Shown in pieces: positions 1 to 64,000 of a stretch of DNA of 64,000 nt (positions are counted from its first letter, which is position 1; each line of letters opens with the position of its first letter). Below the pieces are notes generated by a model. It worked only from the letters and a program-made list of their open reading frames with translations, did not search any database and was not told where the DNA came from. A program made the position numbers and the translations under genes. The stretch is from Rosa chinensis (lineage: Eukaryota > Streptophyta > Magnoliopsida > Rosales > Rosaceae): positions 60,220,397 to 60,284,396 of the forward strand of contig NC_037088.1 in assembly GCF_002994745.2 (NCBI RefSeq). Reading direction: 5' to 3'.

Positions 1-760
1 TTTTTTTGGCAAATCAAGTTACCGAAAAAAAAAAAGCCGAGATCTAACCTAATCAGACGGGGAACTAAGCAACACCAAGCCTCAATTACTACCGGACCCA
101 TCTTCTTCAAAGAAGATTTAAACATCGATTGCATTTATTTCATACAAAACACATCATCCCCTCTCAAGCAGATTTGAACTTCTAAAACATGAATATAGAA
201 TAGAGAAATCCAAGTAAAAGAGATACCATCATAGGTAGTGCCACACTGCAAGCAAACTTTGCCCCCTCCTTGACATCATCATCGAAACAAGCCCTGCAGA
301 AATTTAAAGGGACCCAAGTGAGCGATCTCTCTAAATTTAGAGACCCAGAAACACCAAAATGACCCAAGTGAGAAAAATCTGTAGCAAATGGAGCTCAAAG
401 CATCAATCTTTTACCCAATGTCTCCAAACCAGTGGTTGATCCGTACTCGATCAGAACCGTACCAGACCAGTTGCCGAGCTGCAAACCCGATGCTCAAAGA
501 CCACACCACGTCTTCTCCTGTCGTCGTTCCTCTATGCAGACCACCGGCGCTCTGACCATCGATGTTCAACCCAAATTCCCAGCGTACCAGATCAGACCCG
601 CTTCTCCAGATCAGACCCGGCTTTTCCTGCGCCTGTGCTGACCCGCCAGATCGAATCTTCTGACGTCGACAACTGCTGACATCGTTTCACACCGAAAAAC
701 TAAGAGCCGGCCAAAGTTGAAGAAGTAGAAGATAGAGAAGAAGACAGCGAGGGATTCATT
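1..760. other. Intergenic, no gene recognised
   Basis: No confident gene is visible here. A short minus-strand open stretch (182-367) has a cysteine-containing segment (CRACFDDDVKEGAKFACS) that could be part of an exon, but I cannot tie it to a family. The plus-strand open stretch at 432-641 is C-rich and looks non-coding. Confidence 0.4.
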
Positions 761-982
761 TTAAAGTTGTCGATTGAATCCCATCGACGACATTGTCGAG
801 CAGGCGGCCTTGTCGTCGTCTTCGAGAAGCTGAAGCTGAGACTCCAAAGCCTTCTTCTTGAACTCGATGTAGCCGATTTTCAGCCGAGTGAAGAGGTCCA
901 AGATAAAGAGGCTGAGATTCTCTTTATCCGACCCGGAACCGAGATGCGACAAAACGATGGAGGGACGCGACGGATCTGAGCA

Positions 983-1060
983 GCCGTTGACTTTGGAGGG
1001 ATTGGTGTTGTCTTTGACCTTGAAGAGGACGATGTGCTTGACGACGAGGAATGATGACAT
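983..1060 (-). pseudogene. Fragment of a stress-response A/B-barrel (Dabb) protein
   Basis: The minus strand reads MSSFLVVKHIVLFKVKDN and continues for eight residues. This closely resembles the first beta strand of plant Dabb-domain proteins (At2g31670/At5g22580 family), which begin with VEHIVLFKVKDD. The similarity stops at about 983, and the open frame then runs into unrelated sequence to 761. The rest of the roughly 100-residue barrel is absent, so this is a broken 5' piece and not a gene. A serine- and proline-rich reading in another frame just upstream (about 1061-1317) could be the remains of a transit peptide shifted by an indel. The family call rests on about 20 residues. Confidence 0.4.
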
Positions 1061-1329
1061 GGTGATTGTGGCGAATGTGGGGATGCGGGTTTTGGGGAAA
1101 GAGAGGTGGTGGTGGTGTTTGGGAGGTGAGAGAGAGCGAGATAATGGAAGAGGGAGTGGCCTTGAGACACAGAGTCGCCGTCATGTCTACAGAGAGAAAT
1201 GAAATCGGTGGTTTTGAGTAGGTGAGGAAGAAGAGAAATGAAATCTGGGTGATGGAGGGCACCTCCGATACTAGATTGGGGCTCTGTTAGAAGAGGAAGT
1301 AATGAGAAAGAAAACAAAAAAACAGAGAG

Positions 1330-1700
1330 AATTTTTTTTTAAGTGAGGGTAAAATAGACATTTTGACATAAAATGGGTGTCACGTCAGCAAATTAACGGG
1401 TAATTTGGACAGAGCTTGACGGCATGGACGAATTGGGAAGAAATTGAGAATTCATGGACTTTTTAGGTGAAATTCGAATGTCAGGGACTGAAACGATGAA
1501 ACTCTATAAGTATGGGGAGTAAACAATAATTAACTCATAAAGAAATGAACTTGGCAACGTCCATCTCTAACAGTATTGGGCCGAAATCTCAGCTTATCGA
1601 TTATTCAGCTTGGCTGAGCCTTATCAATTAAAAATTCGGCTCGGCTACGGTATGAGGTATTGCATACCGTCGATATATCATATCTAAAAATGTACAAAAT
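1330..1700. other. Intergenic, repeat-like, no gene
   Basis: AT-rich sequence with the look of a decayed repeat end (long T run near 1331, then GC-poor text). I see no open frame or RNA gene. Confidence 0.3.
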
Positions 1701-1705
1701 ATATA

Positions 1706-1837
1706 AAATTTAGTAAGAGATAGGGTTTGAACCCATCACCTGTAACACAAACACTCTGCTACTAACCACTCAAATTTAGTAAGAGATAGGGTTTGAACCC
1801 ATCACCTGTAACACAAACACTCTGCTACTAACCACTC
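1706..1837 (-). repeat. tRNA-like SINE head, duplicated in tandem (2 x 66 bp)
   Basis: Two essentially identical 66-bp copies lie head to tail (1706-1771 and 1772-1837). Read on the minus strand, each has an A-box-like segment (GAGTGGTTAGTAGCAGAG) and a B-box-like GGGTTCAAACCC, the internal Pol III promoter layout of tRNAs and tRNA-derived SINEs. It does not fold as a complete functional tRNA, and I see no A-tail or flanking duplication. It may be a SINE head later duplicated by unequal exchange. Confidence 0.5.
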
Positions 1838-1949
1838 AATCACTAGAGCAAAAACTGCTCTCCGTATGATATATACAAGTCTTATATTCTTAGTTCTTAC
1901 GCGATAGAATTAAAACAAAACCTGACTAGGAACAAGGAATGGAAAACCT

Positions 1950-2677
1950 AAATTTTTTTTTTGGGTCAAATAGAACTTTCATTTGATGAAACACATATTA
2001 CAAAAGTAATACAGAGAAAATTGGAGTTCTAGGCCCAAAAACCCAATAGACAACCCATACCTAAAACTAAAACCGAAGCCCAAAAGCCCAAAATACCAAA
2101 AGAACCAAGACCTAACACCAAACTCTTCACTTCAACACCTCTGCTGGCCGCCATGGTGATACTGCGACCAACTGACCCTGGCAGAATCTTGACATCCAGA
2201 GGCCAAGTAAACTCTCCACCATCATTCTCCACACCTAAATTGCAAGCACAGGAAGAACAACAAGAACAAAACAAAGAACTTAGTAAAGGTAGTCGTGGAG
2301 GTGGACACCATCATGCATCACAACACCACTAAACCGGTGATGTCCACAATCTTCGGTGGTTTGCCGGTACTACTACAATCTTCATGTGTGAAGTTAAGTG
2401 AACAGCTCTCTGTCGAGACATCAAAGGTTGAATGTGAAGATGAGGTTGTGGAAAAAGAGAAAATTCGGATGAAGATGAGAGGGTGAGGTGTTTGAGATTG
2501 AGAAGACTTTGAGATTTGATAGTAGATCTGGAAATTTGATGAACAATTGGGCAAGAACAAGGAAAGATAGAAAGAGAAAGAGACATAAACAGATCTAAAG
2601 CTGAGACCAAACTCAGGAAAGTCACCACAAAAGGGTGGAGACGCACCACATAGGATGGAGAAACCGGAGTTGTGCAG
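1950..2677 (-). mobile_element. 5'-truncated LINE (3' end only), minus strand
   Basis: An 11-bp direct repeat ATGGAAAACCT flanks the segment (1939-1949 and 2678-2688). On the minus strand it ends in an A-tail (the T run near 1953-1962), preceded by text typical of plant L1-type 3' ends (GAAAGTTCTATTTGACCC). The length is about 730 bp. I find no reverse transcriptase domain, consistent with 5' truncation during target-primed reverse transcription. The open stretches within it are non-coding. Element and direction are inferred from the tail and target-site duplication. Confidence 0.65.
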
Positions 2678-2714
2678 ATGGAAAACCTTAACTAGTCTAA
2701 GTAATAAAATTCAA

Positions 2715-5700
2715 CTATGGAAAATTAATTTGATTATTTGCAATAACTCCCACCAATCCCTCGAGTTCTGTTGCTACTTCTTTCATGGAAGGCCTAGACA
2801 CCCCACTGTCCCTTAAACATCTGTATGCGAGATCAGCAACTTTTTTTGCGGTCTCAATATTTTCCCCATTCACAATTTGTTGATCAAGAATTTGGTCCAA
2901 GAGACCCTTTTCCACTGAACTTTTAAGCAACTCCGCAAGGACTGCAATTCTCTTGCAAGGTTCCTCACGATTAATTGCCTTTCTGCTTGTTAGTAGCTCC
3001 CCAAGGACAACTCCAAAGCTGTAGACGTCACTCTTCGGTGTTAGTTCCTGTCTACGATAATATTCAGGGTCCAAGTATCCGAATGATCCTTTCACATTAG
3101 TTGATATATGAGTTTTATCCATAGAGGTCAACACTCGTGAAATCCCAAAGTCTATCAGTTTTGCCCTGTAATTTTCATCTAACAGAATACTTGTTGTCTT
3201 CACATCTCGGTGTATGATTGGCATAGTGAGGGAGTGCAAGTATGCTAGTGCTCCTGCAGTTTCCGCTGCTATCTTCATTCGTAATTCCAATGGGAGTGTA
3301 ACTGTTGATCCTTTGCTTTTGTCATAAACATGCTCAGCAAGAGTGCCATTGGGGATGAACTCAAAAACCATTGAAGGTACTTCTGACTCTAGACAACAAC
3401 CTAAGAGCCTCACCACATTTTTGTGGTTCAGACGAGAATTGAGAACTATCTCATCTATTACATCCTGATGAGTGTAGGATGATTCAGAAAATTTTTTGAA
3501 CTTCTTTATGGCAACCGCTGTTTCATGATTTGGTAGTATTCCTTTGTGAATTGTCGCAGAGCTTCCTGCACCAACGATTCCACTTTCGTGATAATTGTTT
3601 GTTGCCTTCTTAAGTTCTTCTGCAGTGTAGATTCTAAGTGCTGGTGTAGAAGTTTCCAGATGAATAGACAATCTACCTTTGAATTTGGCGAAATCTGTAA
3701 ACTGCGACCTGAATTTAATGCCTACACTCTTCATGTCGTCGGCCATGAGAACAAGGGCTTCAACATCATCAATTGCCCTAGCAGACTCTGCTGCCGTGGG
3801 TAATTTGCCAGGAAAGAAGCTTGATGAAGGCCAAGTTAGAAGTTTCTCTCCATATAATTCTGTTGGACCCCGCTGTGTATTACTAGCGTAATCTCTCTTT
3901 TCAATACTTAGATGTCCTTCCACAATGATGAGCATCATTTCAAGTGGTTCATTCTCTTGAATAATGACATTGTTCTTAGTATACTTCATCGGTTTAAGAT
4001 GTTCACGTATTACTTTCAGCACTTCTTCATCCATAGTTTGAAGCACTAGCTCCTATATAAAGAAGAACAGAGAGAAAATGAATATCCCATTCAAGTATCA
4101 AAAGTATGTGTCCGGAACTTTGGAAGTCAAGGGTTAATTTGGAGAAATCGGAAGATGTACCTGTTTCAGTCTATTCCAAGGCGAAAAACTTTCGATATAC
4201 CTTCGAAGTTCCGAGGGAAGAATAGAGATGATATGATCTAAACCGGCATTCTTGTTTTCTGCAAGTACTTGTTGTACCTTTTCCATGATCTGCGGCTTTA
4301 TTTTGTCCTTTGGATTCTTAGGCAAGCCAGATTTAGATAACCACAATTCTATCTCCGGACCTATCTCTTGTATCTTTCGTTTAATTTTCATCTTGTGTCT
4401 ATGCGACTCTATTCTTGTAGTCTCCAACTGCATATATGTCTGCACGGATCCGTACCACAAGTCACAAGAAGATTTAAGATGATTTATATTACAATAATCA
4501 TTGCTATTATCAATAATATCTTTTTAACCTGCAGTAGTTTCAGCAGACAGACACACACACACATAGATGGATCCTGCTACTACTCAACAAAATTAAGAAT
4601 GTGAGATTACGAAGAGCCTTAAGACTTGAGTTTAACCTTAAAGAAATTTTTTTGTATAAAACATCACCAACCTGCAAATTTCCAATGAGGTATATAAACA
4701 GCAGCAAGCCCATTATAGAAACAAAAGCCACAAAGAAGTTTTCCCATGTATTCGTACTGGGCTGGAGGTTTGAGCCGAGAGAACTGCAAATATATATGAT
4801 TGATATGAAGAATAAGTTAATATAACACAAATTTCACCCACAGTGTTTTAGTACTTAACCTACCTCAAATTGCGCAAGCCCCAACAAAAGCAATTCGAGA
4901 ACTTCTGTAGAAAACTTGTTGACCTTGGTATACCAGATTGAAACAAACTAAGAAATATACCAAAGTCGAAAAGCTTTGCATTCGGTGGATCAATGGGGCA
5001 TATATCATTCATAAATGTGATATTTATCAATGAACCATGGTCATAACAGCTAAAAGTACTAGTGTCACATTTGTTTTCATTTCGACAAGCATACTGCCAG
5101 CAAATTGTCATTCGTTGGACAGCCAAAAAATACCATACAGCTCCGAGTACCTAAAGAACCAACAACTGAATTAATTAAATTGACTTTTAGAAATTATGGG
5201 AAAAACAAAAGATATATATGAAAATTCACAAAACAGTTTTTTTTTTTTTTAGGTTTGGACGACAATAGTAACCACACACACACCCTCATGCAGTGTATCC
5301 CAGCGTAAAAAGACTAAGCACTGCACTGCACCGCAAACGCACGAACCTTGGTGTTTAATCAACCTAGGTCCCTCAAATCTGTTGGTCACTGGGTGGAGTT
5401 GGGATTCGAACGCTAGACCTGGGGGTTCCAGACTAGGCCGCTCGACCAACACACCACACCACGTGGTTAATTCACAAAACAATTTTGATGTGGTCAAATT
5501 TGCGGAGGATACATTTTCATTCAAAATTTATGTTTAGGCGCCCATTTTGGTAAATTTTAATTTATATGAAGTATGAACGTGCCTTATTTATCTATAAATG
5601 TTATCAAAAAATATTATTCTTAGGAGAACTCATTTTTGTCAGCCAAAATTGACTGATAATACATTTTCATTCAAAATTTTTGTTTAGGTGCCCATTTTGG

Positions 5701-7942
5701 TAAATTTTTAATTAATATGAAGTATGAACGTGTCTTATTTATTTATACTATTATTAAGAGAACCCACTTTAATTTTCAGACAAAATGGGTGTGTTATCTC
5801 TATACCATAGGTTAATTTAAAATAATTTTTAATATATGAAAGATATTATGATAAATAGAAAAATAATAAATAATTAAAAAGAATGAATCTATCAAGAATA
5901 ATTTCTCTTCCCACATTCTGTAGATACAACTTTTCATATCTCATTCTGCATATATAACTTTTCGTCCCACATTCTACATACATAAATTCTAATTTTTGTT
6001 CCTGTAAAAAAGAAAACTAAGATTATAAATAAACTGTTTCACACATGCATCGCATGTCATTGTGTAAATAAAGAGTAGTATAGATAGACTTTGTCAGCCA
6101 AAACAGAAAATTTTTACTAAAATATCCCTCAAATATTAAAAAATATTTGAATTGAAATATTTGAGAAAGACAAAATGGACAACTCACAAATAAAAGAAAA
6201 ACAAAAACAAAAGAAATTTAACAAAAAAAAATCAAAAATAAAAAACAAAATATGTGCATCAATTTTCTCCACATTTTTTAGAATAACTTCCCATGTAATT
6301 ATCTACACCCATAAGGTGTGTTTGGAGTCTAGTTATTATTATGACAACCCACTTTGTCGCTCAAAATGGACACGAAAAGATGTGAAGATTGTCACATTGT
6401 ATATCATCTTTAATTAATTTTCAACTATATTAGAGTAAATAACAATTAAAAGAAAAACATATTGATAACTGTTAAAGTAAATCCAGAATATTTGGCTCGC
6501 CCTAACTTTAGGTTACTTAACCTAGTTGTAATAGAGTTTTGAATTAAAGATATTCTCGGAGATATTCATAGATATCCGATTGATTGTAAAATTATTTTTT
6601 CTTGTACAACTCTGATTCTATGTCTTGTAATCCTCTATATAAAGAGTCCTCTATTATCAATGAAAGTACGACTCAATTCTCTCCCAATTTTAGTTTTACT
6701 TAAACAATAACTACCCATATATAAAAAAAACTTTTCACATTTGTTACTTCCTACGGATATGTGAATTTTTTTTAAAAAAAATCAAAACTCCAGTATGTTT
6801 GATTCGATTTGGAATCTAAACCCTAGTTCTTGGTAGGCCTACCAAGAACTGCAATAACCAAACAATAGTACTCCGAAAATCTATGGAGTTAAAATTAATG
6901 TACTACAATAATTAAGATTGGTACTTACATGACTCGCAAGAATGTACATGAACAAATTTAGTACACCTTTAACCCATATTGCAGTACTCTCTTCATGGAC
7001 AGACTTTTTAGGCTCTTTGCACAATTGGTAGATGCGAAAAACCCGTGGCACATATTGCATCAGAACAAAAGAATTCATAATAAACTTCCTTGTATTTAAA
7101 GATCTTGAGCCCCTCATTTTCGAAAAGAAATGGAGAATTAGAACCTGGATATAAAAAATACCAACAGTTAAAAAGCGTAATGATCAGAATAAATATTTCC
7201 AATCGTGGAATAAAATTTCATAATAATTTCTCTTACCTGCGGAAGAGGGAGAATAGCTAACATGTCAATTAAGATGTATGACCACCAAATCGTCTTAGCT
7301 ATCGTTGTTAAAAAATACTTCCATATGAACTGGAATTTGGAGCAACAGCCTCTTCTCTGACGAAATTTATTGATTAAACCTGAACACTTATCACAATCAG
7401 ATCTGTGAAGTTGAATAATGATGTCCATTATATAAAAGAGGTCAGTAATAGATCGCAAGATAAGAGCTGCTTTCTTCAGGTTTTCGTCCAATCGCAAACA
7501 CGTCATGTCCTGACTGATAATTGGAACGTAGAGGAACAAAGGATCCAATAAAACAGCAAACACACATGATGTTACAAAAATCTTCCTCCATTTTTGAAGA
7601 AAAGAAGCAGCTTCAGCTCTATCACTTTGAATTTCCGCTATTAGTGTTGACCACTTTTTACTTGTTCCTTGTTTACTTTTCCTGGAAAGTTCAGTTGTAC
7701 TGTCTGAGTTAGAACATATTTACTGATCACAATACACAACAAACAAATTAATCAGACGTACAGAAGAAGTAGAAACATGCATGTATGCACGGAGCCTAAA
7801 TTTTCTGTGGCATCAGTCCACTAGAAATGTTTTTAGTTGTTTACTTCCAGTAACTATGTGTTGAGGTTTAAGAAACTAACCTGCTAGCAGCTCTCTCTTC
7901 CGAGGACTTGTCCACAAAAAGAACTACTTCCGGGTTGTCCAT
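2715..7942 (-). CDS. Cyclic nucleotide-gated channel fused to WAK-like protein kinase (918 aa)
   Basis: Seven exons join in phase: 7881-7942, 7237-7699, 6929-7144, 4864-5150, 4672-4783, 4161-4439, 2715-4052. They total 2757 nt with no internal stop. Residues 1-~470 are a plant CNGC: S1 (FVTSCVFAVLLDPLFLYVPI), S2, S3 (YILIDMLAILPLPQ), S4 (QYVPRVFRIY), S5, pore (WGLRNLSSLGSNL), S6 and C-linker (TYMQLETTRIESH). The cyclic nucleotide-binding domain follows at about 476-590 (GEKLLTW). The last, unbroken exon then runs straight into a kinase domain (about 615-905). This has a glycine loop GAGSSAT, Lys656 (VAIK), HRD Asp756, DFG Asp774 and DPEYY. Catalytic-loop Asn is Ser761. Ordinary plant CNGCs are about 700 aa and end with an IQ/calmodulin region, which I do not see here. 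WAK-like kinases normally have an extracellular domain. Predicted membrane protein. A collapsed gene model of two neighbours is unlikely because CNBD and kinase share one exon. Confidence 0.85.
5223..5481 (-). mobile_element. Intact tRNA-derived SINE in the CNGC-kinase intron
   Basis: A 13-bp target-site duplication AATTCACAAAACA (5223-5235 and 5469-5481) brackets a 233-bp body (5236-5468). On the minus strand it starts with a tRNA-like head (GTTGGTCGAGCGGCCTAGTC and a B-box-like CGTTCGAATCCC) and ends in a run of A (the T run at 5237-5250). It therefore lies in the same orientation as the host transcript, inside the third intron (5151-6928). Confidence 0.8.
5507..5749. repeat. Direct duplication, about 150-bp period
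   Basis: A segment containing ACATTTTCATTCAAAATTT and CCCATTTTGGTAAATTTT occurs twice (about 5507-5597 and 5653-5749) with modest divergence. It lies in the same intron as the SINE. It may be a duplicated piece of an older repeat; no terminal structure was found. Confidence 0.6.
6470..6706 (+). mobile_element. Solo LTR of a Ty1/copia-type element
   Basis: The 237-bp segment begins TGTTAAAG and ends TTAAACA, giving TG...CA ends with short inverted termini. It is flanked by a perfect 5-bp duplication ATAAC (6465-6469 and 6707-6711). A TATA-like CTATATAAAGAG sits 60-70 bp before the right end, as in plant copia LTRs. No internal region remains, so it is a solo LTR left by recombination, within the third intron of the CNGC-kinase gene. 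The strand is taken from the TATA box. Confidence 0.8.
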
Positions 7943-8129
7943 AAGTACTCAAGCTCACTATCGCTGCAAACTTGCAAATGAAGATGAAGCAAAGTGAATT
8001 CCCTTCTGAAACAACTGGATCCAACTTAAAATATGGATAAACTGATCCCGATGCTCAAAATCCATAAATTAATAAAAGCGTTCACATATGCTTTAGCGTC
8101 CATCAGTATGGGTGGGGTGGTTCCACCAT

Positions 8130-8271
8130 TCCTCTTTTGCCTCGATTATTAGGGACTATATATCTTTTTCTTTTGGATAAAAATTTTATTTTATTTTATT
8201 GTGGTGATCTGTGGACTGTGGTACGTATTGCGTTAGCTTTTTCTAGAAAAGCACCGTTCTTCTTTTGCCTC
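8130..8271. repeat. Old tandem duplication later split by a hAT insertion
   Basis: The text CTTTTGCCTCGATTATTAGG at about 8134 is followed by GGTACGTATTGCGTTAGC and a run ending TTCTAGAAAAGCA (about 8250). It recurs as CTTTTGCCTCAATTATTA at 8262-8279 and then GGGACG...GTACGTATTGCATTAGC...TCTAGAAAAGCA at 9941-10016. A unit of roughly 125 bp was thus duplicated first, and the element at 8280-9932 then landed in the second copy. Confidence 0.65.
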
Positions 8272-8279
8272 AATTATTA

Positions 8280-9932
8280 AGTTGGCATTCATACTCATCG
8301 GATAATACTGGATGGGTAATACCCACCCAATAATAGTTTTTTGGTAATACCTAACAAATAATTCGCGGATATGAGTATTTGCCCAACTCATTTCTAAACG
8401 GGTAAACTCATACTCACTCATTTACCCGTTTTCAATATGGGCAAGTTTTTTTTTTTTTTTTTAATACTCACTATTTAAGCACCCTCATTCCTCATCTGGG
8501 GATATTTTCAAATAATCGATTGAGTATTTCAAATACTTGAGACAATATTGAAGAAAGAAATTGTTGGTCTAGTCACGAGGAAGCAATACGTTTAAAACAA
8601 ATATTTATTTCCGTAAAACAGTTTTCACAACTTGGCGATTAAATGTAAAATAATAAAATTCGGTTCGTAAATGAACCATCCTCACGGATTGTCTTTTGAA
8701 TCGTCTTTTCACAATTATATGATGGTCCAACGGTCAGATCCTCACGGATTGCCTTCTGAATCGTCCTTTCACAATTATACGATGATCTAACGGTCGGATC
8801 CTCACGGATTGCCTTTTGAATCGTCTTTTCACAACTATACAATGATCCAAATGTCGGATCCTCACAGATCGCCTTCTGAATCGTCTTTTCACAAATATAC
8901 GATGATCCAATGGTGGGATCCTCACGGATCGCCCTTAAGATCATCCTCTCAAAATTATACAAATATCCAACAGTCGGATCCCCACGGATCGCCTTTTGAA
9001 TCATCTTTTCACAATTATACTATGATCCAACGGTCAGATCCTTACTAATAACCCTTAAGATCATCCTCTCAAAATTATAAGAAGATCCAACGGTCGGATT
9101 CTCATGGATTGCCTTTTGAACCTTCTTTTTACAATTATACGATGATCCAACGGTCAGATCCTCACGGATCGCCTTTTCACAATTACCATGATTCAACAGT
9201 CGGATCCTTACGGATCGCCCTTAAGATCATCCTCTCAAAATTATACTAAGATCCAACGGTAGGATCCTCATGAATCGCCTTTTGAACCATCCTTTCACAA
9301 TTATACGATGATCCAACAGCTAGATCCTCATCTAATACCACACAAAGTCATCGGAACACTTCTATGATCAATATTTCAAATCTACAAGTCGATCGGACGG
9401 CCTGATCCTCATGGATCAAAACCCATTTACGCCAGTATATCGAAACTACATTTCTTAACAATTGAGACTTTATTAAATTTACGCCAAACAAGAATTAATA
9501 CCAAAAATCTCAATCATTACATTTTGGGTCTCAGAGTTTTGGCCGCACAACACCTCCAATCATGGCGGCTCGTCTCGTTGAAGACTTGAAGGTGTATTCT
9601 GGGTGGGAAACAGAAATGCCCGTTATAGGTTTTTTTTTTTTTCTTCTTTTTTTTAGAATAAGAAAATTATAAAAATGCCCCATATGTTTTGGTTGAAAAA
9701 TAATAGTTCTCAATTTTAAAAAAATTTAGGTGTGGTTTACAATTTTATATGGGTATTTTTGGGTAAAATTTGGGTATCCACGGGTATACCCATATCCCAC
9801 CCATTTTTATACGGGTATTTTGTAATTACCCATACCCATACTCATAAACTATGGGTATTACCCATTAACAGATACCCAAAAGGAAAAATTACCCGCGGGT
9901 ACCCGTACCCTGTGGGTTTTAATGTCATCCCT
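8280..9932. mobile_element. Non-autonomous hAT-like element with internal minisatellite
   Basis: The element is flanked by a perfect 8-bp duplication AATTATTA (8272-8279 and 9933-9940), the hAT target-site length. The ends are imperfect inverted repeats (AGTTGGCATTC on the left; AGGGATGACATT when the right end is reverse-complemented). Subterminal regions on both sides are rich in GGGTA/TACCC motifs, common in plant hAT elements. There is no transposase. The interior holds a 60-bp tandem array. Confidence 0.7.
8676..9333. repeat. 60-bp minisatellite, about 11 copies, two unit types
   Basis: A 60-bp unit repeats for about 660 bp. Its core is GATCCAACGGTCGGATC, an imperfect palindrome with GATCC/GGATC arms. 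Type A units contain GCCTTTTGAATC followed by TTTTCACAATTATAC. Type B units contain GCCCTTAAGATCATCC then TCTCAAAATTATAC. The first copies are all type A, and the later part alternates A and B with one shortened unit near 9165-9190. One degenerate further copy can be traced at about 9370-9420. Confidence 0.9.
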
Positions 9933-10027
9933 AATTATTAGGGACGAAAAAAAATTTATTATCTTTTCTTTTGGTGATCAATGGTACGTATTGCATTAGC
10001 TTTTTCTAGAAAAGCAAGACAGAAATG

Positions 10028-11174
10028 CAGGGGCGGAAGGGCTATCACTTGGTTGGTTCGAATCGGTTATAAGTATTACAAACTTCAAAACCAAAGCTTT
10101 CGATTTCAAAATTGAGCTACCAATTACGAACCAAAATTTTCGGTTTTTAATCATAACTATCAAATTCGGTATTTCGGTATTTCGGTTTTCGGTATTACCA
10201 ACTTTAGAACAGCTAATTTTTTTTAATTAAAATTAGAAAGAATAAAACTAGGTTCTTCAATTTTATAGTTGTAAAACTTTGTAGTCATCTCCTAATTATA
10301 GCTTCTTTTGTATATATGACATCAAGTTTGAGTCATTTTCAATAAAACTAGGTTATTTAACCATCATTGACTATGTTACTTAAAATACATGTACTATTAA
10401 TGTAATATATGTAGTAATGTTCATACTATGATGAAAGCTTTTATGTTTATTTCTTAATATACATGTATGTGTATTGAAAACAGCTAATATTTAAATAATC
10501 GGTAGATTCGGTATTTACCAAAATCAAACCAATTTTTTTTGTAATTTTCGATTTCGGTTTTATCGGTTTCTGTTTCCAAAAAGTCGGTTTACCAAATTTA
10601 AAATATCAGTTGGTATTCGGTCGATTTGGTAATTACCAAACCTGGCAGCCCTAGGCGGAACCATAGTTAGGCCCGAGGGGCTCCAAACCCCTCCCATGAT
10701 TGCATAATCAACTGATATGGCTTACAAATTCATACAACTATGCATTGATTCGATCGCTTGGACCCCCCTATTTCTATAACTAATAGGCACATCACTCTGT
10801 TAGCACATAATAATGAACACGTTTTGGTCAATTTGTTATTAAATTTGATTGGTCTCCAACAAATTTTAACAGTAATTAATCTGCATTACCAATTTATAAT
10901 AAATAGTTATGAATTTATTGCCTAGAAATAGAAGGTTTCATAGAAAAACTACGATTATTAGGGAAAAGTATCATATTTAAACATTGAAATTATTATTTAT
11001 GATTCGTTAACATTTCTAGGGTTTTGATTCAATTTCATTAATTTTGAAATGAAAATGTCTTCCATAATTAATAAGGTTATAGAAACAAAAAAAAAATTAG
11101 AAATTTAATTAGAATATTAGATTTAACACTGTTAGTTGGACCCTCCCAAAGTTTAAATTCTAATTCCGCCCCGG
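10028..11174. mobile_element. hAT-like element (outer) with 8-bp target duplication
   Basis: Perfect 8-bp duplications CAGAAATG lie at 10020-10027 and 11175-11182. The ends are CAGGGGCGGAA and, reverse-complemented, CCGGGGCGGAA, a terminal inverted repeat matching at 10 of 11 positions. The interior is AT-rich and has no transposase. A second element (10039-10652) inserted near its left end, so the left subterminal sequence resumes after 10652 with AGGCGGAACC. Confidence 0.75.
10039..10652. mobile_element. hAT-like element nested in the outer hAT-like element
   Basis: Flanking 8-mers GGGCGGAA (10031-10038) and AGGCGGAA (10653-10660) agree at 7 of 8 positions and duplicate the outer element's own terminus. 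The termini are GGGCTATCA on the left and AGGGCTGCCA when the right end is reverse-complemented. The subterminal sequence is full of CGGTATTT/GGTAATTACC motifs. There is no coding capacity (about 614 bp). Confidence 0.65.
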
Positions 11175-11182
11175 CAGAAATG

Positions 11183-11996
11183 GATGAATGATCGATCATT
11201 ATTCCTTTCTGTAAGAAAAAGACGACAATTATCAAGGATGAAGTTTTATTTTCTAAAATAACTTTGACTTGGCCGTCTTCTCTGTTAGAGCTCTCGTTGA
11301 CTTTTCTTCGACAAAACTACCAGAAATCCATAGCTGACGCTATTGCAAGCCTTGCGCTCAGCACCTTTTCAATTCGCTGACACACATGCGCTCATGTGGA
11401 ACCCGGAGCGGCTGGTGCAGCAGCTTTTTCAAGGTGATTATTCCTATATGGTTGGACATCTTCTGGAACCGGAGGACAAATTCCCGGGCTTTGTATTATG
11501 AGACTGTAACTTCATTTATTTTTCATGTTCAAATTTTAGCTTAGCTTATAATATTGTTAATTATTATGTCCTAATTTCATAAGATGATAAGAAGATTCTT
11601 TTCCTAGCATATATCATTATATCCAAAAACTTGAGTGGGTGTGGATTCTATTGGTTTTAAAGACCAAAGTCAAAGGAATGATCTTAATTTTTTATAATCA
11701 TGTAAAGCAATGACTTTTGATTAACATTAGATTGACTGAAACAGAGTCCTAGGTAAGACTATGCTTCCAAAATTCATGCTTGTCCCTCAATAAAGGTGCT
11801 CTGCCATTGAAGAAAGTTCATCATAGTTGAATGAACAAATATACTATTCCACAAGCTGTGATTTTCGGTTCTTTTTTTTTGTTTTTTTTACATTTTACAG
11901 TTGAACAAGAAACATTAAGGGTACAGATTAACTAGATTTGCCACTCTCTCAGTTATATACAAGTAGAATTCATACCTACAATCTGCTCTTAAGCTT
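11183..11996. other. Intergenic, no gene recognised
   Basis: I see no open frame of note. The part next to 11997 must include the 3' UTR of the receptor-kinase gene. The segment at about 11230-11480 has balanced composition but no coding pattern I can support. Confidence 0.3.
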
Positions 11997-14900
11997 CTAG
12001 CTTGCATCTGCAGACATAAGTTCAAGCTCTGCCCACCAAAGAGTGGAGAGTTTCGGGGATACTGCATCAGGTGTAAGTCCAGTTATCTCTCTCAGCCTTG
12101 CAGTGACGTCTCTCATTGGCGGTCTTTGTCTCGGGTCAGGATGGACACAAATTCTTATTACTTCTCCAATTCGCTCCAGCTGCTCCTCTTGGAAAGATTC
12201 TAGAGTTGGATCAACCATTCCCTTGAAGGGATGCTCCCCTCTCAAATAGTCAGAAGCCCAGTCTTCAAGTGAGCCATTGTCTACTGAATAAGGGAGTCTA
12301 CCTGTCACGATTTCAAACAAAATTACACCAAAACTGTACACATTACTTTCCAGGCTTGTTGATTGTGCATCAGAAAGTCTTGAGCCAGATGATTGTTTCT
12401 CGGCTTCAGCTATCTCATTCCAGAAAGTGACTTCTGAGACCTTCGGTGCATAATCCTCGGTTAGCTGGACAGCTGAAGAAGTCAAGTTGTTGTGAGCTAT
12501 AGGTGGCTTCAGCTGGTGCATATGCTCAAGGCAGTAGGCCATTCCCATTGAGATTCTCATTCGCATTCTCCAGTCCAGGTGCTCAGCTTCTTTTACTGCA
12601 GTTTCAGTAAAAATAATTTAAACATCTCATGCATCATCAAAACAAAACATAAATAGCAAAACTATAGTTACACTCACTGTGTAAATGCTCGAAAAGTGTG
12701 CCATTGGGAGCATATTCAAAAACCATCATTCTAGTGAAAGGCTCTTCTTCCTCGCAATATCCAATAAGGCTGACAAAATTCTTGTGGTTCACTTTCGATA
12801 ATGTGTCGATCTGAAACCATAACCATAGGAACAATAAGGGCCTGGGAGATTACATTATAGCTTTAAATTGTTTAGTACCTTCTTCCTAAACTGCAACTCT
12901 AAATTGTTGCCCCAACCACTGGCAGATGTTGCTGCGAGAGAAGCCACAGCAATTTCGACACCACTGGATAATGTTCCTTTGTACACTGTACCCATCGGTG
13001 AAGAAGTACCTATAACATTACTGAAATCTTCACAAGCCGCTTGAATCTCCGATCTCTTAAGATTTGGTACACCTGCAATGAGAATCTCCTATCATGTTAG
13101 AAGGTAAACATGAAAAAGAACATGATAAGGGTGGTTTGACAGTCACAAGAGCATGGCAATTATTATCAGCATGAACTTGAGCTTACAGAGATCAATTTTC
13201 TCCATTACGAAAGAAGCAATACCAGTTACAAAGGCTTTCTGAAGCTGCCCGCTTAATCCTGTGGCCCAAGGTTTGACAGTAGCTACCTTGTTGCGTCCAT
13301 AGAAATACAACCCAACAACTAAAATTACAAGAGAACCACCACCGCCTATGGCTCCAGCCATTATTGCAACACGATGACTGGAACTTTCCTTTGGGGGACT
13401 TTCTTGGGGGGAAGGCTCAGGAGAGGAAACTGAAGGTGGAGAAGCAGGTGTGGTTGGTGGGGGCGGAACAGAAGGTGAAGGTGAAGGTGAAGGTGAAGAT
13501 GCAGGTGCAGATCTAGGAGTATATTTCTTGGGAGGATTCAAGCTAGGACGATTTACTTCCACCAGCTGTCTTCCATGGTAGGAGTGTTCAGTATTAGCAA
13601 GGTTCCTGGCAAAGATAAAAGGCAACATCAGAAAAAGCAGGATAATCCAGTGTTTCTAAATAAAAATATCAGATGAAAAGGCAATTACAATGAACACGAT
13701 TTATAAGAGTAACGTGTTCAAATTAGTCAAAGGCATATAATTGATACTGGAACATCCTACGGCAACATGCAATAGCCTCATTTTTCCGACATCATTAGTC
13801 TGCAATAAGTTCTAAACTTTCTGGATTACTCTTCAGCACAAAAGAAATCATGCCAACAGAAAAGTGGCTCACTAAGTTTGATTGCCATCATACCTTGAAA
13901 TGGTTCTTTCTTTGCACGATGATTCTCTGGTTGCACCAGAAAGTTGGTTTTCGTCGACTTGATATTGGGAAAGCATCTCCAGTGCATAAATCTCAGGAGC
14001 TAAGATACTAAGGAGCCTGTTGTTATCTAGTAGCCTGCAATTAAGCAGAAATAAGAGTTACTACAGCATATACGAGAGAAAAATGACCTCAAAAAATCGA
14101 ATTGAAGCTTTGACACACAACTTACAGGATTCTCAATGAAAAATTACTGTCAAGGTCTACTGGAAGTGTTCCACTGAAGTTATTATATCCCAAGTCTAAC
14201 ACCTCCAGTTCCTTCAACTCTCCGATCCCTCCAGGAATTATCCCCATAAAGGAGTTGTTGCGCAAAATACTGTAGAAAATATTAGCTGAGCAGGGCACAC
14301 CAAAAGAGACTAAGAACTCCGCAGAAATTGACTACTAACCATTACATTTGAGGCAATGGTACAAAAATACTTACATAGACTTTATATGAACAAGGTTTCT
14401 GAGCTCAGGTGATAACGTTCCTCCAAGACAAAGATCTTTCAAGTTCCTGCACACCATAAACATCTAACTTTAGAATCAATTAGGCAAAAGCAGTAAAATT
14501 GAACTACCTTCAAGTAACAAAGAATCATAAACAATGGAAGCACTACTACAGGTCATCAAGTGTCAAATTCAAGGTTTTGATTGATTTGTGATAGAACCCA
14601 TGGAGCTATAAAACTAATGAGTAAAGCTATATCTAATTCCCAAAATCATCAAGTAACTTTAGTCAGATGATAATGAATCAATAAAAAACAAATTGGAACT
14701 TTAGTGAGAACTTTACCCTTCCCAATCTTCCAACCAAGACACAATTGTTGATCAACCCCAATCAAACATCATTCAGTAAATGAAAGAAGAAAAAAAAAGA
14801 GTAGTACTTACAAGACCACAACTTTTCCCTCTGAGCATTCAACCCCAAACCAAGAGCAAGGGTCAATCTCTCCATCTTCATCATTCCAGTTCGACAAAGC

Positions 14901-15141
14901 ACCAAATGGGTCACTCACTACTCTCTCTCTAAACCTCAAAAGCGCCAAACCTGCACAAAGACACAACCTTTAAGCATTTTAACAAACACTAAAACACCAA
15001 AAACCCAGCAACTCAAATTCTATTACCTTCATCATTCAAAGACCAACACAAGCTCAGATTCTGAAACAGCAACCACACAACCACCACACCCACAACCCCC
15101 AAAGGGTCTCTAAACCGATTGAACCTCCACTGATCCTTCAT
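11997..15141 (-). CDS. MRH1: MRH1/MDIS2-like LRR receptor pseudokinase (651 aa)
   Basis: Nine exons in phase: 15027-15141, 14812-14950, 14375-14446, 14126-14269, 13894-14034, 13187-13605, 12879-13072, 12678-12810, 11997-12595. The product has a hydrophobic leader (about 13-34), an LRR N-cap (DPCSWFGVEC) and a short LRR block in 72- and 144-nt exons. A proline/serine-rich juxtamembrane stretch (about 235-275) precedes one transmembrane helix (283-306). The kinase-like domain (about 345-640) lacks the key residues: IAVAS where VAIK is expected, AHNNL where HRD is expected, and no DFG. The order matches Arabidopsis MRH1 (At4g18640) and MDIS1 (At5g45840), plasma-membrane receptors in root-hair growth and pollen-tube guidance. 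Pseudokinase character is normal for that family, so its role is probably scaffolding. Which member it is remains uncertain. Confidence 0.88.
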
Positions 15142-15927
15142 CTTTCTCAAAATCAAAGCAAACCCAATTACCAAAAACAATAACACAACCAAAACACTAC
15201 AACTTTATCTCCAAAAACCAGAGTTGAAAAGGCAGCAGATGAGTAAAGATCAAAAAACGTGTACTAGTACTAGTAGCTATCTTATAAAGACCCCTCAGAA
15301 GTGTTTGAAAACGCGTTCCACTACCTCAGATTACATATATTCTAGATAATAATAAAAAAAAATCAATGTAAACGAGTCAGAGGAACCCAAAAGGTTCATA
15401 CTTTACAATCAACCAACCCAAAACGCGAAGGGGTCTAAGAACTAGAGCGCACGGCAAGCTTTTGGAGAGTGGGAGAGCTTGAAATGGGACGAGAAGACTA
15501 CGCGCGCGCGTTTGGATTGTAGTCAAGTCTTTTGTAACAGAGACGGCAAGCAACGACCTGTGGAATAATTTACATGGAGATATAGACAAGCCACACTGTC
15601 TTATTTGTTAAATTTGACTCAGTAAGAGCACTCAAATTTTGGATAAGTCTCTGGGTCGACACCCACCTCGAAATTTAAGATTAGTCTTCTAAGAAATTTC
15701 TGTGGCCTATGGGAGTTGATCATTGGATTGATGTTCATCGTCAAAACTAACTACTAGCATCAGCATGGTCCATAGATTAAGCTTTTCTTTTTTCTCTCTC
15801 AAATAAAGTTTGGTGGGCATCTGGAACCTCATCTACTGTACACAGTAGAAGATAATTGTGGTCCATTACACATTTACATTAAGCATATGGATGGGTTCAT
15901 TTAAACTTTTGGATTAGTATCAAAGCT
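15142..15927. other. Promoter side of the receptor-kinase gene, no other gene
   Basis: This holds the 5' flank of the minus-strand receptor gene and repeat-poor intergenic DNA. A CGCGCGCG stretch lies near 15500. I see no supported gene. Confidence 0.3.
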
Positions 15928-15939
15928 GGAATAGTTCGT

Positions 15940-16010
15940 TAGAGTGTGTGGCTCTTAACCACAAGGTCGAAGGTTCAAGCCCTCCTTCTAGCGTACCACA
16001 CGAACTTGTA
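15940..16010 (+). mobile_element. tRNA-Lys-derived SINE head (fragment)
   Basis: The plus strand reads AGTTCGTTAGAGTG (A-box-like), GTGGCTCTTAACCACAAGG (a tRNA-Lys-like anticodon arm with CTT) and GGTTCAAGCCC (B-box). The acceptor stem does not pair, so it is tRNA-derived and not a working tRNA. The 3' limit and flanking duplication are unclear. Confidence 0.55.
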
Positions 16011-16070
16011 ACGTGAAACATTGATGAGTTTTTTTCCAAAATGAATCATGTTTCTCTAGAATTATTGACG

Positions 16071-16235
16071 TTTTGCATCATTTTATATTACCATTGAAAT
16101 CACATTAAAAAACTAATATCACCTAATCATCTTCATGAATTTCTAGCTATGGTTTTGCATCATCTTATATTACCATTGACAATCACATTAAAAAGTTAAT
16201 ATCACCTAATCATCTTTATGAATTTCTAGCTATGA
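16071..16235. repeat. Tandem duplication, 82-bp period
   Basis: Two copies (16071-16152 and 16153-16235) start TTTTGCATCAT and end GAATTTCTAGCTATG with a few substitutions. They sit just downstream of the SINE head. Confidence 0.75.
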
Positions 16236-16932
16236 TTTACGTATGTATCTGACTTTTAAATTTCTACCGAGAATCATTTTATAAACAATGGTTCCAATTC
16301 CACACATATACTGCGGCCATGTGCCAAATCTATTTGAAACTTTAGGGGGTAGGATTTTAAGATTTTTCTAGAGTGAGGGAGGGCACCGCAACTCTGACCA
16401 ACTAATTTTCTATGGACAATTTTATACTAAAATCATAATTTGCGTGGAAGAAGGAGCAAGATGATGTGTCTTGATGTGTCTTGATGTTGTCCTCTACTCA
16501 AGCCTTAAAATTGATGGCTTACTTACTAACTGAACCACTTTCCATCGCATGAGGCACGTGTATCACACCCAAAACTCTGGGGCCAGACACCAACGGCGTC
16601 GTTTCATAGTTGGCTCGGTGGAGCGGACTTGTATGAACTGATGGGCTGGCCCAAGCACGATCTGAGTATTCTATCATTCCATTGAACTTGGGCCAATGGC
16701 AAACAGCCCTTCAGTTCTTGCTTCGAATTTTTAGCTTTAGTGAAGTTCTTAATTGGTACCTTTTTTTTAAAATAAAAATAAAAAAAGGTTCTTAATCGGA
16801 ATGCTTTCTTGTGTTTGATTACCAAAAGGTAATGATTTTCTTTTGTAATGGGGAGCAATACAACTTAATTAGGAACTTGAAAAACTTTTAGACTATATCA
16901 AATTGTTGAAAGTCGAAAGTCAACAAAAATAT
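16236..16932. other. Intergenic, no gene recognised
   Basis: Open stretches here (for example 16604-16858, minus) have low-complexity translations and no recognisable domain. Confidence 0.3.
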
Positions 16933-16937
16933 CAAAT

Positions 16938-17111
16938 TGTAAATGTAGTTTGGAATTTGGAATTGATCCCTTTATATAGGGATATAATTACAACGGAAAT
17001 ATCAATTACAATAATGATATTAAATGATGATTGAGCTGTAATTGCAATTCCTTGATTCCCTCTTCATCAGTCACTTTGACGAAGGCACATAATGTGTTTT
17101 TTCCTTTAACA
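16938..17111 (-). repeat. 3' LTR of the copia element
   Basis: On the minus strand it begins TGTTAAAGG and ends TTTACA, with a TATA-like CCCTATATAAAGGG. It matches the right LTR with a moderate number of differences, so the insertion is not recent. Confidence 0.85.
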
Positions 17112-17300
17112 CTCCCCCTTGTGCCAAGTTAAAGACGAAATGGTGCATGAGTTGTTGCCAAGTAACAATAAAAACCTTGTCGGACAAAAAATACACTTTG
17201 GTCGAAAGAAAAGAGCACAACGCATATTTTACATTTGAGGATGACATGTGTGTGTTGGACTCCCCCTGACGTATACATCTCCCCCTGATCCTTACATTAA

Positions 17301-20300
17301 TCAAGGGAGCTTGAAAAGTCTTCTCATTCCTATGTTTTTTACATGTTTCTCAAATATGGTCTTAGGCAATGATTTAGTGAACAAATCTGCCTCATTCTCC
17401 TCAGACCTTACTTGATTTACTTGAATCTTGAGGAGAACTTGTTGTTGCTGATTGTATAAAAACTTTGGCAATGTGTTTTGTATTATCACCCTTGATATAA
17501 CATACCTTCATCTGTTCGATGCAAGCTGCATTATCTTCATAAATGCAAGTAGACTCTTCAGTGGTAGAACTCAACCCACTAGTCCCTCGAATATGTGTAA
17601 TGATAGTTCTTAACCATATACACTCACGAACCGCCTCATGTAGAGTAATGATCTCTGAGTGGTTCGAGGAGGTAGCCACAAGGGTTTGCTTGGTTGATCT
17701 CCAAGATATCGACGTGTTCCCAATGGTAAATACATAACCAGTTTGGGAACGACCTTTATGTGGGTCAGAGAGGTACCCAGCATCAACAAAACCAACCAAA
17801 ACATCATTTGGGGTTTCAGTGTAGTGAGTGGCGCTTTCGCCATGAACATTTCCTTTAAGGATTGCAGTTTCATCTGCGGTCCCTCTTGTGTCTCTATAGA
17901 GAAAGAATAGTCTCAAGTCAATTGTTCCTTTTAGGTATCAAAATATGTTCTTGATACCATTCCACTGACGCTGTGTTGGTGCTGAGCTAAATCTAAATAA
18001 CAAGTCTACTGGCAATGCAATGTCTGGTCGAGTACATTGGGCTAAGTACAATAATGTGCATGTTGCACTTAGATAGAGAATTTCAGCTCCCAACACTTCT
18101 TCGTCATCTTCCTTTGAACGAAATAGATCTTTCCTTGCATCCAAACTTCAACCAATCATGGGAGTGTTAGCAGAATGAGTTTTGTCCATGTTAAATCGCT
18201 TGAGCAACTTTTGGACATACGCAGACTGGTGGATTAGTATTCCACAAACTCGGTGTTCTAGTTCAAGACTGGTGGATTAGTATTCCACAAACTCGGTGTT
18301 CTAGTTCAAGGCCTAGACATAATTAAGTTTTTCCAAGATCCTTTATCTCAAATTCAGATTTCAAGTAGCTCGCGGTTTCTCTTATTTCATCAAGACTACC
18401 TATTATGTTCATATCATCGACAGATACAGCTACAATTGCAAATCCGGAACTTGTTTTCTTTATGAATACGCAGGGGCATAATTCATCGTTCTTATATCTC
18501 TTCCCAATCAAGTGGTCACTTAGACAGGTATACCACATCCGCCTAGATTGTTTCAATCCTTAAAGTGAGCATTTCAACCTAATTGCAAACGCACTCCGTG
18601 GTTTAGAGTCACTTGATTTTGGTAATGTAAGGCCATTAGGCACTTTCAAATATCTCTGAATCAAAATCACCATAGAGATATGCAGTAACCACATCCATGA
18701 GCTGCATTTCCAGTCATTCGGAAACTACTAAGCTAACTAAGTAGCGGAACGTTATAACGTCCATTTCGGGAGAGTATGTCTCCTTGTAGTCAATTCCAGG
18801 GTGTTGCGAGAAACCTTGCACCACAAGGCGAGCCTTGTATTTCAAGACTTCATTCTTCTCATTACGCTTTCTGACAAAGACCTATTTATGTCATACAGGC
18901 TTTACACTTAGTGGGGTTAGCACTACCGGACCAAATACCTGTCTCTTTGCCAAAGAAACTAATTCTGCCTGGATTTCTTCTTTCCATTTAGGCCAATCTG
19001 CTCTTTGTTGACATTCTACAACAGTGCATGGTTCGATATCATCGTGCTCTATGATTTCTTAAGCAACAGTGTATGCAAATACATCATCAATGTGTATGGA
19101 AGATCTTTCCATCAACTCATACGCACTCTCATAATCCATTGAGATTTCTTTGTTCTCTGGAATCATTTCAAACATCGGAGTATCCTCCAGTTGATTCATG
19201 GACATAACTATAGTTAGAGACAATCTCATGAAAGGGATTATCTACATTGATGATTAATGGATCGGTTTGTGCCTGACTCGCCCTCTTCTTCCTTGGGTGA
19301 GTGTCAGTCGAACCAAGTGGCCTCCCTCTCTTCCTTTGAAGAGCCACAACGTCAACCACACCTCCACTAAGTGTGGTTACAGAGCCTCTATCTGCTGCAC
19401 TGTGTCCCTTTCTAACCTTGCAGGCACATTTGCAGCTGATATATGTGATCTCGTCACTTTTACGATATTAGTAAACGCATCAGGCATCGAATCTACTACG
19501 TTCTGAAGATCGATTATTATTTTCACTTCACTTTTACATTGTGAAGTGCGGGGATCAAAATGAGACAGAGTGGGGACAAACCACGACAATTCATGTTGTT
19601 CCATGGGAAAATCTTTTTTCCTATCTCCCCCTAATGACCGGAAGACTGTTTCATCAAAGTAACAATCCGCAAATCTAGAGGTAAAGAGATCGCCTATCAA
19701 GGGTTCCAAATAGCGGATAATTGTTGGAGATTCTTATCCAACATAAATACCTAATCATCTCTGAGGACCCATTTTGGTCACTGTGGAGGCGCAATAGGCA
19801 CATATACTGTGCAACCAAATATACATAATTGAAAAGTCAGGCTCATTTCCAGTTACCAACTGGTACGCAAAAAATGGTGGTTAGCAGTGGGTCTGAAACG
19901 AATAAGTAAAGCTGCATGCAATATTGCATAACCCCAGGCAGATATAGGCAGGTTGGTGAGCATAACCAGTGCCTTATCCACCATCTGTAGCCTTTTGATG
20001 GTTGCTTCTATGAGACCATTTTGTGTATGCACATGGGGTATATGATGCTCTACATCGATCCCAATAGACAAGCAATAATCATCAAATATTTTTTATGTAA
20101 ACTCTCCAGCATTATCAAGCCTTATAGACTTGATAAGGTTATTAGGGTGGTGAGCCCTTAAAAGTATAATCTGTGCTAGAAGTTTTGCAAATACAGCATT
20201 TCTTATGGACAATAAAGCGACATGTGACCAACATGTCGAAGCATCCATCAGGACCATAAAGTACTTGAATGGTCCTCATTCTGGATGGATAGGTCCACAG

Positions 20301-22424
20301 ATATCTCCTTGTATCATTTGTAAGAATGAAATGTTTTGTTTGATGTATTTAGCGTAGGAAGACCTCGATCCTGTTTTTGCTAAAGATCAGGCTTTGCAAA
20401 ATGAGTGATGTGCCTTTGAAATAGTCAATGAAGCATAATGGAAGGGAGGTAGTGCTTCTGGTACTTCAGAAGGCAATGACTACATTTGAGCAGTACTATG
20501 ACCGACACCTTGCAGTGTGGCGGATTTTGGTCCCATTTTATTTTTCACTAGAACGAAGGGATGTCCGTGTGAGTTCTTTAAAATACAGATCATCATGTCA
20601 TGACCAGGGTGCCCTACGCAGTCATGCCAAAGCCTGTATGAGTCAGTGTCCCACATTTCAATATTGGTGACATCATAAGATTCAATGATCAGAATAGTAG
20701 TGAGGTACAGTCCACTAAATTGACTCATTAGTTTATCTAAAATGCGTTTCCTTCCACATTCATTAGAGATAATATAAAGGTATTCAGTTCCATTCTCACA
20801 GTGGATTTCTACATGATAACCGTTGGCACGAATATCTTTGAAACTTAACAAGATTCAATTAGCTCTTGGTGCATACAGAGCGTCTGTGACTTTAAATGTT
20901 GTGCTGTTAAGCAGCAAAAATTTGGGAATTCCTCGCCCTTTTATTACTTGTGATGATCCAATCATTGTAGTCACTAAGGAATTGTAGGCTATTATTTCAA
21001 TGAATAATTGCCTATTCCTTAATATGGTGTGGGTAGTCCCACTATTAACTAAGCACTCAAGTTCTCCTTGATTCATTCCTACAAATAAATGGAAGGTATT
21101 ATTAATTAATTCAAAAATATATCTTATACTCTTTAGAGTATTTCTATTTTAGGTAGAATGATAATCTTTTCATTCTAATAATTTTTCCTCTAGATGTATT
21201 GCTTTACATCTCTATAGTGCTATTTCGAACCATGTAAATATGTGTAGTAAATAAAATCTAATAAATTCAATGCTTCAGAATAAAATCTGAAATTTATTAA
21301 TAAGCCAACGATAATCAAATCAAGGTTTTGTTCAGAAATCTAATTCATCAAACTATTATTTAAATAAATTTTAAGACCAAGCAATAGTCTAATTAAAAAT
21401 GAGGATTTAATGCCTTCACAACTGTCTTTGGAAAATAAAATAAATAAAGCAGATCAGTCAAAATCTAGAGCATCCATTGAATGAGCAAGTTCCTTGTTGC
21501 CATTGAAGTCTGCAATAGTGAGGTTGACGTCTGGGTCATGGCCTTCTTTTTCCATATATTAAGCCTCTTGTTCTTTAAACTCCCTATACCTCTTGTAAGT
21601 GACTACTACTTTGTTGCTTACTTGGCAGTTCTTGTACCAATGCCCAATGACCCCACACCTATAGCATGGTTCATTGCCAACTATTTCCTGTTTGACTGAA
21701 GGGTTCTTAGGTGCCTTTTACACCTTGTTTCCATGACCACTAGGGCCAGCACCACCATCTCTGAGCCATACATTGGGAGGGCCTCCACGTCCCTTGCCGC
21801 GTGTTGCATTGTTGCCACATGGGTAGGGATCAGCACGTCCAACCCCCTTTGCATTGGGGTTGTTCCCACCTTTCACTTTGCCATAATTAGCCTCGAGAAT
21901 TTTCTTTATCCCAACTGGCCTGACATTGTTGTTCAAGAGAACCTCATTATATCTCTCAGCCACTCGCAGTAGGTTGATCAACTTATTGAAAGTTGTGATT
22001 TTTTGTTATCATACTCCAGCCTATACTGGTTCGCTATTATAAGTGCTAAAGTATGAAAAGTGGAAAGAGTCTTCTGGATCATATCATTTTTTGTGAGTTC
22101 CTTTCCATAGAAATTGAGAAGTGTCTTTAGGCGTAACATGTCCTTGTTGAAATCATTGACCATTTTGTAGTCAAGTAAGCGAATTTCATTCCACTAAATG
22201 GTCAGTTATGGGAGCAAAGTGTCATGAATGTTCCCAAAACATCCGTTAAGGACATCCCACAGTTTTTTGGGTGTCTTCAACTGAAGGTACTCCCAGCGTA
22301 GGCTAGGATCAATATGTCGCCTCAGAAACATTAAAGCATTTGTTTTCACCTTATTAGACGGTACATGGTCTTTGGGGTCGATAATGGTGGCAGTGTAGTC
22401 TTTTGCTACAAAAGCAGTTTCCAC
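17301..22424 (-). pseudogene. Broken copia gag-pol
   Basis: Recognisable pieces on the minus strand, from 5' to 3', are as follows. Gag N-part (22206-22424) and gag middle (21718-22163). CCHC zinc knuckle CYRCGVIGHWYKNC (about 21640). Protease region (20855-21076, LVNSGTTHTIL, with the catalytic Asp position reading Asn). GAG-pre-integrase (20480-20851, LWHDCVGHPGHDMM). Integrase (19853-20071, HTQNGLIEATIKRLQ). The linker with RKRGRPLGSTDTHPRK (19168-19359). RT with VSVDDMN where YVDD is usual (18323-18556). RNase H (17401-17916, GRSQTGYVFTIGN) and the pol end ENEADLFTKSLP. Frames change repeatedly and stops intervene, so no polyprotein can be made. Confidence 0.85.
18224..18309. repeat. 43-bp tandem duplication inside copia pol
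   Basis: Two identical 43-bp copies (18224-18266 and 18267-18309) begin GACTGGTGGATTAG. Since 43 is not a multiple of three, the duplication itself shifts the RT frame. Confidence 0.9.
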
Positions 22425-23378
22425 ATCGGAAGTGCGATGTACTCAAGTCCTTCTAAGTCCAAAATGTCAAATTTAGGTCAAGTTAGATTAGCCATCTACA
22501 TAAACAAAAGAGGAGATATAAATTACGCAGTCATAAAGATATCCACGTGAATTATTTTCCCAGAATATGAATTAGATTTCAAGACCAAGATTCGTAATGG
22601 TCACTTTTTTTTTTTTCCAATGCTATGTGAAACTGCTTTATCACGGTAAGTATGTATTTATAATGTGCGTGAATTTTCATTATCATGACAAAATGCAATT
22701 TATATGTAGCATTCTAAATAAAAAAATTATAATATAAAGGCATGCATAGGGGTAATTATATAAACTTAAATAAAAATCACAAAACATGCTCAAAATTTCA
22801 TAAATAATATATATCAAAATATATATGGCATGTTCAAAATAAAATATAAGCAATAACATAATATAAAGGCATGCGTAGGCATAATTATATAAGTGTAGAA
22901 AAAAATAAATAATAAAATATAAAGCATGCTTAAAAATAGTAAACATAAATAAAATTCACATGTTTTAGGTTTCACGAATATATGTAACACATATAATAAG
23001 ATATATGAAAAGTGAAATATAAATAAGGCAGCCAAAAATATATATAACATACTTCCTCTCAGTTTTCAGCAGTGGGCCTTGTTCTTTTTCTTTTCTTTCT
23101 TGGCCGCAGGGCCTGTTTTTTTTTTTTTTTTTCCTTTGGGTCGGGTCACCTTTTTTCTTTTCTCTCTCTCTTTTTTTTTTTATTTTTTTCCTCTCTTCTT
23201 CGCGTCATCTGTTCTTTGTGTTGGTGTGGAGGAACTGCCGGGGGGGGGGGGGGGGACGCAGCGACAGGGCTTAGATATGACAGCGGGTTGAGGACCTGGG
23301 AGCAACGCGAAGGAGGTGCAGCGTCGCTAGGAACTGGGCTGCAAATGCCGGGAACTGAGCACCGATGCCGGGAACTGG
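22425..23378. other. Copia leader region, AT-rich then homopolymer-rich
   Basis: On the minus strand this is untranslated leader upstream of gag. It contains an AT-rich block (22650-23050) with no coding pattern, T-rich tracts near 23117 and 23160-23200, and a G run at 23240-23255. The open stretches seen here are composition artefacts. Confidence 0.5.
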
Positions 23379-23383
23379 GCTGC

Positions 23384-25179
23384 TGTTGGTGCCAATTTCG
23401 ACATCAACGAGTCAACGGAGGTTCCGTTGAAATCCAAGTGTAAAGTGGTGGGGTTGTTTTCTTCAAGTGGGCCTATCTTTTCCTTCGATTAGTTTGGCTA
23501 TGTGAGTAGCCCTGGTCGTCCACTTATGATTGAAGGTATGCCCTGGTAGTCCTGTGCCTAGCCTTGGTCGTTCACCTCTTGTGACTGAAGGTATGGTCTC
23601 GGGCTTCCTTCACCTGATCCTGGGCATCCAAGCTACCTTGTTTGGTGAAACTGATAGTCTCGTCTCGGACTTCCTTCACCTGATGTTGGGCTTCCTTCAC
23701 CTGGTGTTGGGCTTCCAAGCTCCTTTCTTAGGTGGAACTGATGGCCTCACGTCGGGCTTCCTCCACCTCGTGTTGGGCTTCCAAGCTCCTTGTTGGGTGA
23801 AGCTGATAGTCTCGTCTCGGACTTCCTTCACCTCGTGTTGGGCTTCCAAGCTTCTTGTTGGGTGAAGCTGATAGTCTCGTCTCGGACTTCCTTCACATAA
23901 TGTTGGGCTTCCTCTACCTGGTGTTGGGCTTCCAAGCTCCTTTCTTGGGTGGAACTGATGGCCTCACGTTGGGCTTCCTCCACCTCGTGTTGGGCTTCCA
24001 AGCTCCTTCTTGGGTGAAGCTGATAGTCTCGTCTCGGACTTCCTTCACCTCGTGTTGGGCTTCTAAGCTCCTTGTTGGGTGAAGCTGATAGTCTCGTCTC
24101 GGACTTCCTTCACCTTGTGTTGGGCTTCCAAGCTCCTTTCTTGGGTGGAACTAATGGCCTCACGTCGGGCTTCCTCCACCTGATGTTGGGCTTCCACCAC
24201 CTCGAGTTGGCGGAGCTCTATGGAAAGGACTATGCATTTTGGCATAGCTTTCGGAGAGAAGAGAAAGTGAAGTCCTCTCCTCAGCCTTGTGAAGGCTGGG
24301 TATTTATAGGAGAAGAGAGTTGACGTGGAGAGGGAAAGGCATGGCTCAATCCCATAAAATCGGGGTGTCAGCCCCCCACTCTCTGCCTACTGAAACTCCA
24401 GGATGGGCTGACAGAGTTGGTACGTGACAGGTGTCACCACGATGTGGTCTGGTTTGGTTGAGATGGAAAGGACAAAGTATGGGTTATTCCCTAAAATTTG
24501 AGTGTCAGCCCATACCTTCTGCTTGCTGACACTCCAAGGGATGGCTTTGACAGAGTTGGTGACAGGTGTCACCACCATGTGGTCCGATATGGTTGGTGAA
24601 GGGTCAGAGACAGGTGTCGCCTATCCAAGCTTCCCTTTTCCTGGAATTACTCTTAGGCCATGCCTTATGTCGGAACTTGACACGTGGCATGGTTGGTGAG
24701 ATTTTGCTTTGATTAGTGCTCCATGTCTCTTCATGACGATTACATGTGCGTGAGCTTGGAGGTCGAGGCTTTAGCCTTGGAGCTCGTGGTCATGATCCTT
24801 AGAGGTCGAGGCTTCTAAGCTTGGGGGTCGAACTCTTGGTCATGGGGGTTGAGACTCTTGGTTCCTTTGGACTGTGATATTCTAGTAGTGACTTCGTGAT
24901 ATGCTTTTGCCTTGCCATCCAAGATGGTGAGTCAATGACATGGTGACCGTCCAAGACTTAAGAGGTGGAGATCCAAGGTTGAAGACTTGGAGTACCAAAG
25001 TGAGGCATCTCACTAGTCATGATTATTTCCATCTTAGGGTTATCTTTTCTTTCTCGATGAAAGGTATAAGTGCCTTGAAAGGTCAGAGTCCTACGTGGAC
25101 TCTTTGACATTTCAACGCCACCACGTGGAATGGGTTGAAAAGTCAAAAGTATTTGTCGAACCAAATTATGACATCAACA
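23384..25179. mobile_element. Nested LTR-type insertion (probably a solo LTR) in the copia leader
   Basis: The segment starts TGTTGGTGCC and ends GACATCAACA (TG...CA, with TGTTG/CAACA termini). It is flanked by a perfect 5-bp duplication GCTGC (23379-23383 and 25180-25184). It is 1796 bp long, with no gag-pol and no internal LTR pair that I can see, so a large solo LTR is the simplest reading. A TATA-like TATTTATAGG occurs on the plus strand near 24300, but the orientation is not settled. Confidence 0.6.
23610..24200. repeat. 65-bp tandem array inside the nested insertion
   Basis: Units of about 65 bp come in two types. One contains GAAGCTGATAGTCTCGTCTC followed by GGACTTCCTTCAC. The other contains GGAACTGATGGCCTCACG followed by GGGCTTCCTCCAC. 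On the minus strand the units read as heptad-like peptide (LEAQHKVKEVRDE...), but stops interrupt it, so coding is unproven. Confidence 0.75.
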
Positions 25180-25535
25180 GCTGCGATCGGTGATTCAGGT
25201 GGTGAACGCTGGGAGGAGGTGCGTGCAGGTCTGCTGGAACGCACGAGGATGAGCTCCTGGAGGCTGGAGTGCGCGGGGATGAAGCGCGAGGCTAGGCTGG
25301 AGGCCGGTGGTGCGCTGCAGGCCCGTGTGTTAAAGGCGGCAAGGCTAGGAGGGCGGCTGTAGGTGAGGAGCTACGCGGGGTAGTAGGTTAGGATGCAGGC
25401 TGCTATAGGCGAGGAAGGAAGGAAGACGATTTTTTTTTTTTTTAGGGTGGCAGCAGAAGAGAAAAGTTTTTTTCTCCTAGGGTTTAGGTTTTTTTTTCTT
25501 CTCGAAATTAGGGTTAGAGATTCGTGCTGATAATG

Positions 25536-25722
25536 TGTAAAAGTAAATTGAAATTGGTCTACTCATTTCATTTCATAGTCCCTTTATATAGGGATAGAAT
25601 TACAACGGAAATATCAATTACAATAATTATACTAAATGTTGATTGAGCTGTAATTGCAATTCCTTGATTCCCTCTTCGTCAGTCACTTTGACGAATGAAC
25701 ATAATGTGATTTTCCTTTAACA
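25536..25722 (-). repeat. 5' LTR of the copia element
   Basis: On the minus strand it begins TGTTAAAGG and ends CTTTTACA, and is followed by CATTATCAGCACGA in the primer-binding position. It has the same TATA-like CCCTATATAAAGGG as the other copy. Confidence 0.85.
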
Positions 25723-25727
25723 CAAAT

Positions 25728-26183
25728 ACGATTTTATAATAGGTAAGAATTCTATAAATCGTAAATTTTTATTTGGTAGTCGGTAGCTTTTCTAAAATAG
25801 AAAAACCTTGGCATCTTATGGTAAGGTCAAAATTCAAATTCTACAGACCACAACGTAATCCACATTCATTAAATATCACATCATATTCTACCAACTTCAT
25901 TGCAAGTCTTATACATTGAAAATTTCACGGTTGAGTCGCAACGTAGTTATTGTTCGTTGAATTGAAAATATTACTTCGAATCTATTTCAGTCCTAACACA
26001 AACGACCACATGCGATCTTTAAACATTGAATAATAGTCAATTTAGTCTCCAAATTATCTCACAAACTGAGTAATTCTCAATAAACATTACACTAGAGTAA
26101 TAAAAAACAAGATAAAATAATTTGCAAATGTACATTTATGTGTTTTTATTTGATAAAAACTGTGTTTCTAATAGTTGAAGAGT
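25728..26183. other. Intergenic, no gene recognised
   Basis: AT-rich DNA. It must include the 3' UTR of the minus-strand glutaredoxin-like gene that ends at 26184. Confidence 0.3.
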
Positions 26184-26888
26184 TTACAATGATGAGATCC
26201 GGTGCCGCATGGTAGAACATGACGGACACATAACTAGACCATTCACATTACAAGTTGTACAAGGACTAAATTCACCGTCACAATGAACCCTATGACTTCC
26301 ATCACATGTTTGGCATAGCACAAACTTGATTCCTCCACATAAGTCACACGGTCTAGAGTCTACCACCGGTAGCCATTGCATCATTACCTTCAGATCACCA
26401 CTTTCATGGAGTTGTCGGATCTCTTCAACCCCACCAACGCATATCCCACTGATGAAGACCATAGGCAAAGTGAAGGTCCTACTTCCCATAAGCTCTTGCA
26501 ACTCCTCGAAAAATTTTGTGTCCATTGACAAATCTCGTTCGTCTATGGGAACACAAAATCCTCTAAAAATTGATCGGACAACCTTACAATCCTCGTAAGT
26601 TCTGCGCACTACACGTAGGCTCGTATAATAGATTACCACACGGCGATCATCGTCGTGTATCCTACTTGGGCGCGCAATGTGGTGGGCCCACAAGCGAAAG
26701 ACTGTGGTGGATGTCTTGGCCCGATGTATGATAGAAGCTCTCCTCGGGGTGAGGGCTTCAGGTTCGGGTTGGAACAAGCTCCGGATGTCTTTAAAGGACG
26801 AGCAAGAAAATCGTCTACGTGATCGCGGTGTTTTGATTGTTCCCACCTTGCTTGGTGATTTCAAATTCAACCATGATGGTGCAAACAT
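26184..26888 (-). CDS. Glutaredoxin-like protein with C-terminal cysteine-rich motif (234 aa), copy 1
   Basis: Single-exon gene. The N-terminal half is basic and low in structure. A thioredoxin-fold glutaredoxin domain spans about 80-170 ([19 protein letters not shown], then [23 protein letters not shown]). A C-terminal zinc-finger-like block has four CxxC pairs (CDLC, CQTC, CTTC, CPSC). This is the layout of the plant At5g39865/At3g28850 family, whose function is poorly known. The usual CPYC or CCxC active site is not present at its normal position, where the text reads TSLRV, so classical thiol reductase activity is doubtful. The Cys after ED is retained. The paralogue at 28783-29502 has the same strand and architecture, indicating tandem duplication. 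The leader holds a 25-G run. Confidence 0.85.
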   Translation of the reverse strand: MFAPSWLNLKSPSKVGTIKTPRSRRRFSCSSFKDIRSLFQPEPEALTPRRASIIHRAKTSTTVFRLWAHHIARPSRIHDDDRRVVIYYTSLRVVRRTYEDCKVVRSIFRGFCVPIDERDLSMDTKFFEELQELMGSRTFTLPMVFISGICVGGVEEIRQLHESGDLKVMMQWLPVVDSRPCDLCGGIKFVLCQTCDGSHRVHCDGEFSPCTTCNVNGLVMCPSCSTMRHRISSL

Positions 26889-26943
26889 GATGGTGAGAGG
26901 GAAAGATTATAAGAACAAATGGAGGATTCTGTCTGGAGGACGA

Positions 26944-26968
26944 GGGGGGGGGGGGGGGGGGGGGGGGG
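26944..26968 (+). repeat. Run of 25 G (C run in the leader of glutaredoxin-like copy 1)
   Basis: 25 consecutive G residues lie 56 bp upstream of the start codon of the minus-strand gene, between it and a TATA-like site. The mRNA leader would carry poly-C and the template strand could form a quadruplex. Such runs are also prone to sequencing error. Confidence 0.8.
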
Positions 26969-27032
26969 AATACAATGCTAGGGAAGAAGAAGGAGACTGC
27001 TCAAAGTGGGGTGGTGTTTCGTGGTGTGAAGG

Positions 27033-27042
27033 GATATTTAAG
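27033..27042 (-). promoter_or_regulatory. Probable TATA element of glutaredoxin-like copy 1
   Basis: The minus strand reads CTTAAATATC about 150 bp upstream of the start codon. The paralogue has a matching site (CTTAAATAGC near 29610) at a similar distance, which supports both. Confidence 0.4.
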
Positions 27043-27099
27043 GACGAGCAAAGCCACTATTGGGGTACCTTAATACAGAAAGGATATTAAGTTTTGGTC

Positions 27100-28782
27100 C
27101 GATATAAGCGTAATTATAAATTTCCAAAAATAGAATGGCAAAATACCAAATGACGAAGAGAAATCAAAATTTCCATTGCATCCGGTGTGCACTGTGATAT
27201 ATCATTTTATGATTGTTTAGACTAAAAAAGAAATGTATACCGTAGTAAAAACAAATTCTATATTTGAATTCACGTAAAACAAATTCAAGTAAAATTTACG
27301 GTCAATGATGAAGTCTACTATATTAGGTTGAATTCCATATAAGGTGATGTGCATAGGCAGCCATTCTAATGAGGATCACTTTAATGAGGATTAGTTGAAG
27401 ACTTTCTAATCAACGGTTTGGAAAACTCAATTTTCGATTACATTTTGACAAATCAATTATTAGATGTTTATGTATGCATGAGTAGATCACTTATGAAAAT
27501 CTTCCTCCAAATTGCTATTCGTTAAGGTACCGAACTAGATCAAATAAATAGATTAAATAAATGAACGAGCCAAATTTGTCAAACATGAACCGTTCATATT
27601 CATGACTGATAAATTATGTTATGAACCCCTTAAAGATTTTCAATTTAGTTGAAGAAATGCATAAATGATCTACATACAAATATCTAACGATTGATTTGCA
27701 AAAATGTTTAAAGTCCTCAAAGGAACTCAGTATAATCAATTTGCTAGTTGGCTAGTTGGTAGCGGTCTAAAAGCCGAAAATTTCGGTTTTGTTATGGTAC
27801 GATATAAAACGTAATCTATATTCATTACATGTAATACCGACCAAGGTGTAATCTTTCTTTCTTTTAAAATTACATAATAACTGAGTGCATGCTAAACTAC
27901 TCGAAGGTACTAGAAACCCAACGTTCTCTTCTAGAGTATTATTTCCACACTAAAGACACAAAATTTACTCAGTTCGATAGGAATCTTACCAATATATACC
28001 GTACAGACTGAATGTGGGGTTGGTGGTCATATGAAAACCGGAAATCTTGGTTTGGTTATGGTAACGCCAAAATCAACAAAATCAAATCTTACCGACCACA
28101 ATGAAATCTAAACTCATGAGTAATAATTTAAATTCGAGTTCTAACCTACTAAAACGAACATTCAAACTTTAAAGTTTTTTCTTTGTTAAGTAAAACTATA
28201 TAGATTACAAGTAAAAACCTCTGATCAGAAACCATTTTCTAACGAATCAAATGAGAGAGTTGATGTAGCTTCAACAATAATGCTTCCAAACCAAATCTTT
28301 TCACCTTTAGTTCTGTGCCTTTAGTTTGCCAAGACATATAACGTTTGCTTCTCTGTAAACATGTTTGAACTCTTAAAACTATGGAACTGATAAAGACGAA
28401 TTTGATGTTTCAAAACAGTGGTAGAATTTACCCAGCTAATTGATCTTTTTCACTTAAGCAGTCAATGAGTACTAATTGTTTGATTTGCGGAAAGTTGAAA
28501 ACATTCTTCGAAGTTCGAATATCTCCAAATGAAATATGATGGGGTTTGCATGTATATGAAATGTAGTTTTCTTCACCCACTATGAAATATAGAGTGCAAA
28601 TGGAACTTAATTTTCTTTAACAATAACCAATTATAACAAAAGAATCTTCCATTAAAACAGATGAATAAAAGAAAGTTCAACTTGAACTTATGAATCCCAA
28701 ATTAAACAGAGGAGAGCTTTCCCATTACACAACACTGAGTCTCATTATCTCTTTCTTGTCTCTTCTTCTGGGAATCTGAATT
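27100..28782. other. Intergenic between the glutaredoxin-like paralogues, no gene recognised
   Basis: About 1.7 kb of AT-rich sequence without a supported ORF, tRNA or bounded repeat. The right part includes the 3' UTR of copy 2. Confidence 0.35.
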
Positions 28783-29502
28783 TTACTGTCCCGCAGTTGA
28801 ACATGAAGGGCACGTAATCATGCCATTCATGTTGCAGTCCATACAAGGGCAAAACCCATCTTTCTGTCTGTAGAGTTTGTGGCTTCCGTTGCAAGTCTGG
28901 CAGAGAATAAATCTCAGCCCTCCGCATACATCACAAGTTTTGGACTCCACCACCGGGAGCCCTTGGAGCATTGTCTTTAGCTCTCCACTTTCATGGAGCT
29001 GCCTCACCTCCTCGGCTCCACCAATGTAGTCTCCGCTGACGAAAACCATGGGCAAGTTCAAGTCCTTGCTCCCAGTGACCTCCTCCAGCTCCTGCACAAA
29101 CTTGGAGTCCATTGACAGATCTCGCTCGTCAATGGGGACCCGAAACCCTCCGAGGATCGATCTGACCACCCTGCAATCCTCAAAGGTCCTCCGCACCACA
29201 CGGAGACTCGTGTAGTAAATCACTACACGTTGGTCTCCGTTGCGCACTTTGCAGCCACTTGGGCCCTCTACGCCGCGAGCCCATAGGCGCAGGAGGACCG
29301 TGGTGGACATCTTGATACGCTGCAAAATGGAGGCACTCCTCGGGCTCAGGACCTCGGTTTCGGGTTGAGATTTGCAGAGGTTTTGGTCCTTTTGGATGTC
29401 TCTGAAGGATGAGCAAGAAATACTTTTGCAAGAACGCGGTGCTGGCGCGGGTTGGTTCACCTTGCTCGGTAATTTCAACCATGAGGATGAGAACATGGCC
29501 AT
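28783..29502 (-). CDS. Glutaredoxin-like protein with C-terminal cysteine-rich motif (239 aa), copy 2
   Basis: Single-exon paralogue of the gene at 26184-26888. It is collinear over the whole length ([10 protein letters not shown] at the start; [15 protein letters not shown], then [12 protein letters not shown] in the glutaredoxin fold). CDVC, CQTC, CMDC and CPSC pairs lie at the C-terminus. It is the better conserved copy relative to the family text I recall. As in copy 1, the CPYC/CCxC site is absent. The two copies differ at many positions, so the duplication is not recent. Redox or metal-binding regulation is possible, but the function is not known from sequence. Confidence 0.87.
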
Positions 29503-29605
29503 GAAGATCGAACAGAGAGAGACTAAACAGCAAATGTGTGGGTTTGTAGAGGGGAAATGAAACCTGATTAGCTTTTGTTGGGTGGTGTTTAGTGGAGTCT
29601 GGAGG

Positions 29606-29615
29606 GCTATTTAAG
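29606..29615 (-). promoter_or_regulatory. Probable TATA element of glutaredoxin-like copy 2
   Basis: The minus strand reads TTAAATAGCC about 105 bp upstream of the start codon, matching the position in copy 1. Confidence 0.4.
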
Positions 29616-29619
29616 GCAA

Positions 29620-30735
29620 ACCCTAAAATGGTAAGCGACGTTAGTACTAGATTGGAAAATAATAATATTACCTAGTTTGCTCAAATCTTCTATGTATAAT
29701 TATGGGTGCCAGTTGAATGCTCAGGCAGTGTATAATTATGGTTTTTAAGTACATGCAATGCATCCAATAAAACAGTTAAAGAGATTTATTATGGGTGCAA
29801 ATGAGTTGTTCAGAATATAAATTAAGCAAAGGTGGCAGATATAATTCTCCACGTCCAGATTGGGTTCTTGCTGTTGTGTCCCATTTGGCTAACTGCTAAT
29901 AACTTGGAGAATTCAATTCTATAAATTTGAATCGATGGATGTTCTTGTCTAGTTCTTATTATCCATTTTGCACCTAATCGATATATCCTACCTCTATTTA
30001 TTAATTTATGCATGAAACCACTACGAATTCTGTGAATAACTACTATATTTGTTGCTTATGATTATATTCAGAGTTTTGTTTATGTTTATACAAGATATTC
30101 ACAAACAACTGAACCGTCGGGATGGTGATATCAAAGCGTCTATTGTTGATATTGTGGAAAACCATTGTCGGTATATAGTTTACCCAGCTTTGCCCGACTC
30201 ATTATGTACATACAGTTAGTAATGTCTCAGTTTTTAGAGACGTTCGAATCAATATGTAATTATTTGTTACTTAAGAAATCAATAGATTTCTTAAAATTAA
30301 TGGAAATCTTTTTCAACTATTTGCTTGTCCATGATGCATTTTGTCCCTTTCTATTCGGCTATCTTAACAATATCCATTTGTTGAATCATTCATGTAGTCC
30401 CTGCAAGGTTCTTGAACAAATTAGGGCAAATTCTTTCTATGGTACTTGAGGTATGATCAATTGGACACTTTGGTACCTGGTTTTCAAAAGAGGACAGTTT
30501 GATACCAAAACTTAGGCTTCATATGATGTTTTGATACTTTTGTTAAATATAAGGATAAAATTGACATTTAGAATATATGTATAAAAACAAAATAAAAAAA
30601 CATGAGTTTGTGAGTCTTCATCATTTGGAAGAAAATGAACATGAATTAATGTTTTTAATTTTTTTGATGACATGAATTAATACTTTTGAATATTCGGATA
30701 CCAAATTAGTTCAAACCACTAGTATCTAGAATCAG
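29620..30735. other. Intergenic, no gene recognised
   Basis: The plus-strand open stretch at 30165-30449 has a hydrophobic, low-complexity translation and no domain I recognise. No bounded repeat was found. Confidence 0.3.
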
Positions 30736-31306
30736 ATTCTATGCACCGTCAGTGCATAATATTTTGTTATTTTTATTTTAATTTTATTTTTTGTGGTCTT
30801 ATCCGCACCCATGCCAATCCCTTCATTATCTTCAACACCCAATTGCAAGACTGCGTTTTTTGAACCTTCTTGGCCTTTGAAACTTGGATTCAGAATGGGT
30901 ATGATCGAGTTTGTTAGATTTTGGAAAGAGGCCAAATGGGTATGATCGAGTTTGTTTTCTTCTTTCACCACATACAAAACAGAAGAGGATTGAAACTTAG
31001 ATGAAGAAGAAGAGCGAAATGGAGCCCATTTTGGGAGGGATTTTCCGACTAGAAATTGGCAAGCTGCAGCGGGGGTTTGGTGAGAAAAGGGAGAGTGATT
31101 CAGAAGACATAGAAGCTGTTGTGGACCAAAAGAAGACTGTGAATCAGAGCAAGAAGAGAACCGGGTAGTTTTTGTGTTTTGAAAGAAGAACAGAAAGGTT
31201 TGATCTTCTCAAGTCTTTGAAGTTTGAACTCAACTTTCTGACACAAATTAAGTCAAGCACGTGAGTAGCACAATGTCAGCGCTTATGCACTGACGGTGCA
31301 CAGAAT
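30736..31306. mobile_element. DNA element with 24-bp terminal inverted repeats (MULE-like?)
   Basis: The core CACCGTCAGTGCATAA and its flanks form a 24-bp inverted repeat at 30736-30759 and 31283-31306, with a single mismatch. The 571-bp interval has no transposase. Its middle (about 31000-31170, plus) has coding-like composition (EPILGGIFRLEIGKLQRGFG), which might be captured gene sequence. I could not find a clean 8- or 9-bp target duplication, so the superfamily is uncertain. Confidence 0.55.
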
Positions 31307-31551
31307 TTACTTTAACGATATCTTTTATAATCGTTTTTCATTAATAAAAAAATGAAATAAAATAAAATAAAATAAAATAAACAAATGTCATATTCACATA
31401 AGACAATTCCGTGATCCTAAAACACGTGGCATATGGGACCCACAGAATCACGTGAATTCGACTACGCGCCAACCAACTAACCTCCATCCGTCTTCCCCCT
31501 TCAAAACTCACACTCACTCCCTTCTCTCTCTCAGTAGCCTAGTTAGTTTCG

Positions 31552-33276
31552 ATGGAGAATTCGAAACTGGTCCAAGTCTCGGAGCAAGAGGTCCGAATCG
31601 ACTTCACCTTAAACCAAAAATGCCGCGCCAACGTCCGCCTGACCTCCCTGAGCTCCACGTGCCCGGTCGCCTTCAAGGTCCAGACCTCCTCCCCTCACAA
31701 GTTCCTCGTCAAGCCCCCCACCGGCCTCATCCCTCCCTTATCCTTCGCCACCTTCCAGGTCGTCCTCAAGCCCCAGTCCCACCTCCCCGCCTCCTTCCCC
31801 CGCTCCCCCGCCGACCGCTTCCTCATCAAGACCGCCGAGTTCTTCCCCTCCTCCGCCGGCAACTCCGACTCCCTCGACTCCTGGTTCAGAGGGGCCCACA
31901 CTCGCGACCTCAAGCTCAAGGTCGCCTTCGTGGGCCCAGTTCTTCTGCGGCACGCCGTGCACTGCGGGGATTGCGAGGCGGTCAGGAATATAATCAGGCG
32001 GCAGAGGACGATTCTGGCGGAGCTGACGCCAGGGGAGGCCGAGTCGCTGCTCCGAGTCGCGACCGAGTTGGCCGAGCCGGAGAGGATGATTAATTTGCTG
32101 CTTGAGGCCGGGTTGAGGATCGAGGCGGGTCTGAGGTTGGATCAGGTGGATGAGGAATTGGTGCGGAACGGGATGGATGAGCTACGCGTGGCGGAGGCTT
32201 CTGATCGGTTTGCTAGTGTTCTGGGTTTGAGGGATTCGGGACCGTCGACAGCAGAAGACCCCAGGATAACTAAAGGTCATGGCCATCGTCCACGAGTTGC
32301 TACTGATAGTGATGTAAGTGTTTCTTCTTAGTTGTACTGGTCTTGCATGCACCTGATTAAGCATTTTGTATTTCGATCTGGACAGTGAGAGCCTTTAATT
32401 TATTTTTTGAATGCATCAATTATTTTATGGCTACAACTTACAACCACCTTAGCACAAGCATATAGAAACAAATCACATAACTTTTGGGATGATGCCAATA
32501 GCTAATGACTTTCAAACGAGCCTAGCTCACTCTGGTTACTATGAGTTCTAATATTTTCATATCCATAAGGGGTGCATGATAAGGCTAACCAGGATGTTGT
32601 TGTTGTTATTATTATAGGGGTTATATATGATGTACAGATTGATCACAATGTAGGCAAATGTTTGGTTATATTGCTTGGAATGAAGCCAATAAGCTAATGA
32701 CTCTAAATGAGTCCCACTCTGTGAGGCCTAAATTAATATGCACTCGATCTGTTGGTCACTTGGTCATAAATCCAAATCCGTATGAGCTAGGACAAATGTT
32801 ATTATCATATGTTATGATAGAAAAATAATCAAATGTGGGTGTTTAATGTTTTTGATTATGTTGTTTGGGGGCTGATTGAGTGGAACTTGCAGAAGCTAGA
32901 ATTGGGGGAACAAATGTTGATGGCAGCGCGAATCGGGGATTTGAAAGATGTGGAACTGTTGTTTCTTGAAGGAGCAGACATTAGCTACTGTGATCAATAT
33001 GGCTTGACAGCTCTTCATGCAGCAGCCATTAAAGGGCACAAGGAGGTTGTTCTGATGCTGGTCGAATTTGGGCTAGACTTGGAATCCAGAGACAGTGAAG
33101 GCCATGCGCCGCTGCATTTGGCGGTTGTGGGGGGCAACTTGGAGACGGTTGAGATGTTGATACAGAATGGGGCAAATGTGAATGCCAAGAGCAAGAGTGG
33201 GGCTACTCCTTTGTACATGGCCACAGCTATGGGGTATGATGATATCACTGAGTTTCTTATCAGCAGAGGAGGCTGA
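31552..33276 (+). CDS. VAPYRIN-like protein: MSP domain plus ankyrin repeats (381 aa)
   Basis: Two exons: 31552-32313 and 32893-33276, joined in phase 0 (GAT|gtaag, ttgcag|AAG). Residues 1-~125 form an MSP/VAP-type domain (VRIDFTLNQKCRANVRLTSL, SPHKFLVKPPTGLIPP). A middle helical part carries AVRNIIRRQR. Exon 2 holds about three to four ankyrin repeats (YGLTALHAAAIKGHKEVV, EGHAPLHLAVVGGNLETV, SGATPLYMATAMGYDDI). MSP followed by ankyrin is the architecture of VAPYRIN, required for arbuscular mycorrhizal colonisation. Classical VAPYRIN is longer, with about eleven ankyrin units, so this fits the shorter VAPYRIN-LIKE group. Exon 1 is strikingly GC-rich compared with the rest of the window. Start chosen at the first ATG before the MSP fold. 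Confidence 0.8.
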
Positions 33277-33510
33277 GATTGCGAAGGAAGCAAGAAAGTC
33301 ACTAAGTAGCTGAGTTTTGATGAAGACAAGAAGTTGAATTGGAGTTGTGGGAAAATGATGAAGAGGAGAAGTTGATTCAACTTCACCCAAATACTTGTAG
33401 GAAGCTTCTGTTTTAGGCTTTATATCCCACTTTCATGCTTTTTACAGATCAATATATTTCGTGGTTAGTTTACTCGTTATATAAGATTGGTAATGGTTTA
33501 GTCGTCAAAT

Positions 33511-33583
33511 GGGGATGTAGCTCAAATGGTAGAGCGCCCGCTTTGCATGCGGGAGGTACAGGGTTCGATCCCCTGCATCTCCA
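33511..33583 (+). tRNA. tRNA-Ala (anticodon TGC)
   Basis: A 73-nt cloverleaf. Acceptor GGGGATG pairs with CATCTCC, the D arm is GCTC...GAGC, and the anticodon stem CCCGC/GCGGG has loop TTTGCAT, giving TGC. The T arm is CAGGG TTCGATC CCCTG, with discriminator A. A short T run (33590-33593) follows as a Pol III terminator. There is no intron. Confidence 0.97.
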
Positions 33584-33958
33584 CATTTGTTTTGTATATT
33601 TGTACAATTTATTTTCCTTTGTTTCAGCAGACAATTTCAGAAAGAGATGTGAAAACAAATAAAAAAATAAATAAGAGCCCAAAGCAAGACAATTTTTTCC
33701 ATCATATATATTACAGACATCTACTAAGGAATTTCAACCAGAAATTTTGAGTGTATCTTGAATGATCTTAGCAAGTAGTTTAGCAACTTTAGCTACAAAA
33801 GAAAAATCCACTCGCTCTAAATGATTCAAGATAAAAGCTATTATCTAATCTTAGATTCTGAGTAAACAATGCACAAGGTGAAACCCTAAATTGTTAAAGA
33901 TAAATTGGTCTTCGTTTACTTGTTTGTCAGGTATCAATCGCTTCTTAACCCTTTGCTG

Positions 33959-34618
33959 TCACTTCTTAACCGCTTTGCATAGATTATTCTTCATCGAGAT
34001 GAACGGCTTCTTCAACTTGTACTGACAATAGCTCCCTAATTTTGCCAAGGATTTAAGTTGCATGTACTTAATATCCTTATTGATCTCATGTATTGTTTCC
34101 CTCAATTCATCATTGTTCATAGCCATGTCTTTTTCTAGGGACTTGTTCACTGCAGATTTTTCCTTTATGGGTGATTCATCGTCATAAACAGGCTTTTCCT
34201 CAACTTTAGCACGTCCTTCAAGTAGTGTAATCTGAATATCAATGGCGAATTCATCGATTTCAAGCTTGTCGATTTTTCTTTGTAATCGCTCCCTTTTCTT
34301 CTTAGATTTATGCACGGCATATAGGTCAAGTAGTTTAGGAATGACTTGTATAGCCTTCTTGGTCTCTGCAGCTGCAGCATATTGTTGAGCCTTTTGGTTT
34401 TGTGCGCGGACCTTCTTCTCAAGCTCTTGCTTCTGTTTCTCAAGCTTCTGATGTATCTCTTCCAATTCTTTAAGGTTCTTAAGCTCTAGGCTCTGTTTAT
34501 CAAGGTCCCGTTGATGGAGATGGGGATCGAATTCTGGCTCATCTCTTTCAAAGATTTCAAGAGACATGCTTGCCTTTACTTTTCCCTTTTGCTGAAGAGA
34601 CATTCGTTTCCAAAACAC
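33959..34618 (-). CDS. Orphan coiled-coil protein (219 aa), hypothetical
   Basis: A single open frame of 219 codons, rich in Lys, Glu and Leu. Residues ~35-85 form a strong predicted coiled coil (LKNLKELEEIHQKLEKQKQE). A basic region follows (KSKKKRERLQRKIDKLEID), then an acidic linker (EEKPVYDDESP) and a second helical, basic C-terminus (YKLKKPFISMKNN). I do not recognise the family. There is no signal peptide or membrane span. It lies head to head with the PNGase A gene, about 420 bp apart. Its length, biased composition and single exon fit either a small lineage-specific gene or a fragment of a larger one. The first ATG of the frame was kept; an internal ATG (MSLEIFERDEPEF) is an alternative. 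Confidence 0.45.
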   Translation of the reverse strand: MFWKRMSLQQKGKVKASMSLEIFERDEPEFDPHLHQRDLDKQSLELKNLKELEEIHQKLEKQKQELEKKVRAQNQKAQQYAAAAETKKAIQVIPKLLDLYAVHKSKKKRERLQRKIDKLEIDEFAIDIQITLLEGRAKVEEKPVYDDESPIKEKSAVNKSLEKDMAMNNDELRETIHEINKDIKYMQLKSLAKLGSYCQYKLKKPFISMKNNLCKAVKK

Positions 34619-35037
34619 ACAAGAACTGACCCTCCAACGAAATCACTAGGCGTAGTAACAGTACCTGATTCTATGCGCTCTTTCTTCTGCTCTGAAAATC
34701 AAGACTTTGGATTGGAACTGAATATCCTAAAACTAGGCTAACTTGAAGAATTTAATTAGCCTTGTTCCTTTTTTATATAGTATCAACTTAGTTCTTCTCC
34801 TTATAGAATATGGAGAAAACCTAATTTTATATTACCTAAATCTGGACTAAAGAATCTAGATAGGATACGGAGAAGATCATAGCCGAGAAATTTCATATTT
34901 TTTGGCCATAACTAATTTTTTGGACAAAAATAAATACCAAAGTAAAATGCAATTCCCAATTTACCCGCGTTATTTTGAAGTCCCTACTCCTACCAACCTC
35001 ACACACTAGCTCTCTCCGTCACTCCAACTCGGTCCAA

Positions 35038-36813
35038 ATGTACGGCCTCCTCTCTCTCCTCCTCCTCCTCCGCTTCTTCGCCGCCGCTGTCTCCGCCTCC
35101 TCCACCTCCTTCCCGGACCGCTTCACCTCCTCCTCTCTCCGGCGTCACAAATCGCAAGAATACTTCGAGCTCGGCCGCCCTCTGCCGTCCGATCTCCTCC
35201 CCCCGTCCTGCTACCGCCGCGTCCTCACCCACTCCTTTGCCAACACCATCAACGGCCCTCCCTTCTCCGCCCCATACACCCCTCCGCCGCCCTCCGAATC
35301 CTCCGTTTGCTCAGCCCCATGGTCCCACGTCGCCCTCGAGTTTCGCGCCAAATGCAAAGGCGAGCAGTACGACCGCATCGCCGGGATTTGGCTCGGCGGC
35401 GTTGAGCTCCTCCGTACCAGCACCGCCGAGCCGACCGAGAAGGGAATCTTCTGGAAGGTTCGCAAGGACATCACTAAATACTCCTCCGTCCTAGCTCGCT
35501 GCGATCTCAACCTCACCATGATGCTCGAGAACGTCGTCGATCGCGTCTACACCGGCGTTTACCACGTCGAGGTTCATTTCCTCTATTACAAGGCAAACGT
35601 CCCCGTTTCGGAGCCGAGGGTTTCTTCGATCCTTGGAGATCAAACTTTCAACGGTCAAAAATTGGGGATCGTTGTTCCCGAGGAGCCTGCCGATTTGATC
35701 GTTCCGATCTCCGACGACGGCGACAGAGGGTTTTGGTTCAGAATCGACAGCGAATCGGATCTCCCTTCCAAGCAAATCCAACTCCCTCGGAACACACGAC
35801 GTGTCGTTCTTGAGCTCTACGTTTCGTTTCACGGCAACGACGAGTTCTGGTACTCGAATCCGCCCAATCTATACATCACGACGAACAATCTGACAACCGG
35901 ACGAGGAAATGGAGCTTACAGAGAGGTTTTCGTGACGGTCGACGGCCAGTTGGTGGGATCGGAGGTGCCGTTTCCGGTGGTGTTCACCGGCGGGATCAAT
36001 CCTTTGTTTTGGGAACCGGTGGTGGCCATCGGAGCTTTCAACCTTCCTTCTTATGATTTCGAATTGACGCCGTTTCTGGGGAAGCTTCTGGATAAGAAGG
36101 CTCATAGCTTTGGAATTGGAGTGACCGATGGAATTTCATATTGGCTCGTTAATGCCAACTTACACATTTGGTTGGATCATAAATCCAAGGCTGTGAAAGC
36201 TAAATCAAACTCGTTTCCTTCGCCGGCGGTTGAAGTGAAGCGTAATGCTCAGTTCAAAAAGCTTGACGGGTCGTTCAGGATCAAGGCAAGGAGGAGGAGT
36301 GACTTTGTGGGGTGGGTTAAGTCGAGCTCAGGGAACTACACTACCACATTCTCGCAGAAGTACAAGTTCAGCAGCTCGGTTAGTTTTGGGAAGAACGGGA
36401 CGTACAAATTGGTGAACCAGAGGATCAAGGCTGAGAAGGAAGTGAGGGTTGTGAGTGAGATTGGTGTGGTGGTTCTTAGAATTAGGGTTAAGGGAAGGTA
36501 CCCTATTGATGTTATTACAGCTACTCTACCAGGTAAGAAGAAAGACACCTATGTGCTCCTCACCAATGTCACGCATTCGGTGAAGGAGAGGAGCTGGCAC
36601 GGGGGATATTTGAGCCGTGTTAACAACATTCAAGATTCAAGAGGGTGGATGGAGGTCAGGGATCATTCTGTTCTTTCTGGAACAGCAGACACTCAGCAGA
36701 GCTTCGGTTACAAAGATAACTTTGGCTGCTACTCGCGCACTATTGGCGCTGTTGATGGCAGCTTGATCAGCGATAATTCCAGCTTTCATTGCATATCTGC
36801 TGCACGATTCTGA
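35038..36813 (+). CDS. Peptide-N4-(N-acetyl-beta-glucosaminyl)asparagine amidase A-like (591 aa)
   Basis: Intronless, as is usual for plant PNGase A genes. I chose the ATG at 35038 because it begins a clean signal peptide (MYGLLSLLLLLRFFAAAVSA). The in-frame ATG 63 nt upstream would add a polar extension. The mature part contains family landmarks such as the APWSHVALEFRAKCKGEQYD and DRIAGIWLGGVELLRTSTAE segments. It also has several N-x-S/T sites (NLTM, NLTT, NYTT, NVTH). The enzyme removes N-glycans from glycoproteins in the secretory/acidic compartment by cleaving the GlcNAc-Asn bond, including core alpha-1,3-fucosylated plant glycans. Length agrees with the family (about 580-600 aa). It is convergent with the methyltransferase gene downstream. 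Confidence 0.9.
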   Translation: MYGLLSLLLLLRFFAAAVSASSTSFPDRFTSSSLRRHKSQEYFELGRPLPSDLLPPSCYRRVLTHSFANTINGPPFSAPYTPPPPSESSVCSAPWSHVALEFRAKCKGEQYDRIAGIWLGGVELLRTSTAEPTEKGIFWKVRKDITKYSSVLARCDLNLTMMLENVVDRVYTGVYHVEVHFLYYKANVPVSEPRVSSILGDQTFNGQKLGIVVPEEPADLIVPISDDGDRGFWFRIDSESDLPSKQIQLPRNTRRVVLELYVSFHGNDEFWYSNPPNLYITTNNLTTGRGNGAYREVFVTVDGQLVGSEVPFPVVFTGGINPLFWEPVVAIGAFNLPSYDFELTPFLGKLLDKKAHSFGIGVTDGISYWLVNANLHIWLDHKSKAVKAKSNSFPSPAVEVKRNAQFKKLDGSFRIKARRRSDFVGWVKSSSGNYTTTFSQKYKFSSSVSFGKNGTYKLVNQRIKAEKEVRVVSEIGVVVLRIRVKGRYPIDVITATLPGKKKDTYVLLTNVTHSVKERSWHGGYLSRVNNIQDSRGWMEVRDHSVLSGTADTQQSFGYKDNFGCYSRTIGAVDGSLISDNSSFHCISAARF

Positions 36814-37318
36814 TCTCCCTGCTCTTAGATCCTTTCCCTATTGCAAAATTTCAAAACTTAAAGCTAATCCTAGCTATCTATTTGTGTTTCTTTCTAATCT
36901 AGCCTGGCTTCCTAGCCACTTCATCAGATTGTAATAATGTATAGCTCTGAGAACCTCAGGAACTCTTATGCATTTGTTATTTGTATTTTGTCTCAAGAAT
37001 CAAGATTAAAAATGAGAGATTGTAAAATAGATACATGAACGCTGCGGTGACTCGCATCAACTTAGATAGTAGATACATGACATTTCTATTATATAACTGT
37101 ATCGAGTAATGCATTATACAATTTGAATATGTAACTTGACCAATACCATTACATTATTGGTAAGGATATAGATTTCTTTCTATGAGCCCTATGACTGTGG
37201 GACTTGAATTTTGAGAGGTAAAAATGGTTGTCAAACTATATGATTCTTTCTTACCAATGATTAACATATTGAAAATAAGCTTGTACAGGAAAAAAAGCTC
37301 AGCAAAAGCTATCTTCAT
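36814..37318. other. Convergent 3' UTR interval
   Basis: About 500 bp between the ends of the convergent PNGase A-like and PMT23-like genes. It should contain both 3' UTRs. No other feature was seen. Confidence 0.4.
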
Positions 37319-40224
37319 TCATGATCTACTTGAACCTCTTGCTGGACGCCAGAAACCTTTCTGACCAATAAGAAATTGACCCTGATGGACGGTTGAAGAC
37401 CATTGAAGCGAATGCAAAAGTGGCCTCAGCTTGTCTATCATTTCCATTGTATCTTGAATTACTATATATCCACCAGGCCTCAGTATGCGATCCATCTCTA
37501 CCACTACCTCTACAATGTCGCATCTGACAAAAATGAAGACTATTTAAACAACATTGTTCACCAGAAGTGGTGCGCATGAAAAGATACATACATGCACTAA
37601 TGCAGTCGAGATTTATATTCATCAAATGTCAAAATCAGGTAGGTGCCACAAAACAAGTAAAATGTTTGAGAAGGGTAGTGTAGTAAGAAATCAGTATGTA
37701 CCTTTGAGAAAGGCTTTGAAAGAGAAAACTTGAATGCAGTAGATCATAGGTTCGAGGGTAGGTACTCAAAGACTCGCACCAGTCATGATAGAATCCAATC
37801 AATCCTCTATCAAATATAATAGGCAGAGTATCTGGTACATGAACCGGGATGACATTCATTACCCAGAGAGGTAGATCGATAAGCGCCGCAGCAAATCTGT
37901 AAAGCATAAGCTTCAATTAATTTGAACAACAAGAGCACTATTAAGATAAACAAAATGATTGGGTGTGGAAATATAATTTACCCTCCATAACCAGCATTCA
38001 TATCCATTACATTCCGCACACTTGACCAGTTTATAGCAGCATTATTCCGATAGGAATTTGACACAAGTGCAGACCAAACTTTAGTGTCCTTGTAGAACTT
38101 CTCCTCGGATTCTGGCTCAGGTGATAAGCTTTGAGGTTTACTGATAAGCCTCTGCGGCCATGGCGCGGGCCAACTATATCCAGGTAGTTGGGAAAGGCAA
38201 CGACTAAGTGGCACATACCTGTAAAACAAAGATCTAGAAGATTAAGTCAAAACCTTGATCGATGTAGACAAATTTCATGTTGGTCCAAACCTGTATGTCT
38301 TCTATGCTTATCATGGGTTGCATATTTAACATGGGTAACAATTTTCTAACCAAACAATTTAAAACTTAAAACAAACTCATCCCCAACGGGCCACCACACC
38401 TGCATCACTCTCACTAAAGTAACAATGAGCAGCAACGATGGGAGAAGATATTTTTCAGAAAATTACCATGAACTAGTTTTCTTGTCTTTAGGATCACACA
38501 CAGGTGGATCATGTTGTTGGCGTTCACTGTAGCAGGAAGTAGAGTCAGGCTTTTGATATATTACGAGCCCAATTCCAGTTGAATCAAGACTCTTAGCAAC
38601 AACCTTCCAGCACATTGCTGTTGTCAGAGCCACCATAGCTGAAAGAAAAATGAATGAATATCCAACTTGGATCAGCTTAACATCTTCACCTTTTTTATTG
38701 GAAATATTACTGCTAAACTCTACACTGTACAAATGATGCTTGCATAACTTCATGCAATATGGTAATACAAAGAAAGGAAGCCAACCAAAAGGATGTCATA
38801 GAGAGAGAAGGGTCAGCTTACGAACATTTCCATACTCCGCGATCTCTTTCGTTATCATCACGATAAACTGGTGTAGCAGACCATATGAAAAAGCCCCCAG
38901 GCCTAAGAACCCTGTTGAGCTCCAACAGTGGTTTCCCGCCTGCAGCAATAAAAACCATCAAAATAGCAAAGAGAAAAGGACAATGAATAACAAGTAAAGA
39001 AATAACTTCACACTTGATGCTAAGAACTATTATAGAAAAAGTACCATCAGCATCCCAGTGAACCCTGCACCGCGCACAATGAAGCAAATCAAATGCATCG
39101 TCTGGAAATGTCAGCCTTTGTGTTCCAATAACTGAAAGAGTTGCAGGAATCCCCCTTTCTAGAGCAAACTGTATCTGAGCTTCATGTTCATCTTTTGGCG
39201 CAAACGACATGGTGATAACATTTTTGTCCAGAAAATATCCCCCAAAGCTAGCAACCCCACAACCAACGTCCAAAATAACCCTTATGTTCTTCCCCCATAC
39301 AATAGTCGGCAGAGTCTGCAGCAAGAAAACTAAAATCAAATTCTACGAAAAGCAATGCAAAATCAAAAGCAACAACTCGCGGCAGAAATGCGTAACACAG
39401 TACCTTTTGAATGTACTCAATGTAATGAGTAACCCCCTCCTTAAACTGAGTACCACCCCCAGGAAAAACAAGATAATCACCGGACTTCCGCACCCAGTTT
39501 TGATCCTTCTTGTACTCAACCAGCTTCGGGTGAGGTACATTGTCATACCATATCTAAACACACACAGTAAAAAAAAACCATCAATTCACCATTGAATACT
39601 CTTAACTACACAATCTGTCACATTTTCGCAACCACGTCCCCAAAATGGAAAATTCTGCTTCCAAATTATAGCTTAAATTCAATTGCACTACTTATAGACA
39701 ATCTTCACCATTAAAAGCACACAAATATTTAACACCTACCAAAACCGGAAACAATAAATTACGAGCAAATCTTACCAAACCAGAAAGCTCACCATGTCCC
39801 TGCTCTTCGGCCACGGAACCTTCACCTTATAGCCACTCGGCAAAGGGACCAGGCACCCCGGGCTCGGCGTCGGGCAATGCCGCTCGCGGTGCTCCATGTG
39901 GCGGCGCGAAGTCAAGGCCTTGATGGCCTTGAAATTGTCCAGGCAGGGGATGAAATCGACGGCGAGGGGGCCGGGGCAGAGCTCCCAGGATATATTCACG
40001 GCGGCGAGTTCGCCACCGGAAACGGCACCGTTTTTGGCGGTGGACGCGATAGGGTTGGAAGGCTGAGGTAGAGAAGAGGAGGAGGAATGGAGATCGGAGG
40101 AGGAGAGGAAGAGAGGGGTGGGGGTGGAGTTGGTAAGGAGGAGGAGAGTGACGCAGAGGAAGAGGACTGAGAGGGCGAAGAGGAACGGGTATTTTCTCTC
40201 TTTCAAGAACACTGAGATGCCCAT
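37319..40224 (-). CDS. PMT23: Probable methyltransferase PMT23-like (591 aa)
   Basis: Eight exons: 39793-40224, 39404-39553, 39045-39315, 38826-38939, 38467-38638, 37982-38218, 37702-37896, 37319-37523. They join into 591 codons. A short cytosolic N-terminus ([14 protein letters not shown]) precedes a type II signal anchor (about 15-32). The putative S-adenosylmethionine-dependent methyltransferase domain (DUF248/Methyltransf_29) follows, with [11 protein letters not shown], the glycine motif [50 protein letters not shown] and a second half ([32 protein letters not shown]). Members are Golgi proteins thought to methylate pectin (homogalacturonan). The short N-terminus and near-589-residue length fit PMT22/PMT23 better than PMT24-27. 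The exon 4 donor that keeps frame (AAAT|gttcg) is weak; a nearby gtaagc would break the frame. Confidence 0.85.
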
Positions 40225-41232
40225 TTTATTTATTTATTTGAGCTCTGAGCTCTGAGCTCTGTGTGTGAGTGTGAAAAAATAGGAATGGGGTATTTAAGAA
40301 GTAGGGTAGGAGGTGAGGTGATCGGGATTCCAGGTTGGAGAGGAGAACGTGGTATTTGTATGAGGATTTCGAAATGTCGGTACTCGATGAAGCCTTTGTG
40401 GAGGTCAAGACAGGTATTTTGACTTTTGCAATTATTATTTTATTTCTTTTTTGAAATAATTATTTTATTTCTAAAGCACATAGTTTTTCTTATTTAAACT
40501 CCAGCAAGTGCTTCCGATAAAAGCACCGCACCGAAAGGTAAGGCGTATTTGGAACAGCTTCTAAGATACCTAAAAGAAACGCAAAATTAACAAGTGTTCC
40601 TCAAAACCAATTTCATGTGCTCTTAAAACTATGCGGGATAAATTTCAAAAAAAAAAACTATGCTAGATAAATTTCAATAGCAATCCCCAGCAGGCTTGTA
40701 AAAGTGTGTTTTCCTCCTCAAAAACCACCGGAAAAAATTGCTTCTACAATGCCAAAAACACTTGATTCCTTCGCCAATTGTTGAAGTAATCCCAAACAAA
40801 CCATAAGCTTCTTCAACCAAACAAAGTTCCACACTTCCACACAACACTGCAGTGGTATCAGGAAAGCCTGATGTGACAGGCTGACAGTCCAAAACCAATG
40901 GCTTTTTAGATTCTTCAAACATGCAGCATAAATTTAAAACCATTCTATAACCTATAAAGCAGAATTTGCATGAAAAGATTTTAGGGAAAGGCAATGCAAA
41001 ATCAGAGGCGGCATCAGACACAAATGTTGTTGCTCCATGAATTTTGAAGTAATAAGGTGCCTTGTAATCCTTCACAAAAAAACTCTCCTAAACTGGTAAA
41101 CAGGCAAGATACCTCCATCATACAATACTTTGAAATCGGTTGGTTTTACACAACTATTGAGGGAAATTATCAAAAATAGACTTGCTTGAGAAAATTGGTT
41201 AAGACTTTATCTATGCCCACAACTTTTTCAAT
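40225..41232. other. PMT23-like promoter and eIF2 alpha 3' flank
   Basis: Left part: leader and promoter of the minus-strand methyltransferase gene, including three GAGCTCT repeats (40240-40260) and a TATA-like TTAAATACC near 40290. Right part: 3' UTR and flank of eIF2 alpha. The minus-strand open stretch at 40674-41075 has no recognisable domain and was not called. Confidence 0.35.
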
Positions 41233-43839
41233 CTACAATGCCTGGCCTCCGTTCTCCAAGTCAACATCTCCCATTCCAGTGTCTTCTTCATCTTCACTGC
41301 CTGTATCACCCCCAACCTCCTCATTCTCCTGGCGGAGCTTACTCATGTGCTCTTGCAGCAATTTATCTTCCTTTTCACTCACCTGAACAAGAACACCATA
41401 TTAGACCCAAACAAAAAAGGTTTCTATGCAAAGGTTAAGAAACAGTTGGAGCTGGCTCCAGACTATGAATTAGGATATCACAACAATAAAGCACAATTCT
41501 TAAGACAAAATTTACTTGTAACAGAAACAAAAATGTACACAGAAGAGGGTTGGTACTCACCACTCTTGGTGCTTCCTTCACCAATAGTTTCCCCTTGTGA
41601 TGCTCTATTGCTTTTGTGCAGGCTACAATTGCATTGCCTAGAACTGTTATACCTTGTTCCTGCCCAACACAGAACAGCAATAATGAATTTCATTAGCAAA
41701 GAAACCAGTGACAAACAATGGCATGTGACTTTACAGCTGCTTGGAGGAAGTTCAAGAAGACTTCCTAAATCTTCAGATTCCAAAAACATATGTTTAAAAA
41801 AGAGATCTTGTATGCCATATTCAAGTGGGAGTAGGAGAAAGCGATGATATAAATGAAATACAAAAGACCCAACAGTTTAAGCTTGAATATGTTGCTAAAA
41901 ATGATCAAATGGATAAATCAGCAAATAACAAACTCTTTTTAAAGCACACACAGACCTACAACATACAGTAAATTAAAAAAATAAACATTACAAAAGTGCA
42001 GAATCAAATTGGGAAAAGGTTGTGATCCTCCAAGGAGCCAACAAATAAGTATATGTTATCTATTCATATAGGAATGCTCAAAATACAATTATCATGCAAT
42101 GGAACCATAAAAAAACTCACGATTTGTATCACAGTTTGGCATACCTTATCAAGAGTCTGTGTGGTAAGAACATAGAGTGGAGGAGCAACCAACTTAATCT
42201 TCACAGGACAGTCATTGTTGCCCGCAGCTTCTGCTTTCCGCATGGCATCCTGCACAATCACATGTTTAGAATATTATCAAGCCAAAAATAAGAACCATAT
42301 AAGAAAAAGAAGAGGCCGCAAAGGGGAACTATTATACCTTAATGTGAAGAACACCATCAAACTGGAAACATTTCATTTCAATATCAGCACGGATCTTCAA
42401 TGGTTGTGGTGTCATTCTTCTCCTGATGTTCCTTACCAGAGAGTCTTTCACTTCCTCTGACACAGCAGGGACAACCTTAGTAACCTACAAACACACATAT
42501 AAGGAAATGAGGTGTCTAAGCGACTACGGCATATCAGGATAACATGCAGCATAAGATAACACACGGCATAAACCATCACAGCCAGGAACACGAATTACCT
42601 CCTGTCCATCAGGGCCGGTCTCTTTCACCTCACATGTAAGGGCACTGAGAACTGTATCAGGATCAGTGACAATTACTTTAAAAGCCTGCACAAAAGAATA
42701 ATTCATGTTCAAACTGAAAATAAAGAACACAAAGTACTCTGAAAGGTTGTGAACATTCTCACCTCAAAAGCATGACCATACTTCCGGTACAACGGCCAGC
42801 CAATATTGACATACAACTCCTGTAACAAGTAATTCATTTAGTTATATAGCCTACAAAAATAATGAATGACAAACAAACTAAACACTGGATTCAATCAATA
42901 ATTTTCTTCAGCATGTCCTCTCCTGAGCTGAACAAATTTGCAACAAGCACAATTTTAAATAAAAGTGTCTCTATAACGCAAACATATATAGTCCTTCCAG
43001 CCCCACCCCTATTTAGATGATAGATGACGAAAACAATTAAGCATTCAATCGATAATTTGTTTGAGATTGCCCAATTGAGCCAAAGAAATTCTCAACAAGC
43101 ACAAACCCAAACGAAATGAGTGCATCTATAACGCCAACACACTGTTCCTAAGGCCTCTCTCCCCCACACACAGTCACGATAAAATACTGTCCATTTCTGT
43201 AGATTCACCTACCTTCGAAGCAATTCAAGTTTCAACTCTATCCGCATACTAATGATCCTAGAAGCAACGAAAACCAAATCCACTAAATGAGCATATAACT
43301 TTCTAATTGCTTGTAGTGCTATAAATCAACACCTAACAAAGTTCTCTGGGTTCAATTGAGCCCCAATCTACATTTCTACCCTAAAATTAAAATTTAAAAA
43401 AAAAATCAGCAACCAAACAACAGAAGGAGTTCAAAATAGAGAAGCAAAAAGGTACCTCCAAATCGATACCGAGTGTCTCAGCGACATGTCGCATGATGGA
43501 GTGGACGAGCTTGCTCTTGTTGTACCTCTCCTCACAGGCGGAGATATCCTCCTCGGAAACTCTCCTCTTACTCAAATCGATGTAGCCCTTCTCCTTGTCG
43601 ACCCTGAGAACCATGACGGGCTCGATGCGGCCGACCTTGATGAGGCTGCTCACGCTCCGAATCCGACGGCGGGAGAGCTCCGAGAACAGAATCATGCCCT
43701 CGATGTTGTTGTACTCGAGGAGTGAGACGTACGCGCCCATGTCGGCGATGTTCTTCACCTGAATCATCACCGCCATGTCCACCTCCGGGTACCGCGCCTC
43801 GTACATCCGGCACTCCAGATTGGGAGTATGGGAAGCCAT
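41233..43839 (-). CDS. eIF2alpha: Translation initiation factor eIF2 subunit alpha (342 aa)
   Basis: Seven exons, all phase 0: 43456-43839, 42763-42819, 42599-42685, 42338-42484, 42145-42249, 41561-41659, 41233-41382. The N-terminal S1 RNA-binding fold (about 15-90) contains [17 protein letters not shown] and the regulatory loop [10 protein letters not shown]. Ser56 is the residue equivalent to human Ser51, the GCN2 phosphorylation site. A helical domain ([16 protein letters not shown]) and the alpha-beta C-terminal domain ([14 protein letters not shown]) follow, then an acidic tail ([20 protein letters not shown]). As part of eIF2 (alpha, beta, gamma) it brings GTP and initiator tRNA-Met to the 40S subunit. 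Length and exon order match plant orthologues. A GA repeat lies in the leader (43898-43912). Confidence 0.96.
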
Positions 43840-44104
43840 GCCGAGAATTTGAGAGAGTGTATGAGCCGGAGAATTGAGAGTTAGGGTTTTGAGCGCAGAG
43901 AGAGAGAGAGAGTCTGTTTAAGCTAATGTTTTAGTCACAGTCCAGAAGAAGCCCTTTTACTACCGGAAACGGCGGTCGTTTCTTTCTTTATTTATTCTCC
44001 CCCTCTCTCTTCGTGGGCCTGAAGAGAAAAACCCATTGTAAAGGCCCAGATTTGGAGAACTAAAGCTTATTAAAATATTTAAAATTATGGTGAAAGAGCA
44101 ACGT

Positions 44105-44186
44105 GTCGATATGTCCGAGTGGTTAAGGAGACAGACTCGAAATCTGTTGGGCTTTGCCTGCGCAGGTTCGAATCCTGCTGTCGACG
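44105..44186 (+). tRNA. tRNA-Ser (anticodon CGA)
   Basis: An 82-nt class II tRNA. Acceptor GTCGATA pairs with TGTCGAC, and the D region is TCCGAGTGGTTAAGGAG. The anticodon stem CAGA/TCTG has loop CTCGAAA (CGA), followed by a long variable arm (TTGGGCTTTGCCTGC), T arm GCAGG TTCGAAT CCTGC and discriminator G. A seven-T Pol III terminator lies at 44199-44205. No intron. Confidence 0.96.
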
Positions 44187-44205
44187 CTTTGTTCTTCGTT
44201 TTTTT

Positions 44206-45137
44206 AAATGCCATTTTTCTCCAGACGTAACTCAAGAAGATACTCAACATTTCTTTCCGGGAGCACATTGAACATATTCACTGCTACGTGAATTAATCTC
44301 TCGGCATTGATCAGGGTTCTTATTCTCATTCTCCAGTATTTCTACATCTTTGTTTGTTTGATGAGTTTTCACTGCCCTCACAGCCTCGCCAATTGTATAC
44401 ATCTCTGCGCTACTATTCAGTCATTTAAAACACTTGCATAAGAATTAAGCGCGGAGAATCTAGCTATGGAGTCTTTAGGTTGAAGCCCGAGAATTAAGGC
44501 CAATCTATATGTTGTAGCGAGACTTGTCAAAGTGAATTTCAGACCCATTGATCTTACGCACTTTCAAGGTGTGGGGAGCAATGTCCTTTGAAGCATCAGG
44601 TGCCATGCCAACTATCTCAAGAATCAAATCGGAAATTACAAGATCACGGTCTTATAAAGACCTTGACGAGGAACTAACAGGACTGTAAGCTACCAGGCAA
44701 AACAGGTGATAAGAAAAATGTACACAATATGACGATGTAGAATAACTCAAGAATGATGACATGTTATTCCATTAAGACCTGAGTATTTGATTTTGCGAAC
44801 ATAGAAACAAAAGTATCTATGTTCGAACTAGGAAATTCGTGTATGATCCACCACTCCAACAACACGTTAGAACAGCAAGGCAGTTAAGCTGTTGTGTTAG
44901 GAGCAAAGCTACAAGATGCCAATGATACAAAACTCTCAACTCTATCGCCAGCTGAGTTCATTCAAACTGCAGAGACTTCTGTATCGGGACAAAAGACGAG
45001 TTGTTTCGGTATTAGCAACAGTTTCACCAAAACATTCAAGTCTACTAGAAGATGGCCGCTAATGAGAGCTGATAAAGCCAGAGTTGCAGCAGGGAAAAGG
45101 AATGCCACAAATTTTCCTACCTCACTTGAAAGACAAA
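44206..45137. other. Intergenic and MINPP 3' flank
   Basis: No supported gene. The plus-strand open stretch at 44894-45325 overlaps the last MINPP exon antisense and has no domain. The interval next to 45138 is the MINPP 3' UTR. Confidence 0.35.
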
Positions 45138-48100
45138 CTACAATTCATTGCGGGTATCATCATTCCCCTTTGAGAACAGCCAACGGAACAGTTGAGATAA
45201 CTTACCGGTTGCAGGCTTCTGCTCCTGCTGTCCCGTTTTTAAATTGCATACTGCATTGTAGTCATGCTTCAAGTGAGGAGCAACTACTTTTTCCTGGAGA
45301 AAGACAGATTGTAAAATTAGCATAATGCGTCACCATATCCATAAATAAGGGTGCAGATCGAAACAGTACCTTGAAAACATCAAGTGGGCAAAGGTCAGAA
45401 CCATCACAACCCTGTAAGGCAAAACACAAAATGTCAATATATGCAACAGAAAATTACGGAGGTACACTAATCGTAACAATTCCTAAAACAGCTAAACATT
45501 GTTTGGCACTACAAAATGGAGTGAAAGAAAAATAATAACATTTTTGAATTACAGTGTGTGTGCTCGTGAAATCTCAGAACAAAAGAGTGTAAACAAAGTT
45601 TCATATCCAAATACTCAAATATCAGGGGCTTACAGGCACAGGAACGGGATGCTCATTGTGCAACACTTGCACAAAGTACTTGCTTGAACTTTTGGCTGGA
45701 CAGCTGTATAGAACAAGCATGTTATTCCCAGCAAAAGGTGCCACTTTGCTGCACTTCCAATTTCTTTTCTGGGGAGGCTTTGGAGGCTGTTCCAAGGGCT
45801 GTTCCCTCTTTATTTGTTGAAATTCTGAAATATTGAAAGTGTAAACCTACTAATAGAATGGTATCTAGAAAAAGCCATAGATGTGTCCCCCCACCCACAT
45901 ACAGCCAGATCATCACCAGCAAAGTTAAAAATTTACTTATCAAATCACTCACCAGATCCTTCAAGAAAAAGCCCAAGCAAGCATGAAAATGGAACCACAG
46001 TTTCTGCGTGTGCAAACCTCAGCCTCGCCTTTTCATAAGTACCAGGAGCATGTTTTTCTACAGAAGAAAAAGAGAGTATTGAAATCTTATAATTCATTTC
46101 CAAGTCAATAGCTAACACAATAGGATTATAGGTAGAAAGTCTATTTCAGATTATAAATCCCATCTGGGCATTCTAAGGCTTGCATCTTAGTTATGAGAGC
46201 TTGTGCTTTCACTCATTAACTTTGGCATGGATGCTCCAAGTTTAAACTATCGAACAAAAAAATTTCCAGACAGCTGACACATGCACTATTCAGACAATGC
46301 AATTGACATATAAATGGTCAATACAACCGAATGCAAAGAAATGGAGATTAGAATATTTATCCAAATGGCTGGTGACATGTACAAGAGGTGTAATACTTGA
46401 AGTTGATAGCGGGACGGTATAATTGGCACCCATGCACGGTGCCTAAAGCTTAATATGTTCCACAATGATCATTTATAGCTGTGCTACTCTAGGGTTATTC
46501 AAGACGATGGTTTAAAAAGAGAAAAGAAACCACTCATCATTGACCCTTTTTTGAAGTTCAAATATGTACCTTTGTGGGCCTCAATAGCCTGATCCATAGA
46601 TTGGACAACATCTTTTAGCAAGGGCACCCCCATTCTATAGTTCAAAGCTTTACCATAACCCTTTAATATAAAGGCCTCCAAATCATCTGTCCACTCCAGC
46701 AAAGCAACCTAAACACAGGATGTGAATCAGCAAAACCATATAAAACACAGAATCTGTGTTGCACTTGTAATTCAGTATACACAGCTATTCACTTGGCAAA
46801 TTCACCACCAGATGTATCTACAACCTTAAAGACTAGGATTCATTAACTTACTTCACTTAGATTAATTGTCTTAACTATGATGTCATTACATACAGACCCA
46901 TTTGTAATATTCAGGATTAAACCATCCCAATCACATTCTGTTAATGAGAGTGCTAATTGTACAATCTGATGTATCATATTTGAATATTAATAAATCATGC
47001 ATACCTCAGAGGGGTTGAAAAGCGCACAAGCTTGATCAGTTACATTCAACAAGGAAGCCTCCTGCCAAATTAAACAACCAAATCATAGTCATAATTTCAA
47101 TTTTACTACAGGAATAATTAATTCACAGTCTAAATCCAGGAGAGATAAAATATGTTCGCCTGTAAAAGCAGAGAGAGATCAACGACCTGTTTGCAAAGAA
47201 ACCAGAGAGAAGACGTGTCCTGCCTTGTGAAGTTCAACTTGTAGCGCTTAGTTAATGCAGAAGTAATTTCGTCAATGACTGGTTCCTTAAGTTTATTAAC
47301 AGATGGCTCCTGACTTTTCCGATAGTCCTGCATACATTAGACTTCATCAACAATCAAGTCAAGCACATGATCATACATACATGATTATATATAAAGGTTA
47401 TAGACAACCAAGTCCTGTTCTACCCAATCACACCAGCCAATTAAGGTCTATAATCAGTGTTTATGTGTTTGCATGTGTCTGAGCTTCAAGGGAAAAATTA
47501 TCAATTCCATAGGTACCTTGTAGTTATTGCAACAATCATGAAACCTCAGCACTATGTCACTCGCACGGCTTTCACTGGTGACGGCAAAAGCTCGATGTTT
47601 GCCTGGCCCAAGATTTCCTTTGCCACTGAACAACCCCATGCCAAATGCCACAGCACTGGCTGACGCCCGAGGGATCTGCCAAGTTTATAATAAAAAATGA
47701 TGCATAAATTCATATATTCTTAGAGATCTGAAAGTCTTAGGTATAATTTACTTTGCTTCCTTAAAGCATCAAGAATGAAAGATCAGTTACTCCCAGCATT
47801 TCAATAGCAAACTAGCAACCTAGTCATAAGACAGTAGTAGACTACTTAAAGTTTCTACGAATAAGGCTGGTGATGGCAAATAATTTATAGTTAAATGTGT
47901 TTATAAAAAAGAGAAAAGAAAGCACAAGAGCAGCTTACCTGAGAAGACTTGATGGGATAAACATTTGGATGGTAGTCCTCATCAAACAGATTTGGAAATC
48001 TTTCTCTAGTCCTAATTCCCAGTTCATAAAGCTCTTCCTCTCCCTGGACAGTCAATTGTCCACCATTTTGTTTTCCCTTCCAAGGCGACTCCCATTCCTT

Positions 48101-48844
48101 TAACCAACCGGGAAGGTTTTGCAAAGGCAGCTTCTGTTCTTCTGCTTCTTTCACTAACGAAGCCAGACGAGCTGCCAGGTTGTCCAACTCCTTCATCCGT
48201 TTCTTTGTAGGAGAACGAGTTCCATGCCTTGCCTGTAAATATAAGTCACATCAGTACCGCAACTCTAATTCAGGCCCGAACCACTGACTACAAATCGAGC
48301 AAGCCAATCTAAACATAGTGCTGCACAGATTAATCCTAAGCAATAACCATAAAACGTAGTCCATATTTACTTGCTGAATTAACTGCCGCATGGAAATGTT
48401 AAAAATTAAATTACCACAAGATTCAAGTGAATGGGAGTGCATCCATCTGGAATTTCAGATGCTACAAATGAATTGCCGGCGACGTCTTTATATCTGCCAC
48501 AAAAATTCATCAATTATTTCCGTCACAAAACACAATTACTCTCTCTACCTCATAATCATAAATTCAAACATCCCTAAGTTTCTTCACCTCTTCTATTTCT
48601 CGGAAATATTTCAATCTCAGATCAAAACCTAATCGACCGAGCTCACAATTAAGCTCAGAAACAAATCGACTATGCCTAAAATTCAAATTAATGCAGATTT
48701 TGATTCTGTGAAAGAGAGAAACCTGGACACAGAAGAAAGGTGTTGGCGAACGTCGAAAGCCTCTTCTTCTTCTTCTCCGGCATTTGAATGGACGAAGAAC
48801 ACTGAGAACAATACTAGCAGAATGAGAAGCTTAGCCCTAACCAT
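45138..48844 (-). CDS. MINPP1: Multiple inositol polyphosphate phosphatase (MINPP-type, 494 aa)
   Basis: Eleven exons: 48723-48844, 48415-48493, 47939-48232, 47517-47675, 47187-47327, 47005-47061, 46570-46708, 45953-46057, 45634-45824, 45370-45411, 45138-45293. They join into 494 codons. A signal peptide (MVRAKLLILLVLFSVFFVHS) precedes the histidine phosphatase core. The catalytic ARHGTRSP motif starts exon 3 (residue 68), and the proton-donor HAE lies in RFAHAETVVPF (exon 8). The protein ends in DDTRNEL, a KDEL/HDEL-like tetrapeptide that suggests ER retrieval. Animal MINPP1 carries a comparable C-terminal signal. The family dephosphorylates phytate and other inositol polyphosphates and 2,3-bisphosphoglycerate. 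All junctions are GT-AG. Confidence 0.92.
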
Positions 48845-49560
48845 CGTCTCGAACTCGAAGAAAACACAGAGAACAAATCGAATCCAAATTACGAACCGCT
48901 TTTTGAATATAAATAAATAATGGAGAATACAATTTTGCTTTTATAGTTTCTGCTGGGAGACATGGAGTGTCGAGTGAGGCAACTCAACCCATCTCCGAAC
49001 GCCGCGTGGCAAACAAAAAAACGTCAAAAAGTTTCTACGCTCGGTGTAATGGGCCACCTCAAAGGCCCAATACCTTGTCGGCACATCTCCTATTTTGTTA
49101 AATAAACGGGCAGCGATTAAGCTAACCGTCTAACACCCAACTATTACGATGTCGTTCGGCCTCAAGCATTCAAACTGTATCGAGCCAATTTACGGTCCTA
49201 ATTTGAGAGTCGTTACTCACTTGTTCACTCGATAGTTAGTTTCTAATATCAAACAATACATTCGACCAAACAAACAAAAAATCTCAAACAATACAATAGT
49301 GTTGTCTATAACTATAAGCAGTGGCGTTCAACTATGAGGGTGGCTGTATTTGATTGGTCATAGTTTTCATAAATTACGCATTATAATTATTGAAAATCAA
49401 GAGAAAGTATATCATTGGCCAAACTCATTGTAGGCTTTGCTTTTATTTTGTTAATTTCCTATCAGTTTAGCCAAGGTATTCAATTTTCTCATATTCGAGA
49501 GTTGTCACTCATTCCATAGTTAGTTTTTGGTCTCAGCCAATATAATAGTGTCGCCTCTTT
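48845..49560. other. MINPP promoter side and intergenic DNA
   Basis: Leader and promoter of the minus-strand MINPP gene, then AT-rich sequence without a supported feature. Confidence 0.3.
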
Positions 49561-49589
49561 AAAGGTGTCTAAACCAATAAGATTATCTC

Positions 49590-52067
49590 ATATACTTAAG
49601 AAAGCATGATTTCTTTACAGCTTAGACTTGTGCCATCAATTCATCTGCTTGGAAGGGAATATTAGAAAACAGACATGTTTTACGTGAAGGAATTTGTTGA
49701 ATTGTTGGTAATGGCTCTCATATTAACTTTTGGCTTTATAATTGGTGTTACCATTTTCCACTTATTAATCTTATCCTTGAATCTCAAAGATCTACACTGA
49801 ATCTTTAATGTAAAATACCTTGCTAGAAACTCAGCACTGCAATATTTGTTCTCTCTAGAAAAACCTAGGTTTGATCTTCTCATCATCTCCTTCATGCCTG
49901 GTCCGACAGCGCGTCCTTGGGACGTCGTCGTCGGACGGGCCACAGAGGTCTGGTTGTCCAGTGGTGGTTCCTCGTGGAATAGCGGTGGTCACTATGGGGG
50001 CTGTACGTTGAAGGTAGCAAGGTTTCCGATTCCGGCCTTGTCAATGTTGCTTGGAAACGTTTGTGAGAGGGATAAACAGAGGAGGGGTGGGGGAATGCCG
50101 GTGGGGCGGCGGGATCTCACTCATCTTTGGGCATCGACGAAAGGAGATTTGGGGTTGGCTGGGGGGCGGTTTGGACTGCAGGGGTGCGATCTGTTTTGAT
50201 TGCAGATCGATTTGGCGGTGGCCAATGGAAGGGCGGGGGCTGGTGGGTATCGGTCGTTTTAGGCCATCTCAGATCTGCTTTTGGGTGGTCAAGTGATGTC
50301 GGGTTTTGGCAGCCAGGGAGTGGGAGTGACGGGGATGTTGGTAGAGGTGCGACAGTGAGAGCGTTTCCGGCGATGGCTGACTGCCTGCAGGCCTCTAGTT
50401 GGGCCTTGTGGTACCTGGGCCTGAAACTGCTTTTTCGGCCCATTTATTTTGCCTTTAGTTTTATGCTTATTATTTGTTTTTTAGTTTTAAGTGGCTTTAT
50501 GCTCATAATAATGTCCTACTCTAGGTTTGTAGGGCGAGGTGGACGCTGTCCTGGTTTATGCACCTTGAGTGCCGTGTCTGGCCTAGGGCGGTGGCAAGCT
50601 TCTTGCATTGTCAAATGGTTGCAACCTCCTAGTGGCAGAATGAAGCCAAGTGTCACCGAATTTATTTTTCGGTGGCAACATAGTGGGAAAGTTGGTATTA
50701 TTAGTTTACTATGGCTCCGTGTGAGCATTATCTTTCCGGTATGTCGCCAAAATTGTAAAGCAAATGGAGTAGCCAATTGTGCACTCTTTGCTAGTTGGTG
50801 CGTGATAGAATACACATTATTAGTAGAGACTTCTGATATTATTTCAGAATGTTCCCTTAAGGCTTCTTATTATTTGGAGTTTCGGCTTTATGTCCCCCCT
50901 TGTATTCTATGGTTTCATTAATGGTTATGGCTTAAGGGCAGCCGTTTGGCCCTACCTCAAAAAAAAAAAAAAGATCTACACTGAATCTAAATGATACTTT
51001 GGCAGAGCTGGAATTTAGATGCTTTACCATTTTACCCACTGAAACTCTGAATATCATTTCTAGCATCCCTATCTCCCATTTTAACCTCCAAGATTGTTTT
51101 GTTTGGGGCCATACTGGTCATGGCAACTTTACCATTAAATATGCTTCAGATTTTTTTTACCATGATACTCCTGCTCATTCACAAGCTCCTCTTCTTTCTA
51201 AAATGTGGAAACTTGTTATTCTACCAAAACTTAAAGTCTTTGCTCGGTAGCTTATTAAGGGTCGTCTCCAAACTAGGGACAAAATCTATTCCCACAGTAT
51301 TCCAAATCACTCTTGTCATTTTTGTCATTCTAACTTGGAAACTACTAACCGACCACCTCTTTTTTCTCTGTCCTTTCACCTCTCCTGTTTGGAACCACTA
51401 CGGCATATCTTTTAATCCTGTTACTTGGCATAATGAGTTTTTAGCCTGGCTCTCTGATTGTGCTTCTCATTCAATTGGTGATATTGCTAGTTTGTCTAAA
51501 GTTTTATTCATCTGCTACAGTGTTTGGCGTGCAAGGAATGATATGATCTTTCAAAATAAACAAAAAACTTATATTCGAGTGTCTTGTGCTGTTGCCACTA
51601 TGTTCACCAACTACACCTCTTCTTCTCATCATGTTAGCCATTCTTAACACACTCATCTAATTCGTTGGAAGCCTCCACCTACTAATTTTGTTAAGCTAAA
51701 CTTTGACAGTTTCGTTTTTCCTAATAAGCAAGCTTTTGTAGGTTTTATTATTCGGTCTGATCAAGGAAATCCTATTGTGGGTTCTTCAAAAAGGCTTGGA
51801 CACTCTGATGTTCTTTGTGCTGAACCTTTTGCCCTTCGTGCTAGCTTGCAAGCTGCTTTGCTTCATCAGTTAACTCATATTAAAGTTGAAGGCGATTCAA
51901 AGTTACTTATTGATGCCATCAACCACAAAGCCAAAATTCCTTGGAGAATTGCCACATTAGTACATGACATCCGGATTTTGGCCAACCATTTTACCTCAAT
52001 TCAGTTTAATCATGTTTGGCGTGAAACGATATCTGTTGCTGACGCTTTGGTGAATCTTGGTCATTAA
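49590..52067 (+). pseudogene. LINE ORF2 C-terminal remnant, interrupted by another LINE
   Basis: The left part (about 49590-49787) reads SAWKGILENRHVLREGI and IVGNGSHINFW, the text just after the RT core in plant L1 ORF2. After the insertion at 49805-50971 it resumes with LAELEFRCFTI, then HFNLQDCFVWGHTGHGNFTIKY and the zinc-binding (zf-RVT) segment NHSCHFCHSNLETTNHLFFSCP. It ends in an RNase H-like domain (51777-52067: HIKVEGDSKLLIDAIN). Stops and frameshifts (for example near 51250) make it inactive. Confidence 0.75.
49805..50971 (+). mobile_element. 5'-truncated LINE inserted in an older LINE
   Basis: A 17-bp duplication AGATCTACACTGAATCT flanks it (49788-49804 and 50972-50988). It ends in an A run (50959-50971) preceded by GGTTTCATTAATGG and CTTAAGGGCAGCC, typical of plant L1 3' ends. 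It has no RT domain. The open stretches inside are not recognisable proteins. Confidence 0.75.
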
Positions 52068-52647
52068 GGGGGGTGTATTCAATTAAGAGTCTACAAGATT
52101 TTTTTGTATTTTAGAAGTCTATGGGTATTCAACTGAGATTTTAAACAGTCCTTTAAAATCTTGATGTATTCAATTAAGATTTAAAATTATCCATTCAAAT
52201 ATGCTGATATTCAAAAGTATATGGATTTTTAAGGATTTCATTAAATGATGGATTTTGAAGGATTTTATAGTGCTTTTTATACATATCAAAACTCAAAAAC
52301 AATCCAACCACTTCCCAAAAGATTTTGATGGATTCTTTCTGACTCAAAAAATAAAGAACCTCTTCACCCAAAAAATAAAATAAATAAAAAGCAGGTCTCA
52401 ACAGGTGACACTCATCCATTTTGTCTTAAACCTATTTTCCCACTATCTTCCTCTGCCTCTGCTCTCATCTAATAATTTTTTATTTTACTTTTATCACTAT
52501 AGCTCTAGAAGCCTTAATCCTTCTAGCTAATGAAGCTCACTTTCAATGGTATTATTAAGATGATACATACACACATCATTCTTTTGTAAATTAGATATGA
52601 AATAAATTATGTCATTAGTTTACTACTTTATTTTTTGTGTAACATTT
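52068..52647. other. Intergenic, MITE-like remnant
   Basis: The motif GTATTCAATTAAGA appears at 52075 and again near 52165 with variants, followed by AT-rich sequence. This resembles a decayed small DNA transposon, but termini could not be defined. There is no gene. Confidence 0.35.
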
Positions 52648-53790
52648 TGTGAGGGTTCTTTTTGAATTAAGCAAGACCAGGCCAAAATTAACTCAATAAC
52701 TTGATGTTAGTGAGAGAATTTTGTGCGTGATTCAGATACCGAATGAGGCTTGACAGCATGAGGATGGTGTGGGAGCTAGAAACATACTGTGGTGAGAGAA
52801 TTTGGGGATTGCATCAAATTTAGGTTTCTGGAAGATGAGTTTGGCAGGGAGGCTTGGGAGAAAAGTGCAAGGAACTGGGTTTTGTGTTTAGAGGCCTGGA
52901 AGCTTGAAGAATTAGAGTCCTTTTGGTGTTTCTAAGTTTTCTGGGTTGTTGCCTCATGCCCCTTTCAGTTTCAAATATCTCATTTTATAGGCTCAATCGG
53001 AGGGGTGTTATGGTGGCTCAAACCCTTTGGTTTTCTGGGTAAGACGTTCCTCCTTTAGCTCATGCAGGATTTCTGCCTTAAGATTTGGGATATCAGAGCT
53101 TACTTGGGATATGGAGTCTTGGAAACAGGGGAGGATTGTTGCAGCCGTGCGCAAAAACTGTTGCAGAAACAGCTGCGGTGACAGAAAATCTGGAACGAGG
53201 TTGAAGGGGCAGCTAGGGAGCTGTGAACTCATCGTTCAAGAGGAAAGGGGATATCTGCTTACCAGTTAGAAAGTTTCCTCCTTGCCAACTGACGGAGGGA
53301 ATCGATATTTCTCCTAGGTATTTGGGTTGAGTTGCAGTGTATTTAGCAGCTGCGGGGAAAGAGAAGGGAGATAGAAGAAAACGATGTAAGTTGAGCTACC
53401 CTATGTCTTTTGGTTTGGGCTTTTTCCTTGGGCTTTGGATTTTGAGTAAAAAAAAGGGTTGACCCAAACCTCATTTTCACCAATTCGCTGTAAGTTTAAA
53501 TTATCGGGCTTGGATCTCGAGCCCAAGATCAAGACCACCGATGACGTTAAACTAATAGGCGAGCATCATATGTTTCCGTAACCTTCCACACCGTACCCAC
53601 TTCTGCAAGCCCCAGAAATGCGTGGATATGGCTTGGGTCCACATCTAGGGCATGTTTGCTTGGCGGGTTAAAGCCGAGAGATGGATATAAAATTCCATAG
53701 TTTACGGAATTTTATACAAATTGCGTGTTTATGCTAAAACATGTCGTGACGACATATTTATTTTGCCGCGTGATTTTTCGGGTACCAACA
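52648..53790 (-). repeat. 3' LTR of the Tat-like element (1143 bp)
   Basis: It begins (minus) TGTTGGTACCCG and ends CCTCACA. Its outer 624 bp repeats at 63377-64000 almost unchanged. Small open frames inside it are duplicated with it and are not genes. Confidence 0.85.
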
Positions 53791-55126
53791 TTAGCCCCCT
53801 TGATTATGTGGGCTGCTTGAAGCATGAAATGGGCCGCATAATCAAAATGAGGAAAAATCAGCCCAAGCTACAATTCCCAAAGTGAGTCAGCGTGAGAGGT
53901 CCATTTTATCTTTTTTCTTTTCTTTCTTCTTCTTTTGAACAATAACGTGTAAAGGCTCCACAGTTTCGCCTCCTCTTCCCGCTTAAGGAGTGTTGAACTC
54001 TTCGCGTCCTGCTTGACACTTTGACCTCGCGTTCTTCAAAGATTCCAGAGATTCTTGAACCCACTGAGCTTTAGGATTCGAGGTATTCATTTCCCCTCTT
54101 TCGAAACCGTAAAATTCTTCTCTTTGTCTTCTTTTTCTTCCTTCAGCGTGTAACCGTTGCATTCCTCCTCCTACTGAGGGGAATCATGATTCTTTTTCTG
54201 TTATAGGGATCCATCTTACACCTCTTCCAATTCGTGGATTTGATTGCATGATCCTTTTCATCTAAGGTAATCTCGAATCCTTGGGACTGTTGAACTGGGT
54301 AAAATTTTTGTTGAATAGCTTATGCATGCAGATGGGTTATGGATGTCTTGAATTAATTTCGGTATTGAATCGATCTTCACTCTTGCTGCAGCTTGTGTTC
54401 AATTCGTCCTTGCGGTGATTGGCTCTGTTTTTTTTTTTTTTTTTGATTGCTGCTTGTTCATGCCCAGTCTTCCTCTTAGCTTGATCTCACTTGAGTTCTC
54501 TTATTAATCAAATTAACTTGATGAGCTGCGATTTCGTTTCATGGGTAGTGATGCAAGACTTCACAACCGATTTAGAACAACAATTTGTCTTCCCCCCCTC
54601 TTTTTTTTTGCGTTTGGTTACATAGCGTCCCTCTGTTTTCTTTACATGACCTTTACCGGAATCACCGCAGCCGAACTTCTTGTAGGAAGATTTGCAGTCC
54701 GCCTGCGTCACGAACCCTCTTGTTTTCTTTCTTGGATTTAGTTTCCTTAAGATCACCGCAGCTAACTCTTTCTGTAAATACACATGTATAAATATATTGT
54801 GCCTGTGGAGCATGTATAAGTATTATACAGAGGTGTGCAATTTTGGCTGTAGCGTCTATGTGTGTCAAATATTTCTTGAGATTACTAGATAGGTGCATGT
54901 GCGCTTGGAGTTTTGTTGAGAACACAGTTCCTCTTTCATTCATCTCTCCCTTTTTCTTTTTCTTTTTCTTTTTTTGTGTTGCTTGCGTATATATGTATGT
55001 GCCCATTGTGTATGTGTCTGAGGTTGATACTATGAAGGGGAAAAGGCATTTGCGGCTTTACCTTAGAATAGGCATGTGTATGCTTGGAGTTGATCAAGGA
55101 TAGCACTATGTTATATGTTCGTTTCG

Positions 55127-55174
<48 letters not shown>

Positions 55175-55618
55175 GCATGGACTGACTTATCAGTATTTTG
55201 AGCAAGGCATGAATATGTCACATCTCGGCTTGGCTTGTGCATTGCTTGACTGCCAAAGGTTTTTTTTTTTTTTGGTCTGATTTCTATTTGTTTTCTGCTT
55301 CAGATGTTCCTGTTCTTTTTTTCTTTTGTTGGGGGGAATAGTTGCATGCATCGGTGTGCAGGGCTGTGTTTGCTTGGTTGTTATATTTTGCTTGAAAGCG
55401 ATGCACCGATGATGAATTTATCACAATATATCATAGGGATGTGACATATTTCAGCATGGCGTTGCATGCTTTGTTAATTGTGTGATTATGCTTGGCATTC
55501 TGCCTGCTTGTTGGTGTCAGATATGGATTACCATATATTAGAGAACCAATTGCTATTGCTCACAGGTAGTACATCTCCCTTTTTTTTTTTTTGCAGGAGG
55601 GCTTCTTTTTTGTTTGTA
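53791..55618. other. Leader and promoter side of the antisense PMD gene
   Basis: It contains the polypurine tract with an inverted repeat (53801-53812 with 53832-53843), T- and C-rich tracts, and a 40-bp AT dinucleotide run (55131-55170). A probable leader intron ends in a T13 tract and TTGCAG at 55596, shortly before the chosen ATG. No other coding sequence was seen. Confidence 0.4.
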
Positions 55619-58600
55619 ATGGCACAAGCATCTGAGTCTTCTCAGCCTACTGAACTTCATGACCACCACTTCTCACTAGAAGATGGTCTCATTTCTGCTT
55701 CCACCGCGGGGGCCCGTGAGGGTAGCTCAGAGGAGGCATCTCATGAGTTTTCTGGGTGCTTTGTCTCTCCCAAGTTCATATCCAGGTTGCTTATTGAGCG
55801 GGGAGAGTACCATGCAGTGCCTATATGTTTTCGGTATCCTGCAAGGACCCCTGCGGGTTGGCCTGAATGGGTCAGCTTTGAGGTACAACAGGAAGAGCTT
55901 GAAGAGGCCCTTATTGGAGCTGGAGTGAAGATTTCACTGTTTATTTCCGGGTTTTGTGAGGTTTACAAAGATGACATTTGCCTTCGCCATGTGGTGCGAA
56001 GATGGAGTCCTGAAACTCACAAGTTCATATGGGCTTGGGTGGAATTTACTCCTTCTTTGGAAGATGTTTGCAATATTATGCGAATCCCTATTGTTGGGGA
56101 TGGTAATCCTTTCAAGATAGAGCTAAATAAAGTGCAGAAGAAGAAGCTGCAGATTCTGAAAAGGGGTGCTTATGATTCCAAAGAAGTGTTCTGTTTTTTG
56201 TTACTGGGTGAGGCACTTTTGGGGCTCGATGGACGGAGGCAAGTTTAAGCATGGTGCAGGTTTCGAATCTGGCTGCCGGGTGGAAGCCATGTTTGCTTAC
56301 TGGTTGAGAAGGTTCATTTTCACAGACTTTCCCTATGAGAATGTGCAGCCGCGAGTCTTCTCGTTGGCCATTATGCTAGCAGCAGGTACTTGTTTTCCGC
56401 TCGCTCCTCTCTTTCTTGGTCATCTATATAGGAAACTTGATCAAATTTCAAAGGATGATAAAGAAGGTGCGGGGCAGTATGGCGTTGAATCTCTAGTATC
56501 TAGTTTCTTCCTTCAAGTATTTGTATGGGAGAGATTCGAAGGTTTGGATGTGGAACCCGTAACTCCTGAGTCCCTCCACCACCTTGAGGGAGGTAAAAGG
56601 GACTTCAATCTAGTAGGATTCCCATTGTGTTGTAGATGGTTCAGAAGGAAGGCCAAGAAGGGTGCATTTAGGCCTGTTGTTTTGGATGACATCGGGAAAT
56701 TCAATTTCAGACCATATTTCGCTTCTCATGGCTTCCAGACATTTCCCTTCTTTTACCCAGAGGGTAACTCATCACCGTTCCTAGAACCGGTTGAGCTGCT
56801 TCTGACCACTAGTGCGCAGTCCATAATAGCATGTGGTGATTTCTTTGACCCCGTGATGGAGAAGTACTCTCCTCATAAAGTTAAGAGGCAATTTGGCATC
56901 GATCAGGATGTGCCATCGCATCTATCCTATGGTGGACATCTTGGGGATTGCATCATGGGTTTCACTCGGACAAATGGTATTTCCTGTAGGGGTATGCTCT
57001 CTGATAGTCTCGGGAAGAAAGGCTGTGTTGGATCCCCTACATCCACATTCTTGAGGTTTTGGGAGTTGCAGCGGTGCGAGTTTAGGAGATTTATTCAAAC
57101 TGGTGGGACTAGGTTGCGTCCGAAAGCCACTAGTGAGAACAAGAGACTACTCCACAGTAGCACTGTCATGGGTGTCATGTCTAGACTTAACCTTCCCTAT
57201 ACTGAGGTATACTCGAATGGTATAAAGCGTGTGGTTGGTCACCTCAAGGGTGGTAAAAGTGGAGATGATCCTGAAGTAGGGTTGCCAGCTACCGGAGTGG
57301 AGAAAGGTAGCAAGAGCACTACAAAGGGTAAAGTCAGGGCTTCCGAGGATGGAGGGGATGGCAGAAGGAAGGTTTGTCGCTTCAAACCTAAGGTAGCCAA
57401 AGATCGCATCCCTCCTCCAGTAGTCAAGAGTGCCTTTGGTGTTAAAGTGATACTGCCATCGAGCTTGGCTTGTGAAAAAGGGAAGAAGAGGAAAGCTGCT
57501 TCTACCCTGAGACCAAGTGGGGTTATTAAGAGGAAGGTTGCAGATGATGCCTCACCTGCCGTCCTTAGGCGGAGTTCCCGCGTGGCCAACATGAACTTTT
57601 GTAAACGTAAACCGTCATCCAAGGGTGATGTTTATGTTGATCTTAGTGATGGGCCAAGTGTCGACGAGGATGGTAGCCCCCTGAGTGATGAGGAGAATGA
57701 GTCTGATACTTATGAGGGAAATACTTGCGATGGTGGTAGCCAGGTATCTTTCTCTGAAACGACATTCTTTCTCTCTGTTTTTTTTTTTTTTGGTTGCATG
57801 GCGTGCGATTTACTTGTTATTTTCTTTCCTCATAGGTGGAGTCTTTTGAAGATGAGGATCGTCAGGTTAGTTGTATATGCTTGAGAATTTTGTGTGAGGA
57901 TACTTACCTCTTCGTATGTTGCACCTCGTTATATGACCTTGGCGTTTGCTTTTGGTATAGTGCCTATGCTTAAATGATAATTTGTTACTTTGCAGGGTAA
58001 TCCAACTGTAGCTTCGATGGGGGAGGATAGCTGCGGTGATAACCAAGTATGCGATTAAACTCGGGCATCTGTATTCTTGCATGAGTTATTATTTTTGCTT
58101 GTGTAGTGGTTGATTCGTTGCTTCGCAGGGTGCTCATGTTGGTGTCTTGGTGGGGGATTACGAACATAATGTTAGTGGAATACACGACCGAGGCCTACTG
58201 CATGTTTTTTTTTTTTTTTTTCATTTTTTTTTACTACCTCCTTTGCATGTGACTTGCTAGGTAGCTGGTGCTCTAATGCAGGAATCTGCTGTAAATGTTG
58301 GCCCTTGTGTAGATAATTGTAATATGCAGGTGCGTATTGCGTAGAGTTGTGAGTTGGTATAACATTATTTGGTGTTGACTGCAGTGAGTTTCGCATTGCA
58401 TTTTTTTGATACTCTGCTTGTATGCAATGTGTTAGGACATTGGCATTAGTGACTTGGCGAAAGAATCTACTGCGGACGATAGTCTTTGTGAGGATGACCA
58501 TAATGAGCGGGTACGTAGTGTTCGGAGTTGTTATTGCATGACTTGACTCTGACTGCGGTGTGTTTTGGACATGACTTTTAGCCTCCATGATTATGTGGAG

Positions 58601-58834
58601 TATGGGAAGAGAAAAACAGAGTCCACATAATCAAGTTTTGCTGCGCATTTCTTATGAATCTTTCACTCTTTTTTCTTTTTGTAGGGTGGATTATTTTTAT
58701 TGACAGTTGGAGGGACATCATTTGAGCCCCATCTCCCTGAGACAGCATTGGGGGACGAAGGCGTTACTGTTGCAATCTTGGTCAGTATAGGGGTTCCGCT
58801 GTGCGTTGCCTCCGCTTGTTCTCTTGCTCTTTGA
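55619..58834 (+). CDS. Plant mobile domain (PMD) protein gene, antisense within the LTR element, one frame break
   Basis: Exons: 55619-57743, 57836-57865, 57996-58046, 58129-58170, 58261-58329, 58436-58510, 58685-58834. All introns are GT-AG and phase 0. Exon 1 encodes a PMD (aminotransferase-like, PF10536-type) domain: SPKFISRLLIERGEYH, WAWVEFTPSLEDVCNIMRIP, then KHGAGFESGCRVEAMFAYWL and PRVFSLAIMLAAGTCFPLAP. A basic, nuclear-localisation-like region follows (CEKGKKRKAAS, RRSSRVAN). The small exons encode acidic linkers. The reading shifts by one base at about 56200-56245: exon 1 is 2125 nt, 708 codons plus one, so a single extra base explains both the shift and the later phase. With that base the protein would stop at 56246. 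PMD proteins such as MAIN and MAIL1 act in silencing and genome stability, and related domains occur in transposons. Confidence 0.7.
57744..58684 (+). repeat. Series of short phase-0 exon-intron cassettes
   Basis: Five small exons (30, 51, 42, 69 and 75 nt) alternate with introns of about 80-175 bp. Each exon ends in Gln, Asn or Arg before GT and carries acidic residues. Introns after 58329 and 58510 share text (GTGCGTATTGCG/GTACGTAGTG; TTGACTGCAGTG/CTGACTGCGGTG), suggesting cassette duplication. Confidence 0.5.
58579..58633. repeat. Internal copy of the polypurine-tract hairpin
   Basis: TTAGCCTCCATGATTATGTG at 58579 matches TTAGCCCCCTTGATTATGTG at 53791 apart from two substitutions. A perfect 12-bp inverted repeat TGATTATGTGGA/TCCACATAATCA (58588-58599 and 58622-58633) parallels the imperfect one beside the genuine tract. 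It lies in the last intron of the PMD gene. Confidence 0.65.
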
Positions 58835-61800
58835 CACTGAAGATCGCTTGAGTATCACTATTGATGATATTGCGCGCCCATTGAGCGGTATCCGATCTTG
58901 ATTTGAGGGTAGGAAAGTTCCTTCAGTTCGTGGTTCCACTCACTAAGTTTGCTGAAAGGTATGGTGGAGGCAGCTTCTCTAGCTTGTTTTAGAAGGAAAG
59001 AGCGCCCGTCGGGAACAAAAATTGATTGAGGAGTTTGGTTATGTATTGCATAGCATGGAGATTGAGGAGCAACTCGAACAGAAGATCAGACTATGCTTTG
59101 GTGTTTTCAAATCAATCCCTTGCTTGAGATTCATGGTTCGACTAAAACTTCTGGGTAGCCTCTGTAAGTACACTTGCTTGTATCCATCAATTGCATTGAA
59201 TAATTAGGATTCTTTTTGTTAATTGCATATGGCATAACTCATGAGGTGGTCTCAATATTTCTCCATGAGCTGGTTTGTGACTAGTTGCTTGACTTCGTTC
59301 CACTCATGACTTGATTGCGAGAACCATGATATTTTGCAATAGTATGCAGTTCTAACAATGACTTGTAGACGTGAATTCTAGGATTGTATAAATGAATGTT
59401 TAGAGTATGAAAATTCCTTTTGCTTAATATTTAGCATATGAGCACAGATCCTTATTTGACTGATTTACTGCATAGACACTTGGTTCGAGGGCAGTGAGCA
59501 TGACAATATCTATAATTTGCTGGTGGTGGTAGTTGACTACAAAAAAGTGGTATAAGATGATAGTTGTGAGAAGTTATGGAAAAAGGATATGAGATAGAGT
59601 TAAAACTCTTGAATTCTAGAGTTTGGTCACGGATTTAGGAAAAGTAAAGTTTATGAACCTGGGTTCTGATGATAAATATATGTGTGTTCACCACCGCAGT
59701 AAACATAGTAAAAAGTCTTGGTTCAAAGAAAGGTTTAAATGTCAATTTTGGGTTTGAGTTGACATGGTATGCTGTTGAAAACTGCTGTGTCTAAATGATT
59801 GAATTTGTGGATCTCATATTTTGTTACTTGAAGTTGTGACTTCTCCATGGTAGAGAACACAAGTTATTGAAAATGGCATGTGCCATGCATGAAATGGATA
59901 TTGGTAAGTGTACTAGCATGACTACAAGGATAAGACTATAGTGTAATATAGAATCTGTGATTACTGCATAGGGGGTTTTGCTTGCTGCAGTAGTAAAACT
60001 TTGGATATGGTACTAATCATTTTGGTTTGACATTGGACCTGGTTTGGTATAGAGTTGAGTGTTGTGATCAATGTTGATGTTTAGGTTCTGGAGTAGAATA
60101 GTTACTGCAGTGGGAATTTTGGCTATGGCAAGAAGCTTTATATTGTGGCAATGAAAGTGTGACACATGACTGGGAGCTGCGAGGAGAAAGAACAATCTAG
60201 AACACAAATCATAGTATTAAGACTATCATTGGTTCTTTGGCTTGGAGAAAGACTTGGAATACAAATGCCATCTTGACATTTGAATCACATGGCTATGGTG
60301 GAAAATACTTGACCCTGACATGTCTATGATTATGGCTAACACAAAGGCTTGGGAGAGATATTGGCTTGTTGACATGCAAGAGAAGTGCATTATATGCTTG
60401 AATTACAATATAGGAGTGATCACATGAATGAGTTGGTGACTACAACTTCATACTTACCTTGAACAAGACCATCGTCACTCGGCCCACAAGTGTCATAGCA
60501 TATCATTTGAGATACTGGTTGCTTTCGAGAGTATGATGAATACTTCTTCTTTTTTGGCTCGGAATTGGCTTGATTGAGTATTGATTTCTTGCTGTAATTA
60601 ATGGTTTTGGCTTGGTTGAGTATTGCTTGTTGCTTGATTGAGTATTGCTTGCTGCTTAATTGAGTATTGCTTTTTGCATATCCTAATGGTTTTGGTTTAA
60701 CTGAGTATTCTTTGCATGCTTTAGTCGTTTCCTTCGAAATGTGTTTAGTATTTGAAATTAGCATGGTCGAGCCAGTGAGCTTTGGAAATAGCATGAATGG
60801 TTCAGCTGGCTCTTTATCCTTTGCATTTTTTTTCCTATTTGAGTATACTGCTGCATCAGTATGAGAACCTTTCCCTCATGAACTCCTTTCTTTTGGTTCA
60901 GATCTCAAAGAATAAAAAAGTGATGAGGGGGAGGTTCATTTTGCTTGATTATAGATACAACATAATTTAGCGTATGATTGGCTTGATTGAATCCACAATA
61001 TGCATTTGCTTGGTGCTAAAATATGAGGATAATGAAGTTCTTTTATCAGAGAGATGGTATTTTGCTACAATACTAGTAGAATGGACAATATGGTTTGAAA
61101 ATGAATTATTGTGTAGAGTGAATAATGGAAAACAAAAAAATATCTATAGCAATAGGGATTTGGTCGTAAGACAAACTTTAGACATGGAGTTCATCCTGAC
61201 ATAAGGTTATTTGACTATGGCAGGTGAGGCGTTCTAAAGCTTTTGGCTAGCAAAGAAGGAATGGAGTTTAGCTTGTTGAAATTTGGTTGGAGATTTTCTG
61301 AAGCCGAGAACATTGCTGGAGTGCTTGGGGAGTAGAAATTAAGGATCTAAATGAATAACCTGCAAAAACTTCTTATCCGGAAAATCCCTCACACTCAAAG
61401 GGATGGATAAAATCAGTGAAAATTTTGGCTTTAGCAGCAGATGCATGGGCTTGAGAAAGGCTTGTAATAAGAACTTTGGTTTGACTTCAAACATATCTCC
61501 ATTTTGTTACTGTAGTGAAAATTGTACTATGCAGGGAAAAGTTGGTTTAATAAGGGCTTGAAATAGTTGGTTTGATTTGATATCAAGCTTGTTTGATTTG
61601 ATATCAAGCTTATTTGATCTTGAATAGTTGGTTATTGCAAGTGAGGTTTTGGTTACTGCGTTGAGGGCTTTGACTCTGATGGTTGATGTTTTGGTTTGAG
61701 CTTTGACAGCAGGCTTATTTAGGTACAAAAGGAGGAGAATTTGGAAAGTGCAATAGTAGTTTTAGCTGTGACATAATCTACTTTGGTTTGAAGAGGCTTG

Positions 61801-63376
61801 TAATAAGAATTTTGCAAACTATAGCGGAGGTTGTTGCTGTGGCCTGATTTTGGCAATGGGAATGAAATATTTGACCATAGCTATGAATACTTCCTTTTGG
61901 GAATGCTAGAATCCAGTAAAGCATGAATGGATTAAGTCTTCATTTTGGCATGAATATAAGTGAATGATCCTGACCATGATTTGAACCTTCACCCTTCAGC
62001 CCCAAGTTCATTAGCATGAATACAGATGTAGTTTTAGGTATACTTAAATACAATTCAACATTGTACATCACAAGGATTGCAACCCCTAATCAAGCTTGTT
62101 TGCATGGCTTGAGTTGCTATTGTGAACTATAGTTGCAGGTGTTTTACTGCAGCAATACAAATGCTTCTCTTCTGAGAGTCATCGAGCAGAAACAATATTT
62201 GCTCGTCTGCACTGAGTATAATAGATTAACTAACAAGAAGATCTTGTTTGTTGCACATTGCTTGTGTGTTAAGCTAGTCTGTATTTTGAAATACAATCTA
62301 CTGTAGTGCAATGCTATCACATTAAAAATACAATATGCATGCTATGACAAGAGAGATTTTGTCCAGATTTTGGTGTACTGGTTTTTATTGCGGTAGGGGA
62401 TTTGGCTAAGAGGGTAAAAACGTTGGATAGGCATTGAAAGTTTTAGATCTGAGAAAAGTTTGTAACAAAGATTTTTGGTTTGAAACATTTTCGAATATGG
62501 TAATAAAATTTTTGTTATTTCTGTGAAGACTCATGCTTTGGCAGGGAAGGGCTGAATATTGCGACTGCTACAAATGAGATCTTAACTATTGCAGTGGAAA
62601 CCTTGGCTCTATAATGAATGTTTTAGTTTGTGAAACATTTGCGGTAATGATTTTGGTATTGCACAACCTTATTTGGCTAAGATGACAACCTTTTTGTCTA
62701 GAAATATACATTAGTTTAAAGAAGGCTTGGAGTAAATGGTCTTAACTGCAATGAGGTATGGTTACTGCAGTAGAAGTTTTAGCAATGCTTGCAATGGACA
62801 TTTTGTGTTAACTGCAGTAAATGGGGGCTTGAATACGAGTGTGAATTGATGGTTACTTTAGCTTTGGCTATGGTTGTGAATGCTTCTTCAAAAGAGGGCT
62901 TGAATGTGGTGACCATGAATAGAAGAAAAACTCATTCTGGCATGAACATAAATTGATGGTTGTAGTGGTCAATAATTGAACCTCTATCTAGATTCATTAA
63001 GAAAAGGCATGTATTCATAGACCACAAGTATGTTTGTTTGTCTGTATACATTGAGTATAGCAGATAAACAAGATGCCTTACAAACTGCATAGAACGTGAT
63101 GTCAAGCATGGTTGCGTCGCTCTAATTTTAGAAACGAAAGACTACTTGCTGCGGTGCTTTGCCACCGCTATAAATTCTTGTCTCCAGCTTTCATAGTTGA
63201 ATTCCCCAGTCTTCAGTTGAATATGAAATTGTATTGAGTAAACCATATTAACAGGGGAGCCTCTGCTAATTGCATCCAACAATAATTGTGAATAACACAA
63301 GCATGCTTCAATTGAAGAGTTGCAGCACAAACATATTATCTGAATCATAACCTAGTCCCCAGTGAAGTCGCCAAAA
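58835..63376. other. Interior of the Tat-like element, low-complexity, no gag-pol recognised
   Basis: It is rich in TTTGGCTT, ACTGCAGTGG and GCTTGA-type words. Short tandem duplications include GTTTGATTTGATATCAAGCT twice near 61570-61612 and a 24-bp GAGTATTGCTTG-type repeat at 60570-60680. The minus-strand open stretch just after the primer-binding region (63142-63348, FNYESWRQEFIAVAKHRSK) is where gag would start, but I cannot recognise it. No RNA genes were seen. Confidence 0.5.
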
Positions 63377-64000
63377 TGTGAGGGTTCTTTTTGAATTAAG
63401 CAAGACCAGGCCAAAATTAACTCAATAACTTGATGTTAGTGAGAGAATTTTGTGCGTGATTCAGATACCGAATGAGGCTTGACAGCATGAGGATGGTGTG
63501 GGAGCTAGAAACATACTGTGGTGAGAGAATTTGGGGATTGCATCAAATTTAGGTTTCTGGAAGATGAGTTTGGCAGGGAGGCTTGGGAGAAAAGTGCTAG
63601 GAACTGGGTTTTGTGTTTAGAGGCCTGGAAAGCTTGAAGAATTAGAGTCCTTTTGATGTTTCTAAGTTTTCTGGGTTGTTGCCTCATGCCCCTTTCAGTT
63701 TCAAATATCTCATTTTATAGGCTCAATCGGAGGGGTGTTATGGTGGCTCAAACCCTTTGGTTTTCTGGGTAAGACGTTCCTCCTTTAGCTCATGCAGGAT
63801 TTCTGCCTTAAGATTTGGGATATCAGAGCTTACTTGGGATATGGAGTCTTGGAAACAGGGGAGGATTGTTGCAGCCGTGCGCAAAAACTGTAGCAGAAAC
63901 AGCTGCGGTGACAGAAAATCTGGAACGAGGTTGAAGGGGCAGCTAGGGAGCTGTGAACTCATCGTTCAAGAGGAAAGGGGATATCTGCTTACCAGTTAGA
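63377..64000 (-). repeat. 5' LTR of the Tat-like element (cut by the window end)
   Basis: The first 624 bp of the LTR, nearly identical to 52648-53271. The far end and the right target-site duplication lie outside the window. Confidence 0.85.

What the first reader, a model, noticed from the sequence alone, without database searches (positions are those of the whole stretch)
2715..7942. One-gene fusion of a plant CNGC channel and a WAK-like protein kinase
Seven exons with GT-AG junctions join into 918 codons with no stop. The last exon (2715-4052) reads through from the cyclic nucleotide-binding domain into a full kinase domain with no intron between them, so this is not two neighbouring genes merged by prediction. 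Plant CNGCs and WAK-type kinases are both known in calcium and wall or defence signalling, but I know of no characterised plant protein combining them. The arrangement recalls animal TRPM6/7 channel-kinases only by analogy. A second-messenger-gated channel could phosphorylate partners, or the CNBD could gate the kinase.
Basis: partly seen in the sequence, partly recalled or inferred. Interest (0 to 1): 0.92.

Follow-up and report, generated by a model that had tools for sequence, protein, structure and literature searches.

The report
Rosaceae ion channel fused to kinase
A rose gene encodes one protein that joins a plant calcium-type ion channel to a receptor-kinase domain; the same fusion occurs across the rose family, usually with a decaying kinase, which suggests a built-in control or sensing part that I did not find described for this kind of channel.

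Summary
Seven GT-AG exons on the minus strand (7942-2715) encode 912 codons (not 918): CNGC pore, C-linker, CNBD, then a WAK-type kinase domain in the same last exon. It is not a merged model. Of 253 proteins fetched, 61 match both halves; the 60 with a named source are Rosaceae (Rosa, Rubus, Fragaria, Prunus, Malus, Pyrus). An unnamed 909-aa ortholog on a 3239-nt contig looks like a spliced transcript. A second Rosaceae lineage fused another CNGC to a BAK1/BRI1-like kinase.

An active, cNMP-gated channel-kinase is only partly supported. Lys, HRD-Asp, Asn and DFG-Asp are all intact in 9 of 32 fusion representatives, against 99 of 103 unfused receptor kinases (mostly WAKs). In the rose the catalytic-loop Asn is Ser, the CNBD cassette Arg-Thr is Glu-Ser, and the kinase end branch is nine times its channel branch. 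The kinase sits where canonical CNGCs carry a calmodulin-binding IQ tail, but the nearest unfused relatives lack that tail too.

Best reading: a cation-channel subunit whose C-terminus carries a kinase-fold regulatory or bait domain. My searches found no description, but the one Rosaceae CNGC survey was not readable here.

The parts
7881..7942 (-). exon 1, start codon and N-terminus
   Evidence: start Met and MxNPEV N-terminus shared with P0002/P0003
7237..7681 (-). exon 2, N-terminal cytosolic part and first transmembrane helices
   Evidence: helix names by recall
6929..7144 (-). exon 3, transmembrane region
4864..5150 (-). exon 4, S5, extracellular loop, start of pore helix
   Evidence: helix names by recall
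4672..4783 (-). exon 5, pore and S6; selectivity filter LGSNL (GSN codons 4776-4768)
   Evidence: coordinates counted by hand
4161..4439 (-). exon 6, C-linker
2715..4052 (-). exon 7, CNBD plus linker plus complete kinase domain and stop, one open frame
3699..4052 (-). cyclic nucleotide-binding-like domain (residues 468-585); Glu556-Ser557 (3788-3783) where Arabidopsis CNGC1 has Arg-Thr
   Evidence: coordinates counted by hand
3633..3698 (-). junction linker (residues 586-607), at the place where canonical CNGCs carry the CaM-binding IQ tail
2754..3632 (-). WAK-type kinase domain (residues 608-900): Lys650 (3506-3504), HRD Asp750 (3206-3204), Ser755 in place of the catalytic-loop Asn (3191-3189), DFG Asp768 (3152-3150)
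   Evidence: coordinates counted by hand

Best explanation
This is a member of a Rosaceae family of CNGC-kinase fusions. SHOWN: the C-terminus of a CNGC1-like channel, right after the CNBD, continues into the juxtamembrane and kinase part of a WAK-type receptor kinase; fusions of this kind are present in Rosoideae, Prunus and the apple tribe, and the kinase has lost catalytic residues in most of them. INFERRED: the product is a plasma-membrane cation (probably Ca2+-permeable) channel subunit that assembles into tetramers, perhaps with ordinary CNGC1-type subunits, and hangs kinase-fold domains under the CNBD ring. The kinase fold works mainly as a cis regulatory and docking module, a substrate or partner of receptor kinases and RLCKs that gates the pore by conformational or phospho-switching, in a channel lineage that has lost the IQ calmodulin tail and the usual cNMP-cassette Arg. 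It is not mainly an enzyme acting on other proteins. Immunity or wall-damage signalling is the likely setting.
For: Fused frame and domains. 61 of 253 fetched proteins match both halves, kinase never before the channel; the 60 named ones are Rosaceae. Main clade of the channel tree: 41 rows, 33 fused, SH-aLRT 99. Similar junctions: CNBD helix, short linker, FTxxELxKATNNY-type motif. Kinase hits are mainly WAKs. Query versus Rubus P0003 identity 83% transmembrane, 66% kinase; on 12 matched taxa the query end branch is 0.035 (channel) and 0.32 (kinase). Catalytic set intact in 9 of 32 fusion representatives against 99 of 103 unfused kinases. Likely spliced transcript: P0002, 909 aa, longest contig 3239 nt. 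Known control in trans: CaM inhibits CNGC2/4 and BIK1 phosphorylation of the CNGC4 tail partly relieves it; OsRLCK185 activates OsCNGC9 (PMC9194748 and PMC7830781, passages).
Against: No electrophysiology, localisation or expression data for any member. IQ loss is not tied to the fusion: under a strict pattern only 6 of 78 unfused channels have an IQ after the CNBD, and the nearest unfused relatives looked at (P0042, P0067, P0075, P0081, P0085, P0088) show none, so the tail may have gone first. The kinase is not the only fast part: in P0015 and P0038 the CNBD is less like the query's (46%, 44%) than the kinase (53%, 54%), and P0003 shows no kinase excess (branch 0.088 channel, 0.072 kinase). 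The query keeps Lys, alpha-C Glu, HRD and DFG, and P0002/P0003 keep the Asn too, so activity is possible in this subclade. The GSN filter is not among the Arabidopsis triplets in PMC7830781, so Ca2+ permeability is unproven. The model has pTM 0.52. The immune setting is analogy.
Confidence: 0.42

Rival explanations
1. Integrated-decoy immune receptor: the kinase-fold domain is bait for pathogen effectors that attack WAK/RLCK kinases, and the channel is the executor that raises cytosolic Ca2+ when the bait is modified, by analogy with cereal kinase fusion proteins.
For: Erosion of catalytic residues and a fast rose kinase branch beside a slow pore; close locus tags of fused genes in peach (PRUPE_2G223500, 223600, 223700, 224000) and Prunus campanulata (ACE6H2_008336, 008337), with unfused relatives among neighbouring tags, suggest clusters; CNGC-kinase fusion also with a BAK1/BRI1-like kinase; cereal kinase-fusion resistance proteins and their proposed decoys (PMC10260397, PMC10260399, passages).
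Against: No resistance locus, effector or cell-death phenotype known to me; relaxed constraint would give the same rate pattern; no dN/dS could be computed because only proteins of relatives were available.
Confidence: 0.25
2. Active channel-kinase, the first reader's view: a second-messenger-gated Ca2+ channel whose own kinase phosphorylates the channel or partners.
For: Lys650, alpha-C Glu, HRD, DFG and a GSFGYLDPEY activation segment are present in the query, and P0002 and P0003 have the Asn as well; the kinase part of the model matches RLK kinases at TM-score (by target) about 0.9.
Against: Catalytic-loop Asn is Ser and third P-loop Gly is Ala in the query; DFG-Asp is absent in 22 of 32 representatives; the cNMP cassette Arg-Thr is Glu-Ser and Pfam cNMP_binding is below cut-off.
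Confidence: 0.22
3. A decaying, functionless duplicate: a fused but redundant CNGC1-like copy on its way to pseudogene.
For: Kinase erosion; some truncated relatives; no expression data for the rose gene itself.
Against: Intact 912-codon frame with six GT-AG introns; 83-87% transmembrane identity to P0003 and P0002; fusions in Rosoideae, Prunus and Malus/Pyrus; transcript-like contig of an ortholog.
Confidence: 0.08
4. Annotation or assembly artefact joining neighbouring CNGC and WAK genes.
For: Two outliers could be such merges: P0061, whose kinase is nested among ordinary WAKs, and P0037, whose channel groups with unfused relatives.
Against: CNBD and kinase share one exon here; similar junctions recur in proteins of several genera.
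Confidence: 0.01

Closest known systems
Plant CNGC group I channels (Arabidopsis CNGC1, PDB 9j34)
   Same: Transmembrane pore region, C-linker and CNBD align over residues 46-584
   Different: Filter GSN instead of GQN, PBC Glu-Ser instead of Arg-Thr, no IQ motif after the CNBD, kinase domain appended
WAK/WAKL receptor kinases
   Same: Kinase and juxtamembrane segment; up to 59% kinase identity among unfused WAK-named hits
   Different: No WAK ectodomain; tethered to a channel; catalytic residues eroded in most fused members
Cereal kinase fusion / tandem kinase proteins (Sr43, Lr9/WTK6, Pm4, Yr36)
   Same: Lineage-specific fusion of a kinase or pseudokinase to an unrelated domain
   Different: Partners in the passages seen are lipid-transfer, C2/multi-TM, MSP, NLR, vWA or unknown domains; the word 'channel' does not occur in PMC10260397; dicot family; no resistance role shown
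TRPM6/TRPM7 channel-kinases of animals (recalled)
   Same: Cation channel with a C-terminal kinase in one polypeptide
   Different: Unrelated channel family and atypical alpha-kinase; analogy only

Membership tests
Plant CNGC | Six-helix voltage-gated-like ion transport domain with P-loop | tested here: met
   Ion_trans 28.5 bits against cut-off 25; alignment to 9j34; Foldseek rank 1 is 9j34
[quoted passage not shown]
   GSN; SNL in 44 of 53 fusions and 30 of 68 unfused relatives; list from PMC7830781
Plant CNGC | CNBD with phosphate-binding cassette | tested here: inconclusive
   GExLLxW kept, but RT is ES and Pfam is below cut-off
Plant CNGC | C-terminal CaM-binding IQ motif after CNBD | tested here: not met
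   Strict pattern after the CNBD in 2 of 62 fusions (query included), P0074 and P0109, and in 6 of 78 unfused channels. A loose pattern adds 12 apple/pear fusions with LQSIYx or LRSIYx between repeat units
Plant CNGC | cNMP- or CaM-regulated cation current | not testable with these tools
   Needs electrophysiology
WAK family | WAK-type kinase domain by sequence | tested here: met
   Best unfused hits are mainly named WAKs; in the tree it lies inside the WAK plus fusion clade, apart from LRK10-like and CrRLK1L rows
WAK family | Extracellular GUB_WAK/EGF domains | tested here: not met
   Pfam scan shows none
Active protein kinase | Lys, alpha-C Glu, HRD Asp, catalytic-loop Asn, DFG Asp | tested here: not met
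   All but the Asn, which is Ser755
Kinase fusion immune proteins | Kinase or pseudokinase fused to an unrelated domain in one gene | tested here: met
Kinase fusion immune proteins | Genetic resistance function | not testable with these tools
   No locus or phenotype data
TRPM6/7 channel-kinases | TRPM channel plus alpha-kinase | tested here: not met
   Channel is CNGC, kinase matches Pkinase and RLKs

The most novel reading that the evidence does not exclude
Rosaceae evolved, at least twice, one-polypeptide sensor-executors in which a receptor-kinase-derived (pseudo)kinase domain is wired directly to a Ca2+ channel, acting as immune receptors or receptor-controlled channels in which effector modification or receptor phosphorylation of the kinase fold opens the pore. 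This would be a plant channel-kinase class not previously recognised.
Probability: 0.3. Interest if true: 0.92.

Novelty: new variant of a known kind. Interest (0 to 1): 0.76.

Why it matters
Ca2+ influx through CNGCs is an early step of plant immunity, and RLK/RLCK phosphorylation of CNGC tails is a known control in trans. A family in which evolution put both parts in one polypeptide and then let catalysis decay makes a direct test possible: what does a kinase fold do for a CNGC? It would also extend kinase fusion proteins, known from cereal resistance genes, to an ion channel and to fruit and rose crops. Gene surveys may have split or misfiled these genes: databases name P0001 a WAK-family kinase and many of its relatives 'CNGC1-like' or 'uncharacterized'.

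Tried and rejected
Considered and rejected: a merged-gene or assembly artefact for this gene (one shared exon, similar junctions in several genera). Literal membership of TRPM-type channel-kinases. A fusion found throughout plants: none outside Rosaceae among the best 120 rows (1321 and 482 hits in all, so weaker fusions elsewhere are not excluded); the Ziziphus, Rhamnella, Morus, Ulmus and Coptis rows carry no kinase in the precomputed domains.

Corrected on checking: I first took the fusion to have replaced the calmodulin IQ tail. One search shows that near unfused relatives lack the tail too, so the order of events is open; the odds of the best explanation were lowered from 0.45 to 0.42 for this.

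Single origin of the fused kinases is neither proven nor rejected: AU p = 0.212 for 26 rows without P0061, p = 0.165 with it, while starred branches of the free tree force 3 label changes (27 fusions and 22 others chosen). In the channel tree starred branches force 8 changes of the fused/unfused label. Its root is a midpoint. P0037 (P. dulcis) has its channel among unfused relatives, and P0061 (partial entry) has its kinase among ordinary WAKs; either may be a merged model, conversion or a separate fusion.

Rows dropped; 13 kinase domains too short or weak, 6 of them fusions (P0109, P0040, P0041, P0108, P0068, P0116). One search then kept 32 fusion and 103 unfused representatives at 90% identity; the unfused set is all other kinases, mostly WAKs but with some CrRLK1L, LRK10-like and LRR kinases; 33 proteins with short channel stretches. 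Searches are 'quick' trees; one search used 34 fusions and 34 others, one search used 12 fusions. Several Malus entries are isoforms of one locus. The 61 fusions include partial matches such as P0116 and P0068.

No dN/dS: only proteins of relatives were available. The model (pTM 0.52) is too weak for inter-domain claims; its channel half superposes poorly on 9j34 (rmsd 13.7).

Literature: term searches; titles and abstract starts only, with 10 of 146, 15 of 43 and 10 of 78 papers listed. Passages seen: PMC10260397, PMC10260399, PMC9400807, PMC11817026, PMC10214738, PMC9194748, PMC7830781, PMC10834447. Mao et al. 2021 (Plant Cell Rep, CNGCs in Rosaceae) is not held and the pear CNGC paper cited in PMC9400807 was not read, so a mention there cannot be excluded.
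Full report
What is in the sequence. On the minus strand, seven exons (7942-7881, 7681-7237, 7144-6929, 5150-4864, 4783-4672, 4439-4161, 4052-2715) join into 912 codons and a stop. All six introns are GT-AG, 80 to 1778 bases long. The last exon is one open frame of 445 codons. It runs from the CNBD through a 22-residue linker into a whole kinase domain. Pfam reports Ion_trans (residues 54-381), Pkinase (621-894) and a sub-threshold cNMP_binding match (489-576). The channel half aligns with the Arabidopsis CNGC1 structure 9j34 over residues 46-584, E = 1.2e-115.

It is a real, conserved gene. The database holds the same gene from Rosa chinensis (P0001, 833 aa, 100% identical, named a WAK-family kinase), which lacks the first 79 residues of my model. 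The start used here is supported by the Rubus protein, whose N-terminus aligns. In all, 61 of the 253 proteins fetched match both the channel and the kinase half, some of them only in part, and the kinase never lies before the channel. These come from lists capped at 120 rows. P0002 is a 909-aa fusion, 72% identical, whose longest contig is only 3239 nt. A continuous 2730-nt frame on such a contig, where the rose gene spans 5.2 kb with introns, is best read as an assembled transcript; I could not see the contig itself.

Origin. In the channel tree (86 rows, quick method, midpoint root) the query sits with P0002 and Rubus P0003 (support 100) inside a clade of 41 rows, 33 of them fused (support 99). 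That clade spans Rosoideae, Prunus and the apple tribe. This favours a fusion older than the split of these groups, with later losses, though starred branches force 8 changes of the label over the whole tree and P0037 falls among unfused relatives. In the clade the junction is similar: CNBD helix, a short variable linker, then a WAK juxtamembrane motif of the type FTxxELxKATNNY and the kinase. The likely event is a recombination inside the last CNGC exon that added a WAK kinase exon (inference). The kinase tree is compatible with, but does not prove, one origin: AU p = 0.212 for 26 rows, while the free tree puts F. vesca P0009 apart.

The calmodulin tail. Under a strict IQ pattern, 2 of 62 fusions (query included) have a match after the CNBD, P0074 and P0109. 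But only 6 of 78 unfused channels have one as well. The unfused relatives nearest the main clade that I looked at (P0042, P0067, P0075, P0081, P0085, P0088) show none, while more distant Rosaceae CNGCs such as P0090 and P0104 do. A looser pattern adds 12 apple and pear fusions, where the match lies between repeat units. The kinase thus sits where the calmodulin tail would be, but the tail may have been lost first.

More than one fusion. P0074 and P0108 (Prunus) and P0109 (Rosa sericea, partial entry) have channels from another CNGC branch. P0074 and P0109 keep the IQ motif before the kinase. The P0074 kinase falls outside the WAK plus LRK10-like group on a long branch and matches BAK1 and BRI1 best among solved structures, whereas the query kinase matches FERONIA best there. 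P0109 carries two kinase domains. This is best read as an independent CNGC-kinase fusion. A further lineage (P0061, P0079, P0112) has WAK-type kinases on yet another channel branch and may be separate, or partly an annotation merge.

The kinase is eroding. Among 32 fusion representatives (90% clustering), the catalytic Lys is kept in 30, HRD-Asp in 22, catalytic-loop Asn in 22 and DFG-Asp in 10; all four in 9. The corresponding figure for 103 unfused receptor-kinase representatives, mostly WAKs, is 99. The rose protein keeps Lys650, alpha-C Glu, HRD and DFG, but has Ser755 for the catalytic Asn and Ala for the third P-loop glycine; P0002 and P0003 keep the Asn. Query to Rubus P0003 identity is 83% (transmembrane), 76% (C-linker), 71% (CNBD) and 66% (kinase). 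On a matched set of 12 fusions the query's end branch is 0.035 for the channel and 0.32 for the kinase. The excess is not universal: P0003 has 0.088 and 0.072, and against P0015 and P0038 the query's CNBD is less conserved than its kinase. So the pore region is the most conserved part, and the rose kinase in particular has changed fast. Relaxation and positive selection cannot be told apart from proteins alone.

Channel details. The filter reads LGSNL in the rose; SNL occurs in 44 of 53 fusions and 30 of 68 unfused relatives checked, QNL in 3 and 17. GSN is not among the Arabidopsis triplets listed in PMC7830781 (passages). The Arg-Thr of the CNBD phosphate cassette in CNGC1 is Glu-Ser here, and ES recurs in many fusions and some unfused relatives for which the pattern matched. 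That this Arg anchors the nucleotide phosphate is recalled from animal CNBDs. Cyclic-nucleotide gating of this protein is therefore doubtful.

Structure. The AlphaFold model of P0001 (40 sequences, mean pLDDT 74.9, pTM 0.52) recovers CNGC1, CNGC5 and RLK kinases as best PDB matches (kinase TM-score about 0.9 by target). It gives no reliable view of how the kinase packs on the channel.

How it most likely works. In known systems calmodulin inhibits CNGC2/4 and BIK1 phosphorylation of the CNGC4 C-terminus partly relieves this; OsRLCK185 activates OsCNGC9; BAK1 phosphorylation is proposed to lead to turnover of CNGC20 (PMC9194748, PMC7830781, passages). Here a kinase fold is built into the channel's C-terminus in a lineage without the IQ tail. 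With catalysis failing in most members, the domain is more likely a docking, substrate or conformational module than an enzyme. The close rival is an integrated decoy: cereal kinase fusion proteins, often with a pseudokinase, act in disease resistance and are proposed to carry decoys (PMC10260397, PMC10260399, passages). The partner domains seen there are not ion channels. An active channel-kinase remains possible for the Rosa-Rubus subclade.

Novelty. Ten full-text searches gave no listing that names such a fusion. The plant CNGC paper PMC9400807 has no occurrence of 'kinase' in its main text, and 'kinase domain' and 'fused' do not occur in the review PMC7830781. The Rosaceae CNGC survey of Mao et al. 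2021 could not be read. I therefore call it a new variant of known kinds (CNGC; kinase fusion protein), with the claim of not being in print limited to these searches.

Noticed in passing
window 8678-9331: Tandem array of about 60-bp units upstream of the gene, about 8 copies in 8678-9177 and more degenerate ones beyond
   Followed up: no
window 1706-1839: Perfect two-copy 66-bp tandem duplication downstream of the gene
   Followed up: no
Rosa chinensis proteins P0092, P0042, P0045; Malus/Pyrus P0010-P0012: CNGC relatives with multiplied C-linker/CNBD units; P0092 (1551 aa) shows more than ten C-linker-like repeats and three CNBD-like ones
   Followed up: partly
P0074, P0108 (Prunus) and P0109 (Rosa sericea): Second CNGC-kinase fusion with a BAK1/BRI1-like kinase, IQ motif kept in P0074 and P0109, P0109 with two kinase domains; DFG changed to GFG in P0074
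   Followed up: partly
P0042, P0067, P0075, P0081, P0085, P0088: Unfused Rosaceae CNGC1-like channels near the fusion clade that also lack an IQ motif after the CNBD
   Followed up: partly
window 11997-13655 (-): Exons of a neighbouring receptor-like kinase with an atypical kinase domain (HNNLTSSAV in place of the HRD loop), MRH1/MDIS-like by recall
   Followed up: no
window 26187-26906 (-) and 28786-29610 (-): Two similar long frames side by side, glutaredoxin-like by recall
   Followed up: no
window 17404-17937 (-): Fragment resembling a Copia-type retrotransposon polyprotein (by recall)
   Followed up: no
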